The translations under genes and the position numbers were made by a program. Of a stretch of 64,000 bases of DNA, positions 1-64,000 are shown one piece after another. The notes under the pieces were generated by a model, which was not told where the DNA came from, did not search any database, and saw only the letters and a program-made list of their open reading frames with translations. The stretch spans positions 1-64,000 of the forward strand of contig CANMBE010000001.1 in the NCBI GenBank assembly GCA_947495975.1, written 5' to 3'. The first letter of the stretch is position 1. Each line of letters starts with the position of its first letter. The stretch comes from Ignavibacteria bacterium (GTDB lineage: Bacteria; Bacteroidota; Ignavibacteria; Kapaibacteriales; Kapaibacteriaceae).

Positions 1-408
1 AATGCAGCAACGTCAGATACATTGCTGCTATCCAACGTTTCAACGTCACAACAGGGTCGGTATCGCTGCACCGTTGGATCTGCTTGCGGAAGCACACCGT
101 CTGCCGAGGCCGTAATCAGTGTAGGGTCACTCGCAGTTCGCGATGAAGATTCCAAGTACCAACTTCTCGTTTCTCCTCAGCCCGCTTCCGATGTTGCTCG
201 TATTACAACACCGTTTGCAATTTCAACGTCTGCGCGCATACAGCTTCACAATGTTGACGGCGTAAACGTTGCTCACGCTGCAATGATCAGTACGTCATCG
301 CCAACATCGTTGAACATATCACTAACCAGCTTGCCACAAGGCATCTACACGCTGGTTCTCCATGATGGTTCAGTGTTGCTAAAACAGATCATTGTTGTAA
401 AGCGGTAA
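1..408 (+). CDS. C-terminal part of a secreted Ig-like-domain protein with T9SS type A sorting domain (5' end outside window)
   Basis: Frame is open from base 1; Ig-like 'QGRYRCTVGSACG' and typical T9SS tail 'GIYTLVLHDGSVLLKQIIVVKR'. Confidence 0.8.
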   Translation, partial: NAATSDTLLLSNVSTSQQGRYRCTVGSACGSTPSAEAVISVGSLAVRDEDSKYQLLVSPQPASDVARITTPFAISTSARIQLHNVDGVNVAHAAMISTSSPTSLNISLTSLPQGIYTLVLHDGSVLLKQIIVVKR

Positions 409-413
409 GGGGC

Positions 414-1283
414 TTATCGTTTAAACGGAGCCTTCATCTGACTCCAGAATGAATGTGGATACGCGGCGTCTCCCTCAAATCCGAGGGGGATGTCGCGTCC
501 ATTTTTAGGCATATATGCGTGGCCAAACATCCAATCCCATATGCTGAGAGTCAGTCCGTAGTTAACACTTTTGCGCCCATGCGGTTGTTCCTTCGCATGG
601 TGCCAGATGTGCATTTGAGGCGTATTGAAGATGTATTTCAAAGGGCCAATCGGCAAAGCAATGTTCGCATGGTTTAGATGCCCAATAGCCAGCGCAAAAA
701 TGTGCACAGCAAAGAAATCTTGCAGACCAAAGCCAAAAAATGCGAGAGGTAGATATTCTATCGTTCGGTAGACGACTGTCTCCATCCAATGAAATCGGAG
801 ATGCGCTGCAAATCCCATTTGCTCTACGCTGTGATGCACCTTGTGAAACTCCCACAACCTTGGAGACGCATGCAAAAGGCGGTGGATGTTCCATTGAATA
901 AAATCGCGCGCTAGGAAGAGTATAGCAAGCTGGCCCCACCCAGGCAAGCCGCGCACATCTATCCATTCAAACGATGTAACACCAGTAACGGATGTTACCC
1001 CAGATCGGATGAGATAAACGACCACATCGCTCACGGCAGCATATGCAACAAGTGAAAACACAAAGAAATTGAAGAACATATACCAGCCATCCAGCCAGAA
1101 ATCTCGTCGGATGATTGGCTGCCCCTTTCGCCACGGCACAACAATTTCGAGCGTCCACACCAACATGGAAATACCAATGAGCAACCAGAAGTAATTGTGC
1201 CAACTTGGCGTTGCTATCTCATGTAGGAGGTATCGAGTATAGCCTGTGTAGGCATCTACAACGATGGTAAGGATATCATTCAT
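414..1283 (-). CDS. sterol desaturase / fatty acid hydroxylase family membrane protein
   Basis: His-cluster motifs HRLLH, HKVHHS, HIWHH in a multi-TM protein. Confidence 0.9.
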   Translation of the reverse strand: MNDILTIVVDAYTGYTRYLLHEIATPSWHNYFWLLIGISMLVWTLEIVVPWRKGQPIIRRDFWLDGWYMFFNFFVFSLVAYAAVSDVVVYLIRSGVTSVTGVTSFEWIDVRGLPGWGQLAILFLARDFIQWNIHRLLHASPRLWEFHKVHHSVEQMGFAAHLRFHWMETVVYRTIEYLPLAFFGFGLQDFFAVHIFALAIGHLNHANIALPIGPLKYIFNTPQMHIWHHAKEQPHGRKSVNYGLTLSIWDWMFGHAYMPKNGRDIPLGFEGDAAYPHSFWSQMKAPFKR

Positions 1284-1337
1284 CTTGCTAAACTACCACA
1301 GCGTATCTTTCAGTTCCCCATACAGCCGGAATTCTAC

Positions 1338-4300
1338 GTGCCGCTCAAACGTATCTCCATCTGCATAGTATTACTGTCCCTTGCTGCCGCTGCAAAGGGG
1401 CAGTCAGTGAGTACATTTGGGCTCACGGTTGGTCCATGGCCAATAACTTCGGTACAGATACTCTCTACTGACTTTACAGGCAAGCCTATTCGGCCAAATG
1501 TATCAGACATCGAGGTATGGGAAGAGGGCGCACAAGTTCGGAACCTATCCGTCATTTGTCCCCAGGTTATAAAAAAACGGCCAGCTTCAGTAGCGTTAAG
1601 CATCGACATATCAAATTCGATGAGTCGAAACATCCCACCTGAAGTAATGACCTTGGCAAAGCAGTTTAGTATGCAGGTGGTAGAGGGATTAGCAATGCCT
1701 CCTTCTGATGTTGCATTACAGGTGTGCAATGATGTTCCACGGCTTCTCGTAGACTATACGTCCAACGTTGCCCGATTGCGAAATCTGATTTCGACTGTCT
1801 CGCCGGGTGGAGATAATGAGTTTGTTGGGCACCTCCTCGATAAGGATGCAGGGCTTCTCAACATTGCTGCTCGAGGCAAAAACCAACGTGCTGCCATTCT
1901 TATTACGGATGCTTTTTGGGAAGCCCTGAAGCCCTCGGTTGTTCAGCAGGCCATAGATATCTGCATTCAAAACAACGTCCGGTTTTATGTGATTGTTATG
2001 ACAGAACGTGGTCTTGCAACACCTGGCATTGTAGAATCCTTCAAGGCCATTGCAGAAGCATCGGGGGGTGAAGTATTTGAAGGGGCCATCTCCGATACGA
2101 TTACATCCAGGTTGGCTGCATCGCTTGTCTCTACGGCAGAGGGAGCAGAACCCTGCACACTTTCGTGGGATGGTTGGCCTCTTTGCCCCAACGCAAATGC
2201 CCGCCGTGTCACCATTGGTGTACGGGGCATAGATACTGTAACGGTTGATTATTCACCACAACTGTTCGAGAAGCGCGAGCTAACAGTTGTGCCCAACAAT
2301 GTGCGGTTCACTGCCCTACCTGTTGGCGGTACTGCAACTGCAACAGTACGTGTTACAGCAAAACGATCGCCGGCGAACATCTCCTCAATAATCATTTCTG
2401 ATCCTGCGTTCTCCGTAGTCCCTTCCTCATTCTCTCTGTTGGCAGGCTCCGTCATTGATCTCGTGATTACGTATACATCTGATGGACGCGATCTGATTGG
2501 CACAACACTCATTCTCAATGATTCTACGTGCCCGTGGTCAGCACCGGCAATTCGTGTGGCACGCTCAGTGAGCCCTGGTCTTTACGATCTTGATGTGAAT
2601 GAGCCCAATGGAAAAGAGAAGATGTTTGCCGGGTCCGACACAATTATCACGTGGAGTAGTGGCGACACTACACGTCCAGTTGACGTAGATGTTACAACCA
2701 ATTACGGGGCTTCATGGATCCCTGTTGCTCGCAACGTGAGTGGAACTCAAGTACGATGGTCTTCTGTACCATTCGTTGAAAGTAATGAGTGCCTTGCGCG
2801 TGTAACGTCTGCTACTACACCACTTCCTGATTCGCTTTTAGCATTTGGAATGGAATGTACATCAATCGCTGTCATGAGTGAAGATGTAGACAGTGCTTGG
2901 AGTGGTTCAGTTGCAATAGGCACTGCATATGGTTTTCTTGCTCGTGGTAAGCCCGGATATCTGCGGCTAGATCATGTTTGGCAACCTCATGCCGATACTG
3001 TAACAGATGTTGTTGGAGTGTTATCCGAACCTAGCTGGTTGCTAACAGGCTCTGTGGATGGATCGTGTGCTCTCCATCATGGAATCACTACAGTTGTCAA
3101 TATGGTGCACGGAGCCCCTGTACGTGCGGTGCAATTCATTGAAGGCACTGCGCTCTGTCTGACTGCTGGTGACGATGGACGCATAGTAGAATGGAATTGG
3201 CTAACGGGACTGCAAACTCGTGTTGTGACACAATTTTCAAAACCGATTCAATCAATGCGTTGTATTGGTAGAGATTCAATCGCTGCAGTAACAAGTGATG
3301 GCATCCTCCATGCAATACGTCGATCAAATGCAACTACATATTGGCAATCAGATACCAATCAGTTTTTCATTCGTTCTATTGAGATGCACAATAACATGCA
3401 GCTCATTGCTATTGGGACCGTGGATGGCCAGGTTGGCATTATCAATGCGGCGGATGGTTCATACAACTCTATCCCAAGTCCGATTTCTGGCACTCAATCA
3501 CCAATAGTTGATGTGACCTTTGGAAATGACAATGCAACAACAGCAATGATCATCGCAGTCTGTGAGGATGGCGATGTGTATTCAACCATTCCGAATACTG
3601 CAAGCACAACACCATTGTATCACTACTCGCGTCCGGCTCGCTGTGCTGCACGCCGAGATAATGTGATTGCAATTGGCTGGAGTGGCTCGATCACTACATC
3701 ATACTTATCTCCTGACCCATTGTCATCTGCATTCTCGAGCGACGTGGATATTATCGTCAATGCGCTGATAGATCGCTCTGCCCGCAGGCTTGTATCGGTA
3801 TCAACAGGAGGATGGGTATGGGTTTGGGACATCGCTTTGCGTAGACCAACTTCTGTATTCCGTCTGAAAGAGATTGATTCGCGCATTGCACCTGCACTCA
3901 GTCCGAGTGGGCAATATCTTGTCCTCGCAAGTGATAACACCACCATTGTTTGTTATGATCTAAATGATGCAACGAGTGCTCCACGATATACCGCCGTTGG
4001 AGCAGGTATCTACGTTCTAAAGTTTGACCCCGAAGATGATGCTACACTTGGTATAGCCACTGCAGTAGGTGTTACGAAGATTACTGTACCTGGCCTTGGC
4101 GAGGACACCACTTACGCCTCTGCGTTAGGTAGTGTAATAGACTTTGCATGGAGTCCGGACGGAACGAAGCTTGCAATCGTTGAACCAAACGCACGGATCA
4201 GAATCATAGATATGATCAACAGCAACACTCCGCCCTCTATTAATGTACAGAATATTGTTGATGGCATTATCGCGAGTATCGCATGGTTACCTAACAGCGT

Positions 4301-5960
4301 TATGCTTGTTGCTGCAAGTGCAAACAATCTTTCGTTGGTTAACACACAGACACGGTTTACGCAGATTCAGACCAACCTCGATGCGCCTGCGTTAGAAGTT
4401 TCCGTTTCATCCTTGGGAAATGAGGTTGTGGTTGTTCATGACAATCGAACTGAACCAGTGCAGTCATACGATGCCACATCTTTAACCGCAGTAACTGGGT
4501 GCGGATCTTCACTAGGCAGCAAATACTCCCCAACACTTGGACGATATGCGGGAACCACGCCTGTTCACGTTACAAATTCTGCGTTTGGAGCCGCTGTACT
4601 TCGTAGTCTTGGCCCGCGCGGTTCATCCATCATCTCCGATGTATCAGACACGTTGTTCTCAATCGTTTGGCCTCGTGTCACAACACGAGATATAGACATG
4701 GGTTCTGTTCGTGTTTCACTACGAAAAGATTCTACCGTTTCAGATCTAACAGTCAACCCAACAAAATTCAAATTACGAGCAGACTCACTACGTATCATTG
4801 GCACAGACGCTTCTGATTTTAGCGTCACCATTGAAAACGCTCCCGGCGTTTTTCCATCTACGTCCACATCGCGCGGAGAAGTTCGATTCGCACCAACTGG
4901 CGCTGGCATGCGCTCTGCAGTGTGTGAAATTTTTGTTGGCAGAGATACTGCACGATTTGTAATGACAGGCAGAGGTGTTGCACCATCGATGTCTTACGCT
5001 GCAAACCGAATTGACATGGGCGCCCACGTGATTGGCGATGTGTTTGACTCTACGGTTGTTGTACTGAGAAGTATTGCTGCTGGGCCAACAACAATTAATC
5101 GCTGTTGCTTGCTCGATAATTCTGTGATGCCCTTTCGTATCGTCAATGGTACGCCTGCCATTTGCGAGACACCATTTGTTGTGCTCTCAGGAGACAGCAT
5201 CGTGCTTGCGCTGCGTTTCACTCCTCAGTTATTTGGCCGAGTTTCTACGATACTCGAAGTGGAGACCGATGACGGCTTGAGGCCCTACACGATCTCCGTT
5301 CTAGGAACAGGCATTGGTCCTGTGATCGGCATCCGAAGCGACTCTGGATTCCCAGGTGACAGGCGCCCCTTTACCCTAGAATTGCGCGGCAATACTGGTA
5401 CACCTCAAGGGGGCGCCACACTCGGATATGAAGCTGATGTATCATTCGATCCAAGCGTAGTTGTGCCCTTGTCTGGTACTCGTATTACCAATGGCATGAT
5501 CACTGCTCGCGGCACATGGAGCGGAGCAGATTCTGTCATCGGCTCCATACCCGCAGCTATTGTACTAGGCAGAGCGGACTCAACGATTGTTACAATCAAT
5601 CGTTTTGTATGGCTTGATGAGCAAGGGGCTCCGATTGATCGAGACGTGCGCACAGAAAATGGCGTCTATCGCGTGCTCGGAATTTGTGATGATAACGGGA
5701 AGCGATTTTTCGATCCTGTAACAGATGTAAGAATACTCACTACTACAAGTGGAGTAGATGTATCGTTTGAATTGTCTCAGATGAGCAACATTGTCATACA
5801 GGTGCTGTCAATCCAGGGTAAAACAGTGCTGCACAGAGAAGTATCAGGATTTGCGGCACAATTCGTAGTACCGGTAGATCTTACAGAGCTGGTACAAGGA
5901 GCTTACATCATTCGTGTAACTGCTGGTGACAAAACCACGTCGTCATTGATAATGTGGTGA
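1338..5960 (+). CDS. large secreted protein: VWA-like domain + WD40-like beta-propeller + DUF1573/choice-of-anchor-like domain + T9SS C-terminal tail
   Basis: GTG start followed by signal peptide 'PLKRISICIVLLSLAAAAKG'; 'VALSIDISNSMS' MIDAS-like DxSxS; repeated W-D type blades; C-term 'GAYIIRVTAGDKTTSSLIMW'. Confidence 0.8.
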   Translation: MPLKRISICIVLLSLAAAAKGQSVSTFGLTVGPWPITSVQILSTDFTGKPIRPNVSDIEVWEEGAQVRNLSVICPQVIKKRPASVALSIDISNSMSRNIPPEVMTLAKQFSMQVVEGLAMPPSDVALQVCNDVPRLLVDYTSNVARLRNLISTVSPGGDNEFVGHLLDKDAGLLNIAARGKNQRAAILITDAFWEALKPSVVQQAIDICIQNNVRFYVIVMTERGLATPGIVESFKAIAEASGGEVFEGAISDTITSRLAASLVSTAEGAEPCTLSWDGWPLCPNANARRVTIGVRGIDTVTVDYSPQLFEKRELTVVPNNVRFTALPVGGTATATVRVTAKRSPANISSIIISDPAFSVVPSSFSLLAGSVIDLVITYTSDGRDLIGTTLILNDSTCPWSAPAIRVARSVSPGLYDLDVNEPNGKEKMFAGSDTIITWSSGDTTRPVDVDVTTNYGASWIPVARNVSGTQVRWSSVPFVESNECLARVTSATTPLPDSLLAFGMECTSIAVMSEDVDSAWSGSVAIGTAYGFLARGKPGYLRLDHVWQPHADTVTDVVGVLSEPSWLLTGSVDGSCALHHGITTVVNMVHGAPVRAVQFIEGTALCLTAGDDGRIVEWNWLTGLQTRVVTQFSKPIQSMRCIGRDSIAAVTSDGILHAIRRSNATTYWQSDTNQFFIRSIEMHNNMQLIAIGTVDGQVGIINAADGSYNSIPSPISGTQSPIVDVTFGNDNATTAMIIAVCEDGDVYSTIPNTASTTPLYHYSRPARCAARRDNVIAIGWSGSITTSYLSPDPLSSAFSSDVDIIVNALIDRSARRLVSVSTGGWVWVWDIALRRPTSVFRLKEIDSRIAPALSPSGQYLVLASDNTTIVCYDLNDATSAPRYTAVGAGIYVLKFDPEDDATLGIATAVGVTKITVPGLGEDTTYASALGSVIDFAWSPDGTKLAIVEPNARIRIIDMINSNTPPSINVQNIVDGIIASIAWLPNSVMLVAASANNLSLVNTQTRFTQIQTNLDAPALEVSVSSLGNEVVVVHDNRTEPVQSYDATSLTAVTGCGSSLGSKYSPTLGRYAGTTPVHVTNSAFGAAVLRSLGPRGSSIISDVSDTLFSIVWPRVTTRDIDMGSVRVSLRKDSTVSDLTVNPTKFKLRADSLRIIGTDASDFSVTIENAPGVFPSTSTSRGEVRFAPTGAGMRSAVCEIFVGRDTARFVMTGRGVAPSMSYAANRIDMGAHVIGDVFDSTVVVLRSIAAGPTTINRCCLLDNSVMPFRIVNGTPAICETPFVVLSGDSIVLALRFTPQLFGRVSTILEVETDDGLRPYTISVLGTGIGPVIGIRSDSGFPGDRRPFTLELRGNTGTPQGGATLGYEADVSFDPSVVVPLSGTRITNGMITARGTWSGADSVIGSIPAAIVLGRADSTIVTINRFVWLDEQGAPIDRDVRTENGVYRVLGICDDNGKRFFDPVTDVRILTTTSGVDVSFELSQMSNIVIQVLSIQGKTVLHREVSGFAAQFVVPVDLTELVQGAYIIRVTAGDKTTSSLIMW

Positions 5961-5966
5961 TAGGGG

Positions 5967-8189
5967 CTACAAACTCCCCGTCACACTCACATAAAAGCTA
6001 CGGGGCTCAGCAGGTATGATGCCCGGTCCAGGATACGAATCAGCTCTTCGAGTAAAGTACTTTGCGCCAAAGACGTTGTTGCAACTAGCGTTGATGGTAA
6101 AGATGTGGAATGAATATCCGAGGGTAATGTCAGCAACGTTGTATGCTGGGACTGAGCCAGATACAGCCGATGCTGTATACGATGCATTTGTAGCGTCAGT
6201 ATACTGCTGTCCGATTGCTGACCATAGAAACGAGAATCGCAACGATTGGTGGCGCACGTTTATGCCTGTGCGAAAGACGTAGGAAGGCACATATTCAACT
6301 GTGTTGCCACCAACTGCCAAATCATTAGCAGCCAGATACCTGCCTTGGGTCAATGATGCATTCACAATCCAGTGCACGTCAGGCAAGGACGATGAAATGC
6401 CGAGTACGGTAGACACGTCAATTTCTGTGAGTGCTTCAATACCCATGGTATATGCATCGGCGATATTTGTACGATACCGATATGGTAGATACAGAGGAGC
6501 TTTGTCATCGAGCAATACCTCTCCAATCTTATCATTGTATCGCAAATAGAAGGCAGATGCATCCCAATTGAAGACTGATCCAATACGTCCGCGAATACCA
6601 AGGTCTAGCGTGTAACCTCGCTCATCAGTAATGTCCGGGTCAATAACAAGATTAGGGTTGTTGATGCGGAGATCACTAAAGGTGATTGACCGATAGTTCT
6701 GTGTTGCATTTGCATAGATCTCAACAGCACCAGTGTCAATCTGATAACTCAGCCCAATTCCAAAGAGCATTATTGTCCTGGACCTGCTTTGTTGTTCAGA
6801 CACCGAAGAGTCAATGATTACGTTGCCAGCAAAATCAACCACACGAAGTGCGTAGTATCCTTCTGCTCTGGTTGTGATGTGTTCTGCACGAAACCCAGGA
6901 ACAAGCCGTAGTTGTGGCGTGAGGCTAATCAATGCTTCTGCAAAACCAGCAATGTTGTCGTTGGGAAAGGTATGACTCGAGCCCTCGAGACGATCAGGGT
7001 GTAAGAATTCAAAGTCTGGTCCATCACTTGCAGAAGCATCACCTTGCTGCTGCTTTGTTGTTCCATGAAACACACGCACCCCAGCAAGTAAGGACCACGG
7101 CAAGCCCCCTACCTCAACATCGTGCTGTAGTGTAGTTTCATTGCCGATGTTCTGAAAGGTGCCGTCAATCATTGTCCGAGGGCCACCAAGATCTGCTGTC
7201 TGTATTCGGTTTAGATTGCCAAGTGCCTGGCGCGAACTAAGGTTTCCGAAGATCATCGACCGAAGTGATGTGCGTTCAGAAATGAACCAATCAAATGTAA
7301 GAGATGCAAGATTCCAATGAACACTAAACCAGTTTCGAGCCCTCACCGACTGCGCTGGATCTGACAAAAACATTTGATCCGTAAGTCCTCCTGGCTGTTG
7401 AGCGAGGTATGTCATGAAGGTATAGTCTACGCGTAGACGGGCGTGTGTAGACACATTGGTTGTGAGCGCAGCGTAGGCTAGGTGTTGATTGAATTCGCTA
7501 TTTGGTCTCCATCCATCTGCGCGGCGGAACTGATACATCGCAACATAGTTTGTTGAGTTTGTCGTACCTCCAAGCCTTGCAAATGCACCAGCAAACCCAA
7601 AAGATCCGGCTGTGAGCGATGCCTCGGCTGCAAGGGGCGAATCGTGTGAACCGTCCTTCATAACAAAGTTTACAACTCCTCCGAACTGCGTACCATAACG
7701 CAATGCCCCAGCACCACGAACAATGTCGATACGCTCCAATGCCATCATTGGTGGCACGTAGTAACTCTCTGGATATCCAAGAGGATCTGCAGAAATGTCA
7801 TAACCGTTTTGTCGAGTAGTGAAGTTGGACGTGCGATTAGGGTTAAGGCCACGGCCGCCAATGCCGAGTTGCAATCCAGCAGCATCACTTTCCCAGATAT
7901 TGAGTCCGGCTACAGTAGCAAAGGTCTGTCGCGAATTATTTGTAGCCAGATTTGCAATCACATTATCAAGTTTAATGCGTTCAGTTTTTTTTGCGGCATA
8001 GATTGCACCGGCTTCAATGTCAGACACGCGAGTGATGAGAAAGGGACTGTCTCGATGCTCAGTAACCTCAACTTCACGCAGAACAATTGTGTCTTTTCTG
8101 GTCCGAGTACTATCAAGAAGCCAATGCTGTTGCGCGTAGATATTCTGCGTAGCAATGAGAGCGGCAACAATCAATATTGCTGACCTCAT
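5967..8189 (-). CDS. TonB-dependent outer membrane receptor (FecA-like)
   Basis: Plug domain 'GIGGRGLNPNRTSNFTTRQNGYDISADPLGYPESYY...IDIVRGAGALRYGTQFGGVVNF' and beta-barrel with aromatic C-terminus; start M6 of the ORF gives an ATGA overlap with the upstream gene. Confidence 0.9.
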   Translation of the reverse strand: MRSAILIVAALIATQNIYAQQHWLLDSTRTRKDTIVLREVEVTEHRDSPFLITRVSDIEAGAIYAAKKTERIKLDNVIANLATNNSRQTFATVAGLNIWESDAAGLQLGIGGRGLNPNRTSNFTTRQNGYDISADPLGYPESYYVPPMMALERIDIVRGAGALRYGTQFGGVVNFVMKDGSHDSPLAAEASLTAGSFGFAGAFARLGGTTNSTNYVAMYQFRRADGWRPNSEFNQHLAYAALTTNVSTHARLRVDYTFMTYLAQQPGGLTDQMFLSDPAQSVRARNWFSVHWNLASLTFDWFISERTSLRSMIFGNLSSRQALGNLNRIQTADLGGPRTMIDGTFQNIGNETTLQHDVEVGGLPWSLLAGVRVFHGTTKQQQGDASASDGPDFEFLHPDRLEGSSHTFPNDNIAGFAEALISLTPQLRLVPGFRAEHITTRAEGYYALRVVDFAGNVIIDSSVSEQQSRSRTIMLFGIGLSYQIDTGAVEIYANATQNYRSITFSDLRINNPNLVIDPDITDERGYTLDLGIRGRIGSVFNWDASAFYLRYNDKIGEVLLDDKAPLYLPYRYRTNIADAYTMGIEALTEIDVSTVLGISSSLPDVHWIVNASLTQGRYLAANDLAVGGNTVEYVPSYVFRTGINVRHQSLRFSFLWSAIGQQYTDATNASYTASAVSGSVPAYNVADITLGYSFHIFTINASCNNVFGAKYFTRRADSYPGPGIIPAEPRSFYVSVTGSL

Positions 8190-9487
8190 CGTGCTCGTAT
8201 CCAATCATACGCGCAGATACTGAGTGGTGCTTCTGAGAGATCTCTATTCGGATCAACAAGCAAGGAACTAGGAGCCCCATTCAGTGTAACCCACACCTCT
8301 GCGGTTACCTTGGGGTCATGCATACCGAGCTCTTCGTAATGAGCATAAAGATGGTGCGCAAACTGCAGCACCATATCAGGCTGCATAGACATTTGCTTTT
8401 CTTGATGAGCATTAAGAAATGCACTATTGTCAACTATCCCTTTGCGTCCGGTTACTCCGTCTTCAACGGTGAACGTGGCTGTGCCGGACTTCTCCATGAG
8501 CATCACGCGCCATGAAAATCGATATCCCTCTTCTGTCCACTGCAACTCGCCGGGATACAAGAGGTAGCGCCATGGTATCAACACTTGAAGAACAAAGAAC
8601 ACAACAAGCACACCATGAAGTGCCAGAGGATGTTTTCGCCCTTCAATCCGCAACGGCGCTTCCAGTGATTTATCACTCATTGAATGAGTACTTCCTCTCA
8701 AAAGCAGTGCGAGCCGATCATCAAAGAAGACGAGCGTCATCGCAATCATCACAAGAGGAAACACGCCTATCTGAAACATAAGCCCTGTCATGATGTGAAA
8801 TACGATGACAGCCACATATGCCAGGAGTCGCGTTCGGCGCCATGACAATGCAAATGGAACTGTCACATCGTATACCATGCCTGCCCATGCAAACACCCAG
8901 GGCAGCCACCACAGCGCCATCAACGGTCCGATGATTGGTAGGTCAGATTGTGCAGGAAGCCAAATACGAAGCGGCATTGCATCAATCAACCATGCAGAGG
9001 AGATTTTGGCAATTCCGGCATAGAAGTATACGATACCTAGTTGCAGCTTAAGGATATCTATCGTCCACCGAGGAACGTGTGTTACTCGTAGTGTTGGCTT
9101 GCGCCATACATCAACGGAAAACATTCGATGCGCTGGCACCAGACAGAATAGAAACGCCGCTAGACTCACGAAATAGTAGTGGTTGAGATAATAGGTCTTA
9201 TCTATAAGCTCTATATAGGTAAAGCACAGAAAGAACGTGACGGCACTTATCCGATACCACGCGCCCAGTAGTATACCAACGGCCGAGGCCGTCATGATAC
9301 CAAAGAGAATGTACATACCAGGAGATCCAAGCGATACTACCCACTCCAATCCTTGATACGGGAAGTGCATTGTTGGACGTGTGTACTGCTCATCAATCCA
9401 CCCCAGTAGAATAAATCTCACGCACGAAATGGTAATCACAGAACCAAACAGCACCCGCAGAATTGCTAGGGGTGCTGTTGAGACCAA
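8186..9487 (-). CDS. HTTM / vitamin K-dependent gamma-carboxylase-like membrane protein
   Basis: N-terminal 'LAILRVLFGSV', 'KLQLGIVYFYAGIAKIS' and overall HTTM-like multi-TM pattern; sits between imelysin and TonB receptor genes. Confidence 0.75.
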   Translation of the reverse strand: MVSTAPLAILRVLFGSVITISCVRFILLGWIDEQYTRPTMHFPYQGLEWVVSLGSPGMYILFGIMTASAVGILLGAWYRISAVTFFLCFTYIELIDKTYYLNHYYFVSLAAFLFCLVPAHRMFSVDVWRKPTLRVTHVPRWTIDILKLQLGIVYFYAGIAKISSAWLIDAMPLRIWLPAQSDLPIIGPLMALWWLPWVFAWAGMVYDVTVPFALSWRRTRLLAYVAVIVFHIMTGLMFQIGVFPLVMIAMTLVFFDDRLALLLRGSTHSMSDKSLEAPLRIEGRKHPLALHGVLVVFFVLQVLIPWRYLLYPGELQWTEEGYRFSWRVMLMEKSGTATFTVEDGVTGRKGIVDNSAFLNAHQEKQMSMQPDMVLQFAHHLYAHYEELGMHDPKVTAEVWVTLNGAPSSLLVDPNRDLSEAPLSICAYDWIRAR

Positions 9488-9521
9488 TGATTCACGGTAG
9501 TTCGCGATGTGCTGACCGATG

Positions 9522-10637
9522 TTAATCGCCGTCCCCGCTGCTATAGGTTATTGAAATGCCCAATAGAGATGACATTTCACTCTTGAAGAATCGAGTGAGC
9601 TTCTGCATTTCACTGTGAAGGGGCTCTACAGCTGTTGGATTGGACGTGATTACGGTTGACAATGAAGCAGAAGTGCCAAGCGTTGTAAATGCTTCTTCAA
9701 TCCGCGTTATCTGCGCTTCTGTATCATTGATAAGTCGATCGCCGTTTGCAACTGTTTTTAGATAAGACCGAAAGGACGGGAACGTATCTCCTTGTGGAGT
9801 TTTACCGTACCAAAGATTCACTGCAGCATGAAAGTGCAATCGAGCAAGTTCTAAAGACGTAGACTGATAATATGCTTCAACTCGTGTTGGCTCAGACGCT
9901 GATTGGCCAGCCCGCTTACCAAGTGGCAAAGCGATCTTATAGTTTTTCAAGAGCTCATAGCTGATGTTGAGATTGTTAAACAACAAACTCACCGAACTTC
10001 CAGCATCAGTGCCTGATCGGTCTATGAATTGCTGTCTGTAGGTACCTGTCCACGCATTGAGAACAACACGAGTCTCACGAGCAATGGCATTGGCAACAGC
10101 CTTGGTGTATACGCGACGATTCATGCCGGCCTCGCCACTAAAATTCGATATCACGTCTGTGAGTGTTCCACGAAAGAACAAATAATCCAACGCTGAAAGT
10201 CCCCTCGTGTCGCGTTGAAAATTCAGAAACGAAGTATCGGCCACTGCAATAAGATCTTCAAGTGATGCGGTGTTCACTGGAAAAGTTGAGACGTTTTCTA
10301 CGAGTGAACCAAGCGAGCCTTCTGCTGGACCAAAGTCATAACCAATCACCGACTGAAACACTATGATAAGATTCGCAATTGCATTGCGCAATGTCTGAAT
10401 CTGTTGTGTTGTAGGAATTTGAATTTCTACGAGTTGGGTAGCCAAGAGAGCCACGCTATCGGCGTTCTTCTGTAGCTCTTTGAATGATGGAATAGCAGCC
10501 CTGTCGGCTACACCTTTCAACATGGCCGTGCGGTCAAAGGCGTCAACCTTTGTATTGTTCGTGTCATTCGTACATGCACATATGAACACTATGCATAGAG
10601 CAAAAAGCAAATGTCTCATTGTAAACGTGGTGGTCAT
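9522..10637 (-). CDS. imelysin family lipoprotein
   Basis: Imelysin-like 'GYDFGPAEGSLGSL', lipoprotein-like N-term 'LLFALCIVFICACTND'; start at ORF M9 gives ATGA overlap with DUF4856 gene. Confidence 0.8.
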   Translation of the reverse strand: MTTTFTMRHLLFALCIVFICACTNDTNNTKVDAFDRTAMLKGVADRAAIPSFKELQKNADSVALLATQLVEIQIPTTQQIQTLRNAIANLIIVFQSVIGYDFGPAEGSLGSLVENVSTFPVNTASLEDLIAVADTSFLNFQRDTRGLSALDYLFFRGTLTDVISNFSGEAGMNRRVYTKAVANAIARETRVVLNAWTGTYRQQFIDRSGTDAGSSVSLLFNNLNISYELLKNYKIALPLGKRAGQSASEPTRVEAYYQSTSLELARLHFHAAVNLWYGKTPQGDTFPSFRSYLKTVANGDRLINDTEAQITRIEEAFTTLGTSASLSTVITSNPTAVEPLHSEMQKLTRFFKSEMSSLLGISITYSSGDGD

Positions 10638-11749
10638 TGTCTGTTTTGAGTTGCTACCCAATTTGTCTTAAATGATTCCATTTCCACATCCGTAAATCCA
10701 TAGATGAACTGCATACGTGTACGGGCATCACGAACCTTTTCGAGATACGAAACTGGATTTTGCCATATGAGATATGATGTCCACGGTCCGTCTGCCGGCG
10801 CTTGCAGCAGGCCAAGAAGTATTCCAAGTTGGGAATCAGTGATGGAGCGCAAAGACTGTTTTACGGCCCTCCACCCATGAAGGAATCCAACACATTCGCT
10901 ATAGGCATGCATTGCACCTGCTCGGCCAGCATCAGTAACAGTTGTAGCAGATAGACCATCAACAATGGCATAGGTATAGTTAATGACAGTTGCCATTAAC
11001 GCTCGCTCCCACGTTTGTCTCATCGTTGCAAGCGAAGCGTTTAGTTCAGTCTTATACTCTGATCCAGCAACTGCCGCTGCTTGTGCAGTGATAGATGCTA
11101 CTTTGAATTGTGTGTAAAGCCCCTTGCCATCATTTTGATCTCTGCGAGCGGCATAGGATGCGGCGTATTTATCGGGGTTTGAAGCAGCTTTATCTGTGTT
11201 TGGGAATGATGCGTGTGCGCCAAACAAAGCCACAATACGATCAATAGTAGTGGCAGTAACATCGCCATCCATCAAAACCGCAGCGCGATTATAGAGAGCA
11301 GCCGCAAAGAGCCCCTTCTCTACCAATTGCTCCATCTCCAGCCCATGCTCTTGAAAAAGGAAGCCGCCATAGACACCACCAGAAGAGGTTGCCGTTGGAT
11401 TTGCCTGCCAATCATACGATCCCCCACTTGCCGTTGAAAGCTCAGTCAAATATCCAGGAACGTAGAGACGATAGTATTCACCCGTCACAGGTGCAAGGGG
11501 CTCATAAGCCGCATTGAGATCCGCTAGGCTAACAGCCACACCTTGTGTTCGACCCGTCTTCATCAGGTTTGCTAGCGCTACCATCTGAACACGTATTGCA
11601 TATTCACCGCTGGTATTGGCTGAATATCCCACCGAATCATAGCTCGCTGGCAATACAAGTGGTGTTCTAGGGTCAGTGCTCTCGCTGCAACCAGGTATAA
11701 TGCCTATCAGCATGGCTACTGAGATTGTAGCTGCAATGATCTTTAACAT
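10634..11749 (-). CDS. DUF4856 domain-containing lipoprotein
   Basis: Lipobox 'MLIGIIPGCSES'; 'YAIRVQMVALANLMKTG' and 'CVGFLHGWRAVKQS' as in DUF4856 proteins; adjacent to imelysin. Confidence 0.75.
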   Translation of the reverse strand: MLKIIAATISVAMLIGIIPGCSESTDPRTPLVLPASYDSVGYSANTSGEYAIRVQMVALANLMKTGRTQGVAVSLADLNAAYEPLAPVTGEYYRLYVPGYLTELSTASGGSYDWQANPTATSSGGVYGGFLFQEHGLEMEQLVEKGLFAAALYNRAAVLMDGDVTATTIDRIVALFGAHASFPNTDKAASNPDKYAASYAARRDQNDGKGLYTQFKVASITAQAAAVAGSEYKTELNASLATMRQTWERALMATVINYTYAIVDGLSATTVTDAGRAGAMHAYSECVGFLHGWRAVKQSLRSITDSQLGILLGLLQAPADGPWTSYLIWQNPVSYLEKVRDARTRMQFIYGFTDVEMESFKTNWVATQNRQ

Positions 11750-11793
11750 TTGGGACTCTTCTAACTGCGACAAGAATAGTCCTAAATTACTCT

Positions 11794-11816
11794 TTATTTG
11801 GACTTAGTCCAAATAA
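11794..11816. promoter_or_regulatory. perfect 23-bp palindrome, candidate metalloregulator operator of the DUF4856-imelysin-HTTM-TonB operon
   Basis: TTATTTGGACT-T-AGTCCAAATAA: 11-bp arms that are exact reverse complements, 1-nt centre, 45 bp upstream of the DUF4856 ATG (11749). Confidence 0.6.
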
Positions 11817-11988
11817 GAATAGTGTAAACACTTCATCACAATCTCACGGCCTTTTCTATTCCTGATCGAATTGAGAATCATATAGCCTCGAATGCTCTAG
11901 CGATGAGCTTTTTATGCGTTGCACCGTCACGTCTCGGAGCCGTTCATGCACGTAGATGTTCATCCATTGTTCATACTGGAGTCATCAC

Positions 11989-12468
11989 ATGCGTATCAAT
12001 CGCGAGATATTTGGTTTACACCTTATTATCATTCCGGGACGGACTGGAAGATTACCAGTCTCTGCTGTAAGAGAACTCAGCACAACTACAGAGCATACAG
12101 CACGTATGTTCCGCTTCGGGTTTAGAGCATTTCACCTACGAGAGGATCACGCACATGTACTCGTGACTGCATCAGCAGAGGACAACATTCCGGCCTTCAT
12201 CAACACCCTCTTAGAGAGGTTGCGAGACGAAATCATGACCTTAGGTGGGCCATTCCGCGGCTTCTCTTGGGATGATGCTGTTCACGTTACTCTCCTGCCT
12301 CCCTGGCACGTGGAAATCTTAGCAAGCTTTGTACGCGATCAAGATCATTATCACGAATCACGATCACTGGAGCAAGAACTCGATGAAGTCTTTCGCCCAA
12401 ATGCGCTAGAGCCGCCAGAAGAAGCTCGCGAGCCTCAACCTACGTTTACGCTTGGAATAGTGAACTGA
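11989..12468 (+). CDS. Y1/IS200-like (REP-associated tyrosine transposase, RAYT-like) protein, probably degenerate or domesticated
   Basis: HUH-like 'HAHVLV', 'FSWDDAVHVTLLPPWHVEILASFVRDQDHYHESRSLEQELDEV' aligns by eye to the F.W..G.g.FSVS.s....V..YI.nQ..HH...sfe.E block of transposase_17 proteins. Confidence 0.7.
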   Translation: MRINREIFGLHLIIIPGRTGRLPVSAVRELSTTTEHTARMFRFGFRAFHLREDHAHVLVTASAEDNIPAFINTLLERLRDEIMTLGGPFRGFSWDDAVHVTLLPPWHVEILASFVRDQDHYHESRSLEQELDEVFRPNALEPPEEAREPQPTFTLGIVN

Positions 12469-13770
12469 TCAGCCAAGATCCTTTACTTGACCGCTGGCAA
12501 CCATCTTCATAGCGTCGGCAAATCGCTCGATTTCCGAAACAGTCGTGTATACCGAGGGGGCTACACGAAGGCCCTTAAACTCATCGTGCACTATGGCCAC
12601 AGTAAAGATGCGGTGCTTATCGAGCAAGTATGCCGAGAGTTTGCCAGGGTCAGTCCCTTGAATGTGTACGAGTCTCAGTCCACACTGATTATCTACGTCC
12701 TTAATATTTGTCAGAAAGTGAACTGACTCTATTTTTTCAAGTTGGTCTGTCCATATTGAATGAAGATATCGTAGCCGGGCTGCCTTACGTTCGATGCCTA
12801 GCGCTTTGTGAAATGAAATAGATTCAATAAGGGCATTGTGAACCGCGGCCGGGTGTGTGCCAATCTCTTCAAACTTTCTGATGTTCGCGTCCATCTCCTT
12901 TGGCGCTCCCATCAATGGCCACACGGAGGAGATCATATCCTTTTTTACATAGAGCATGCCTGTACCTATTGGACCAACGAACCACTTATGGAGAGCTGTA
13001 CCAAAGAAATCGCATTCAAGATCTTGTTGCGTGAATGGGAAATGTGCGAATGAATGCGCGCCATCAACAATACACGGGATACCGCGACTCTTTGCGAGTC
13101 TGCAGATCTCTCGCACGGGCATGATCTGACCAGTCAGAAATACAACGTGCGATATGTGAATCACTTTTGTACGTGATGTGATTGCTTCTGCGATCGCATC
13201 CACTGCATCTTTTGGATTCATGAGTGGGACGGGATACTTCACCTTCTTGATGACTATACCCTCTCGACGAGCGCGCTGCTCCCACGTCGTTAACATACGC
13301 GGGTAGTCCTGTGTTGTTGTCACTACCTCGTCCCCCCGCTCCATTGGCAAGCCAAGTTGCAATGTTTCCAGTGACTCGCTTGCATTTCGAGTAATGGCAA
13401 TCTCTTCGGAGCTAACATGGAATATTGATGCAAGCCCTTCACGAACAGATTCTACTTGCGGCTCTTGATGTCTCCACATTTCGTATGCAGGAATTGAATT
13501 AGCCTGTTCTGTGTACCTGCGGTATGCGTCTTGAACGCTTCGCGGCGATGGAGACACTCCACCATTGTTCAGGTTTATAATCGTACGGTCAACAAAGAAT
13601 GCCTGCTGTACCGTAAGCCAGAAATCTTCATCCCGCGCTGCATCTAGGGCAGAGAGATTTGGCACGGCTGTAGGCAACCACTGCGTAACAGCATGCAGCG
13701 CCTGAGTACCAAAAAGTGCTGTTGGGCCAAATGCAGCAATCGAACGAAGGACATTTCTACGCGACGTCAT
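12469..13770 (-). CDS. aminotransferase class V family protein with Tat-like signal peptide
   Basis: 'SRRNVLRSIAAFGPTALFGTQALHA' N-term; PLP-lysine region 'DFFGTALHKWFVGPIGTGMLYV'; 'ITRNASESLETLQLGL'. Confidence 0.85.
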   Translation of the reverse strand: MTSRRNVLRSIAAFGPTALFGTQALHAVTQWLPTAVPNLSALDAARDEDFWLTVQQAFFVDRTIINLNNGGVSPSPRSVQDAYRRYTEQANSIPAYEMWRHQEPQVESVREGLASIFHVSSEEIAITRNASESLETLQLGLPMERGDEVVTTTQDYPRMLTTWEQRARREGIVIKKVKYPVPLMNPKDAVDAIAEAITSRTKVIHISHVVFLTGQIMPVREICRLAKSRGIPCIVDGAHSFAHFPFTQQDLECDFFGTALHKWFVGPIGTGMLYVKKDMISSVWPLMGAPKEMDANIRKFEEIGTHPAAVHNALIESISFHKALGIERKAARLRYLHSIWTDQLEKIESVHFLTNIKDVDNQCGLRLVHIQGTDPGKLSAYLLDKHRIFTVAIVHDEFKGLRVAPSVYTTVSEIERFADAMKMVASGQVKDLG

Positions 13771-13781
13771 GTTAGCCCCTT

Positions 13782-14276
13782 TTACTGTTTACGAATTCCG
13801 ATCGCCCCCACGAATGAAGCAATAGTACCCACAAGCAGTGGAATAATTGAGCTAAGAAGATAAAATGCAGGTACAGCGAATATGAGCTTGCCTACGTGGA
13901 TTTCCTGGGCAAGGAGTGCGCCGGTGTGGCCCTGTGCTCTGGCCTCGGCTTCTGCATATCGATGCATAAGCCCAAAATAGTCTGGGTACATAACGTTGAT
14001 GAATAACAACCACACCAAGCTAAGGCCAATCATCGCCGATGCTGATGTGATGATGCCCGTGGTAAGTGCTGCGCCATAACGAAACGCTGCATCGGTGCTC
14101 ATTCTTCTATGCACCATGGAGCCAACAACTGCAATAGGTGAAATAATAAGCCACAGCAGCACATTAGCATGTGAAACACCTGCGTTGTGTAGGCCCAGAA
14201 GAGATTCTCCAACAAGAATCAACAAACCAACAATGGCAGCTATACCGCCCCACATAACTGAGATCATTCTATTCAC
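13782..14276 (-). CDS. DUF4199-like membrane protein
   Basis: Small 4-TM protein with DUF4199-type architecture. Confidence 0.6.
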   Translation of the reverse strand: MNRMISVMWGGIAAIVGLLILVGESLLGLHNAGVSHANVLLWLIISPIAVVGSMVHRRMSTDAAFRYGAALTTGIITSASAMIGLSLVWLLFINVMYPDYFGLMHRYAEAEARAQGHTGALLAQEIHVGKLIFAVPAFYLLSSIIPLLVGTIASFVGAIGIRKQ

Positions 14277-14313
14277 TCCTTATATTCGCAACTTCACGTA
14301 CGAAAGTAACACG

Positions 14314-15405
14314 ATGACGCAAACCGCCTTCCATGCCATCCATGTAGCCGCCGGCGCAAAAATGGTTTCTTTTGCCGGATTTGAGATGCCAATTCAATAT
14401 CCCGTTGGCATACTTGCCGAACATCGCATTGTTCGCAATGGCGTAGGTGTGTTTGACGTGTCGCACATGGGTGAGTTTGAGGTGAAGGGGGCTGATGCTC
14501 TCGCACTGATTCAACTTCTTACTGTAAACGATGCGTCAAAGCTCGTTCCTGGCAAGGCGCAATATTCAGCACTTACCCGACCAAGCGGTGGGATTGTTGA
14601 TGACCTTCTTGTATATATGATTGGTGAGAACGATTACATGCTTGTGGTGAACGGCGCAAACGTTGATAAAGACCTTGCGTGGGTCATGCAACATGCCTCC
14701 GAGTTTGAGCATGTAACTGTTGCAGACGAGAGCAGCAATTATCATTTGCTCGCAGTGCAAGGTCCAAAGAGTATTGAGACCCTTCAAAAGCTTACAGATG
14801 CCAACCTCATAGACGTTCCCTACTATAGCTTTGTGCACGGCACACTTGCAGGTGTACCAATGATCTTGTCGCGTACAGGTTATACAGGAGAGATCGGCTT
14901 TGAGCTGTACTTCAAGGGCTCGGTTGATGTAGCTACGAAAGTTGTTACCACGATCTTTGATGCAGGTGCTGAGTATGGCATTGCATGGATTGGACTAGGC
15001 GCGCGAGATACTCTACGGCTTGAAAAAGGCTATTGTTTGTATGGCAACGACATTACGGATGATACAAACCCAATCGAAGCCGGCCTTAGTTGGATTACAA
15101 AGTTGGCCAAAGGGCCATTTAATGGTAGCGACGTTATCCAAGCCGTTAAGACCAATGGCCCAACTCGCAAACTTGTAGGCTTTGTAATGCGTTCAGAGAA
15201 ACTCATCCCCCGAACAGGCTATACAATCGTCTCCAACGGTGCAACCGTAGGTGCCGTTACAAGCGGCAACACATCGCCTGGTCTAGGCACTGGGATTGGC
15301 CTTGGCTACGTGCCAACAGCTCTGAGTACACCAGGCACCATGATTGAGATAGCAGCACGAGGCACCACGTTTCCTGCAGAGGTTGTGAAGATCCCGTTCC
15401 TCTAA
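14314..15405 (+). CDS. gcvT: glycine cleavage system aminomethyltransferase (T protein)
   Basis: 'KMVSFAGFEMPIQYPVGI', 'VFDVSHMGEFEVKG', 'ARDTLRLEKGYCLYGNDI', 'RTGYTGEIGFELY'. Confidence 0.97.
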   Translation: MTQTAFHAIHVAAGAKMVSFAGFEMPIQYPVGILAEHRIVRNGVGVFDVSHMGEFEVKGADALALIQLLTVNDASKLVPGKAQYSALTRPSGGIVDDLLVYMIGENDYMLVVNGANVDKDLAWVMQHASEFEHVTVADESSNYHLLAVQGPKSIETLQKLTDANLIDVPYYSFVHGTLAGVPMILSRTGYTGEIGFELYFKGSVDVATKVVTTIFDAGAEYGIAWIGLGARDTLRLEKGYCLYGNDITDDTNPIEAGLSWITKLAKGPFNGSDVIQAVKTNGPTRKLVGFVMRSEKLIPRTGYTIVSNGATVGAVTSGNTSPGLGTGIGLGYVPTALSTPGTMIEIAARGTTFPAEVVKIPFL

Positions 15406-16146
15406 TCACTCGCTTGGAACATCAACCTCAATAGCTACCCGGCATGTGCCTGCACGGATCATGTCGAGTTCCTTGGCAGCCCCCTTCGAAAGATCAATGA
15501 GTCGGGTGTGCTTAAAGGGGCCCCTGTCGTTAACACGCACAATCACGCTCTTGCCATTCGCAAGATTCGTAACACGGAGCTTCGTGTTGTATGGCAACCA
15601 TCGATGTGCGCATGTTAGGCCATTCATATTGAACGGTTCGCCGCTCGATGTTTTTTTGCCATGGAACGCTTCAGCGTAATACGAGGCTGTGCCTGTGTCT
15701 GGCTCCATGCTCATCACGTGCATGGTAAGAGAATCGCTCAATGTTTGCCCTGCACGCACTTTAGCCAACTGTGCCCGGGTTACTGACTCGCGAAGCCGGG
15801 CGTCTACTTCATCAGACTTCACCGTGGCAGAATCAATGGCTGTGGAATCATTGCTCGCGGAATCTACAATCGCACTCTCATGTGCAATGCTGTCTCGAAT
15901 TCGCTTTTCAATCGCAGTGGCCTTGGCTATTAATGTCTTCTGCACTTTGCGAAGACTATCACTTCGCATTCGAAGAAACATCGATTCAATCCGAATGCTG
16001 TCACTGCGCCGCCAATGAATGCTCCATTCTGTTTTTAGACTATCTGCAATATGCTGTGCTGATTGAGCCTCTGACCGTAGACGCACTGCATCATCCTGAA
16101 CAATCGTGTGTGCAGTAATAACAGCGGCACAGAGGAGCCAGATCAC
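15406..16146 (-). CDS. rlpA: septal ring lytic transglycosylase RlpA family protein
   Basis: DPBB domain 'GTASYYAEAFHGKKTSSGEPFN...CAHRWLPYNTKLRVTNLANGKSVIVRVNDRGPF'. Confidence 0.9.
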   Translation of the reverse strand: MIWLLCAAVITAHTIVQDDAVRLRSEAQSAQHIADSLKTEWSIHWRRSDSIRIESMFLRMRSDSLRKVQKTLIAKATAIEKRIRDSIAHESAIVDSASNDSTAIDSATVKSDEVDARLRESVTRAQLAKVRAGQTLSDSLTMHVMSMEPDTGTASYYAEAFHGKKTSSGEPFNMNGLTCAHRWLPYNTKLRVTNLANGKSVIVRVNDRGPFKHTRLIDLSKGAAKELDMIRAGTCRVAIEVDVPSE

Positions 16147-17234
16147 AAGTGTTGGGCGATGTGACGTCGGCGAAGCACATCTACAAGATCACGAACATTT
16201 TCCGTGGCGCCCCTTTTACAAATCATGATCGACGATTCCGTTTCAACAATGATCAGATTGTCTACGTCAACAATTCCGATAAGTCTTCCCGTAGTACCAC
16301 TCACGAGGCAGTTGGTAGTGTGGAGTGTTACAACATTACCTTCGATCACATTGTTCTTGCCATCCTTCATCGACATTCGGTAGAGCTCATCCCAGGTGCC
16401 AACATCACTCCACCCAAATGATCCTTCTACAACGCCGATAGTGGTGTCTTTTTCCAGAACACCTACATCGAATGATATTGATCGCATCTGCCGATAAAAG
16501 TTCTCAATCATTTCTGCCTCATCTGGAGTGCCGATATAGCGCTCAAAAAGATGAAACAGAGGTCCGTGATCTGGCAAGTGCTCATCAACTGCACGGATAA
16601 TGGAACGAATGCTTCCAACAACGATTCCGCTATTCCAGACAAAGTCACCAGCATCTAAGAATCTCTGTGCTGTTGCAGAGTCTGGTTTTTCAGCGAACGT
16701 GTTGACCGATTTTAGCGCACCGTTGAGGACTGGGTTGTCCGTTTGGATCTCATCACCAACTTGGATATAGCCAAACCCTGTTTCTGGTCGCGTTGGCATA
16801 ACACCAATCGTAACAATGCGTCCGGTGGCAGCCGCGGCCGAAACGGCACGGTCTAACATCACCTGAAACTCTCGGACATTTGAGATCAGGTGGTCTGATG
16901 GCAGCACCACAATCACTGTATCATCAGGATATTTGCGGCGCAATAGTGTGGCTGAATATGCGATTGAGGGGGCGGTGTTGCGGCCAAAGGGCTCTCGCAG
17001 GATATTTCCGGACGGTATGAGTGGGAGCTGATCAGCCGCGTGGTGCGCGAGGTCAGCAGTAGTCACAACGTGAATGTCCTGCAACTCGATGAAAGGGAGC
17101 AGCCGAGCAACCGTGTTCTGGATGAGCGTTCCGTCGCCCAGAGTATGGACAAATTGCTTGGGCTGCCGTTCTGTACTGCGGGGCCAAAGACGAACTCCCA
17201 AGCCCCCTGCCATAACTACTGCAATAACCTTCAT
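16143..17234 (-). CDS. manC: mannose-1-phosphate guanylyltransferase
   Basis: 'VIAVVMAGGLGVRLWPRSTERQPKQF', 'FAEKPD', 'FSFGWSDVGTWDELY'-type motif. Confidence 0.93.
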   Translation of the reverse strand: MKVIAVVMAGGLGVRLWPRSTERQPKQFVHTLGDGTLIQNTVARLLPFIELQDIHVVTTADLAHHAADQLPLIPSGNILREPFGRNTAPSIAYSATLLRRKYPDDTVIVVLPSDHLISNVREFQVMLDRAVSAAAATGRIVTIGVMPTRPETGFGYIQVGDEIQTDNPVLNGALKSVNTFAEKPDSATAQRFLDAGDFVWNSGIVVGSIRSIIRAVDEHLPDHGPLFHLFERYIGTPDEAEMIENFYRQMRSISFDVGVLEKDTTIGVVEGSFGWSDVGTWDELYRMSMKDGKNNVIEGNVVTLHTTNCLVSGTTGRLIGIVDVDNLIIVETESSIMICKRGATENVRDLVDVLRRRHIAQHL

Positions 17235-17289
17235 CCACGAATCTACGGACCCTCGTATCTTCGTAGGAACAATTACTTTGGAGATGTGC

Positions 17290-18066
17290 ATGAACCGTTC
17301 GCTTATCGCCCTGCTGTTGGCCCTGACAACACTTTCTCCGCTGTGGGCGCAAGATGAGAAGTTGGACGATCTTTCATTTGAAGAGGCGCCACTGAAGGAT
17401 GAGGCTGTGCCCTACTTTGCAATTGGAGTTGGACCGGTGTTCAACTTTGTCTTTGCAGACACAAAGGACGTCAATGCCCAGGCACTGAAGCTAGGCCTGA
17501 AAGAGATCAACTCCCCGATATTTCAATTGGGTGCGGAAATCTTTACCGCTGTTGGCGTCATTCCAGATCTGCGTTTAGGGTTTTCTTGGATTTCAGGTTC
17601 AGCATCCTCTTCGTCAGACACGATTGTTGGCGGAATAGCTAATAAGCGTACAATGATGTATGGAATCTCTTCTCGTACATTTCACCTCGACTATGCGTGG
17701 GTTCCCGTGAAGTCTCTCGCATTCCTCCCGGGTGTTGGTCTAGGATGGGGCGAGCAGCGAATGGAGATGTATCAGTCTGCGGGTGAGCTCGATTGGAATC
17801 AAATAACAGATCCATCAAGCCTAGCCCCCTTGCCAAATGCTTACACGATTCTTCAACAGAACACGCTCTACTTCCTGCCAAGACTCAATGTGGAATATGC
17901 GGTAACTCCATTCCTCAATCTTCGTTTGCAAGGCGCATACACACTGGTGCTGTCAAAGTCGGATTGGATTGGCAATCGCAATGCAACCGTTAAAAACGTA
18001 CCTGATAATATTAGCGTAAGTGGACTGAATGTACAGTTTGGTGTCTTTGTAGGACTCTTCAACTAA
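17290..18066 (+). CDS. outer membrane beta-barrel family protein
   Basis: Signal peptide 'MNRSLIALLLALTTLSPLWAQ' followed by alternating amphipathic strands. Confidence 0.7.
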   Translation: MNRSLIALLLALTTLSPLWAQDEKLDDLSFEEAPLKDEAVPYFAIGVGPVFNFVFADTKDVNAQALKLGLKEINSPIFQLGAEIFTAVGVIPDLRLGFSWISGSASSSSDTIVGGIANKRTMMYGISSRTFHLDYAWVPVKSLAFLPGVGLGWGEQRMEMYQSAGELDWNQITDPSSLAPLPNAYTILQQNTLYFLPRLNVEYAVTPFLNLRLQGAYTLVLSKSDWIGNRNATVKNVPDNISVSGLNVQFGVFVGLFN

Positions 18067-18087
18067 CGTCTTCATGTAATTTCAATC

Positions 18088-18160
<73 letters not shown>

Positions 18161-18163
18161 CAC

Positions 18164-19336
18164 ATGTCATCCAATACCCACATCACGTGTCCCAGTTGCG
18201 GTCATGAGATCGATATCGAGGCTCTGTTAGCCCACGATATCGAAGACCGCGTTCAGCGTGAACAACAAGAGCGCTTCAACTCTGAACGCGAGCAACTGAA
18301 GTCAGAAACTGAGTCTCGCATTCGGCAAGAATCAGATGCGCAAATCCTTGCACTTCAGAAAGAGAACGAAGAACGAAAACGAGATGCACTCTTGCTAAAG
18401 ACAAAGGAAGTGGAGGTACTTGAGCTTCAGCGCACAATGCGCGAACACCAAGATGGCTTTGATCTTGCGATCCAAAAACGCCTTTTACAAGAGCAGGCAA
18501 AGATGGAAGCCGATATTCGACGAGCAGAAAAAGAACGCTCTGATGTTGAGCGCAGCAGAGATCGTGAACGTTTTGATCTTGAGAAGCGAGAGTTACAGAA
18601 AAAGATTGACGATACGCAGAAGGCAATGGAAGATGTTCGGCGCAAATCCGAACAGTCATCACAACAACTTCAGGGCGAAGTCTTTGAACTCGTTATTGAA
18701 GATTATCTCCGTCAACGATTTCCACATGATGAGATTTCAGAAGTTGCCAAGGGGCAACGTGGCGCTGACTGTGTTCAAACCGTTTTCGATGCTGGTCGCA
18801 GGTGCGGACAGATAACATATGAGAGCAAGCGCACAAAGTCATTTAGCATGGACTGGGTTGAAAAACTGAAGTCAGATATGCGTGCAAAGGGCTCAGACGT
18901 GGGTGTGATTATCACAGAAACAATGCCAAAGGATATGCAGAGTTTTGGTGCTATAAACGGCATCTGGGTCTGTACGTTTTCTGAGTTTAAATCATTATGT
19001 GTTGTACTGCGAGACATGATTATTCGCGTCTCATCTGCTTTGGTTTCGCAAGAAAACAAGGGTGAGAAAATGACGATGCTCTACGACTACCTAATGAGCT
19101 CGGAGTTTCGAATGTCCGTAGAAAACGTCATGGAATCCTACGAGCACATGAGATCGGATCTAGATCGTGAGCGAAACGCAATGGAAAAACTTTGGAAACA
19201 GCGCGAGCGCCAGATAGAGCGCATGAGAGTTTCTATGTCACATGTTATGGGATCAATCCAAGGTATTGCAGGAAAAGACCTTGGCCCTGTTCGACTATTC
19301 GAACTTCCTGGAGCAACAGATACACCAGCGAATTGA
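18164..19336 (+). CDS. DUF2130 domain-containing protein (Zn-ribbon + coiled coil + putative PD-(D/E)XK nuclease fold)
   Basis: 'ITCPSCGHEIDIE' zinc ribbon; 'GQRGADCVQTVFDAGRRCGQITYESKRTKSFSMDWVEKLKSDMR' D...ExK pattern. Confidence 0.88.
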   Translation: MSSNTHITCPSCGHEIDIEALLAHDIEDRVQREQQERFNSEREQLKSETESRIRQESDAQILALQKENEERKRDALLLKTKEVEVLELQRTMREHQDGFDLAIQKRLLQEQAKMEADIRRAEKERSDVERSRDRERFDLEKRELQKKIDDTQKAMEDVRRKSEQSSQQLQGEVFELVIEDYLRQRFPHDEISEVAKGQRGADCVQTVFDAGRRCGQITYESKRTKSFSMDWVEKLKSDMRAKGSDVGVIITETMPKDMQSFGAINGIWVCTFSEFKSLCVVLRDMIIRVSSALVSQENKGEKMTMLYDYLMSSEFRMSVENVMESYEHMRSDLDRERNAMEKLWKQRERQIERMRVSMSHVMGSIQGIAGKDLGPVRLFELPGATDTPAN

Positions 19337-19359
19337 CCATCCCGTCTCCCTGAGCATCC

Positions 19360-20148
19360 ATGATTCGCCCCCTCCTTGCCATTGCCTATATCGTCTTCGG
19401 TTCATCTGACATTGGTGCAGATAATCAAGCAATACTGCGCTACACGCCAAATGACGCATTTGGAATGGGCGAGAAGCTAGAATACTCTGTTGGATATAAA
19501 TTCATTAAGGCCGGCAAGGCAACATTTTATATCGGCAAGGATCCTGTCCTCGTAAATGGACGGCCATGTTTTGACATTCGCTTTGATGTGGTATCTCTTA
19601 GCAGTCTCGATTTCTTATACAGGGTACGCGACCGTTACCGGACGCTGGTTGACATTGATGGTATCTTCCCATGGAAGTTTGAACAAACCATCCGCGAAGG
19701 TGGCTATAAAAAAGACTATAAGGCTACGTTTGATCAAGTAGGCCATAAAGCCTACACAACCGAGGGCGCATTTGATGTGCCGCCCTTTACGCACGACATC
19801 GTCTCGGCGCTCTATTTAGTCCGCGCTGTTGACATTCGGACGTTCAAAAATGGCGAGGTCGTTAACCTCAAGAACTTCTTTGACCGCGAATCACACGATC
19901 TTGTTGTACGAGTACTGGGCCGCCAACAGGTAGAAGTTGATGCTGGCACATTTCATTGCATCGTTGTAGAACCCGTTATCAAGTCTGGCAGCCTCTTCAC
20001 GTTCGAAGGTCGGCTGTTGCTATGGCTAAGTGATGACGATAGGCGTATACCCGTAAAGGTTAGCACGAAGATCCCAATTGGCAACATCGATGCCGAGCTA
20101 ACAGCATATCAGGGACTACGAGGTCCACTTACCTCCAAGATCAAATAA
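19360..20148 (+). CDS. DUF3108 domain-containing protein
   Basis: 'GEKLEYSVGYKFIKAGKATFYI', 'FKNGEVVNLKNFFDRESHDLVVRVLGRQQVEVDAGTFHCIVVEP'. Confidence 0.85.
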   Translation: MIRPLLAIAYIVFGSSDIGADNQAILRYTPNDAFGMGEKLEYSVGYKFIKAGKATFYIGKDPVLVNGRPCFDIRFDVVSLSSLDFLYRVRDRYRTLVDIDGIFPWKFEQTIREGGYKKDYKATFDQVGHKAYTTEGAFDVPPFTHDIVSALYLVRAVDIRTFKNGEVVNLKNFFDRESHDLVVRVLGRQQVEVDAGTFHCIVVEPVIKSGSLFTFEGRLLLWLSDDDRRIPVKVSTKIPIGNIDAELTAYQGLRGPLTSKIK

Positions 20149-20158
20149 GGGGCTTTGC

Positions 20159-20764
20159 ATGAACCAACGAAATGCTATGTGCATGCTTGTGGGTATCTCC
20201 GCATTCTTAGCCATAACACCATACTCGTTTGCTGGCGGCGATCTACTGGACCGTTTTCAGGCGCAATTCCGCTCAGCGCATACTATTCGGTGCACATTCA
20301 CAAATGCCTTTGGCGCAGCGGGCACCATCGTAGCTAAGCGTGGGGGCATGTATTGCGTAACGATACCTGATCGAATCATCGTTAGCAACGGCAAGACCGT
20401 CTGGAGTGCTACTACGTCTGCAAAGAGTGTGATCATGAATACCTACAAGGAAAAGTCAAATGACCTGTCGCTCGAGAAGGTCTTCTTTGAGATAATCAAC
20501 ATCTACAGGGCTCAGATCGTAGAGACGAAGGGTAATGGTGGGACCATTCGCCTGACGCCACAAGATTCTCGCACTGTAATAGCAGGCGTTACAAAGGCCG
20601 AGGTTACACTCGATGCTAGTATTCGGGTAACACGCATAGTACTGACAGAGAACGGCACTACAACAGTTTATACCGTCTCCAAGATGGCCATGAATCCCAA
20701 GGTACATGCATCAACTTTTACCTTTTCGCCTCCGATGGGCTGGGAACTGATCGATCTTCGATAG
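20159..20764 (+). CDS. lolA: outer membrane lipoprotein carrier protein LolA family
   Basis: LolA-like 'DLLDRFQAQFRSAHTIRCTFTN...ISNGKTVWSATTSAKSVIMN'. Confidence 0.8.
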   Translation: MNQRNAMCMLVGISAFLAITPYSFAGGDLLDRFQAQFRSAHTIRCTFTNAFGAAGTIVAKRGGMYCVTIPDRIIVSNGKTVWSATTSAKSVIMNTYKEKSNDLSLEKVFFEIINIYRAQIVETKGNGGTIRLTPQDSRTVIAGVTKAEVTLDASIRVTRIVLTENGTTTVYTVSKMAMNPKVHASTFTFSPPMGWELIDLR

Positions 20765-20771
20765 TCGAACA

Positions 20772-20807
20772 AAAAAAAGAGGCAGGACCTACGTCCTGCC
20801 TCTTTTT
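20772..20807. terminator. bidirectional intrinsic terminator between convergent genes
   Basis: AAAAAAGAGGCAGGAC-CTAC-GTCCTGCCTCTTTTT perfect hairpin with flanking A/T tracts. Confidence 0.92.
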
Positions 20808-20831
20808 ATGTAGATGCCTATTGAAGGGCGA

Positions 20832-23800
20832 TTATCTTAGAACCACTACTTGTTGCGAAGCTACGAAGCTCGCAGAGGTGAGTGTTACGTTGTAAACGCC
20901 TGCAGTGAGATGTAGATCCGAAGCGCTGAGTGAAACGCGGTGAGTACCGGCATCAACACTCTCGTTTACGAGAACCGAAATTTCACGACCCATAAGGTCT
21001 GTAAGAACAATGCGGACGTTCTGCGAAGCAGGCACTGTGTATGAGAATGATGCTGCATCAAACGTTGGATTAGGTGTTGCACTAGAGAATACAAATCCTC
21101 CGCTTACAACTTCACCAGTAACACCGTTTGTGATAGAAGCAAGTGCGTTGCGCGATGTATCGGCACCACAATTGTTTGAAACGATACAGAAGTACGTTCC
21201 AGCATCACTCATTTTAGCGCGGTCTACAGTGTATGTAGCACCTGTTGCTCCTGTGATAGCCACATTTTTGAGGTACCACTGGTACGTTACAACTGCGGTG
21301 CCTGTAACTGTAACAGTAAACTTGATTTGATCATTGTCGAACACCGCAACGTCTGTAGGCTGAGTTGCAACCTTAACGCCCGTGTTAACAACTACATCAA
21401 CTGTAACTGATGTTGCACGTCCACAAGAGTTCGAGGCTGTAACGGAGTATGTACCTGCATCTGCAAGTGTAACGTTAGAGCGCGTAAACGTGGCTGTTGT
21501 TGCACCCGGGATTGCCGTTGTGCCCTTATTCCATTGATACGCGATATTGTCTCCGCCCGATACAGTTGAGATAGTGAGAACTGCTCCTTCACAAACTGTT
21601 GCGCCTTCTGGTTGTGTTGTGATGGAAGGATTAACTCCTACGCGGACATCAATCACGTTCGACATGAACGTAAAGGTTGTTCCCGTATATGACACTACAC
21701 AATGATATGCGCCATCGTCAGCAGTCGAAGCATTGCTAACCATGATCACTTTAGAATTTGCTCCACTCGTGAGAGCGCCATTGGTAAGCATCGTCCCATT
21801 CTTGAACCACTGGAATGATGCTGTGGATCCGGGCAGGCTAGATGGGAATGCGGCACATTCGAGGCTCAAACGTCCGTTATTACATACTGCAGGTGTGTTG
21901 TTCGAAGCAACAACAAGCGGGATGAAGAGCCGAGCAATCTTAGACGTAGCTCCACCGCAGAACCCTGTTACGCTAAGGACGTATGCGTCCATGGTGTCTA
22001 GAGCTGTTACGTTGCGAATGGTCAGGATCGAAGAATTGGCACCAGTGATGTTGCCATTGTCCTTTACGAGCGTGTCGCTGTACGAACTCGTACTTGGATT
22101 CCAGAAGCGCTTCTTCCACTGATATGATGGAACGAATGTATCTGGACCACCAATGGCTTCAACTTCAGCCTCAAGGCTTGCCGTTCCGCCAATCGCAACT
22201 GGTTGCGATACTGGATGCGTTGTGATGCTTGTAGTACGAACAACGATAATCGAAGCGCCGCCAGACAATTGCTGGACGAAATTGGTTCCGTCATTTGCCT
22301 TTACAAGACAGGTATATACTCCTGACGAACCAAAGTCCGTATTGCTAAGAACAAAGATGTTGCCAATCTGGCCAACAAGCTCAACGCCGTCCTTGTACCA
22401 CTGATAGGTAGTTACAGCGCCAATCGTTACATCTGCAATGCAGATGAGTGTATCTCTGCCACCGAGACAGACATAGGCACTCGCCGGTTCGCGAACAATG
22501 CGAATGATTGGCTTGATTTCGTCGGCGCCCATGTACGGCTTCGTTCGTGTCATACCATCATAATCCGTTGGCACTTCAGCGAACGTAGTTGCCGTACCCC
22601 AAAGTTGCGGTTGGATTGATAGAAGGTGAAGGTCTGATCCACCAACAAAGTTTACAGCAATCGAAGTTGAGTTTTGATCACGACCTGAAGTAGCCCGCCA
22701 ATTTGTAAGCGGGTTACCTACAGTATTGCGTGCAACAGCTACTCCACCCCAGTTTACGAGGTTAAGTCCGGTCGTCATGAGGTTGTTGAAGTCACCCGTG
22801 CGAATCGGATTTGGAACAGGTGATGTGTGCCACATTGAAAATCCACCATTTGAGCCAGTGCCAAAGTTGTGGAACACGTTGTTGATCAGATCAATCTGTC
22901 CGCCAACTACAGCCAATGGAGCGTACAAGGCGCTGCTCGTTGTACCAGTACCCGTGATATTAATCGAGTTATGAATAACACGATTAGCTGGGGTATTCGA
23001 CTCAATCCACATACCTAGTGTTTGTGTTGTACCAGAAACCGATACCATGTTGTTTGCAACAAGGAGATCACGTGTGTTCTGCATAACGACACCATTACTC
23101 AAACCAGTGGTTTGAACAGCATTCACGCGGTTATTGCGGAATGTTCCACCTAGGATGCCTGACAAAGAGATCCCCTGTGATGAGGTATTGCAATCGCATG
23201 TTGTCACAGTGTTGTTGTTTATCTGCGGAGCAGATGCGTTGTTTACTGTGAACGAATTGATTGAGGTTTCAACTGTGTTGCCAGTCACAACAACACCAGA
23301 ACCAGATGTTTGGACAAAGAATCCATTGCGGAAGCGGCGGAAGGTAGCACCGTTAATAACAACTGTTGAGCTGCTTGTTGAGAGGAGCTGAACTCCACTC
23401 GTAACACCAACAGTAGTTGCAAAAGCAGCAGGACCTTCAAACGTGCCACCGTCTATGCGGATGTTGTTGCCGTGGTTGGCAGAGAATACCGCATTGTTTG
23501 ATGTGGAACCGTCCATTACTCGTACAACAAGGTTGCGAAGAGTAACATTCGATGCGCCATCAGCAAAACCAATCACTGTGTGAATGTCTGCAGTTCCATA
23601 CACGTTTGTTGTAGGCCATACCATCGATGAAATCGATACATCATCGTTTGCACGACGTGAAATCTGAACACGGCCAGATGTAGCATCAATTGATGGAACC
23701 CAAACTTCTTCATTGTAAAGCCCAGCAAACACTGTAACGTCTGTGTTACCCGAAATGCCCGAAATGGCCAGATGGCGGAACATTGAATAGAAATCAGCGA

Positions 23801-24932
23801 AAACGCCTGGGTTTCCATTTTGTCCAATTGCAAGCGCACCGGAAACGCGCGGAGCAACCCATGATGTGAGCTTGTCATTATTTGGGTTGATATCAGCAGC
23901 ACCGTTTGGTGAAAGCGTTCCAACAACGATTGTATTAAACGAGTTAGCGTCAAATGAGCGCGTGCCAAGTGTGATTGTTGCTTCTGCACCGGGTGCAAGT
24001 GCTGGCTGCGGATAGTAACGAATTGCTGTTTGAGTTAGACCGTTTATAGTCCAATTGATCACAGCAGAGTCGAGATTATTTGTTCCCCAGTTCCGAACAC
24101 GAACCTGAATTGTCTGAGGTGCTGTTGAAAGGAATTTCGCTGTTGGCGAAATCAAAGAGAGTATGCCCGCATCATTGTTCAGCGCTGGTGCCTGACGTAG
24201 CCAAAAAGCATACGTTGTTCCCGTTGCAGGAACTGAATTCTCTGCCATCATTGAATTTTGTGCGGTTGTATTCCATGTTGGTGTATTCCACGTGTTTGCG
24301 TAGAAGTTCACACTTGGAGACCAGACTACGTTGTTCGCACCAAGGCCTGTTTGAACAATCACAGGGCTGTTTACAACTTGCGAGCCGTATACGATTTCCA
24401 TGCGGCTGCCATTAGCAGTTGCATTTGCTTCATAAATACGGATCTGGAAATTGAACAGGTCGCGTCCAATGTTATCAGTATAACGACGCGTTGCATTGCG
24501 CCATTGGAATGTTGCAACACGGTTTGGAGCTACACCGCTCGATGCCCATGTTACATCTCCGCCTGACGCACCCGTTAGCTGATTTCCAAAAGCGGAAACC
24601 ACGCCCGTAGCTGTGCCCGACGTTAAGAGGGGGCTAAGTGCATTTGCTGCAAGACCGGCACCGAAGGTTACCCAACCGTTGCCACCTACATAGACGTTCG
24701 ATTGCAGAACGCCACCATAGCTGAATTGAAACGGTAGTGTTACCAATGTATCAGCCAACGAATACCAATTTGGGCTCGCTGCTGAAAAAATGGGAATTCC
24801 ACCTGTGAGTCCTGTGTACGTTCCTGCGACTACGCCAACCGAACGGTTGGCTGGATTCGCCTGCACCGAGGATACCCCGATCAGTACGAACGCCGCAAGC
24901 AACGCAACAAATGATGTAACGTTGCGAAGCAT
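20832..24932 (-). CDS. large secreted protein: right-handed parallel beta-helix region + multiple Ig-like domains + T9SS C-terminal sorting domain
   Basis: Signal peptide 'MLRNVTSFVALLAAFVLIGVSSVQA'; repetitive beta-helix 'NNTVTTCDCNTSSQGISLSGILGGTFRNNRVNAV'; Ig repeats 'YQWYKDGVEL...VYTCLVKAND'; C-term 'AGVYNVTLTSASFVASQQVVVLR'. Confidence 0.85.
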   Translation of the reverse strand: MLRNVTSFVALLAAFVLIGVSSVQANPANRSVGVVAGTYTGLTGGIPIFSAASPNWYSLADTLVTLPFQFSYGGVLQSNVYVGGNGWVTFGAGLAANALSPLLTSGTATGVVSAFGNQLTGASGGDVTWASSGVAPNRVATFQWRNATRRYTDNIGRDLFNFQIRIYEANATANGSRMEIVYGSQVVNSPVIVQTGLGANNVVWSPSVNFYANTWNTPTWNTTAQNSMMAENSVPATGTTYAFWLRQAPALNNDAGILSLISPTAKFLSTAPQTIQVRVRNWGTNNLDSAVINWTINGLTQTAIRYYPQPALAPGAEATITLGTRSFDANSFNTIVVGTLSPNGAADINPNNDKLTSWVAPRVSGALAIGQNGNPGVFADFYSMFRHLAISGISGNTDVTVFAGLYNEEVWVPSIDATSGRVQISRRANDDVSISSMVWPTTNVYGTADIHTVIGFADGASNVTLRNLVVRVMDGSTSNNAVFSANHGNNIRIDGGTFEGPAAFATTVGVTSGVQLLSTSSSTVVINGATFRRFRNGFFVQTSGSGVVVTGNTVETSINSFTVNNASAPQINNNTVTTCDCNTSSQGISLSGILGGTFRNNRVNAVQTTGLSNGVVMQNTRDLLVANNMVSVSGTTQTLGMWIESNTPANRVIHNSINITGTGTTSSALYAPLAVVGGQIDLINNVFHNFGTGSNGGFSMWHTSPVPNPIRTGDFNNLMTTGLNLVNWGGVAVARNTVGNPLTNWRATSGRDQNSTSIAVNFVGGSDLHLLSIQPQLWGTATTFAEVPTDYDGMTRTKPYMGADEIKPIIRIVREPASAYVCLGGRDTLICIADVTIGAVTTYQWYKDGVELVGQIGNIFVLSNTDFGSSGVYTCLVKANDGTNFVQQLSGGASIIVVRTTSITTHPVSQPVAIGGTASLEAEVEAIGGPDTFVPSYQWKKRFWNPSTSSYSDTLVKDNGNITGANSSILTIRNVTALDTMDAYVLSVTGFCGGATSKIARLFIPLVVASNNTPAVCNNGRLSLECAAFPSSLPGSTASFQWFKNGTMLTNGALTSGANSKVIMVSNASTADDGAYHCVVSYTGTTFTFMSNVIDVRVGVNPSITTQPEGATVCEGAVLTISTVSGGDNIAYQWNKGTTAIPGATTATFTRSNVTLADAGTYSVTASNSCGRATSVTVDVVVNTGVKVATQPTDVAVFDNDQIKFTVTVTGTAVVTYQWYLKNVAITGATGATYTVDRAKMSDAGTYFCIVSNNCGADTSRNALASITNGVTGEVVSGGFVFSSATPNPTFDAASFSYTVPASQNVRIVLTDLMGREISVLVNESVDAGTHRVSLSASDLHLTAGVYNVTLTSASFVASQQVVVLR

Positions 24933-25172
24933 AGCTCCTCCACTTGTTATAAGAGAATGTCGATTTGTTTTGTTCATGTTTTTAGGTGCGGACGCGCCTC
25001 GCCCGTGATATTGTGACCTGTTAAAATAGCCAACCCTACACTAACAAACAACCTTACGGCATTTATGTAGATGCTGGCACCACGTAGCAACCATGCCTAG
25101 TGTAAAGAGATCTTCACATTACTAGGTTAAGACACGTGCCTTTAGGGATCTAGCAAATTACGCACCAAATTT

Positions 25173-27626
25173 TTATTTAGCGTACGGACGAGCCAAATCC
25201 CGCTTCCAAGGCTCAAGTGTCATCGTAGAAACAACTTCTCGAATAAGTTCACGGAATCGCGGCTGCTCTGTCAAATATGCCAATGTGCCCTGCGCAACAC
25301 CACAAAGTCGATTATTGGTGCTCCATAATGCCTGAAGTATGTTCCTCGCCCCATCATTGGTTAACAAAGCAAGTCTGCGTATCGCCCCCATTGCGTTTTG
25401 GCGGACAATAAACTCCCAGCCAGAACCGCAGAGATCCGACAATTCCTCCAACGCCGCCGTACTGCCGTCCGCGGCCTCAATCTCCAGACGGGCTATCCGA
25501 ATTCGCTCATGAGGACCCTGAACATTGCGGATTCTAGAGAGATATGACTTCTTTTCTGTTGGAAATGAGCGTATGAGCTTCATAAACGCGGACTGGATCA
25601 CTGCATACGACGAATCTTCGAGGAGGGCTTCGCAAGCCCCCTTTAATTGACTAGGAATAATAGAAAGTCCATGAACGGATGCGGATCTCACCTCAACGGC
25701 CGGATCCTTCATTCCACGTTCCACGGTCTTCCAGGCGCGTGTTGCTCCGGCGAGTGCCATCTCAATGGCCTGATTTACTGCCTCACTGCGCATAGCGTGG
25801 AACTTCTCTTGATCCATAACTACTTCTACCATATCGAGACGGTCTTGAATACGAGTGGTATCGCCCCGAAACGTCTCAAAAGCGTCGTAACGGTCTATCA
25901 TATGAGCAGCAAACTTCATTTGAGACACCCGTGCCTCCCACGAACGCTGAAATGTCATACGCTTGAGAATGTTCGATCCTGGGTCAAAAAGCACAAAAGC
26001 TGGTGTCTTTTTAGCACCATTCGGAATTTCTACCAGCGTCCGTTGCGAATTCATGTCCAGCCGAACGGAATCTTTTGTTCGATCTGTATAGTGCACTTCA
26101 ACAACAACGGGCATTCGGAACAGACCCGTGAGGTTGTCGATGTTATGAATTTGCTCTATATCCACCACGGTAGTGGCAGAAACGCCGCGTTCGGTGGTTT
26201 GAGCGCCCGTTCGGGTATTGACGCGGAAATGTGGTTCGCCCCCTTTATATAACCACTGGTCAAAGAACCAATCAGGTGAGATCCCAAGCGTATCCTGAAA
26301 AGCTAGGTAGAGATCATTTGTCTCAACTGTATGAAATGCGTGAGTGCGAAGGTAGTGCTGTATAACACGTCTCACGGAGGAATCTCCAAACGTGTAGCGC
26401 ATCATGTCAATAACGCTAGCCCCTTTAGGATAAATTCTCGCTGTTCCACTTGAAGGATGAACAATTGGCAGCCTGTCTTGCTCTCCCGCTGCCAAAGCTG
26501 CATTGTGCATTCCACGCCTGCTCCACTCATACGCATCCTCACCCGACGTAATGCGCGTAAAAAGGTGTGGGTAGAATGTTGCGAAACTCTCTTGTAGCCA
26601 GATAGATTTTGCACTCCTCCCAGTGATCAGGTCCCCAAACCACTGATGCGTTAACTCGTGAACGTTAACGTTTATATATGACCGGTCTAGCCATCCGCGC
26701 GAATCAGTGTAGAAAAAATCCCCAAAGACAGTTGCAGTTGTATTCTCCATTGCACCAAAAATGAAGTCAGCCACAGGCACCTGACTATATGACTCCCATG
26801 GATAGGCAACGCCAATCTCTCGCTCCAGAAAGTCCATAGCCTCTACACTCATTCTATATGTTGGCTCAATTCGATCTGGGTGGTCAGGATATGAATACAG
26901 GTAAAGGGGCACTCCACTCGCAGATCTTTTGGATGTAATCGAATATTCACCGATTGCCAACATGAGGAGATAGCTTGAATGCGGCTTGGTCATGGAATAA
27001 TTCCATGTCTTGGAACCATCACCATTAACAACTACCTCTCCTCTGGTTCCATTTGATAAAACAGCGTAGGCAGAGTCGAACGTTGTTGATGTCTGGGTAA
27101 TCATCTTATCGTTCATCTCATCATACATCGGAATCCAGTGGCGGTTATCTATTCCCTGACCCTGGGTCCAAATCTGCTTGCGCATCCGCTTCGATGGATC
27201 ATTCCAACCAATGAAATAGATTCCTTTGCGTGGATTTGCCTCATATATAAACGTGATGGAATCTTGGACATCCCATCTCAGAGCAGCATCGCAATACACG
27301 ATTACCGATGTGTCCGTAGACTGAGTCCTTACAGGCTTTCCTCCAAGCGTTGCCTGGAGAATTCTCATCTTCATGGCATCAAACACAATCGAATCCGTTC
27401 GCTCGCGAAGAGCACGAAACACGTGTGTTACCTTACCCTTGACGAGACCCTTTTCAGGCTCAAACCGAACATCAAGCGACATCCGCAACATGTCCACGGG
27501 ATGTTCGCGCGGCTCACTTCCCGGAGCATCAACGTGCGTAGATGTGTGAACAAAAGTGGCTTGCGCTAGCGTCATGACTGGCGTAAGAAGCAAGAGTAAA
27601 CAGAAGATGAATCTCATAGGCTGCAA
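25173..27626 (-). CDS. M1 family metallopeptidase (aminopeptidase) with C-terminal HEAT-like region
   Basis: 'VHELTHQWFGD' (HExxH) + 'WLQESFATF' ; 'GAMENTTATVFGD'. Confidence 0.95.
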   Translation of the reverse strand: MQPMRFIFCLLLLLTPVMTLAQATFVHTSTHVDAPGSEPREHPVDMLRMSLDVRFEPEKGLVKGKVTHVFRALRERTDSIVFDAMKMRILQATLGGKPVRTQSTDTSVIVYCDAALRWDVQDSITFIYEANPRKGIYFIGWNDPSKRMRKQIWTQGQGIDNRHWIPMYDEMNDKMITQTSTTFDSAYAVLSNGTRGEVVVNGDGSKTWNYSMTKPHSSYLLMLAIGEYSITSKRSASGVPLYLYSYPDHPDRIEPTYRMSVEAMDFLEREIGVAYPWESYSQVPVADFIFGAMENTTATVFGDFFYTDSRGWLDRSYINVNVHELTHQWFGDLITGRSAKSIWLQESFATFYPHLFTRITSGEDAYEWSRRGMHNAALAAGEQDRLPIVHPSSGTARIYPKGASVIDMMRYTFGDSSVRRVIQHYLRTHAFHTVETNDLYLAFQDTLGISPDWFFDQWLYKGGEPHFRVNTRTGAQTTERGVSATTVVDIEQIHNIDNLTGLFRMPVVVEVHYTDRTKDSVRLDMNSQRTLVEIPNGAKKTPAFVLFDPGSNILKRMTFQRSWEARVSQMKFAAHMIDRYDAFETFRGDTTRIQDRLDMVEVVMDQEKFHAMRSEAVNQAIEMALAGATRAWKTVERGMKDPAVEVRSASVHGLSIIPSQLKGACEALLEDSSYAVIQSAFMKLIRSFPTEKKSYLSRIRNVQGPHERIRIARLEIEAADGSTAALEELSDLCGSGWEFIVRQNAMGAIRRLALLTNDGARNILQALWSTNNRLCGVAQGTLAYLTEQPRFRELIREVVSTMTLEPWKRDLARPYAK

Positions 27627-27785
27627 AGATACCTTTCTCGTTTACTATGTTCCACTACACGCTATACACTCACATAAAAACAAGCCGCAATGGACATTGT
27701 AGGCACGTTGACCACAGCATTATCCGATACAACAGTAACAATGAACGTCCGTCTGGGGGCAAACTTGTTTACTACGGACACATCA

Positions 27786-28454
27786 ATGGCCGCTCGCATC
27801 AACACCTCCTTGGCACTCTTTTTTACCGCAATACTCGTGGCATGTGCCGGCAATGACGGTAGAGTTCCGCCCCCTTCATCAACAACTACGAATACTATGA
27901 TGTCTACAACACAACGCAACACGGCCACGCTTGCTGGAGGCTGTTTTTGGTGCATCGAAGCTGTTTATCAATTACTCGATGGCGTTGAGTTGGTAGAGAG
28001 TGGCTATAGCAATGGATCGGTAAAAGACCCTTCCTATAGTGCCGTTTGCACTGGGACTACCGGACACGCCGAGGTGTGTAGGATAACCTATGATCCCCAA
28101 AAGGTAACGTTCGAAGAAATACTGCAGGTGTTCTTTGCTTCTCATGACCCAACAACGCTCAACCGTCAAGGCAATGACGTTGGTACGCAATATCGAAGCG
28201 CTGTCTTCTTTCACAATGCTGATCAAGAGCAGATCGCAAAAGCGTACGTAGCCCAGTTAACCGCCGCTAAGACGTGGGCTAGCCCCATCGTTACCGAGAT
28301 CGCACCGGCTGAGCATTTCTATAAGGCTGAGGATTACCACCAAAACTATTATGCTCAGAACGGCTCTGAACCTTATTGCGCATTTGTTGTGCGCCCTAAG
28401 GTGGAGAAATTTCAGAAGCAGTTCAAGGATAAAATGCGGTCTGACGCTAAATGA
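27786..28454 (+). CDS. msrA: peptide-methionine (S)-S-oxide reductase MsrA, putative lipoprotein
   Basis: 'LAGGCFWCIEAVYQLLDGVELVESGYSNG'; N-term 'LALFFTAILVACAGND' lipobox. Confidence 0.93.
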   Translation: MAARINTSLALFFTAILVACAGNDGRVPPPSSTTTNTMMSTTQRNTATLAGGCFWCIEAVYQLLDGVELVESGYSNGSVKDPSYSAVCTGTTGHAEVCRITYDPQKVTFEEILQVFFASHDPTTLNRQGNDVGTQYRSAVFFHNADQEQIAKAYVAQLTAAKTWASPIVTEIAPAEHFYKAEDYHQNYYAQNGSEPYCAFVVRPKVEKFQKQFKDKMRSDAK

Positions 28455-28503
28455 TCGCGGGGAATGTTTCTGACTAGCAAGAATCGTGCTATTTTCCGCC
28501 TAG

Positions 28504-29076
28504 ATGATTCTCCTCAACGATCTTCTCATTCAGGAACAGGTACTTACAGCCACATTTGCATGTGATGTACAACGCTGCAAAGGGGCTTGTTGCACGCTCC
28601 CTGGTGGAGCAGGAGCCCCGTTACTGGAAGAGGAAATTAAACCACTTCTTTTGGCTGTCCCATCTACGTTGTCCTATCTAAACGAAAAGTCATTAGAATG
28701 GCTTGCCGCTAACGACCCCGTTGAGGGTAAGCGAGGAGATAGGTCTGTGGGGTGCATCGATGACGCTGCATGCGTTTTTGTGTTCTACGAAAAGAACGTT
28801 GCGAAGTGTGCATTAGAGCGGGCATTTCACAATGGAGAATCTGATTTTCGCAAGCCCCTTTCCTGTCATCTCTTTCCCATTCGTGTTGCGAATTTTGGCG
28901 GACCCTATTTGCACTATGAGCAGATAGAAGAATGTGAACCTGGTCGCGAAATGGGCGCAAGACTTGGAATCCCGCTCGTTGAATCGCTCAAGGATCCTCT
29001 CATTCGGGCGTATGGCGAACGCACATACGAACGCATCCGTGCTGCCTCGCGCGGAGAAGATGAGGGTGACGTATGA
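28504..29076 (+). CDS. DUF3109 family (cysteine-cluster) protein
   Basis: 'FACDVQRCKGACCTLPGGAGAPL...PLSCHLFPIRV' Cys pattern. Confidence 0.88.
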   Translation: MILLNDLLIQEQVLTATFACDVQRCKGACCTLPGGAGAPLLEEEIKPLLLAVPSTLSYLNEKSLEWLAANDPVEGKRGDRSVGCIDDAACVFVFYEKNVAKCALERAFHNGESDFRKPLSCHLFPIRVANFGGPYLHYEQIEECEPGREMGARLGIPLVESLKDPLIRAYGERTYERIRAASRGEDEGDV

Positions 29077-30698
29077 AATTGGGACTAAATCTTCAGGTTG
29101 GACTTCAACAGTCACTCACTCCGCAACAGATTCAATATCTCAAGATGCTTCAGTTGCAGCTTCTGCAATTAGAGCAGCATGTTCGTGTTGAGCTTGAGAA
29201 CAACCCGATGCTCGAAGAGGCTCCGGAGTATGAGCCTCAGTCTGCTGGTGAAGATCGTGTAACGGGAGACACCGAAGGGCCAGCTGAGAGCACTGCATAT
29301 GATGCTCCGCCGCCAGGCACTGAGTCCATGGGCACAGAACCTCGCCACGAGTCAATCGAAGCAGCCAGCGAATTCGACCCCAAGGATGCATTCGAGTTCT
29401 ATAAACTCATATGGGGCGAAGATCCATCGAGTGGGCATACGAGCGACACTCGAATGGGTGAGGACGATGATGATGAACCCGTCTTTCAATTCCGTGAGGT
29501 CCAAACACTTGAAGGCGATCTTTTAGAACAGATGCGCTACCTCCAAGTGTCTCTTGAGGAACATCTGTTTGGAGACTACATCATTGGTAACATTGATGAT
29601 GATGGATATCTACGACGTACACTCGACGAACTAATGCAGGAAGTCAACGATCGTTTTGCAGAACACAACCTAGCCCTACACTCCGTTGGTACATCTCGAA
29701 GAGTGCAGGATTATGAGCGAGATATTATTGACGACGTTGATCGAGCATTGAGTCCAATCACAATGCGACAGGCAGAATCAGTTCTGCGAAAAGTACAATC
29801 ACTGGATCCCCCTGGCATTGCTTCACGCAACGTGCAGGAGTGTTTGTTAGCTCAGTTGCGTGCAATTGAAAAACCGAATGCAGCGCACAAGTTGGCAATG
29901 CTCATTCTAACGAAGACGTATGAAGCATTTGCAATGAAGCACTATCACATTATTGAGCGCCAACTTGACGTGACGGAGGACTACCTACGAGAAGCAATTG
30001 ATGTTATTCGGCATCTTACGCCGCGTCCGGGTGGCGGCACGATTGGACCAGAGATAAATACCGTTTCACCAGACTTCACAGTTGAACCAACGGAAGACGG
30101 CACAGACTTCCTTATCACCGTCAATGATTCTCGGCTACCAACATTGCGCGTAAGCAAGGCTTATGAGAATCTAAAGAAGGAAGCTCGCTATCACAAGTTC
30201 AACAAAGAGACGCGAGAGTGGTTGCGCAAGAAGTATGAAGACGCAAAGTTTCTTATGCAGGCAATCCGCCAGCGCAAAGGAACAATGCTTCGAGTCATGA
30301 CGGCCATCATTGGACTACAGAAAGAATTCTTTCTTTATGGGCCTGAACATTTAAAGCCCCTTATCTATCGAGATGTTTCAGAAATAACTGCACTCGATAT
30401 ATCAACGATATGCCGCATCGTAAACGGCAAATATGTCCTCACAACATTTGGCACATTTGAGCTGAAGTATTTCTTTAGCGAAGCGTTGTTGAGCGATGAC
30501 GGTGAGGAAGTATCAACGCGAGTCATCAAGCAGAAGATCAAGGAATTGATCGAAGAAGAGTCCAAGCACAAGCCACTAAGCGATGATAAACTTGGCAAGG
30601 ATCTTAAGAAACTTGGCTACAATGTTGCGCGCCGAACAGTAGCCAAATACCGAGAACAACTCCGTATCCCAGTTGCTCGGTTACGAAGAGAATTATAA
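29073..30698 (+). CDS. rpoN: RNA polymerase sigma-54 factor
   Basis: 'SLTPQQIQYLKMLQL', C-terminal RpoN-box-like 'NVARRTVAKYREQLRIPVARLRREL'; 4-bp overlap with DUF3109 gene. Confidence 0.96.
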   Translation: MKLGLNLQVGLQQSLTPQQIQYLKMLQLQLLQLEQHVRVELENNPMLEEAPEYEPQSAGEDRVTGDTEGPAESTAYDAPPPGTESMGTEPRHESIEAASEFDPKDAFEFYKLIWGEDPSSGHTSDTRMGEDDDDEPVFQFREVQTLEGDLLEQMRYLQVSLEEHLFGDYIIGNIDDDGYLRRTLDELMQEVNDRFAEHNLALHSVGTSRRVQDYERDIIDDVDRALSPITMRQAESVLRKVQSLDPPGIASRNVQECLLAQLRAIEKPNAAHKLAMLILTKTYEAFAMKHYHIIERQLDVTEDYLREAIDVIRHLTPRPGGGTIGPEINTVSPDFTVEPTEDGTDFLITVNDSRLPTLRVSKAYENLKKEARYHKFNKETREWLRKKYEDAKFLMQAIRQRKGTMLRVMTAIIGLQKEFFLYGPEHLKPLIYRDVSEITALDISTICRIVNGKYVLTTFGTFELKYFFSEALLSDDGEEVSTRVIKQKIKELIEEESKHKPLSDDKLGKDLKKLGYNVARRTVAKYREQLRIPVARLRREL

Positions 30699-30756
30699 AC
30701 GTCGCGTTCTATTTGCGTTAACACCAGAAAGTGGCAAAAAGCCAGGAATCGAGTAG

Positions 30757-31617
30757 TTACCCCTGCTTGGGGACGAATAATTTCATTGAAATATCGAGTG
30801 CTGTTGCGCTATGTGTAATTGCACCCACACTAATGAAGTCAACACCCGCCTCGGCATATGCACGAATGTTTTCAAATGTGATTCCGCCGGATGCTTCAGT
30901 CTCCAACTTTCCCTTCACCATCCGTACACCTTCTGCTACGGAGCTCGGTGTAAAGTTGTCGAACATAACGCGATGCACGCCCGTGCATTCGAGTATTTCT
31001 GCAACATCATCAAGTGACCGAGCTTCAACTTCAACCTTTAATGATGGTCTGCCTCGTACTTCGGAAGCAACTTTTTCAACTGCCTCTCGAATGCCACCGC
31101 AGGCAGTGATATGATTGTCCTTGATCATCACCATATCATGCAAACCAATGCGGTGATTCAATGCACCACCAATTGTTGTCGCATATTTATCGAGTAAGCG
31201 CCAGCCAGGAATTGTCTTACGTGTATCTAAAACGCGAGCACGTGTGCCCGCTATCTCGTCAACATATTGTTGCGTCTTTGTTGCAACTCCACTCATTCGC
31301 TGAATAAAATTGAGTGCGGTGCGCTCGCCAGCTAACAACGCGTGGGCGGGACCTTCAACCAGAGCCAACACAGTTCCACTCACAATTCTATCGCCTTCGT
31401 TCACCTTGATTTCGATGTCAACTTCAGAAGAGAATTCGCGAAACACGAGCGCCAGTATCGGCAACCCACAAATCACGCCATCTTGTTTCATCACAAATCG
31501 AGCTGCAGCAGTTGCATCATGAGGTACACAGTAGTCGCTCGTAATATCCCCCGTTCCTAGATCTTCATGGATCGCAAACTGGATGAGTCGGATAATGGAA
31601 GAATCGATGGGAAGCAT
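30757..31617 (-). CDS. nadC: carboxylating nicotinate-nucleotide diphosphorylase
   Basis: 'EDLGTGDITSD', 'RTALNFIQRMSGVAT', 'DTRKTIPGWRLLDKYA', 'EVEARSLDDV'. Confidence 0.96.
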   Translation of the reverse strand: MLPIDSSIIRLIQFAIHEDLGTGDITSDYCVPHDATAAARFVMKQDGVICGLPILALVFREFSSEVDIEIKVNEGDRIVSGTVLALVEGPAHALLAGERTALNFIQRMSGVATKTQQYVDEIAGTRARVLDTRKTIPGWRLLDKYATTIGGALNHRIGLHDMVMIKDNHITACGGIREAVEKVASEVRGRPSLKVEVEARSLDDVAEILECTGVHRVMFDNFTPSSVAEGVRMVKGKLETEASGGITFENIRAYAEAGVDFISVGAITHSATALDISMKLFVPKQG

Positions 31618-31667
31618 GCTGCTGGGTAAGAGGGTTAGAGGTGTAACAGAAGAAGCAATTTATCTCA

Positions 31668-33278
31668 TTACGCTATTATCACAGGTGCAAACTCAAACAT
31701 ATCCGCGTTAAACAGCCCCCTATCACTCAACTTTAATTGAGGGATTACAAGCAAGGCCATGAAGGAGATGGTCATAAAAGGAGCTCGCAAGGTTGAGCCA
31801 AGGGCTTTTGCACGTGCATCGATTGTCGCATAGGTGTGTGCAACCTGATATCCATCATCGGCCGACATCAGACCCGCAACAGGGAGTGGAAGAATGTCAG
31901 TGACTCCATCTGCTGCAACACATATACCACCGCGAGCTTCTATGATTGCGTTCATTGCAATGACGATATCTGCATCGGTTTTACCAACAGCAACAATATT
32001 ATGCGAATCATGTGCAACGCTGCTGGCGATAGCACCGCGTGCTAAGCCGATATTCTTGATATATGCAATGGCAGGGGGCGCATGAGAATAACGATTCACC
32101 ACAACGATTTTTAATACGTCCTCAGATGGGAGAGTGAGTTGCTCTTCAGTAGTTACAAGTTGTCCATCGTGCGCAACAATCACCCGAGCAACCTTGCCCT
32201 CATGATCAGTTACGATGCGATCTACAGTGATTGGTAAACATGCGAATTGATTTATGGTCCGTTCCTCAACATGTGGAATGTTAGAGGAACCATGTTCTGC
32301 TACACACTCACCCTTGATCCACGTTTGCATGACATTGAAATTTGTGAGATCGCTTACAACGATAATGTCCGCAGGATCGCCAACTCGCAGCAGTCCAACA
32401 GGGAGTCCATAATGCTCCACTGGATGCACACATGCGGCACGCAAGACATTCAGTACATTGTAGCCAAGAGCTACTGAACGCTGCACAAGGAGGTTGATAT
32501 GACCAGCAACGAGTGAATCTGGATGCATATCATCGCTGCAAAACATGACAGAGTCAGGATGAGATTCCAAGAGTGGATGCAACGCATCATAGTTGCGTGC
32601 TGCAGAGCCCTCTCGAATGAGGATCTTCATGCCCACTGCTACCTTGTCTAACGCCTCATCCAACGAAAAACACTCATGATCTGTGGTAATCCCATGTGCT
32701 GCGTATGCGGCTGCTTGATCTCCACGGAGTCCGGGTGCGTGACCGTCAATGACTCGACCGCATTCTTTTGCGACGGCCAACTTCTCTCGTACAATGGGAT
32801 CGTTGTGTAATACTCCGGGCCAATTCATCATCTCACTGAGATAACGAATTCGTTCATCAGTAAAGAGATCGCGAATATCTGCTGCAGTAATCTCTGCTCC
32901 AGCAGTTTCAAACGTTGTGGCAGGAACACAGGAAGGGGCTCCAAATGCAAACGTAAATGGAACACGAGCCCCATTATCAAGCATGTATCGCACACCTTCC
33001 ACGCCACACACATTTCCAATCTCATGCGGATCACTCACGGTTGCTACGGTGCCGTGTACAACTGCAAGCCTAGCAAACTCACTCGGGATGAGCATTGATG
33101 ATTCAATGTGAACATGCGCATCAACAAATCCAGGCATGATGTACTGGTCTTGGCGAGCAGAGTTGTTTTCTGTTATGGAAGCAACAATTCCATTTTCTAT
33201 CGCAACGTTCCCTGGAAAGATGCGACGTGCATGAAGGTCAACGACTAATCCTTCGAGCTGTGTTGTGCGAATGGCCAT
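31668..33278 (-). CDS. ade: adenine deaminase
   Basis: 'MPGFVDAHVHIESSML', 'GTVATVSDPHEIGNV', 'CSDDMHPDSL', 'VAHDSHNIVAVG'. Confidence 0.94.
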   Translation of the reverse strand: MAIRTTQLEGLVVDLHARRIFPGNVAIENGIVASITENNSARQDQYIMPGFVDAHVHIESSMLIPSEFARLAVVHGTVATVSDPHEIGNVCGVEGVRYMLDNGARVPFTFAFGAPSCVPATTFETAGAEITAADIRDLFTDERIRYLSEMMNWPGVLHNDPIVREKLAVAKECGRVIDGHAPGLRGDQAAAYAAHGITTDHECFSLDEALDKVAVGMKILIREGSAARNYDALHPLLESHPDSVMFCSDDMHPDSLVAGHINLLVQRSVALGYNVLNVLRAACVHPVEHYGLPVGLLRVGDPADIIVVSDLTNFNVMQTWIKGECVAEHGSSNIPHVEERTINQFACLPITVDRIVTDHEGKVARVIVAHDGQLVTTEEQLTLPSEDVLKIVVVNRYSHAPPAIAYIKNIGLARGAIASSVAHDSHNIVAVGKTDADIVIAMNAIIEARGGICVAADGVTDILPLPVAGLMSADDGYQVAHTYATIDARAKALGSTLRAPFMTISFMALLVIPQLKLSDRGLFNADMFEFAPVIIA

Positions 33279-34594
33279 GTGTGTTGTTTCTTAGCAAGGA
33301 TAAGGTACACGGCAACACCAATGATTGGTGCTGCAAATCCAAGTTGTTGTTGAAGGGGCTTAGCACTTGAGAAGATCCACACCCATCCCACTATCGTCAA
33401 CAACACTGGAACAGGATACAGCCACATGCGCCATGGCATAGCTTTAGCGCCAACGCGTTTGCGCAGCAACATGAGACCCACTGCCTGCGCTACGAACTGT
33501 GTGAACACTCTCATCGTTATGATTGACTTAATCGCATCGCCTAACTCAAGCGTCAGCGTAAACAGAATTGCTACACCCCCTAACACAAGAAGTGAGATGT
33601 GTGGGAAATTCTTGGTAGGATGTTCACGGCCAAACACGCTAAAGAAAAGTCCATCCTTTGCAGCAGCGTATGGGATGCGTGTGTAACCAAGGATGACACT
33701 AAAGAGTGACGCGATGGCAACGATAAGAACAAGACCGGTAGCAAACTGAGCGGCCACTGGACCGTGTACAGTGTTGATAAGTGTACTCACAACAAAGGGC
33801 GATGCGGCTACCTCTGCTACGGGTAGGATTGCATAGATGGCTGCCTGCATGGCGAGATACAACACACCAATACCAATGATTGATATAAACATGCTTCGTG
33901 GAATGACGCGCTCTGGGTCTCGTACTTCTGCTCCTAGGTGACACACATTATAGTAACCTAGGTAGGAGTAGATGGTTGGGATTGTTGCAATTCCAAGAGC
34001 AGCCCAAATCGCGTCGTTACCTATAGCCCCTTGCACAACATCGCCACTCATGATCTGATCAATACTGCCAAATGCAATACCGGTTCCGATGATCCACAGC
34101 AGAGCAGCGATGACGCACGTCCAAAGGATAAGAGAGATACGACCCACATCGCCAACACGTCGGTAAAGCAGTGCAACGAGCAACACTATCAGCAACACGC
34201 CGATTAGTTTTGCTGTGAAAGGGTTGAGTGGCCCCGTTAAAAACGCGATGTATTTCGCAAAACCAAGCGCTCCCGATGTAACAACGAGGGGTGCTTGAAA
34301 TGATGTTTGCCAAACAAACAAAAAGGCCATAAGCCTACCCCACGTTTCGCGCCCATACGTTTCGCGCAAAAATGCATACGAGCCCCCTGCTTGGGGCATC
34401 TTGGCTCCCAGCTCGCTCCATACGCTTGCATCTACAAGTGCAAGAGACATTCCCACACACCATGCAAGGAGAGCCAGCGGTGCAGATCCCATCGTAGCTG
34501 CTACAAGTGCCGTTGTTACAAACGGCCCAATGCCCACCATATCTATCATGTTGATAGCAGTGGCCTGAAGAAATGAAAGCTCGCGGCGTAGCAT
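33245..34594 (-). CDS. APC family amino acid permease
   Basis: 12-TM pattern, 'NMIDMVGIGPFVT', 'AKMPQAGGSYAFLRETYG'. Confidence 0.9.
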   Translation of the reverse strand: MLRRELSFLQATAINMIDMVGIGPFVTTALVAATMGSAPLALLAWCVGMSLALVDASVWSELGAKMPQAGGSYAFLRETYGRETWGRLMAFLFVWQTSFQAPLVVTSGALGFAKYIAFLTGPLNPFTAKLIGVLLIVLLVALLYRRVGDVGRISLILWTCVIAALLWIIGTGIAFGSIDQIMSGDVVQGAIGNDAIWAALGIATIPTIYSYLGYYNVCHLGAEVRDPERVIPRSMFISIIGIGVLYLAMQAAIYAILPVAEVAASPFVVSTLINTVHGPVAAQFATGLVLIVAIASLFSVILGYTRIPYAAAKDGLFFSVFGREHPTKNFPHISLLVLGGVAILFTLTLELGDAIKSIITMRVFTQFVAQAVGLMLLRKRVGAKAMPWRMWLYPVPVLLTIVGWVWIFSSAKPLQQQLGFAAPIIGVAVYLILAKKQHTWPFAQHSSKD

Positions 34595-34600
34595 CGTGGT

Positions 34601-35467
34601 CTATTTCTTTGTTGCGTCGGCCGACCAAAGAAGTTTATCGCGGAGCAGATCGTAGTACGTACTATCGGCACGCTTCACAAGTTTAACGAGATGCTCACTC
34701 TTACGAATAAGAATTGTTTCTCCCTTTCGCGCAGTGCCGAGAATTTTTCCATCTGCTACAACATGTGCCGCCGAATTCTCGCCCAACAACTCGCAACGGA
34801 TTTCACTTCCATCATTAACGATGAGAGGGCGAAGCGTAAGTGTGTGTGGTGCAATTGGAGTAATGCACAACGCATTTGCCGAAGGTGCAATGATTGGACC
34901 ACCAGCAGCGAGTGAGTAGGCCGTTGATCCCGTTGGTGTACAGATAATAACGCCATCAGCTCTGTAGTCAGCTACGTGATGCTCATTAACAAAGGCACGC
35001 ACGGCAATCATTTTTGCTTCTGAAGAGCGCTCAATCAAAACTTCATTCAACGCATAAGCAACTACACCGCTGAATTCTACCACGAGTGTTGTGCGATCTA
35101 CAATGCGGTAGTTGCCTTTGATCACATCCATAATTGCTTCATCGAGCTCCGTTACTGGGAACTCAGCGAGAAATCCCAGCTTGCCAACGTTAACACCCAT
35201 GATTGGAATGTCTGAGCCCATGAGTAAACGTGCCGTTGCCAAAAGCGTACCGTCACCACCAAACGTCATGACCATATCGGCATGCTTCTCAAATTCCTTA
35301 GCGGAGCGCACTTCGCATTTCGATGCAATTTCTGGACTAAGCGCTGCTTCAAGAATATGATCGATCATAACTTCCACACCTTCCTCGAACAGTCGAGTGA
35401 TAGCGTGTGTAGCCCACGTGATTGCATCTATACGGGCAGTGTATGCAAGGACTGCTATACGTCTCAT
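34601..35467 (-). CDS. nadK: NAD(+)/NADH kinase
   Basis: 'TFGGDGTLLATARLL', 'GVNVGKLGFLAEF', 'DGVIICTPTGSTAYSLAAGGPI'. Confidence 0.95.
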   Translation of the reverse strand: MRRIAVLAYTARIDAITWATHAITRLFEEGVEVMIDHILEAALSPEIASKCEVRSAKEFEKHADMVMTFGGDGTLLATARLLMGSDIPIMGVNVGKLGFLAEFPVTELDEAIMDVIKGNYRIVDRTTLVVEFSGVVAYALNEVLIERSSEAKMIAVRAFVNEHHVADYRADGVIICTPTGSTAYSLAAGGPIIAPSANALCITPIAPHTLTLRPLIVNDGSEIRCELLGENSAAHVVADGKILGTARKGETILIRKSEHLVKLVKRADSTYYDLLRDKLLWSADATKK

Positions 35468-35745
35468 TACGCCAGCTCGCCTGAGGTGAAGGGGGCGTGT
35501 GGGTTGCCAAACTCATCCACAAAATTGAGTTTGAGAGTGCTCAATGTTTGATCCAAAAAGTGCGCTTCGTTTGGTTCGAGATTTCCCTTCGTCCTCTGCT
35601 GAAGCACGTCTAGCACATCTATAACATACCGGGCATGTTCGATGCTCTTGGTAATCTCATTCGTAGCAGGGTTGAGCATCTTCCCGAGGGCAACCATACC
35701 TTCGATCTGATACACTTGAATAATCGTTAGGAATGTGGGTTTCAT
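35467..35745 (-). CDS. DUF1844 domain-containing protein
   Basis: 'VALGKMLNPATNEITKSIEHARYVIDVLDVLQQRTKGNLEPNEAHFLDQTLSTLKLNFV'. Confidence 0.85.
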   Translation of the reverse strand: MKPTFLTIIQVYQIEGMVALGKMLNPATNEITKSIEHARYVIDVLDVLQQRTKGNLEPNEAHFLDQTLSTLKLNFVDEFGNPHAPFTSGELA

Positions 35746-36701
35746 ACGAGGATGTATGCAAGGTCTGTGAGATACGATGGTACTGGTTTGCGTTCAACCC
35801 AGGTTTTTTCAAGCGGCACATGAGTGATCTGTCCTGACATTTCGCCAACCATGATGTCAGTCTTACCTTCGAGTAGCGCATCAATAGAGGCTGCCCCTAG
35901 GCGAGATGCAAGCACTCTATCGCGCACGGTTGGCGATCCACCTCTTTGGATGTGACCAAGAATGGAAATCTTTGATGAAACACCGTAGCGCTCTTCGAGT
36001 TTCTTACTGATACCCATGGCGCCCCCTAACTCATCGCCTTCGCCCACGATAACAACCGTACGCTTATCGAGTCCTTGCGTAAGGATGCGCTGATACAATT
36101 CATCGATATCAGTGAGCGTTTCAGGCACGGCAACGTATTCGGCACCACATGCAATGCCCACATCCATTGCGATAAATCCGGCGTGACGTCCCATTACTTC
36201 GATAAAGAAGAGTCTGCCATGTGAGTCTGCAGTATCGCGGATCTTGTCAATTGCCTGTGCGGCAGTATTGATTGCAGTATCATACCCAATGGTGAAGTCT
36301 GTACCCCACAGGTCATTATCAATGGTCCCGGGTGTGCCAACGATTGGAATGCCATGCTCTTGCCACATGCAATGTGCGCCATGGAATGTACCATCTCCTC
36401 CGCAAGCGATTATTCCATCTACGCCATGTTTGCGGATTTCGTGTGCGGCTTTGATTCGACCTTCAACTTCTTCGAATTCAGGACAGCGCGAGGTCTTGAG
36501 AACCGTGCCACCACGGTCAATAATATTCGCAGTCCTGAATCTGTCGAGCACCTCAAAGTGACCCAGGATCATTCCTGAGTAGCCACCAATGATTCCAATA
36601 ACCTCAACTCCGCGCTTCTCACCCGTACGTTCAATTGCACGGACGTGGGCGTTCATTCCGGGGGCGTCGCCACCACTTGTAAAGACTGCTATGCGTTTCA
36701 T
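35742..36701 (-). CDS. pfkA: ATP-dependent 6-phosphofructokinase
   Basis: 'VFTSGGDAPGMNAHVRA', 'IACGGDGTFHGA', 'PGTIDNDLWGTDFTIGYDTA', 'EVMGRHAG'. Confidence 0.96.
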   Translation of the reverse strand: MKRIAVFTSGGDAPGMNAHVRAIERTGEKRGVEVIGIIGGYSGMILGHFEVLDRFRTANIIDRGGTVLKTSRCPEFEEVEGRIKAAHEIRKHGVDGIIACGGDGTFHGAHCMWQEHGIPIVGTPGTIDNDLWGTDFTIGYDTAINTAAQAIDKIRDTADSHGRLFFIEVMGRHAGFIAMDVGIACGAEYVAVPETLTDIDELYQRILTQGLDKRTVVIVGEGDELGGAMGISKKLEERYGVSSKISILGHIQRGGSPTVRDRVLASRLGAASIDALLEGKTDIMVGEMSGQITHVPLEKTWVERKPVPSYLTDLAYILV

Positions 36702-36803
36702 GAGTAGCGAAGATACGAGGAGGGTTCATAGCCACAGCAATCATGCAATGTTACCGAAAGGTAACGGAATCATGATGTACGGACGCGCTAGTTTTGCATT
36801 CGG

Positions 36804-36830
36804 TAACATTTCGCTAACAATTTCATAACA
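36804..36830 (+). promoter_or_regulatory. candidate Pho box: three TAACA direct repeats at 11-bp phasing
   Basis: TAACATTTCGC TAACAATTTCA TAACA; repeats start at 36804, 36815, 36826, just upstream of the phosphate porin/pst operon. Confidence 0.65.
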
Positions 36831-36846
36831 CTAGCAAGTTTATGCC

Positions 36847-38088
36847 ATGAAAATATCAGTCAGAAGCGCTGTAGCCATATTCTGTACAATCCTGGTTCTG
36901 ATGTCTGTTGAGGCTATGTCACAGGCCAGCACCATGTCTCATGGAAGCTTCGATTTTAATACTGACGGGGTGATTTTTCAGTCGGCAGACACCAATACGC
37001 GCGTTGTGATGCGGTTTCGCATGCAGAACTGGGCCATTTACACAACCAAGACGATGACTGATGAAGAGGACCTCGACCTTTCTGCAGGATCTACAGACCT
37101 TGTGGTGCGTCGCCTTCGGCTTCGATTTGGTGGCTCTCTTGTTGACCCCAGACTGACTTTCAACATCCAATTGTCGTTTACGCGGTCTGACATAGATTGG
37201 AACGACACCCAGTTTCCGAACATCATTCGAGACGCCATGATCTTTTGGAGCTTCAATAAGAACCTGCAGGTAGGGTTTGGCCAAACAAAACTTCCAGGCA
37301 ACAGGCAGCGTGTAATCTCATCGGCTGACCTAGAAATAGCAGATAGATCCATCGTGAATGGCGCATTTACACTTGACCGAGACTTTGGTTTTCAAGCCTT
37401 TTGGCGGCCTATTTCAGGAGATCAGATCGTAAATCTGCGGGCAGCGATATCGAGTGGTGACGGTCGCAACCAGCCCGTCATTAGCGGCGGTGGTCTTGCC
37501 TATACGGGTCGGATAGAATTCCTCCCCTTTGGTGCCTTCACCAATGGTGGCGACTATTTTGAAGGCGACCTCTCCCGAGAACAGAAGCCAAAGGTCAGTA
37601 TTGGTTTGTCCTATCAGCACAATGATCGCCACACAAAGACCCGTGGACAGCTAGGCAAACTACTGTTTCAGCCGCGCTCGGCAGACATTCTCTATGCAGA
37701 TGGGCTGTTGAAATACGATGGCTTTTCTTTGTACGGCGAATACGCCCAGCGTGCTTCACAGGACCCAATTACATATAAGGACACAACGAAGAAGGAATCT
37801 GCAGCAGTCTTTGTTGGAAACGGATATATGGTTCAGGCGTCGTACATTTTCCCATCAATGTGGAATGTAGCTGCACGCTACGCCGTTGTACATGCCGGAG
37901 ATCAGCTTGCTGGACTAGCTGATTACACCACAATGACGAATATTGCCGGTGTGGTTGGGTACTACATTAACAAGCATAGAATCAAGACAAATCTTGAGAT
38001 TGGCACCACTCGCACAACGCTCCACAACAGTAATGACGTAACGCAATTCACCTATTACAGCAGATTTAACATGGAACTCGGCATTTAA
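36847..38088 (+). CDS. phosphate-selective porin (OprO/OprP-like)
   Basis: Signal peptide, 'RLRLRFGGSLVDPRLTFNIQLSF', 'GFGQTKLPGNRQRVISSADLEIADRS'; upstream of pst genes. Confidence 0.85.
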   Translation: MKISVRSAVAIFCTILVLMSVEAMSQASTMSHGSFDFNTDGVIFQSADTNTRVVMRFRMQNWAIYTTKTMTDEEDLDLSAGSTDLVVRRLRLRFGGSLVDPRLTFNIQLSFTRSDIDWNDTQFPNIIRDAMIFWSFNKNLQVGFGQTKLPGNRQRVISSADLEIADRSIVNGAFTLDRDFGFQAFWRPISGDQIVNLRAAISSGDGRNQPVISGGGLAYTGRIEFLPFGAFTNGGDYFEGDLSREQKPKVSIGLSYQHNDRHTKTRGQLGKLLFQPRSADILYADGLLKYDGFSLYGEYAQRASQDPITYKDTTKKESAAVFVGNGYMVQASYIFPSMWNVAARYAVVHAGDQLAGLADYTTMTNIAGVVGYYINKHRIKTNLEIGTTRTTLHNSNDVTQFTYYSRFNMELGI

Positions 38089-38193
38089 ACTGAGATTACA
38101 AAAGCATAACACCACAATCTGAACCCCGGCTCGTCCGCACAGCTCTCGTAAATTGCTCGGCGTTCTGTTCACCCTCTTCGATTAAGGCAACAC

Positions 38194-39036
38194 ATGAAGT
38201 TTTTTCGTCTTATAGCTCCATACACTGCAACTTTCCTCCTCTTGACACTCGTTGCCCTGGCTATGCCTAAGCAGCGCGTTACGATTAAGGGTTCTGACAC
38301 GATGGTGATACTTGTTCAACGATGGTCGGAGTTATATCCTGACAAGAAAAACGTTGAATTCCAGGTTACTGGTGGTGGCTCGGGAACCGGAGTTGCAGCA
38401 CTCATCAATGGCACCACAGATATATGCTCATCATCTCGTCCAATTAAAAAAGATGAGGTTGCCCAACTCGAAAAGAAATTTGGGTATAAGGGGCTCGAAA
38501 TTCGCGTTGCCATGGATGGCCTCGCGATCTACGTACACAAGGACAACCCCGTTAAGCAGCTTTCGCTAGCGCAAATCAAGGACATTTTTACCGGAAAGTT
38601 CACAAACTGGAAAGACGTTGGCGGTTTAAACAAGCCTATCCTTCTCTATTCTAGAGAGAATAATTCCGGAACGTATGAGTTTTTTAAAGAGCACGTGCTG
38701 AATAAGCAAGATTTTGCTTCAAACACACAACACATGGCTGGAACCGCTGCACTGATTAATGCAGTTTCAAAAGATCCCAATAGCATCGGTTTTGGTGGAG
38801 CAGCATATGCAAAGAATGTAAAAGCAATTGCTGTTTCAAAAGATGGCTCAGGCAAGGGAGTTGTGCCTTCAGACAAAGCAATTCACAGTGGCGAGTATCC
38901 TATCTCGCGTTTTCTGTATTTCTATCTCAATCAAAAACCATCCGGCAACATCAAGAAATTCATCGATTGGGTGATTTCTCCGGCTGGACAAAAGGTTGTG
39001 ACTGAAGTAGGGTATTATCCAATCAGGCGCAAATAA
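38194..39036 (+). CDS. pstS: phosphate ABC transporter substrate-binding protein
   Basis: 'IKGSDTMVILVQRWSELY', 'VTGGGSGTGVAALINGTTDICSSSRPIK', 'SRENNSGTYEFF'. Confidence 0.95.
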   Translation: MKFFRLIAPYTATFLLLTLVALAMPKQRVTIKGSDTMVILVQRWSELYPDKKNVEFQVTGGGSGTGVAALINGTTDICSSSRPIKKDEVAQLEKKFGYKGLEIRVAMDGLAIYVHKDNPVKQLSLAQIKDIFTGKFTNWKDVGGLNKPILLYSRENNSGTYEFFKEHVLNKQDFASNTQHMAGTAALINAVSKDPNSIGFGGAAYAKNVKAIAVSKDGSGKGVVPSDKAIHSGEYPISRFLYFYLNQKPSGNIKKFIDWVISPAGQKVVTEVGYYPIRRK

Positions 39037-40203
39037 GTGAGCAACCCGTTTCGTCGGGAACGAACACGACCAGGTGAATGGGTGGCCGAGACTTCCATTC
39101 GTCTTGTTGCATCAGCTTCGATCATTGTGATCTTTTTGATCTTCGTGTTCGTATTTCGAGAAGCGTCGTCTCTCTTCCAAACTGCTGATGTAGCGACAGT
39201 CCCCTCTCAAACGTCCGCATCAACTCCAGAATCAGAAATGGTTCCAGAGTCATATGGTGCAGATTCAGAAGAGCCAGTTCTTGCATCTGTAGAAACCGGT
39301 GAGCCCGGAGCGCCGGGTCAGTTTATTTACAAGCCAAAAAATTCCTCATATCCAGAAATCTACAACCCTGATACGGGGCTCCTTCCTGCGGATATAGACG
39401 CAGTGCTAAACACAACCGAAGTAGAAGACTCGCCAGAGCAAATTGAACTCGCACAAAATTTGACCAGTAATGTTTGGCAGCCAGTTGGCGAAGTGCCCAA
39501 GTTTGGCATTATTCCCTTACTTATTGGAACTGCCAAAACAACACTTATTGCCATCCTCATTGGCGCACCACTTGGCATCCTTGCGGCACTCTACGTTGCG
39601 TTCTTCGCCAAGAGATGGGTTCGCGAGTTTGTAAAACCAGGCATTGAGTTACTTGCCGGGTTCCCGTCTGTAGTTATTGGATTTTTCTGCCTCGTTACTG
39701 TGGCAACATTGATCCAGGATATTACTGGACTTCCATACCGGCTAAACGCGATAGTTGGTGGTATTGGTCTTTCACTTGCTGTTATACCGATTGTGTTTTC
39801 AATTGCAGAAGACGCTTTGAGTTCTGTTCCCAAGACTCTTCATGAAGCGTCGCTTGCTCTTGGTTCAACTGAGTGGCAAACTGCATACCGTGTGATGTTA
39901 CCTGCGGCTGCACCCGGGGTGTTTGCGGCTGTATTGCTCGGCATTGGCAGAGCGTTTGGTGAGACCATGATTGCCATCATGGCAACTGGCAATGCGCCCC
40001 TTTCATCATGGTCATCCTTTGAACCTGCACGTACCGTAGCTGCAACAATTGGAAGTGAAATGGGGGAAGTAGTATGGGGCTCGCAACACTACGGTGTGCT
40101 CTTCTTCTTGGGAGTACTTTTATTTGTTGTCTCTTTTGGTCTTAACGCCATCACTGAGCTGTATGTAAAGAAGCGCCTCATCAAACGCTTCCAGGGTCAA
40201 TGA
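39037..40203 (+). CDS. pstC: phosphate ABC transporter permease PstC with long acidic periplasmic insertion
   Basis: GTG start directly after pstS stop; 'GTAKTTLIAILIGAPLGILAALYV', 'EASLALGSTEWQTAYRVMLPAAAPG'. Confidence 0.94.
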   Translation: MSNPFRRERTRPGEWVAETSIRLVASASIIVIFLIFVFVFREASSLFQTADVATVPSQTSASTPESEMVPESYGADSEEPVLASVETGEPGAPGQFIYKPKNSSYPEIYNPDTGLLPADIDAVLNTTEVEDSPEQIELAQNLTSNVWQPVGEVPKFGIIPLLIGTAKTTLIAILIGAPLGILAALYVAFFAKRWVREFVKPGIELLAGFPSVVIGFFCLVTVATLIQDITGLPYRLNAIVGGIGLSLAVIPIVFSIAEDALSSVPKTLHEASLALGSTEWQTAYRVMLPAAAPGVFAAVLLGIGRAFGETMIAIMATGNAPLSSWSSFEPARTVAATIGSEMGEVVWGSQHYGVLFFLGVLLFVVSFGLNAITELYVKKRLIKRFQGQ

Positions 40204-40204
40204 C

Positions 40205-41113
40205 ATGATAAACGATGTTGTCACAACAAGACCCCTGCCCAAACGATTGTTGGGATTTTTTGCTGTGCTGCTTGCAGCAACTGCTGCATTTGCAGTAATC
40301 GGGCTCATTCTTGGAATGGTTGGCACATTTGTTTTTAACGGTGGTGGTGGCATTACCTGGACGTTCCTGTCAGAGTTCCCACGCAATAGCAATACGGAAG
40401 GTGGCATTTGGCCTGCGCTAGCTGGAACTACCTTCCTTGTCTTGTTGATGACAATCCTTGGTGTGCCGATTGGTACAGCCACAGCTATCTACCTTTCTGA
40501 ATTTGCAAAGCAGGATTCGTGGTTTGCCCGAAGTGTACGATTTGCAGTGAACACTCTTGCAGGCGTGCCTTCCATAGTGTTTGGACTTTTTGGTGTAGGC
40601 TTCTTTGTTCAATTCATGGGAACAGGCATTGACGGTTTTCTTGGAACGTCCTCTTTTGGTGATGGATCGTTACTTTGGGCTTCGGCAACGCTTGCGGTGC
40701 TCACTCTTCCAGTTGTCATTGTTGCAGTAGAAGAATCATTTCGTGCCGTACCAAAGGATCTTCGCGAAGCTTCGCTTGCGTTAGGTGCTACACGGTGGCA
40801 GACAATTGTAAAAGTGGTGCTTCCAAACTCGCTCACAGGTATACTTACTGGGTCGATCTTAGCCGTTGGACGTGGTGCCGGAGAGGTTGCAGCCATCATC
40901 TTTGTGGGTGTAACGTATTCGTCGGAATCACTGCCGTCAGCAGTAACAGAAAAATTCATGCACCTTGGTTATCACCTGTTTGTACTCTCAACACAATCAC
41001 CTGACGTTGACAAAACACTTCCACTTCAATTTGCAACAACACTTGTCCTGCTTGGACTAACCTTTCTCTTGAACCTCACTGCTATCCTCATCCGTTCGCG
41101 CCTTCGCAAGTGA
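40205..41113 (+). CDS. pstA: phosphate ABC transporter permease PstA
   Basis: 'GIWPALAGTTFLVLLMTILGVPIGTATAIYLSEFA', 'EASLALGATRWQTIVKVVLPNSLTGILTG'. Confidence 0.95.
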   Translation: MINDVVTTRPLPKRLLGFFAVLLAATAAFAVIGLILGMVGTFVFNGGGGITWTFLSEFPRNSNTEGGIWPALAGTTFLVLLMTILGVPIGTATAIYLSEFAKQDSWFARSVRFAVNTLAGVPSIVFGLFGVGFFVQFMGTGIDGFLGTSSFGDGSLLWASATLAVLTLPVVIVAVEESFRAVPKDLREASLALGATRWQTIVKVVLPNSLTGILTGSILAVGRGAGEVAAIIFVGVTYSSESLPSAVTEKFMHLGYHLFVLSTQSPDVDKTLPLQFATTLVLLGLTFLLNLTAILIRSRLRK

Positions 41114-41131
41114 TGAGAAGCCCCTTATAAA

Positions 41132-41899
41132 ATGGCCAAGGAATACCCCGTCAAAATCGAAGCGCACGACTTCAACTTCTACTACGGTGTGAAGCAGGCG
41201 CTCTATAACATTACACTTAGCATCCCTGAGCGTCGTGTAACTGCATTCATCGGTCCATCTGGTTGTGGGAAGTCTACCTTCCTGCGCTCAATAAACCGAA
41301 TGAATGATCTCATTGATGGAACACGCGTTGATGGGCATATGGTTGTTGACGGAACGGATGTCTACGACAAAGAGGTTGACGTTGTTAGGCTTCGCAGGCG
41401 TATCGGAATGGTGTTTCAAAAATCTATTCCGTTCCCAAAGTCAATCTTTGAGAACATCACCTATGGCCTTACCCTCAACGAAAAACTTTCAAAATCAGCA
41501 CTCGAAGAAGTTGTAGAATCAAGCCTCAGAAAATCTGCGTTGTGGGAAGAAGTGAAGGACCGACTTCATCATTCAGCGCTTGGACTTTCAGGCGGACAGC
41601 AGCAACGTCTGTGCATTGCGCGGGCTGTTGCTATCAACCCTGATATATTGCTCATGGATGAACCATGTTCTGCTCTTGATCCAATCTCTACTGGGAAGGT
41701 AGAGGAACTCATAGCAGAGCTAAAAGACACGTACACAATTGTGCTTGTAACGCATAACATGCAGCAGGCTGGACGTGTATCGGACCAGACAGGATTTTTC
41801 TTGATGGGCTCACTCATTGAGTTTGATCGAACAAGAACCATCTTTACCAGTCCATCAAAAAAAGAAACTGAAGATTACATTACCGGACGTTTTGGATAG
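41132..41899 (+). CDS. pstB: phosphate ABC transporter ATP-binding protein
   Basis: Walker A '[19 protein letters not shown]', signature '[14 protein letters not shown]', '[15 protein letters not shown]'. Confidence 0.98.
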
Positions 41900-41902
41900 A
41901 CC

Positions 41903-42598
41903 ATGAACCGCCCTTTTGAAGACGATCTCGACAAACTTCGCACGCGCCTTATTCGCATGGGTTCACTTGTTGAAGAACAAGTAGAATTTGCACTTCGCGC
42001 GCTGCGCGAAGGCAACCAAGAACTTGCACGCATCGTTGTTGAGCGAGATGATAAAGTAGACAAGCTCGATCTAAAGATCGACAAGCAATGTCAACGCATT
42101 TTTGCGCTCAACCAACCCGTTGCATCAGACCTGCGCCTTCTTTTGGCTGCACTTAAAATCAACAATGAGCTAGAGCGCATTGGTGACATGGCAACAAATG
42201 TTGCATCTGTCGTAATCGTAACGCCAAACGCAGTGCAGTTAGCGAATCAGATTGACCTGCATCGCATTGCAAGCGCTGCATACATGATGTTGAAGAGTAG
42301 CCTTGATGCCTTCATCAACAACGATCCCGATCTTGCCGCACATATCCTGCCTTCTGACAATACCGTAGACCAGTTGTACGAGATCCTGCGTGTTGATCTC
42401 ATTGAGGTCATGAAGGAAGACTCCCTCCTTGTTGAAGATGGTGCTGCTCTGCTCCTAGCTCTCTATGATCTGGAGCGTATGGCAGACCACGCTACGAATA
42501 TTGCAGAGAACGTGATATTCCTGACGCAGGCAAAACTTGTACGCCATCGCAGCGTTAATGAGGAGGGTATAGACCTCTTGGGAGATCTTAGCGAATGA
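41903..42598 (+). CDS. phoU: phosphate signalling complex protein PhoU
   Basis: 'FALNQPVASDLRLLLAALKINNELERIGDMATNVA', 'LERMADHATNIAENV'. Confidence 0.96.
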   Translation: MNRPFEDDLDKLRTRLIRMGSLVEEQVEFALRALREGNQELARIVVERDDKVDKLDLKIDKQCQRIFALNQPVASDLRLLLAALKINNELERIGDMATNVASVVIVTPNAVQLANQIDLHRIASAAYMMLKSSLDAFINNDPDLAAHILPSDNTVDQLYEILRVDLIEVMKEDSLLVEDGAALLLALYDLERMADHATNIAENVIFLTQAKLVRHRSVNEEGIDLLGDLSE

Positions 42599-42625
42599 GC
42601 TGGCTGTAATCTCGTATTTTCCCAC

Positions 42626-43495
42626 ATGGAAACACGCGGTATCATCCTTGCAGGTGGCAGCGGGACACGGCTCTACCCCCTAACGGCAGCATTCTCTAAG
42701 CAGCTGCAGCCAGTTTATGACAAGCCCATGATTTTTTATCCCCTGTCCACTCTCATGATGGCAGGGATACGAGACGTGCTCATTATTTCTACACCAACTG
42801 ATACGCCTGTCTTTAAAAAGTTGTTGGGTGATGGCCAGCGCTATGGCATCACCATCTCATATGCCGTGCAAGATGAGCCCCGTGGCATTGCTGATGCATT
42901 TAGAGTTGCCAAAGATTTCATAGGGGGCTCACCGGTCTGCTTGATCTTGGGTGACAACATTTTTTACGGTAAGCTCAACTTTCTGCGAGACGCTATCAAG
43001 GCCAATACTGGCGCAACAATATTTGGCTATCAGGTACAAGATCCTCAGCGGTATGGGGTAGTAGAAATTGATGCACAAGGCAATGTTGTTTCGATTGAAG
43101 AGAAACCAACCTCGCCACGTTCTAGCCTGGCCATACCCGGACTTTACATTTACAATAGTGAAGTAGTTGAAATAGCCGCCTCGCTTGCACCAGGCGCGCG
43201 TGGTGAGTTAGAGATTACCGATGTACACCGAGTATATCATGAGCGCAGGACTCTAGAGGTGCAGATGTTAGGACGTGGCATTGCGTGGTTGGACACTGGT
43301 ACGCCAGAGAGTTTGCTTGATGCCAGCACCTTCATTCATGCGATTGAAAAACGTCAAGGCCTTAAGATTGGTTGCCTCGAAGAAGTTGCGCTGCACCAAG
43401 GGTTTTTAACGTCTGACGAGTATCGCGCCAGTGTTGCGTTACTTCCTTCATCGAGTTATAAGAACTATTGCGAGTCGCTGTATGAAGAGCGATGA
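42626..43495 (+). CDS. rfbA: glucose-1-phosphate thymidylyltransferase
   Basis: 'GIILAGGSGTRLYPLTAAFSKQLQPVYDKPMIFYPLSTLM'. Confidence 0.97.
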   Translation: METRGIILAGGSGTRLYPLTAAFSKQLQPVYDKPMIFYPLSTLMMAGIRDVLIISTPTDTPVFKKLLGDGQRYGITISYAVQDEPRGIADAFRVAKDFIGGSPVCLILGDNIFYGKLNFLRDAIKANTGATIFGYQVQDPQRYGVVEIDAQGNVVSIEEKPTSPRSSLAIPGLYIYNSEVVEIAASLAPGARGELEITDVHRVYHERRTLEVQMLGRGIAWLDTGTPESLLDASTFIHAIEKRQGLKIGCLEEVALHQGFLTSDEYRASVALLPSSSYKNYCESLYEER

Positions 43496-44733
43496 TGCCT
43501 ACAATTTCTAAACAGAGATTGCCCCGTTTGAATCGGAAGAACGCATCTGACTTCTTCAATCATTCAACGTCCACCGGAATCGTTATTCTCGTCTTTACAG
43601 CCTTTGCGCTGATATGGGCAAATTCTCCGTTGCTCTCCTATTACGAGTTGTTCCTTCATTATCCGATTGCATTCAGATTCTCAAACGTAGATATCGCATG
43701 TACATTCGAACACGTTGTGAACGATGGGCTGATGGTGCTCTTCTTTCTGATTGTAGGATTGGAGATCAAGCGAGAAGTACTTTTAGGTGAATTGTCAACG
43801 ATAAAAAAAGCACTTCTACCCTTGATCGCCGCAGTGATGGGCGTTATTGGTCCTGCCTTGATTTTTATCTCTTTTACTGCCGGCACATCATCAGCGCGAG
43901 GATGGGGAGTACCCGTTGCAACAGACATTGCTTTTGCTTTGGGTGTACTTGCTTTGTTAGGAAACCGGATTCCATCCGGGCTTCGGGTTTTTCTTGCAGC
44001 GCTGGCGATCGTGGATGATCTCATTGCAGTGCTCATTATTGCCGTCTCCTATTCTGCTGGGTTGAATGCATTGATGCTAGTAGCAGCTGGTATATGCACG
44101 TTGATTTTGATTGTTGGCAACAGACGACGCATTACCTCAATCTGGTTCTATTCTGTACTCGGCATTGCCCTTTGGGTTCTGATTCTCTGTAGCGGCATTC
44201 ATGCAACCATTGCAGGCGTCATACTTGCTATGTGCATTCCTGCAAAAAGCTACAGTAGCGAATCCTCCGCAGTGAATGCAGCAGAGATCACATCTCCATT
44301 ACATCGCATTGAGCACGGACTTGGAGTCTATGTTTCATTTTGCATCATACCGCTGTTTGCACTCGTGAATGCAGGAGTTACGATAAATCCAAACTTGATA
44401 GCGTCCTTAGCATCCCCAGTCTCGCTTGGAATAATTCTTGGGCTCTTCGTAGGAAAACAAATCGGCATCACTGCAGCTGTTTGGGTGTCTGTAAAAATCG
44501 GTTTTGCAAAATTGCCTGCCGGCGTATCTATGAGACATATGTATGGTATGTCCTTGTTGTGCGGAATCGGTTTTACCATGGCACTCTTTGTTGGACATCT
44601 AGCATTTGCTGATCCACATGACCTAGCAGTGGTCAAGCTGAGTGTAATCTTTGGATCTGTAATCAGCGCCGTAGCGGGTACAGCAGTTTTGCGCTCAGCA
44701 CCTACACCGCATCATCTAGCGCCCAAGTTCTAA
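43492..44733 (+). CDS. nhaA: Na+/H+ antiporter NhaA
   Basis: 'VNDGLMVLFFLIVGLEIKREVLLGEL', 'GWGVPVATDIAFALGVLALLG', 'LAIVDDLIAVLIIA'. Confidence 0.97.
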   Translation: MMPTISKQRLPRLNRKNASDFFNHSTSTGIVILVFTAFALIWANSPLLSYYELFLHYPIAFRFSNVDIACTFEHVVNDGLMVLFFLIVGLEIKREVLLGELSTIKKALLPLIAAVMGVIGPALIFISFTAGTSSARGWGVPVATDIAFALGVLALLGNRIPSGLRVFLAALAIVDDLIAVLIIAVSYSAGLNALMLVAAGICTLILIVGNRRRITSIWFYSVLGIALWVLILCSGIHATIAGVILAMCIPAKSYSSESSAVNAAEITSPLHRIEHGLGVYVSFCIIPLFALVNAGVTINPNLIASLASPVSLGIILGLFVGKQIGITAAVWVSVKIGFAKLPAGVSMRHMYGMSLLCGIGFTMALFVGHLAFADPHDLAVVKLSVIFGSVISAVAGTAVLRSAPTPHHLAPKF

Positions 44734-45072
44734 CCGCTGTTGAGCGGTTAGCCCCTTAACAACGAGTTCATATGACATGTCGATACAGTCGCGGATGAGA
44801 GAATCCGGGACTGATCCCGTGCAGTGCACGCTCACCCAATGCCTTGGATTGAGATACGGCCCACTCTTTATGTCTTCGAACTGCTCGCGGAGATCCACGA
44901 GTCTATCTGGGTAACCTTTGATTGCAAACTGGCACTCAACAGAATCGAGAGGAATGAAGACAAATATCTTCGCCTTTACCTTCATCGTGAGCGTGCCTGG
45001 TCCAAAAGGCAGGTCCTCGTACGCGCCTACTTTCGTGAGGCAATAATCACGGATTTCATCGAGGTACATCAC
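44716..45072 (-). CDS. MmcQ/YjbR family protein
   Basis: '[38 protein letters not shown]...[10 protein letters not shown]'. Confidence 0.9.
44730..44751. terminator. perfect hairpin overlapping nhaA stop codon (convergent overlap)
   Basis: CTAACCGCT-GTTG-AGCGGTTAG, 9-bp arms and 4-nt loop; no strong T tract. Confidence 0.5.
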
Positions 45073-45422
45073 TGCTGTATGCGATACTCTTCAACAGGTA
45101 TACCACCGATGAGATGCTCTTGAATGATTCTTTCAAGCACCTTAGGTGTGCACGAATGATACCACACGTTGTCTGGGTGAACAACGGCAACCGGGCCCAT
45201 GACACAAATGCGTAGGCAGTTTGCCTTGGTGCGATACACACCATTTGGCATATCGAGATCTAGCTCTTTCAATCGCGATTTTAGAAAGTCCCATGCCTCA
45301 AGCCCCTTATCAGCGCTACAGCATTTTGGCTTTGATGGATCTGCACACAGGAAGATGTGACGCACGTGCGTGCCTATGCCGAGGTCACGCGTTTTCTCAT
45401 TCAGTTTGTCCTGCGGTTTCAT
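45069..45422 (-). CDS. (2Fe-2S) ferredoxin-like domain protein
   Basis: '[18 protein letters not shown]', '[40 protein letters not shown]'. Confidence 0.88.
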
Positions 45423-45994
45423 TACTTCTTTGTCTTCGTCTTGGACTTAGCAGTTGTTTCTACAACAAGTCCCGCAGCAAATGTGAGAAGCGTCTCTTTT
45501 ACTTCATTGAAAAGATCGCGATGACAGATACCGAGTGCCATGCAAACACCCTTCACACCCGAGTATACATAACCGATGTAGCGGATGGGAGCCTGCGGAG
45601 TTGGCCTTTCAATCGTGACTTCCATCATGGCAACACCATTCACAGTTGCACTGCGGCGATCTATGTACTTGGTATCAGGTGCATCGTCTTTCATCCCGCT
45701 AAGAAAGCTCTCCAAGAATTCATCCATTGGTACAAACTCCTTAAAGGAGAGAACCATTCCGCGCATGTTTCCATCTACGTGTTCAAACTGTTGATCGATT
45801 GAAGGGTTTGGCATGGAGTCTTCCAATACCTTCCAAAGCGAATTCTCATTAAAGAACTTGGCATTCTTTAATGGATATGTCTCTGAGGCAGTTTTTGATT
45901 TTACCACGTTGTTGCCTGCACCAATGCCAGCAAACAGCATGGAGCTGAATGATGTTAAAACTAGAATGGTGATAACGCAAATGGAACGAATCAT
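45422..45994 (-). CDS. hypothetical secreted protein with basic C-terminal tail
   Basis: Signal peptide '[22 protein letters not shown]'; tail '[11 protein letters not shown]'; coding continuity. Confidence 0.65.
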
Positions 45995-46001
45995 GAGTTT
46001 C

Positions 46002-46388
46002 TCAGATTGAGCGGCCGGAACGAATAAGTAGTCGAAGTGTCAACGTTACATGAATCAGACAAAGCACTGCGGTTGAACCAATCACAAAAATATCTCCAGA
46101 ACGGTCAACTTCGCTCCCCGTAAGTAAACGAATGAGTTTCGGCAGGGCAGATGCCGTAAAGATCATCGTAACAGTGCTTACAGCAAGGGCAGTTCCAAGC
46201 AGCGTGCCGACAGTTTTTGTTGCCATGAGTCTCCTACCCATGAGTGCGAGGCAGATTCCAACACACGTTGGCACAAGACATGAGAGTGACATTGTAAGTG
46301 CAAAGCCACCTGCACCGAGGAGTAGAAGTAAGAGACCGATTACTGCCGAGCTCATCCTATTGCTCCTTTCACTCTGAGGGCAATTCAA
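46002..46388 (-). CDS. hypothetical small membrane protein
   Basis: 128 aa with several hydrophobic segments; compact spacing with the downstream gene. Confidence 0.55.
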   Translation of the reverse strand: MNCPQSERSNRMSSAVIGLLLLLLGAGGFALTMSLSCLVPTCVGICLALMGRRLMATKTVGTLLGTALAVSTVTMIFTASALPKLIRLLTGSEVDRSGDIFVIGSTAVLCLIHVTLTLRLLIRSGRSI

Positions 46389-46408
46389 TCAATGAACGGA
46401 TCAACTCA

Positions 46409-48352
46409 TCAACCCAATAGCTCATCAACCTGGGCCCCTGGTACATTCAACCGTACGAACATCTCCTTGATCTCGCTGATCTTCATCATACCCTTATCGC
46501 CTTGGCCGTGGATTCGCACTGCGGCAGAATCGTTTTCGATTTCCTTGCTACCGATTACGAGTGCAAATGGTACTTTTTTCTGCTCACTCTCGGCAACCTT
46601 GCGGTTGATCTTTTCGTTGCGTAGATCGCAGTTTACGCGAAGCCCCATTCGTTCAAATTCTGCTGTAAGATCTTGTGCAAATGGTTGATGAGCGTCAGCA
46701 ATTGGCAGTATGCTTACCTGAACTGGTGCAATCCAGAATGGGAAATTACCGGCATAATGTTCGATAAGAATAGAAATAAAGCGCTCCATTGAGCCGAATG
46801 GGGCTCTATGGATAATGATTGGGCGGTGCTTGGTGTTATCGCCTCCAACATATTCAAGGTCAAAGCGCTCAGGCATAACATAGTCTACCTGCACTGTGCC
46901 AAGCTGCCACTTGCGACCAATTGCGTCGCGAACAATGAAATCGATCTTAGGTCCATAAAACGCAGCTTCGCCTTCGCCGATAAAGTAGTCGAGATTCATT
47001 TCATCGGCCACAGCTTTGATCTCTGCTTGTGCACGTTCCCAGTGTTCAAGATCACCACCATATTTTGCTTCGTTGTCATCGCGGAACGACAGCCGAGTGC
47101 TTACTTCCATTCCAAACGTCTGAAACACGGTCTGCGTGAGTTCAACAACATTCTTGATCTCGTCCTTCAATTGATCGTCCGTGCAATAGATGTGTGCATC
47201 ATCTTGAGTAAAGCCACGCACGCGAGAGAGTCCGCTAAGTTCACCGGATTGTTCGTAACGGTATACGGTGCCAAACTCTGAGAGTCGCAGTGGCAGATCG
47301 CGATAGGATCGTGGTTTAGATGAGTATATCTGATGGTGATGCGGACAGTTCATGGGCTTCAGCAGATACTGTTCGCCTTCAACAGTGATAGGATCAAACT
47401 GAGAGTCTGCGTAATACGGATAGTGCCCTGATGTCTTATACAATTCCAAGTTACCAATGTGCGGCGTGATCACTTCTTGATAGCCACGCTTCACTTGCTC
47501 ATCACGAAGAAACGCTTCGAGTCTACGACGCAAAATGGTTCCATTCGGGAGCCAGATTGGTAAGCCCCCTCCCACCAACGGAGTGATCATGTAGATTTCG
47601 AGTTCCTTGCCCAGTTTACGGTGGTCTCGGCGTTCTGCTTCTTCTCTCTGTGTTAGATATTCTTCGAGCTGTGCTTTCTTTGGAAACGCAATACCATAGA
47701 TGCGTGTGAGCATTTTGCGCGATACATCGCCACGCCAATACGCACCTGCTACAGAAAGCAGTTTTGGATACTTGATGAGGCCGGTTGATGGAACGTGTGT
47801 ACCTCTGCAGAGATCTGTGAAGCTGCCTTGACGATAGAAGGTTATCTCGCTGTCTTTGAGGCCGTCAAGGAGCTCAAGCTTGTACTCATCACCCTTCTCT
47901 TTGAAATATGCAACAGCGTCATCCCACGTCATCTCTACACGCTCAAATGGGACATCGCGCTTGATGAGTTCTTGCATTTTTGCTTCGATACGAGGAAGAT
48001 CATCGAGGCTGAGTTTTGCATCACCCGGTAAATCAACATCGTAATAGAATCCTGCTTCAATTGGAGGTCCAATTCCGAATTTTACGCCTGGGTAGAGACT
48101 CTCCAACGCTTCAGCCATAAGGTGAGCAGTTGAGTGCCAGAATATCGTCTTGCCTTCGTCATTATCGAACGTAACGATACGTATCGTAGCATCAGCCGTT
48201 ATAGGACGAGACAAGTCATAAGGGGCGTTGTTAACGTAGATGCCAACAGCCACGCGCGCCAGACCATCAGAGATACTTTTTGCGATTTCCATGCCGCTTG
48301 CACCCACAGGGTACTGCCGCACATCGCCATTTGGAAGTGTAATGTTGACCAT
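46409..48352 (-). CDS. thrS: threonyl-tRNA synthetase
   Basis: TGS + 'FWHSTAHLMAEAL', 'MNCPHHHQIYSSKPRSYRDLPLRLSEFGTVYRYEQSGELSGLSRVRGFTQDDAHIY'. Confidence 0.98.
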   Translation of the reverse strand: MVNITLPNGDVRQYPVGASGMEIAKSISDGLARVAVGIYVNNAPYDLSRPITADATIRIVTFDNDEGKTIFWHSTAHLMAEALESLYPGVKFGIGPPIEAGFYYDVDLPGDAKLSLDDLPRIEAKMQELIKRDVPFERVEMTWDDAVAYFKEKGDEYKLELLDGLKDSEITFYRQGSFTDLCRGTHVPSTGLIKYPKLLSVAGAYWRGDVSRKMLTRIYGIAFPKKAQLEEYLTQREEAERRDHRKLGKELEIYMITPLVGGGLPIWLPNGTILRRRLEAFLRDEQVKRGYQEVITPHIGNLELYKTSGHYPYYADSQFDPITVEGEQYLLKPMNCPHHHQIYSSKPRSYRDLPLRLSEFGTVYRYEQSGELSGLSRVRGFTQDDAHIYCTDDQLKDEIKNVVELTQTVFQTFGMEVSTRLSFRDDNEAKYGGDLEHWERAQAEIKAVADEMNLDYFIGEGEAAFYGPKIDFIVRDAIGRKWQLGTVQVDYVMPERFDLEYVGGDNTKHRPIIIHRAPFGSMERFISILIEHYAGNFPFWIAPVQVSILPIADAHQPFAQDLTAEFERMGLRVNCDLRNEKINRKVAESEQKKVPFALVIGSKEIENDSAAVRIHGQGDKGMMKISEIKEMFVRLNVPGAQVDELLG

Positions 48353-48400
48353 GAGACAAAGTTACGGAGATACGGAGGTATGGAGGTAGCTACAACCTAT

Positions 48401-49597
48401 TTAACTACGCTCTGGATACTGTATTCTTGATCCCTCATACAGTTCAAACTCTAGGAGTCTGCATTCGAGATCGGCGCTCCAAAAGGGCAATCGTCTTTTT
48501 GATCGTAGGCCGATTTCTTTTGCGAGAGCAAAATTTCCTGTAAAGACATAGCCTGTATATCCGCGAAACTTCTGCTTATACAAATCGCCGATTTCGCGAT
48601 ACGTTGTTCGCAATGTTCGTTCGTCACCAATGCGGATTCCAAACTCTGGATTCATTATCACAACAGGTGTATGATCAGTGTCTGCTTGCACCGCAAAATC
48701 TGGTGGCAAGACTTCTTTGAAGTCACAGATGCTAAATGACAATGCCACCCCTGCCCGTTTTGCATTATCGCGTGCTTGACGTATAACACGATCGTCATTA
48801 TCAGAACAATGTATCTCGAGTTTTGATTTTGTATCAGCTTGCTCAATGGCTTCTCTACGCATCGTCTGCCATACGCGCGGGTCAATCGGTAGCAAATGCA
48901 TGAAACCAAAGTTCTCGCGCATAGACCCTGGTGGAATCTTGCGGCCAATCAATGCTGCCTCAATTCCAAGTGTACCACTGCCACACATTGGATTGATAAA
49001 TGGCAAGTGCGGTGCCCATTTGGTTGAGAGAACAACAGCCGCTGCAAGTGACTCTCGCATTGGTGCCTTGGCAGGATTTACTCTGTAGCCTCTGTCTGAA
49101 AGAGGCGCACCAGATGTATCAGCATACACCATCAGCGTATCTGCATGCCAATAGAGGAACACAACTGACCGTGAGGTATCTGGTCCGGAATCTGGACGTA
49201 TTCCTCGCACGGTTCGAATGCGATCAACAACGGCATCCTTACAGCGCATGTTTGCAAACATAACGTTGTCTATGCTTGGCGTGTCCACAGAACTAATAAT
49301 GCACACATATCCTTTTGCCGGTATCCACTGATCCCACGGCACGGTGTTTACAGCTTCATACATCTCATCCGATGTTGTTGCCTTCCATGAACCCAACCGG
49401 AATAGAACGCGGTGTGCAGTGCGAAGCCAAAGATTTAAACGTAAACAATCATCAAGCGTGCCTTCAATTTCTACACCTGAAGCATATTCTGCCTTTACAA
49501 CATATCCAAGAGCCTCAAGCTCTGCACGAAGCACGGGTGGTATGTCGCGCGCGCACGTGCAAAGAATAGTTGAGGTGGTAAGGGGCGATTCAGCCAT
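48401..49597 (-). CDS. THUMP-domain class I SAM-dependent RNA methyltransferase (RlmL/Trm14-like)
   Basis: 'PFINPMCGSGTLGIEAALIGRKIPPG', 'VIMNPEFGIRIGDE', N-term THUMP-like region. Confidence 0.9.
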   Translation of the reverse strand: MAESPLTTSTILCTCARDIPPVLRAELEALGYVVKAEYASGVEIEGTLDDCLRLNLWLRTAHRVLFRLGSWKATTSDEMYEAVNTVPWDQWIPAKGYVCIISSVDTPSIDNVMFANMRCKDAVVDRIRTVRGIRPDSGPDTSRSVVFLYWHADTLMVYADTSGAPLSDRGYRVNPAKAPMRESLAAAVVLSTKWAPHLPFINPMCGSGTLGIEAALIGRKIPPGSMRENFGFMHLLPIDPRVWQTMRREAIEQADTKSKLEIHCSDNDDRVIRQARDNAKRAGVALSFSICDFKEVLPPDFAVQADTDHTPVVIMNPEFGIRIGDERTLRTTYREIGDLYKQKFRGYTGYVFTGNFALAKEIGLRSKRRLPFWSADLECRLLEFELYEGSRIQYPERS

Positions 49598-50822
49598 GTG
49601 TGGTCTGGATCTTTTCCAGCTCTGTTAATTGGAAGATAGAATCAAGCGCTTCTACAAGCGCGTCTACATCTTCGCGTGTAATGAGATATGACGGAAGAAA
49701 ACGTATCACGTTTCCTGCCGTGGCATTGGCAATTATTCCTCGGTCAAGCAGTTGAGATACAAAGGGGGCAGCCTCACCTTCAACAACAATTCCTTGCATG
49801 CATCCCCTGCCGCGAACTTCGCGCACAATGTGTGCATGACTATTTTTTAGCGTTAACAAACGCCCACCAAAGTATTCTCCAATCTCTTGTACGTTCTTCA
49901 TGAGAACGGACGTTACTTCTTGAACAACAACACTACCCGCAGCGCATGCTGCAGGATTGCCGCCGTATGTTGTGCCGTGCATTCCACGCTCAAACAATTG
50001 CGCTGCTTCATTCGTTGCAAGAATTGCACCAAGAGGAAGTCCGCCGCCAACGGCCTTAGCAATCGTAACAATGTCTGGTTGAACCCCAAAACGTTCAAAT
50101 GCAAAGAAGTTTCCCGTGCGGCCCATGCCACACTGCACTTCATCAGCGATGATGAGGAAACCAAATCGCTCTTTCAATCGCCAAAGCGCTGATACAAATT
50201 CTTCTGTGGCCTCAACAATGCCCCCTTCGCCTTGAATAAACTCGAGCATCACTGCGCATGTGTTCTCATCAATGCGTGCTTCCAGCGCGTCTACGTCGTT
50301 AAAGGGTAACACGAGTGTGTTTGGCAGGAAGGGGCCCATGCCGTCCTTGTACAGCGCCTTATCCATGATGGATAGCGGGCCATAGGTGCGGCCATGAAAA
50401 CCGCCAGAGAAGCCAACGATGTCGTACCTGGACTGGGCGGTTCCAAATCGACGTGCGATTTTCATCGCCCCTTCAGTTGCTTCTGCCCCAGAGTTGCAGA
50501 AGAACACTCGCGGGTAACCTGTAGCCGCCAAGAGTTGTTCTGCGAGCTCTACTTGTGGCTCCTGGTAGAATGCATTTGAAACATGCATAAACATGCGGAT
50601 CTGTTTCTCGATTGCCGCAATGATTTTTGGGTGAGAGTGACCCAATGCGTTTACTGCAAAACCACTAAGCATGTCAAGATAGATTCGTCCGTTTACGTCA
50701 ATGATGCGCGCACCTTCAGCACGGTCTATCGCAACCGGGATTCTGCGGTACGTCTGAAAAACAACGGCATGCTCACGGTTCATGAGCATGCCACTCTTTG
50801 TGTCGGTCTGGTCAGTCTTCAT
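49590..50822 (-). CDS. class III aminotransferase (acetylornithine/ornithine aminotransferase-like)
   Basis: 'FFCNSGAEATEGAMKIAR', 'LIIADEVQCGMGRTGNFFAFERFGVQPDIVTIAKAVGGGLPLGA'. Confidence 0.93.
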   Translation of the reverse strand: MKTDQTDTKSGMLMNREHAVVFQTYRRIPVAIDRAEGARIIDVNGRIYLDMLSGFAVNALGHSHPKIIAAIEKQIRMFMHVSNAFYQEPQVELAEQLLAATGYPRVFFCNSGAEATEGAMKIARRFGTAQSRYDIVGFSGGFHGRTYGPLSIMDKALYKDGMGPFLPNTLVLPFNDVDALEARIDENTCAVMLEFIQGEGGIVEATEEFVSALWRLKERFGFLIIADEVQCGMGRTGNFFAFERFGVQPDIVTIAKAVGGGLPLGAILATNEAAQLFERGMHGTTYGGNPAACAAGSVVVQEVTSVLMKNVQEIGEYFGGRLLTLKNSHAHIVREVRGRGCMQGIVVEGEAAPFVSQLLDRGIIANATAGNVIRFLPSYLITREDVDALVEALDSIFQLTELEKIQTTHG

Positions 50823-52367
50823 CTACTTTGTGATGATCGTGATCTCTACTCGTCTGTTTTGTTGTCTGCCTTCGTCTGTATCATTTGAAGCAACAGGCTT
50901 ACGCTCGCCATAGCCAATAGCTATGAGCCGCTTTACGTTAACTCCACCACGCTTCACAATGTATTGCACAACAGCATCAACACGTTCTTCTGATAGCACC
51001 TGATTGTATTTGTCGCTGGCAACAGCATCCGTGTGACCACCAATTTCAATGGTCATTGTAGGGCTCCTAACGAGGACCTCGGCAATACGATTCAACTCCG
51101 GAAACGACTCCGGACGAAGTGTTGTCTTTTTGTAGTCAAAGGAGATGTTGTTCAGCTCAGCAACGCTTCCAGCTTCGATAGGAACCAGGTAGAGATCTCG
51201 CTTGATCTCTGTGTAGTCTGTGAGCTTCGAAAGATCAAGGTTGTCATTCACCGAAAGGAAGTTCTCTGCAGATGCACGGAAGCCATACGTGCCCCCTGCT
51301 GGCAGAACAATCTTGTAGCTCCCTGTTGTTGGAGTAGAACGTGCGCGGCCCGCTTCAGCACCTGCCGGCAACACCTCATAAATGATGTCCGCTTCTACCG
51401 GCTGGTTGGTGGCTTTGTTCAATACGCGGCCTGTAACAACTCCAACTGGACGTGGGCGTACTTTCTCTGGCAGACGAATGCGGAAAATGTCACCCGCACC
51501 AAAAGTATTACTGTACGAAACGTAGTAGGCATATTCGCCAGCCGCAGGAATCGTATAGTACAGATCCCAACCGGACGTGTTGATTGTAGGACCCAGATTT
51601 TCAGGGGCCGACCAATTGGTCCACGTTGAATCTAGCCTACGAGTAACGAACACATCAAATGCGCCATAGCCTCCCTGACCGTCTGAGGCGAAGTACAGCG
51701 ACGAGTTATCAGATGCAATGAATGGGGTGGCCTCGTGGCCAAGAGAGTTAACAACCACTCCCATATTCACAGGCTCGGAGAAAGAGCTGTCTTCCTGTGC
51801 AAAAGAAACATACAGGTCCTTGCCGCCTCGCGAATCTTTTCGCTCTATGGCAAGAATTAATGTGCGGTTGTCATTTGCCAATGAATATTCACCAAAGCGA
51901 GTGTCATTGTAGAAGTTTTTAATCACAACAGCTTTTGGAACAGACCATCCTTCAGCCGTACGGCGCGCAATAGCAATGCTGCGCTGACGATTTGTAGGTG
52001 CGCTATATCCATCGCCAACAATAATCGTGTTTCCATCGGGAGTAATGGAGCACAAATAGTTGTTATCACGATTATTCAGTGGAACTCCAACATTCTTGGC
52101 TATGCCCCACGTACCATCGCTTTGAAACTCACTAAGCCAGATATCCTGACGACCACCGCCAATGTTGTCTGGTGATTGACCTCGGCAGAAATACAATGAG
52201 AGTCCATCAGGTGCAATCACCGGAAGGATATCATCATATTGGCCGTTTACGTTTGGACCTACATTCATTGGGAGATATGTAGAATCTATCGTTTGTGCGT
52301 GCACAGTCACAGCAAGACTTGCGCACACAACTACCCAACAGGTCAGGTGTATCCAGACTTTTAGCAA
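50823..52367 (-). CDS. OmpA family protein with PD40/WD40-like repeats
   Basis: PD40 'DDILPVIAPDGLSLYFCRG'; OmpA domain 'IEIGGHTDAVASDKYNQVLSEERVDAVVQYIVKRGVNVKRLIAIGYGERKPVASNDTDEGRQQNRRVEI'-type C-term. Confidence 0.93.
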   Translation of the reverse strand: MLKVWIHLTCWVVVCASLAVTVHAQTIDSTYLPMNVGPNVNGQYDDILPVIAPDGLSLYFCRGQSPDNIGGGRQDIWLSEFQSDGTWGIAKNVGVPLNNRDNNYLCSITPDGNTIIVGDGYSAPTNRQRSIAIARRTAEGWSVPKAVVIKNFYNDTRFGEYSLANDNRTLILAIERKDSRGGKDLYVSFAQEDSSFSEPVNMGVVVNSLGHEATPFIASDNSSLYFASDGQGGYGAFDVFVTRRLDSTWTNWSAPENLGPTINTSGWDLYYTIPAAGEYAYYVSYSNTFGAGDIFRIRLPEKVRPRPVGVVTGRVLNKATNQPVEADIIYEVLPAGAEAGRARSTPTTGSYKIVLPAGGTYGFRASAENFLSVNDNLDLSKLTDYTEIKRDLYLVPIEAGSVAELNNISFDYKKTTLRPESFPELNRIAEVLVRSPTMTIEIGGHTDAVASDKYNQVLSEERVDAVVQYIVKRGGVNVKRLIAIGYGERKPVASNDTDEGRQQNRRVEITIITK

Positions 52368-52368
52368 A

Positions 52369-52968
52369 TCACTTGCCCTTTACAACCGAGAATGTAATCT
52401 TCTCAAGTGGATTGTCGCCAGCGTCGCGAGGATTGTTTACAACAACATCTGCAACTTCCATCCCACTCACAACTTCTCCGAATGCTGTGTATTGATTATC
52501 TAGCCATGGCGAGTCTGCAACACAAAGGAAAAACTGTCCGCTAAAGCTGTTCGGATCTTGTGTTCGTGCAGCCGAGAGTGTACCGCGCACATGTTTTGTG
52601 GGAGAGAACTCAGCAACAACCTTTTCTTGATGTCCGCCACTTCCCCATGAAGTACGCGGCTGGTCCTTACTATTTGGATCGCCCCCTTGAATCATGAAGT
52701 TTGGGATTACGCGGTGGAACGCCGATCCATCATACCAGCCCTCTGCAACGCGAGCGTCAAAAAATGCGCAATGTTTTGGTGCAATCTCGGGCCACAACCT
52801 AATCTCGATTTTCCCGAGTTCTTTGTTTCCCTGCGTAACGGTCATAATGTATGTCATAGCTTTTTTGTCCTTCGGTGTTGTTTGTGCCGACACATCGGCT
52901 GTTGCGAATACGCCCATCAGTAGGGCTGCGGCTGTAATGCTTGAGAGAAAATGCATGTCGATCTCCAT
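52369..52968 (-). CDS. secreted peptidylprolyl isomerase (cyclophilin type)
   Basis: 'GSAFHRVIPNFMIQGGDP', 'GTLSAARTQDPNSFSGQFFLCVADSPWLDNQYTAFGEV'; signal peptide. Confidence 0.95.
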   Translation of the reverse strand: MEIDMHFLSSITAAALLMGVFATADVSAQTTPKDKKAMTYIMTVTQGNKELGKIEIRLWPEIAPKHCAFFDARVAEGWYDGSAFHRVIPNFMIQGGDPNSKDQPRTSWGSGGHQEKVVAEFSPTKHVRGTLSAARTQDPNSFSGQFFLCVADSPWLDNQYTAFGEVVSGMEVADVVVNNPRDAGDNPLEKITFSVVKGK

Positions 52969-52980
52969 TTTGCGTTAATA

Positions 52981-54450
52981 CTACTTGCGTTTTATGCTAT
53001 TGATTACAACTGGAATTCGCGGAATGCCATCGGTTTCTCCTAACGGCCCTGGCTCTATTTCCACTCGTCCAATCTTGTCAAGAATATCCATTCCTTCTAT
53101 GACGTAGCCAAAAATGGTGTATTGGTAGGGAAGTGCAATTGCTTTGTTCAAACAAATGAAGAATTGGCTGGTTGCTGAGTTCGCAATGGGCTTGCGGGCC
53201 ATAGCCACAGCGCCTTTGATGTATCCCCGCCTGGCTGACGGTGTTTCTGGTTGAAGTTCATCTGCAAGAGGCTTTCCAGACGCTGTTTGCCCCCCTGTGC
53301 CCCATTCATTGCGGATTTGCGGGTTCTTGGTCTTTGGATCGCCCACCTGAATCGCATAATCGCGCCACACCCGATGAAACACTATCCCATTGTAGAAGCG
53401 CTTGTTAACGAGACTCAGGAAATTAGACACTGTCATCGGAGCATCTTTTCCATAGAGCTCAATGGTTATGGCTCCCTTAGAGGTATTCATCACCACGGTA
53501 TCCGTTGCTTCTACAAAAGTCTCTTGAGCAGTGTCTCTGGCAACAGTTGCGTCAGTAGAAGCGGTTGGTGGTTTGAGTTGCTCAAACTCTACAGCAGATG
53601 TTTTTTCTTGTTGCGAACAGGCCGTGAGAAGCAAAATGCAGCCAAGACCAATGCGGTAGAAAATGAATACACGTAGCGAATGAGTTCGCAGGTACTTCAA
53701 AAGAAATGTGATGGACCAGTAACCGCTCACAAGTGCCGCTACGGTAGCAACTGCAAGCTGCATGCCTCCATCTGTCCACGAAAGATATCTGACTTCATGT
53801 GCAAACTCCAACACACCTGCGGCTAGGATAGCTGGTATTGAAAGCAAGAATGAAAACCGTGCTGCATGCTCTCTGGTCATGCCCCTGAACAGCGCAGCCA
53901 TTATTGTTGAGCCACTGCGCGAGCTGCCTGGGATAAGTGCCAGGCACTGAGCAAAGCCAACTATCAGTGCGTCTTTCACTGTTACATCAGATGTTGTTCG
54001 CGTGAACGTTGCCTTGCGTTCAGCAAGCCACAGAAGCAATGCCATTGCTATGAGACTTGTACCAATGAGATGCAGGTTTTTTGTGAGTGCGCCTTCGAGT
54101 AAATCCTTCAATGCAAGTCCAACTACCACGATTGGTATTGTTCCAATGATTACAAGCCAACCCAGGCGAGCATCAGGACTTTGTTTTGCAAGAGGGCAGC
54201 GTGTTCTGGTGAAGTTTTCTACAAACCACCGCCGTGTGGTATTCAGAATGTCAACGCGGAAATACGCCAAGACTGCTACCAACGTACCCAACTGAATGGT
54301 TGCCATAAACGAAGTCCATCGCTCTGGATGCGCAGGGTCAATAACGCCAAGAGCTGCCGCAGCCACCGTAAGGTGCGCAGTACTTGAGACCGGGATAAAC
54401 TCCGTGAGCCCTTGTATGAGGCCAAGGATGAGCGCTGCAACTATTGACAT
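52981..54450 (-). CDS. uppP: fusion: undecaprenyl-diphosphatase (UppP/BacA) + cyclophilin-type peptidylprolyl isomerase
   Basis: UppP motifs 'LIQGLTEFIPVSSTAHL' and 'LIPGSSRSGSTIMAALFRG'; single ORF continues through 'YRIGLGCILLLTACSQQ' into 'VVMNTSKGAITIELYGKDAPMTVSNFLSLVNKRFYNGIVFHRV'. Confidence 0.9.
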   Translation of the reverse strand: MSIVAALILGLIQGLTEFIPVSSTAHLTVAAAALGVIDPAHPERWTSFMATIQLGTLVAVLAYFRVDILNTTRRWFVENFTRTRCPLAKQSPDARLGWLVIIGTIPIVVVGLALKDLLEGALTKNLHLIGTSLIAMALLLWLAERKATFTRTTSDVTVKDALIVGFAQCLALIPGSSRSGSTIMAALFRGMTREHAARFSFLLSIPAILAAGVLEFAHEVRYLSWTDGGMQLAVATVAALVSGYWSITFLLKYLRTHSLRVFIFYRIGLGCILLLTACSQQEKTSAVEFEQLKPPTASTDATVARDTAQETFVEATDTVVMNTSKGAITIELYGKDAPMTVSNFLSLVNKRFYNGIVFHRVWRDYAIQVGDPKTKNPQIRNEWGTGGQTASGKPLADELQPETPSARRGYIKGAVAMARKPIANSATSQFFICLNKAIALPYQYTIFGYVIEGMDILDKIGRVEIEPGPLGETDGIPRIPVVINSIKRK

Positions 54451-54468
54451 CTACGCAAAACTACCACA

Positions 54469-57285
54469 TCAATGGGCTTCATACCACGAAACTCCACTCC
54501 CTGTTTCCACAATTATTGGGACAAGGTCAAGAGGCAAGGCACGCTCCATCTCTTCCTTGGCAAGGCATGCAAGTGTATCAACCTCTGAAAGTGGGGCTTC
54601 AAAGACGAGTTCATCGTGCACCTGAAGCATCATGAGGGACTGCAAGCCCTCCTTTTTCATGCGGTTGTGAACTCGAATCATTGCAAGCTTCATCATATCC
54701 GCCGCAGTGCCTTGTATGGGCATGTTGATGGCAGCACGTTCTGCTGCTGTGCGCAAGCCACGATTGCTGGCGTTAATCGTTGGGAAATAACGCCTCCTTC
54801 CCAGCAGGGTAGAAGCATAGCCCCTTTCACGCGTAATAGCAACCGTTTCGTCTATGTAGTTTTTTATGCCAGCATATTTTTCGAAATAATTTTCGATAAT
54901 CTTTTGCGCCTCGTTGCGCGAAATTCCAAGGCCTTGGGCTAAACCGAATGCACCCTGACCATACATGATGCCAAAATTCACGGTCTTCGCTGTTCTTCTT
55001 TGATCATTTGTAACGGCTTCAATTGCAACATCAAAAAGAATAGCCGCGGTTGCGGAATGGATGTCGGCCCCGGAAGCAAATGCTGCAATAAGGTTCGGAT
55101 CCGTAGAGAATGCAGCCATGATGCGCAATTCAATCTGAGAATAGTCAGCAGATAGAATGACGTATCCATCACGTTGTGGTACAAAGGCTTTGCGAATTTG
55201 TTGGCCCAACTCTGTGCGTACCGGGATGTTCTGCAGGTTTGGATCTGTAGAAGAAAGCCTGCCTGTTGCGGCCACTGTTTGATTAAATGTTGTGTGAACA
55301 CGACCCGTGTCCGGATTGATCAAACGCGGTAGAGACTCAACATATGTGCTGCGAAGTTTTTCAACTTGACGGTAATCAAGCACCATCTGAGCAATTGGAA
55401 ACGTTTCTGCTAACTCCGTCAACACGCTAGAATCTGTTGAATACCCTGTCTTGGTTTTCTTTGATGCTGGCAACATCAAATTCTCAAACAACACTTCAGC
55501 AAGCTGCTTTGGCGAACTGATGGTAAAATTCTGTCCAGCTTCTTTCCAAATCTCTGCTTCAAGTCTCACTGCTTCTGCGCGCATAAACTCTCCCAACCCA
55601 CCCAATGCCTTTGTATCTATGAAAATGCCGTTGTATTCCATCGTTACCAACACTGGCACAGCATCAAACTCAATACTTTGGGCAAAGTTCAAGAGTTCTT
55701 CTTGTTCTAGCTGCTTCTTCATAAGGTGAGCGAGCTTCAATGCAAGGTCTGCATCCTCTGCAGCATACTCTGCAACGATCGCTGCATCTACATCTCGCAT
55801 TGACTTTTGTTGTCCACGCTTTTCGCCAATGAGTGACGTTATTGAGATTGGCGCATACTGCAGCCAGCGCTCAGACAATGCATCTAGATTATGAAGTCTG
55901 TCAGGATCTAATACGTAACTCGCCAACATCGAATCAAATGTTACCGGATGCACGTCAATACCATATCTCTTTAGAATGAGCATATCGTATTTGAGATTCT
56001 GACCACACTTACCAAGTGAAGAATCGTGCAGCAATGGCTTCACAACATCTAACACATCCTTAAGCGGCAGGCCGTGGCGCTCATCGTGTTCAGCAAACAG
56101 CGAGGAGGTTTCGCCAATTGCAGGATCATCAACATCGATGTAAAACGAAGTACCTTCTTCCGCACACAGTGCAATGCCTACAATTGCACACCGCATCGCG
56201 TTGAGCCCTGTTGTTTCAAGATCAACGGAGAGAAGAGAAGCCCCTTTCAATGACTCAATCATTTGCGAGAGTCCACCAGGAGTATCAACGAGTGTGTAGC
56301 TGTGCTCTATATCCGCTACAGTTTTTACGTGTGATGTTGCACCTGTAATTTCGTTGGGTACCCCAGTAGCATCCGTTATAGATTCCGAATCTGCACCGCT
56401 TGCTCCGTCTGCACTTCCGTATTTGGCAAACTTTCTTCGGAGGGTATGAAAACCCAATTCTTCGCAGAACGCATCAAGTGCTACAAAGTCCATCGGACGA
56501 CGAACGAGCGCAACTCGTTTTGCATCCACTGGAACATCAGTGTGGATGGTAACGAGGGTCTTTGAGAGGAAGGCCATCTCTCTACAATCTTCAAGTTTCT
56601 TTCGTACAGAAAGTCGCTCAACAGATTCAAGATTTTCATAGAGATTTTCTAACGAACCAAACTGCTCAATAAGTGGAATTGCTGTTTTTTCTCCTACGCC
56701 TTTTACACCTGGAACATTATCTGAAGCATCTCCAATGAGTGCAAGTACATCTATGACATGCTCTGGGCCTACACCAAATTTTTCTTTTACCTTAACAGCA
56801 TCGAGCACATCATACTCTCCAACATCGCGTCCGGGACGAAGGATTTTTACCTTGTCCGTAACGAGTTGGAAGTAATCCTTGTCGGATGTAACACAGAGGA
56901 TCTCATGACCATCATTACCCTCTCGCTTGCAGATGGTGCCTACAATGTCATCAGCTTCGAACCCTGGCATCTCTACCATCTCAAGCCCCATAAGCCCAAT
57001 CATCTGCTTTATTCGATGTAGCTGAGGAACAAGATCTTCAGGGAAGGCATCGCGGTGGGCCTTGTATTGATCGTAGAGAATGTGCCGAAAGGTAGGTTCT
57101 GGTGTATCAAAGACTACTGCAATTGCATCAGGTTGATGTCTATCGAGCAGCGAAGTGAGAATATTTGCAAATGCAAATACGGCAAATGTTGGCTCGCCGG
57201 CCGTGGACTGCATGCCGGTTCGAAGCAGTGCATGGTACGCGCGGAAAACCAGCGACATACCGTCTATGAGGATGAGTGGACGCAT
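54469..57285 (-). CDS. polA: DNA polymerase I
   Basis: 5'-3' exo N-term, 'LSVDLETTGLNAM' 3'-5' exo, 'DYSQIELRIMAAFS', 'RRTAKTVNFGIMYGQGAFGLA', 'MLQVHDELVFEAP'. Confidence 0.98.
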   Translation of the reverse strand: MRPLILIDGMSLVFRAYHALLRTGMQSTAGEPTFAVFAFANILTSLLDRHQPDAIAVVFDTPEPTFRHILYDQYKAHRDAFPEDLVPQLHRIKQMIGLMGLEMVEMPGFEADDIVGTICKREGNDGHEILCVTSDKDYFQLVTDKVKILRPGRDVGEYDVLDAVKVKEKFGVGPEHVIDVLALIGDASDNVPGVKGVGEKTAIPLIEQFGSLENLYENLESVERLSVRKKLEDCREMAFLSKTLVTIHTDVPVDAKRVALVRRPMDFVALDAFCEELGFHTLRRKFAKYGSADGASGADSESITDATGVPNEITGATSHVKTVADIEHSYTLVDTPGGLSQMIESLKGASLLSVDLETTGLNAMRCAIVGIALCAEEGTSFYIDVDDPAIGETSSLFAEHDERHGLPLKDVLDVVKPLLHDSSLGKCGQNLKYDMLILKRYGIDVHPVTFDSMLASYVLDPDRLHNLDALSERWLQYAPISITSLIGEKRGQQKSMRDVDAAIVAEYAAEDADLALKLAHLMKKQLEQEELLNFAQSIEFDAVPVLVTMEYNGIFIDTKALGGLGEFMRAEAVRLEAEIWKEAGQNFTISSPKQLAEVLFENLMLPASKKTKTGYSTDSSVLTELAETFPIAQMVLDYRQVEKLRSTYVESLPRLINPDTGRVHTTFNQTVAATGRLSSTDPNLQNIPVRTELGQQIRKAFVPQRDGYVILSADYSQIELRIMAAFSTDPNLIAAFASGADIHSATAAILFDVAIEAVTNDQRRTAKTVNFGIMYGQGAFGLAQGLGISRNEAQKIIENYFEKYAGIKNYIDETVAITRERGYASTLLGRRRYFPTINASNRGLRTAAERAAINMPIQGTAADMMKLAMIRVHNRMKKEGLQSLMMLQVHDELVFEAPLSEVDTLACLAKEEMERALPLDLVPIIVETGSGVSWYEAH

Positions 57286-57317
57286 CCTACAATCTACGGT
57301 CGTAGATTCGCATTCAG

Positions 57318-58271
57318 ATGCTTCACCAAATCCCCGACCCGATTCTTTTTGCTGGTTTTATTCTCCTCGTGCTGTTTTTGCTGGCGCTTGACCTGGGAAT
57401 ATTTAACCGCACACCCCACGTTGTGAAGGTAAGCGAAGCCCTCGGCTGGACTGTCTTCTGGATATGTCTTGCGCTTGGGTTCAACACCTTCATCTACGTT
57501 GCCAGGGGGCCAGTAGCTGCAACCGAGTTCTTTGCTGGTTACCTATTGGAGCAATCGCTTTCGGTAGATAACATCTTTGTTATCATTCTCATCCTGCGCT
57601 ACTTCAAGGTTGCACCTCAGTACCATCACAAGGTGTTGTTTTGGGGCATTCTTGGTGCCTTAGTCATGCGTGGATCAATGATCGGCCTGGGATCAGCATT
57701 GATCAACACCTTTCACTGGGTGTTCTACATCTTTGGTGGGTTTTTGTTGTTTACAGGAATTAGAATGGCTTTCTCGAGTGAGGAAGCAGAAAATCTTGAA
57801 GACAACATTGTTGTGAAATATTCTCGCAAGGTCTTTCGGATTACCGATACCTACCACCAAGAGCGGTTTAGCATCATAAAGGACGGAGTTCGTTGGTTCA
57901 CACCGCTGTTCCTCGTTGTTGTGGTAGTTGAATTCACAGACCTCATCTTCGCTGTTGATTCTATTCCCGCAATTTTTGCTATCACGAATGATACGTTTAT
58001 TGTTTTTACATCAAACGTTTTTGCGGTGATGGGTCTGCGATCATTGTTCTTTGCAGTGGCTGGTGTGATGGGAATCTTCCACTATCTCAAGTATGGACTC
58101 AGTCTCATACTCTCGCTCATAGGCATGAAGATGATCATTCACGATTGGTTTGTTGTACCGATTGATATTGCACTAGCAGCGATTGCCGTGATCTTAGTGC
58201 TCTCAATTCTTGCATCGTTGATCTTCCCAGAAAAACACAAGGAAGACGATGTTCCTGATGTATCTGCATAG
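57318..58271 (+). CDS. TerC family integral membrane protein
   Basis: 'FAGYLLEQSLSVDNIFVIILIL', 'VVEFTDLIFAVDSIPAIFAITNDTFIVFTSNVFAVMGLRSLFF'. Confidence 0.96.
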   Translation: MLHQIPDPILFAGFILLVLFLLALDLGIFNRTPHVVKVSEALGWTVFWICLALGFNTFIYVARGPVAATEFFAGYLLEQSLSVDNIFVIILILRYFKVAPQYHHKVLFWGILGALVMRGSMIGLGSALINTFHWVFYIFGGFLLFTGIRMAFSSEEAENLEDNIVVKYSRKVFRITDTYHQERFSIIKDGVRWFTPLFLVVVVVEFTDLIFAVDSIPAIFAITNDTFIVFTSNVFAVMGLRSLFFAVAGVMGIFHYLKYGLSLILSLIGMKMIIHDWFVVPIDIALAAIAVILVLSILASLIFPEKHKEDDVPDVSA

Positions 58272-58719
58272 ACTAGTTCTGGTGCTCTTGTGCACGTTTT
58301 TCGTTGCCTCATGCGCTAGTACAAAAGCATCACGCAGCAACATGCCAGAGCGTGCATCACGCATACTCGATGTTGCAGAATCACTACAGGGAACTACATA
58401 CTGCGCTGCTGGCGCTACACCTGAATGTTTTGATTGTTCTGGCTTTGTCTCATACTGTTTTGCAAAAGTTGGCATTAGCCTGCCACGCACATCTCAAGCC
58501 ATGTATCACGCTGGTGTTGCCGTTGATAAACAGATTTTACAATCGTGCGACATCGTTTTTTTTCGTACAAACAGCAATGGTATAGGTCACGTTGGTATCA
58601 TGATAGATACCGAGAGATTCATTCATGCATCTACAACTCGTGGAGTGATTATTTCGCCCCTTGTTGATTCATATTGGGCTCCACGATTCGTTGGCGGACG
58701 CAGAATAATCCAGCCGTAG
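58249..58719 (+). CDS. C40 (NlpC/P60) family lipoprotein
   Basis: Lipobox 'FVASCAS'; 'FDCSGFVSYCFAKVGISLPRTSQAMY', 'GHVGIMIDTERFIHAST'; overlaps terC 3' end. Confidence 0.93.
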   Translation: MFLMYLHRLVLVLLCTFFVASCASTKASRSNMPERASRILDVAESLQGTTYCAAGATPECFDCSGFVSYCFAKVGISLPRTSQAMYHAGVAVDKQILQSCDIVFFRTNSNGIGHVGIMIDTERFIHASTTRGVIISPLVDSYWAPRFVGGRRIIQP

Positions 58720-58968
58720 TTATCTCATTTCTTCGCTGTTGCCAAACCTTTGATCTACCGTTTTGAGGCGTGCAGTCTCAGCAAGTCCTGCCATTTTTTC
58801 ATATCATAACTACAATAATGTCATACTGTTACATCACTTCTGCGCCATAATGGCATGTTTTCACCTTTGGCACGATTTTCAATGAGGCTTGTTTGCACTG
58901 CATGACAGTAGAACACAGTAGATCAAAGATTTCAACATTTAATAATCGACCAATAGCAAGGAACCCTT

Positions 58969-60876
58969 ATGGGTAAAATCATCGGAATTGACCTAGGCAC
59001 AACAAACTCGTGCGTGTCTGTTATGGAAGGATCCACACCAGTGGTGATTGCCAATGTAGAAGGCATGCGCACAACACCTTCAGTTGTTGCTTTCACAAAA
59101 AGTGGTGAACGCCTCGTTGGTCAATCAGCAAAGCGCCAAAGCGTTACAAATCCCAAAAACACAGTGTACTCCATCAAGCGCTTCATGGGGCGCCAGATGT
59201 CTGAAGTATCAGACGAGGCAAAGAACGTTCCATACACAGTAGTTGCAGGTGAAAACGACACCGCTCGTGTTGATATTGATGGACGTCTCTATACGCCGCC
59301 TGAAATATCGGCGATGGTATTGCAGAAAATGAAGCAAACAGCAGAAGACTACCTCGGTGAGAAAATCACTGAGGCTGTTATTACTGTGCCTGCGTATTTC
59401 AACGACGCACAACGCCAGGCAACAAAAGATGCTGGCGAGATCGCTGGCCTAACGGTGCGGCGCATCATCAATGAACCAACTGCTGCTGCACTTGCGTATG
59501 GTCTCGACAAAAAGGGTCAGAACCAAACCATCGCCGTTTACGACCTGGGTGGTGGAACGTTTGACATCTCTGTGCTCGAAATTGGTGACGGTGTTTTTGA
59601 AGTGAAGTCCACCAATGGCGATACGCACCTTGGCGGCGACAACTTTGACCAGCGTCTCATCGACTTTCTCGCAGACGAATTCAACAAGCAAGAAGGTATT
59701 GACCTGCGCAAAGATCCGATGGCACTGCAGCGTCTACGCGAAGCCGCAGAGAAGGCAAAAATCGAGCTCTCACAAATGCTTCAAACAGATGTTAGTCTTC
59801 CGTTCATCACAGCAACTGCTGATGGTCCGAAGCACTTTAACGTAAACATCACACGTGCTCGCTTTGAACAACTCTGTGTTGATTTGTTTGACCGCTCACT
59901 CAAGCCATGTGAAGCTGCTTTGCGCGATGCAAAGCTCACACCATCACAAATTGATGAAGTGATTCTTGTAGGGGGCTCAACACGCATCCCTAAGATTCAA
60001 GAGCTAGTGAAGAACTTCTTTGGCAAGGAGCCATCTAAGGGTGTAAACCCAGATGAAGTTGTTGCCGTAGGCGCGGCCATCCAAGGCGGCGTGCTCTCTG
60101 GTGACGTAAAGGACGTGTTGTTGTTAGACGTTACGCCGTTGACGCTTGGCATTGAAACAATGGGTGGCGTTATGACTCCAATGATTCAGTCAAACACAAC
60201 CATTCCGCACCGCAAAACAGAAACGTATTCAACAGCGTCGGACAACCAACCCTCTGTTGAAATCAATATCCTTCAGGGTGAGCGTTCATTGGCTGCCGAT
60301 AACAAATCACTTGGCAAATTTCACCTCGATGGCATTCCACCAGCACCACGCGGTATTCCACAGGTTGAAGTGACATTCGACATTGACGCAAACGGAATTC
60401 TAAGTGTGGTAGCCAAGGATAAGGCCACCAACAAGGAGCAAACGATTCGCATTACAGGCTCAAGTGGGCTAGACAAGTCTGAAGTTGAGAAGATGAAGCG
60501 CGACGCTCAAGACCATGCTGCCGAAGACAAAAAACGCAAAGAAGAGATTGAGCTCCGCAACCAGGCTGATCAGTTGATCTACAGCACCGAAAAGCAGCTG
60601 AAGGAATTCGACGAGAAGCTCGATGCCGAAACAAAGGAGAAGATCACAAAGGCAAAGGATCGCCTGGTAGATGCAGCCAAGAACAACGCGGCTGACATCC
60701 GTCCGGCAACCGATGCACTGAATCAGATCTGGAGTGAGGCCTCAACCAAGATGTATGAGCAGGCGGCGCAAACACCACCAGCTGATGGCGAGCAACCGGC
60801 TGATGGCCAACCCGCAGGTGAAGCTGACGGCAATAAGGTTGAAGACGCAGATTATACCATTGTAGACGAGAAGTAA
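58969..60876 (+). CDS. dnaK: molecular chaperone DnaK
   Basis: '[18 protein letters not shown]', '[16 protein letters not shown]', acidic C-term '[12 protein letters not shown]'. Confidence 0.99.
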
Positions 60877-60897
60877 TCGCTCAGATATCTATTCATC

Positions 60898-60934
60898 AAG
60901 CCCGCCCTGGAGAAATCCGGGTCGGGCTTTTTTT
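60898..60934 (+). terminator. intrinsic terminator of dnaK
   Basis: AAGCCCG...CGGGCTTTTTTT hairpin with U-tract. Confidence 0.9.
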
Positions 60935-60946
60935 GTAGCTTCCCCT

Positions 60947-61978
60947 ATGGTCACAACCCGTAAACGAGTCGTAGAACTCTCGGAGCACACACCAACGCAG
61001 GTGATGCTCTATGGCGTAACAGCCATCTCATGTTCAATTCTGCTTTTTCTCTTTGTTGCCGCACCTGCAATGGATGCGTTTTTCACTTCATTTCTGCGCA
61101 GTGATGTTGTGCGAGATGGATCGAGCGTTACATATCGCATTGCTGAAAATCGAGATGATGAGATTGTTGTAACGGGCACGTTTTCTACATGGGCTCTGGT
61201 AGATCCGCATGAGCGCAAGTCAGTTGATGCTGCGCGTTTGCTTACAGGCGATGTTGCAACGGCTCCGCGATATCACGCAGAATATATCTTTACTCCAGCA
61301 GTAGCCTTTGCCCCCTTAGTGATTGTTGGCGGATTTGTGCTTGCTGGATTACTCACCACTCTTGCAACGGGGCTCTTTGGTTTTGTGCGCCAGAAAATTG
61401 AGCGAGAAATCCTCAATGCAATGGACAGGCTTGCCATCTCGCAATACGGAGATCATACTCCGGAAGAAATTACGTCTATCACAACGGACGTGCTCAATTC
61501 AGACCTGCGCAGGATGTATGACTTGGCGGACACCTATGGCATGCCGCTTACCGACCTAGAGTTATTACGTGGTGCATTGCGATGGAGAGATTCAGCAGGT
61601 GCCGTTCGTATGTGGCGGACTCATGATGCTATCAAGTTTTACATGCACGAGTATTTCACAGACAGATATAGCAATGCGGTACTTGGCTTTGTCTACATCG
61701 GCGCTGCAATCCTCATCATTGTTATCGGTATTCGCGGATTAAAATTCCTGCCGTCAACAGATCCATCAGTGGTGCTTGGCGCACTTGGACTAGAATTCAT
61801 GCTGCTCATTACGTACGCAATGGTGTTGATGTATGGTCGCACGGATGAAGAAGGCAGTGAGTCACATCGTGAAAGCCGCTCTACACACGGTAGTGCGTCC
61901 GATGCAGATGCCGAACATCTCCTACGCGCCTTTCTTGCTGTACCTCGCACGTCTAACACGGAAAGAAAAGCGCCGTGA
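60947..61978 (+). CDS. hypothetical multi-TM membrane protein, partner of the downstream ATPase
   Basis: About four hydrophobic segments; 4-bp overlap (ATGA) with the ATPase gene. Confidence 0.7.
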   Translation: MVTTRKRVVELSEHTPTQVMLYGVTAISCSILLFLFVAAPAMDAFFTSFLRSDVVRDGSSVTYRIAENRDDEIVVTGTFSTWALVDPHERKSVDAARLLTGDVATAPRYHAEYIFTPAVAFAPLVIVGGFVLAGLLTTLATGLFGFVRQKIEREILNAMDRLAISQYGDHTPEEITSITTDVLNSDLRRMYDLADTYGMPLTDLELLRGALRWRDSAGAVRMWRTHDAIKFYMHEYFTDRYSNAVLGFVYIGAAILIIVIGIRGLKFLPSTDPSVVLGALGLEFMLLITYAMVLMYGRTDEEGSESHRESRSTHGSASDADAEHLLRAFLAVPRTSNTERKAP

Positions 61979-63975
61979 TGCAACCGCCACCAGGGAGAGA
62001 AGGCGCCTGCGCTGCACTTTCTACAAAAATTGAAGCCTGGCGCAAGGGCACTGGCGGCGTTGTTATAGTCTCTGCCGAATCAGGCATGGGAAAAACAATG
62101 CTGCTCGACTGGGTAGAAGCAACCCTTACTGCTGATACGTTTGGCACTGCGGTGCGTGTTGATTGTAGACCACCTATCGGCGCAATTAACACAACGGCAA
62201 TTCAGCCTCTCCAACCGTTTGGGGTTGCAATCGATAAGCTCTTTCTTCAATCAGGACACGCAGCACGTAAACGTCTCGCACTCAACATCGGCATGAGTGT
62301 ACTGGCATCTATTCCAATTGCTGGTGATTTGTTCTATGCGGTAAAGGCAATCTCCCAGGATGTAAACGAATACAAGCGCGACACGGCGGCACTGCATGAG
62401 AAAAAACGGTCTGCTGTTTCTGAATGTGTTTCTACTCTGCGTACACTAGCAGAAAAGTCTCCCTTTATTCTGCTGGTTGATGAAGCACAATGGTCAGACT
62501 CACAGAGTGTAGAAGTCATACGTCAACTTGCAACAGCACTCACTGCTACGCCACTTCTCATTGTGTGGGCAGTCTCTCCTACCATCGTGCAGAGATCAAA
62601 CCTTGCACTTGCTACACTTATGCGCACCGATGAATTGCGTGCATCAACGATTCATCTAGAGCCAGTTGACCTACAACATGTATTGCCCGTCATACAAGCG
62701 ATCATTCCAACGGCAAACGTGCCAGAGAATATAATCGCAACAATTTTTGAGAGATCTGGTGGCAATCCAGGAATTATCGCTGAGTACGTAAAGTTTATTC
62801 AGGGGGCTGGGCATCTTCGCCCAGATGGCTCATTTGATGAACGTGCGTTTGATAGCGTCAAACTTGTTAGCTCCGAACATCCTGCAACAGACGTAATCCT
62901 GCGTGATATTTCAGAAGAGGATTCTGTAACGCTCTCACTGTGTGCCTCAGAAGGTCAGGAGTTTACTGCCTTCCTCCAAGCAGCGCTAACAAATACGGAT
63001 GTGCTCACTACTATCAGAACATTGCGCCGACTTCAGAATTCTACTGGTCTCATTCGAAGTGTTGGTGCACGCACTAGATATGGTGTAAAGTCGACTGCCT
63101 TTGAGTTTGTGCAGAGCTTTCCTTTTACATACTTCCTACACCGCCCCGAGTACGAAGAACGCAAGGACATTCATCAACGGATTGCAGAGATATTGTCACG
63201 CGAATATGAGGCAACACAAATCGAAGAGTTGCGCGGTCAACTTGCCGTGCATGTTGCAGCCCATAGTGCCGAAGCTGGAGACAATACCTCCGTTGAACGT
63301 ATGCTTATTACTGCAGCCGTTGAAGCTGACATCCATGGCGCATCTGAGATTGCATCGTACATCAACGAAGAGATTCTTCCGATATATGCGAGTGCGTTCA
63401 TCGGACAATCATTTGATGAGAGTGGTAGCACCATTGGTGTGGATCACAACACAGATGCTGATGAAGGAAAAAGCTTGCGCACTCATCAGCCAATTGGTGT
63501 AGTAGTGCGAGAGATCTCTGATGCCATCATTCAAGGCCGAGCTTCTGACGCACGTGTCGCTGCAATTCGCGTTTTGGAGACGCATAGTGGTCTCTCGCGC
63601 CATGAACGTGTATTGCTTACATGTCTTGCTTCTCGTGCATGCATCGAGCTTTCAATGGTAGAAGATGCCGAGGCACTGATGCGCCCCATATCGTCGCTCT
63701 CTGATATCTCACCAGCAGACCATTGCGTAATGAAGAATGTTGAGGGTGCCATTGCTTTAGCACGTGGCAATACGGAGCTGGCTGCAATGCACCTACACGA
63801 AGCTGCTCGGCTTGCCGAACAACTACCTGTGCATGTTCGCGTGATGACGCTGGGAAATATTATCGTTCATCTTCGTGCGATTGGCGATCTTTCTGTTGAC
63901 AGATATGAGAACACGGTTCGGCGACTTGCTTCTGTGCATGGCTGGCCAGGCGTTAGAGCTGATCTGGGTCTTTGA
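61975..63975 (+). CDS. AAA_16/STAND-type ATPase domain protein with helical-repeat C-terminal region
   Basis: Walker A 'ESGMGKTMLLDWV', Walker B-like 'FILLVDEAQWSD', C-terminal TPR-like helices 'NVEGAIALARGNTELAAMHLHEAARLAEQL'. Confidence 0.8.
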   Translation: MMQPPPGREGACAALSTKIEAWRKGTGGVVIVSAESGMGKTMLLDWVEATLTADTFGTAVRVDCRPPIGAINTTAIQPLQPFGVAIDKLFLQSGHAARKRLALNIGMSVLASIPIAGDLFYAVKAISQDVNEYKRDTAALHEKKRSAVSECVSTLRTLAEKSPFILLVDEAQWSDSQSVEVIRQLATALTATPLLIVWAVSPTIVQRSNLALATLMRTDELRASTIHLEPVDLQHVLPVIQAIIPTANVPENIIATIFERSGGNPGIIAEYVKFIQGAGHLRPDGSFDERAFDSVKLVSSEHPATDVILRDISEEDSVTLSLCASEGQEFTAFLQAALTNTDVLTTIRTLRRLQNSTGLIRSVGARTRYGVKSTAFEFVQSFPFTYFLHRPEYEERKDIHQRIAEILSREYEATQIEELRGQLAVHVAAHSAEAGDNTSVERMLITAAVEADIHGASEIASYINEEILPIYASAFIGQSFDESGSTIGVDHNTDADEGKSLRTHQPIGVVVREISDAIIQGRASDARVAAIRVLETHSGLSRHERVLLTCLASRACIELSMVEDAEALMRPISSLSDISPADHCVMKNVEGAIALARGNTELAAMHLHEAARLAEQLPVHVRVMTLGNIIVHLRAIGDLSVDRYENTVRRLASVHGWPGVRADLGL

Positions 63976-64000
63976 TTGAGTAACATCGGATACGCTATGT

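Follow-up and report, generated by a model that had tools for sequence, protein, structure and literature searches.

We found that a single gene in the investigated window (64 000 nt of contig CANMBE010000001.1 from the Ignavibacteria bacterium assembly GCA_947495975.1) encodes an undecaprenyl-diphosphatase (UppP/BacA) fused to a cyclophilin-type peptidyl-prolyl isomerase, and that this fusion is real and inherited. Comparison of the sequences suggests that the product is probably a two-enzyme precursor, in which the last UppP helix would serve as a signal peptide and from which Lgt and LspA would release a lipid-anchored cyclophilin. The original prediction had described one uninterrupted reading frame of 489 aa that joins a complete-looking UppP/BacA to a complete cyclophilin, and our analysis bears this out: the frame is free of stops from its ATG to its TAA (Table 1), the Pfam profile of BacA is matched over its whole length (positions 1–257 of 257; 273 bits, cut-off 33.4), and the Pro_isomerase profile is matched from position 2 to 156 of 159 with 138.6 bits. 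The NCBIfam model for UppP (TIGR00753) was passed as well, with 226.3 bits versus a cut-off of 217.5. The junction quoted in the prediction, KYLRTHSLRVFIFYRIGLGCILLLTAC followed directly by SQQEKTS, was found to be exact.

Table 1. Positions of the fused gene, its parts and the neighboring cyclophilin gene in the window
Feature	Position	Strand	Remarks
UppP (BacA) + cyclophilin fused ORF	52981..54450	-	489 aa, ATG start, TAA stop; same fusion in 20 further genomes of the family
Undecaprenyl-diphosphatase (UppP/BacA) domain, residues 6-272	53635..54435	-	PF02673; motifs QGLTEFIPVSSTAHL and PGSSRSGST intact
Last UppP transmembrane helix with positive flank, residues 255-277 (RTHSLRVFIFYRIGLGCILLLTA)	53620..53688	-	Candidate n- and h-region of a type II signal peptide
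Lipobox L-T-A-C, residues 275-278	53617..53628	-	Cys278 codon at 53617-53619
Variable hydrophilic linker, residues 279-318	53497..53616	-	No invariant column in residues 279-317 (21 fused proteins)
Cyclophilin-type peptidyl-prolyl isomerase domain, residues 319-485	52996..53496	-	PF00160
Second cyclophilin with its own N-terminal signal-like sequence	52369..52968	-	Separate gene, in frame with the fusion, 12 bases past its TAA

A search of the relatives for the same fusion, as proposed with the original prediction, identified it in 20 other genomes of the family, so that 21 of 24 family genomes, the source genome included, carry it in stop-free, full-length form. All 12 members of the genus are fused (the source genome and G001–G011), as are 9 of the 12 family members outside the genus (G012, G014, G015 and G018–G023). 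Two separate genes in all relatives had been set beforehand as the outcome that would speak against the fusion; we observed separate uppP and cyclophilin genes in only three of the 24 (G013, G016 and G017). Elsewhere in the order no stop-free fusion was detected among the 126 genomes searched, and every relative outside the family that we parsed has uppP and cyclophilin as separate genes. Apparent extra fusions in G032, G027, G049, G062, G111 and G113 were discarded after ORF parsing, which resolved them into in-frame stops or separate frames. In a phylum sample of 398 genomes, all matches from outside the family that cover both domains contain an in-frame stop in between.

Judged by their residues, both halves look catalytically intact. 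The UppP half carries its two motifs in the forms (E/Q)xxxE...SSTxH and PGxSRS, and Gln13, Glu17, Ser22, Ser23, His26 and Arg178 are invariant in all 21 fused proteins. For the cyclophilin half we matched the CypA positions by eye via the motif, and observed the equivalents of Arg55 and Gln63 in all 21 proteins and that of Phe113 in 20 of them; the positions of Trp121 and His126 are occupied by Leu and mostly Tyr, respectively. A single-sequence AlphaFold2 model of the fused protein was discarded (pLDDT 37).

Next, we consider the residues around the junction. Within residues 272–317, Cys278 is the one column that does not vary among the 21 fused proteins, which belong to a subtree with a length of 5.82 substitutions per site. 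Its codon is TGC in 15 of the genes and TGT in 6, and from this variation we can conclude that the residue and not the DNA is what is kept. The position before the Cys (−1) is Ala, Ser or Gly and the −2 position Thr, Ala or Val in every fused protein, while −3 is Leu in 11, Phe in 6, Val in 2 and Ala in 2. Compared with the strict lipobox consensus [LV][ASTVI][GAS]C (PMC8048626), the L-T-A-C of the source genome fits, and in 8 of the 21 proteins the −3 residue (Phe or Ala) lies outside [LV]. A PROSITE-like lipobox expression finds exactly one match per protein, always at the junction and in all 21 cases, which is more than chance. The distance from the last Lys or Arg to the Cys is 12 residues in 20 proteins and 14 in G018; in the N-terminal lipoprotein-like sequences of the source genome it ranges from 11 to 22. 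In none of 42 distinct unfused UppPs did we observe a Cys within the last 30 residues. For the background we counted lipobox-like patterns behind a hydrophobic stretch and away from the N-terminus on 464 kb of the source genome with 355 predicted genes, which gave four genes including the fused ORF; the other three look like two N-terminal lipoproteins with over-extended starts and one soluble phosphorylase. A disulfide role for Cys278 is unlikely, as Cys169 is absent from several fused proteins and the other common Cys (433) lies in the cyclophilin motif QFFICL.

The geometry of the last helix can be compared with E. coli BacA. A beta-lactamase fused to the last residue of that protein, Phe273, is periplasmic, and the full-length hybrid is an active phosphatase that complements a thermosensitive mutant, while with the junction at Arg251, ahead of the last helix, the reporter behaves as cytoplasmic and there is no complementation (PMC4641660); both BacA termini were also assigned to the periplasm in a crystal-structure paper (PMC5852022). 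By analogy with this topology, and considering its positive flank, the last helix of the fused protein would run from the cytoplasm to the periplasm. Our alignment to 5oon and 6cb2 stops at query residue 269; prolonged without gaps, it places Cys278 on Phe273 (by arithmetic from the chain lengths). From a conserved Tyr-Arg, which lies within the hydrophobic stretch of the last helix, to the Cys we counted 11 residues in the fused proteins, and in the shortest unfused UppPs the chain stops 11–12 residues past this pair, so that a cut before Cys278 would leave an essentially complete last UppP helix. With a mean hydropathy of 1.88 the helix is at the lower end of the N-terminal lipoprotein-like sequences of the source genome (1.24–3.36). 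The genome encodes both LspA and Lgt.

The unfused arrangement in the order is usually a uppP gene and, behind it, a lipoprotein cyclophilin that has a start and a type II signal peptide of its own. In the three unfused family genomes the stop of uppP and the start codon of the gene behind it share the four bases ATGA, and the product of this second gene carries at its N-terminus a regular type II signal peptide that runs up to a Cys (MKARTLVFALFLCTTIVAC in G017 and MRSRFGIVLVLATIAVMCGC in G013, for instance). The same pair occurs in many relatives of the order, often with the second cyclophilin next, and since this layout is found both in the family and in many order relatives, the ancestor was likely a three-gene operon of uppP, lipoprotein cyclophilin and cyclophilin. 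At two loci, L024 (G036) and L028 (G032), uppP and the lipoprotein cyclophilin are located in the same frame and split by an in-frame stop, TGA in the former and TAG in the latter, which is a near-fusion state. When aligned from the Cys onward, the mature lipoproteins of G013, G016 and G017 have a linker layout and a short (A/P)P motif in common with the fused proteins, and this suggests that Cys278 is probably the ancestral lipid-anchor Cys. Going by this comparison, the stop and the tail of UppP as well as the n-region and most of the h-region of the lipoprotein would have been lost in the fusion; the last UppP helix would have been joined to the lipobox and would have taken over the signal peptide role.

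We propose the following processing. Sec would insert the UppP part into the inner membrane, and because the last helix would enter from the cytoplasmic side and leave the C-terminal part in the periplasm, L-T-A-C would be presented at the periplasmic face in the way a lipoprotein signal peptide presents it. Lgt would attach diacylglycerol to Cys278, and LspA would cut between Ala277 and Cys278. This would yield equal amounts of a 277-residue UppP, which retains the last helix as a part of the enzyme, and of a lipid-anchored periplasmic cyclophilin starting at Cys278. The fused precursor has no N-terminal lipoprotein signal sequence, and a polytopic enzyme precedes its lipobox at residue 278, so it is not an ordinary prolipoprotein, yet it may function like one. 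We infer the topology in the source species, the lipidation, the cleavage and the activity of the cut UppP; packed into UppP, the helix might be out of reach for Lgt or LspA. The Tyr-Arg inside the hydrophobic stretch, the comparatively low hydropathy and the −3 residues outside [LV] likewise count against this processing. The double use of the last UppP helix as a type II signal peptide, which the original prediction had put forward, is supported by the invariant Cys and the −1/−2 pattern in 21 of 21 proteins, and further by the E. coli BacA topology, the alignment with the Cys of the mature lipoproteins and the presence of Lgt and LspA in the genome.

The strongest alternative is a chain that is not cut, in which the cyclophilin would stay tethered to the periplasmic C-terminus of UppP and the Cys would at most be lipidated in place or be an evolutionary leftover. 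UppP evidently tolerates such a domain, as E. coli BacA is active with beta-lactamase fused to its last residue (PMC4641660), and the apparently intact catalytic residues of both halves would suit a tether as well. However, a leftover Cys is not expected to be invariant in all 21 proteins when the remaining columns from 272 to 317 all vary, and the small −1 residue in each of them is explained by lipobox recognition and not by a mere tether; we therefore regard the uncut chain as unlikely. Considerably less probable is the use of internal translation starts, by which a full-length UppP–cyclophilin would be made together with a separate lipoprotein begun shortly ahead of the last helix (MRVFILYRIALGSILLFTSC in G004 is an example). 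Many relatives have an ATG 19 codons before the Cys, the source genome offers TTG and GTG at 27 and 37 codons before it, and the absence of a Shine–Dalgarno match is uninformative, as most real uppP starts here have none either. Yet no start position is conserved: codon 259 of the source gene is CTA, in G002 a GTG at −37 is the only candidate, and G008 lacks a usable start within 45 codons. Moreover, the ATG position is a Met in the unfused UppPs of the family too and hence belongs to UppP, and such a lipoprotein would still need the same lipobox cut, so that internal starts could coexist with the two-enzyme precursor, which does not require them. There is next to no chance that the fusion was produced by an error in sequencing or assembly or came about recently by accident, a reading for which we found no support although the window stems from a draft assembly of 24 contigs: the same stop-free junction is common to 20 other family genomes, whose fused proteins show 54–76% identity to that of the window and keep the catalytic residues in both halves.

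To the number of origins we can give two answers. In a tree of both domains the unfused G016 and G017 group with the fused G018 and G014 (99/92), and this placement needs two changes, either fusion on two occasions or a single fusion and a subsequent split. Forcing all fused proteins together was weakly disfavored for both domains (AU p 0.045), while the same constraint, applied to each domain singly, gave AU p 0.18 with UppP and 0.35 with the cyclophilin, and we do not choose between the two histories. The combined claim of a polyprotein cut by LspA with a structural UppP helix as its retained lipoprotein signal peptide, in an arrangement that arose twice in the family, is a tentative one and we hold it to be doubtful as a whole.

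Regarding the genomic surroundings, a second cyclophilin similar to the one listed in Table 1 follows in nearly all relatives. Directly downstream of this cyclophilin we observed an ORF of 514 aa (50823-52367, minus strand), apparently with an OmpA-like domain at its end. A DNA polymerase I-like gene (938 aa, 54469-57285) lies upstream of the fusion, 18 bases away and likewise on the minus strand, and both may be on a shared transcript. The fused BacA is the sole BacA of the source genome (G000, 2.2 Mb), which contains three cyclophilins and six PAP2-family matches over the cut-off (for example C12:30478-30837 and C1:183027-183362); the latter are possible further undecaprenyl-diphosphate phosphatases. 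With six such matches and three cyclophilins, neither activity need rest on the fused gene alone.

UppP, cyclophilins, lipoprotein cyclophilins and the Lgt/LspA pathway are already known. The UppP half resembles E. coli BacA (PDB 5oon, 6cb2) in the whole family profile, in both active-site motifs and in a last helix with the conserved Tyr-Arg, but E. coli BacA ends at Phe273 whereas the fused chain continues via the lipobox into the cyclophilin. SlrA of Streptococcus pneumoniae is a lipoprotein cyclophilin, and this protein and the uppP-adjacent ones of the order likewise have their cyclophilin domain after a Cys for the lipid anchor and a linker that is flexible; their signal peptide, in contrast, is normally N-terminal and discarded, while in the fused protein the final helix of a different enzyme would serve as one. 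In Bradyrhizobium, the cytochrome b/c1 precursor (fbcH) is a bacterial precursor that is split at an internal signal sequence by ordinary signal peptidase. It shares with the fused gene the order of a polytopic membrane protein and a periplasmic protein in one gene with an internal signal sequence in between; the cut of the fused protein, however, would be made by Lgt and LspA with a lipid attached, and the signal would be an integral helix of the upstream enzyme. Our literature search, which most subscription journals lay outside, found no paper on a UppP–cyclophilin fusion or an LspA-cut polyprotein and gave nothing relevant on the fbcH precedent.

LspA is usually regarded as removing N-terminal signal peptides, which are then discarded. 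If the proposed processing is true, Lgt and LspA would be able to process a polytopic protein at its last helix, and a signal peptide could persist as part of a folded enzyme, in this case one of a cell-wall pathway. Annotation pipelines that look for lipoproteins at N-termini only would miss such proteins. The fusion also couples an enzyme of cell-wall lipid recycling with a folding enzyme of the envelope at a fixed ratio, in a lineage that already had both genes as operon neighbors.
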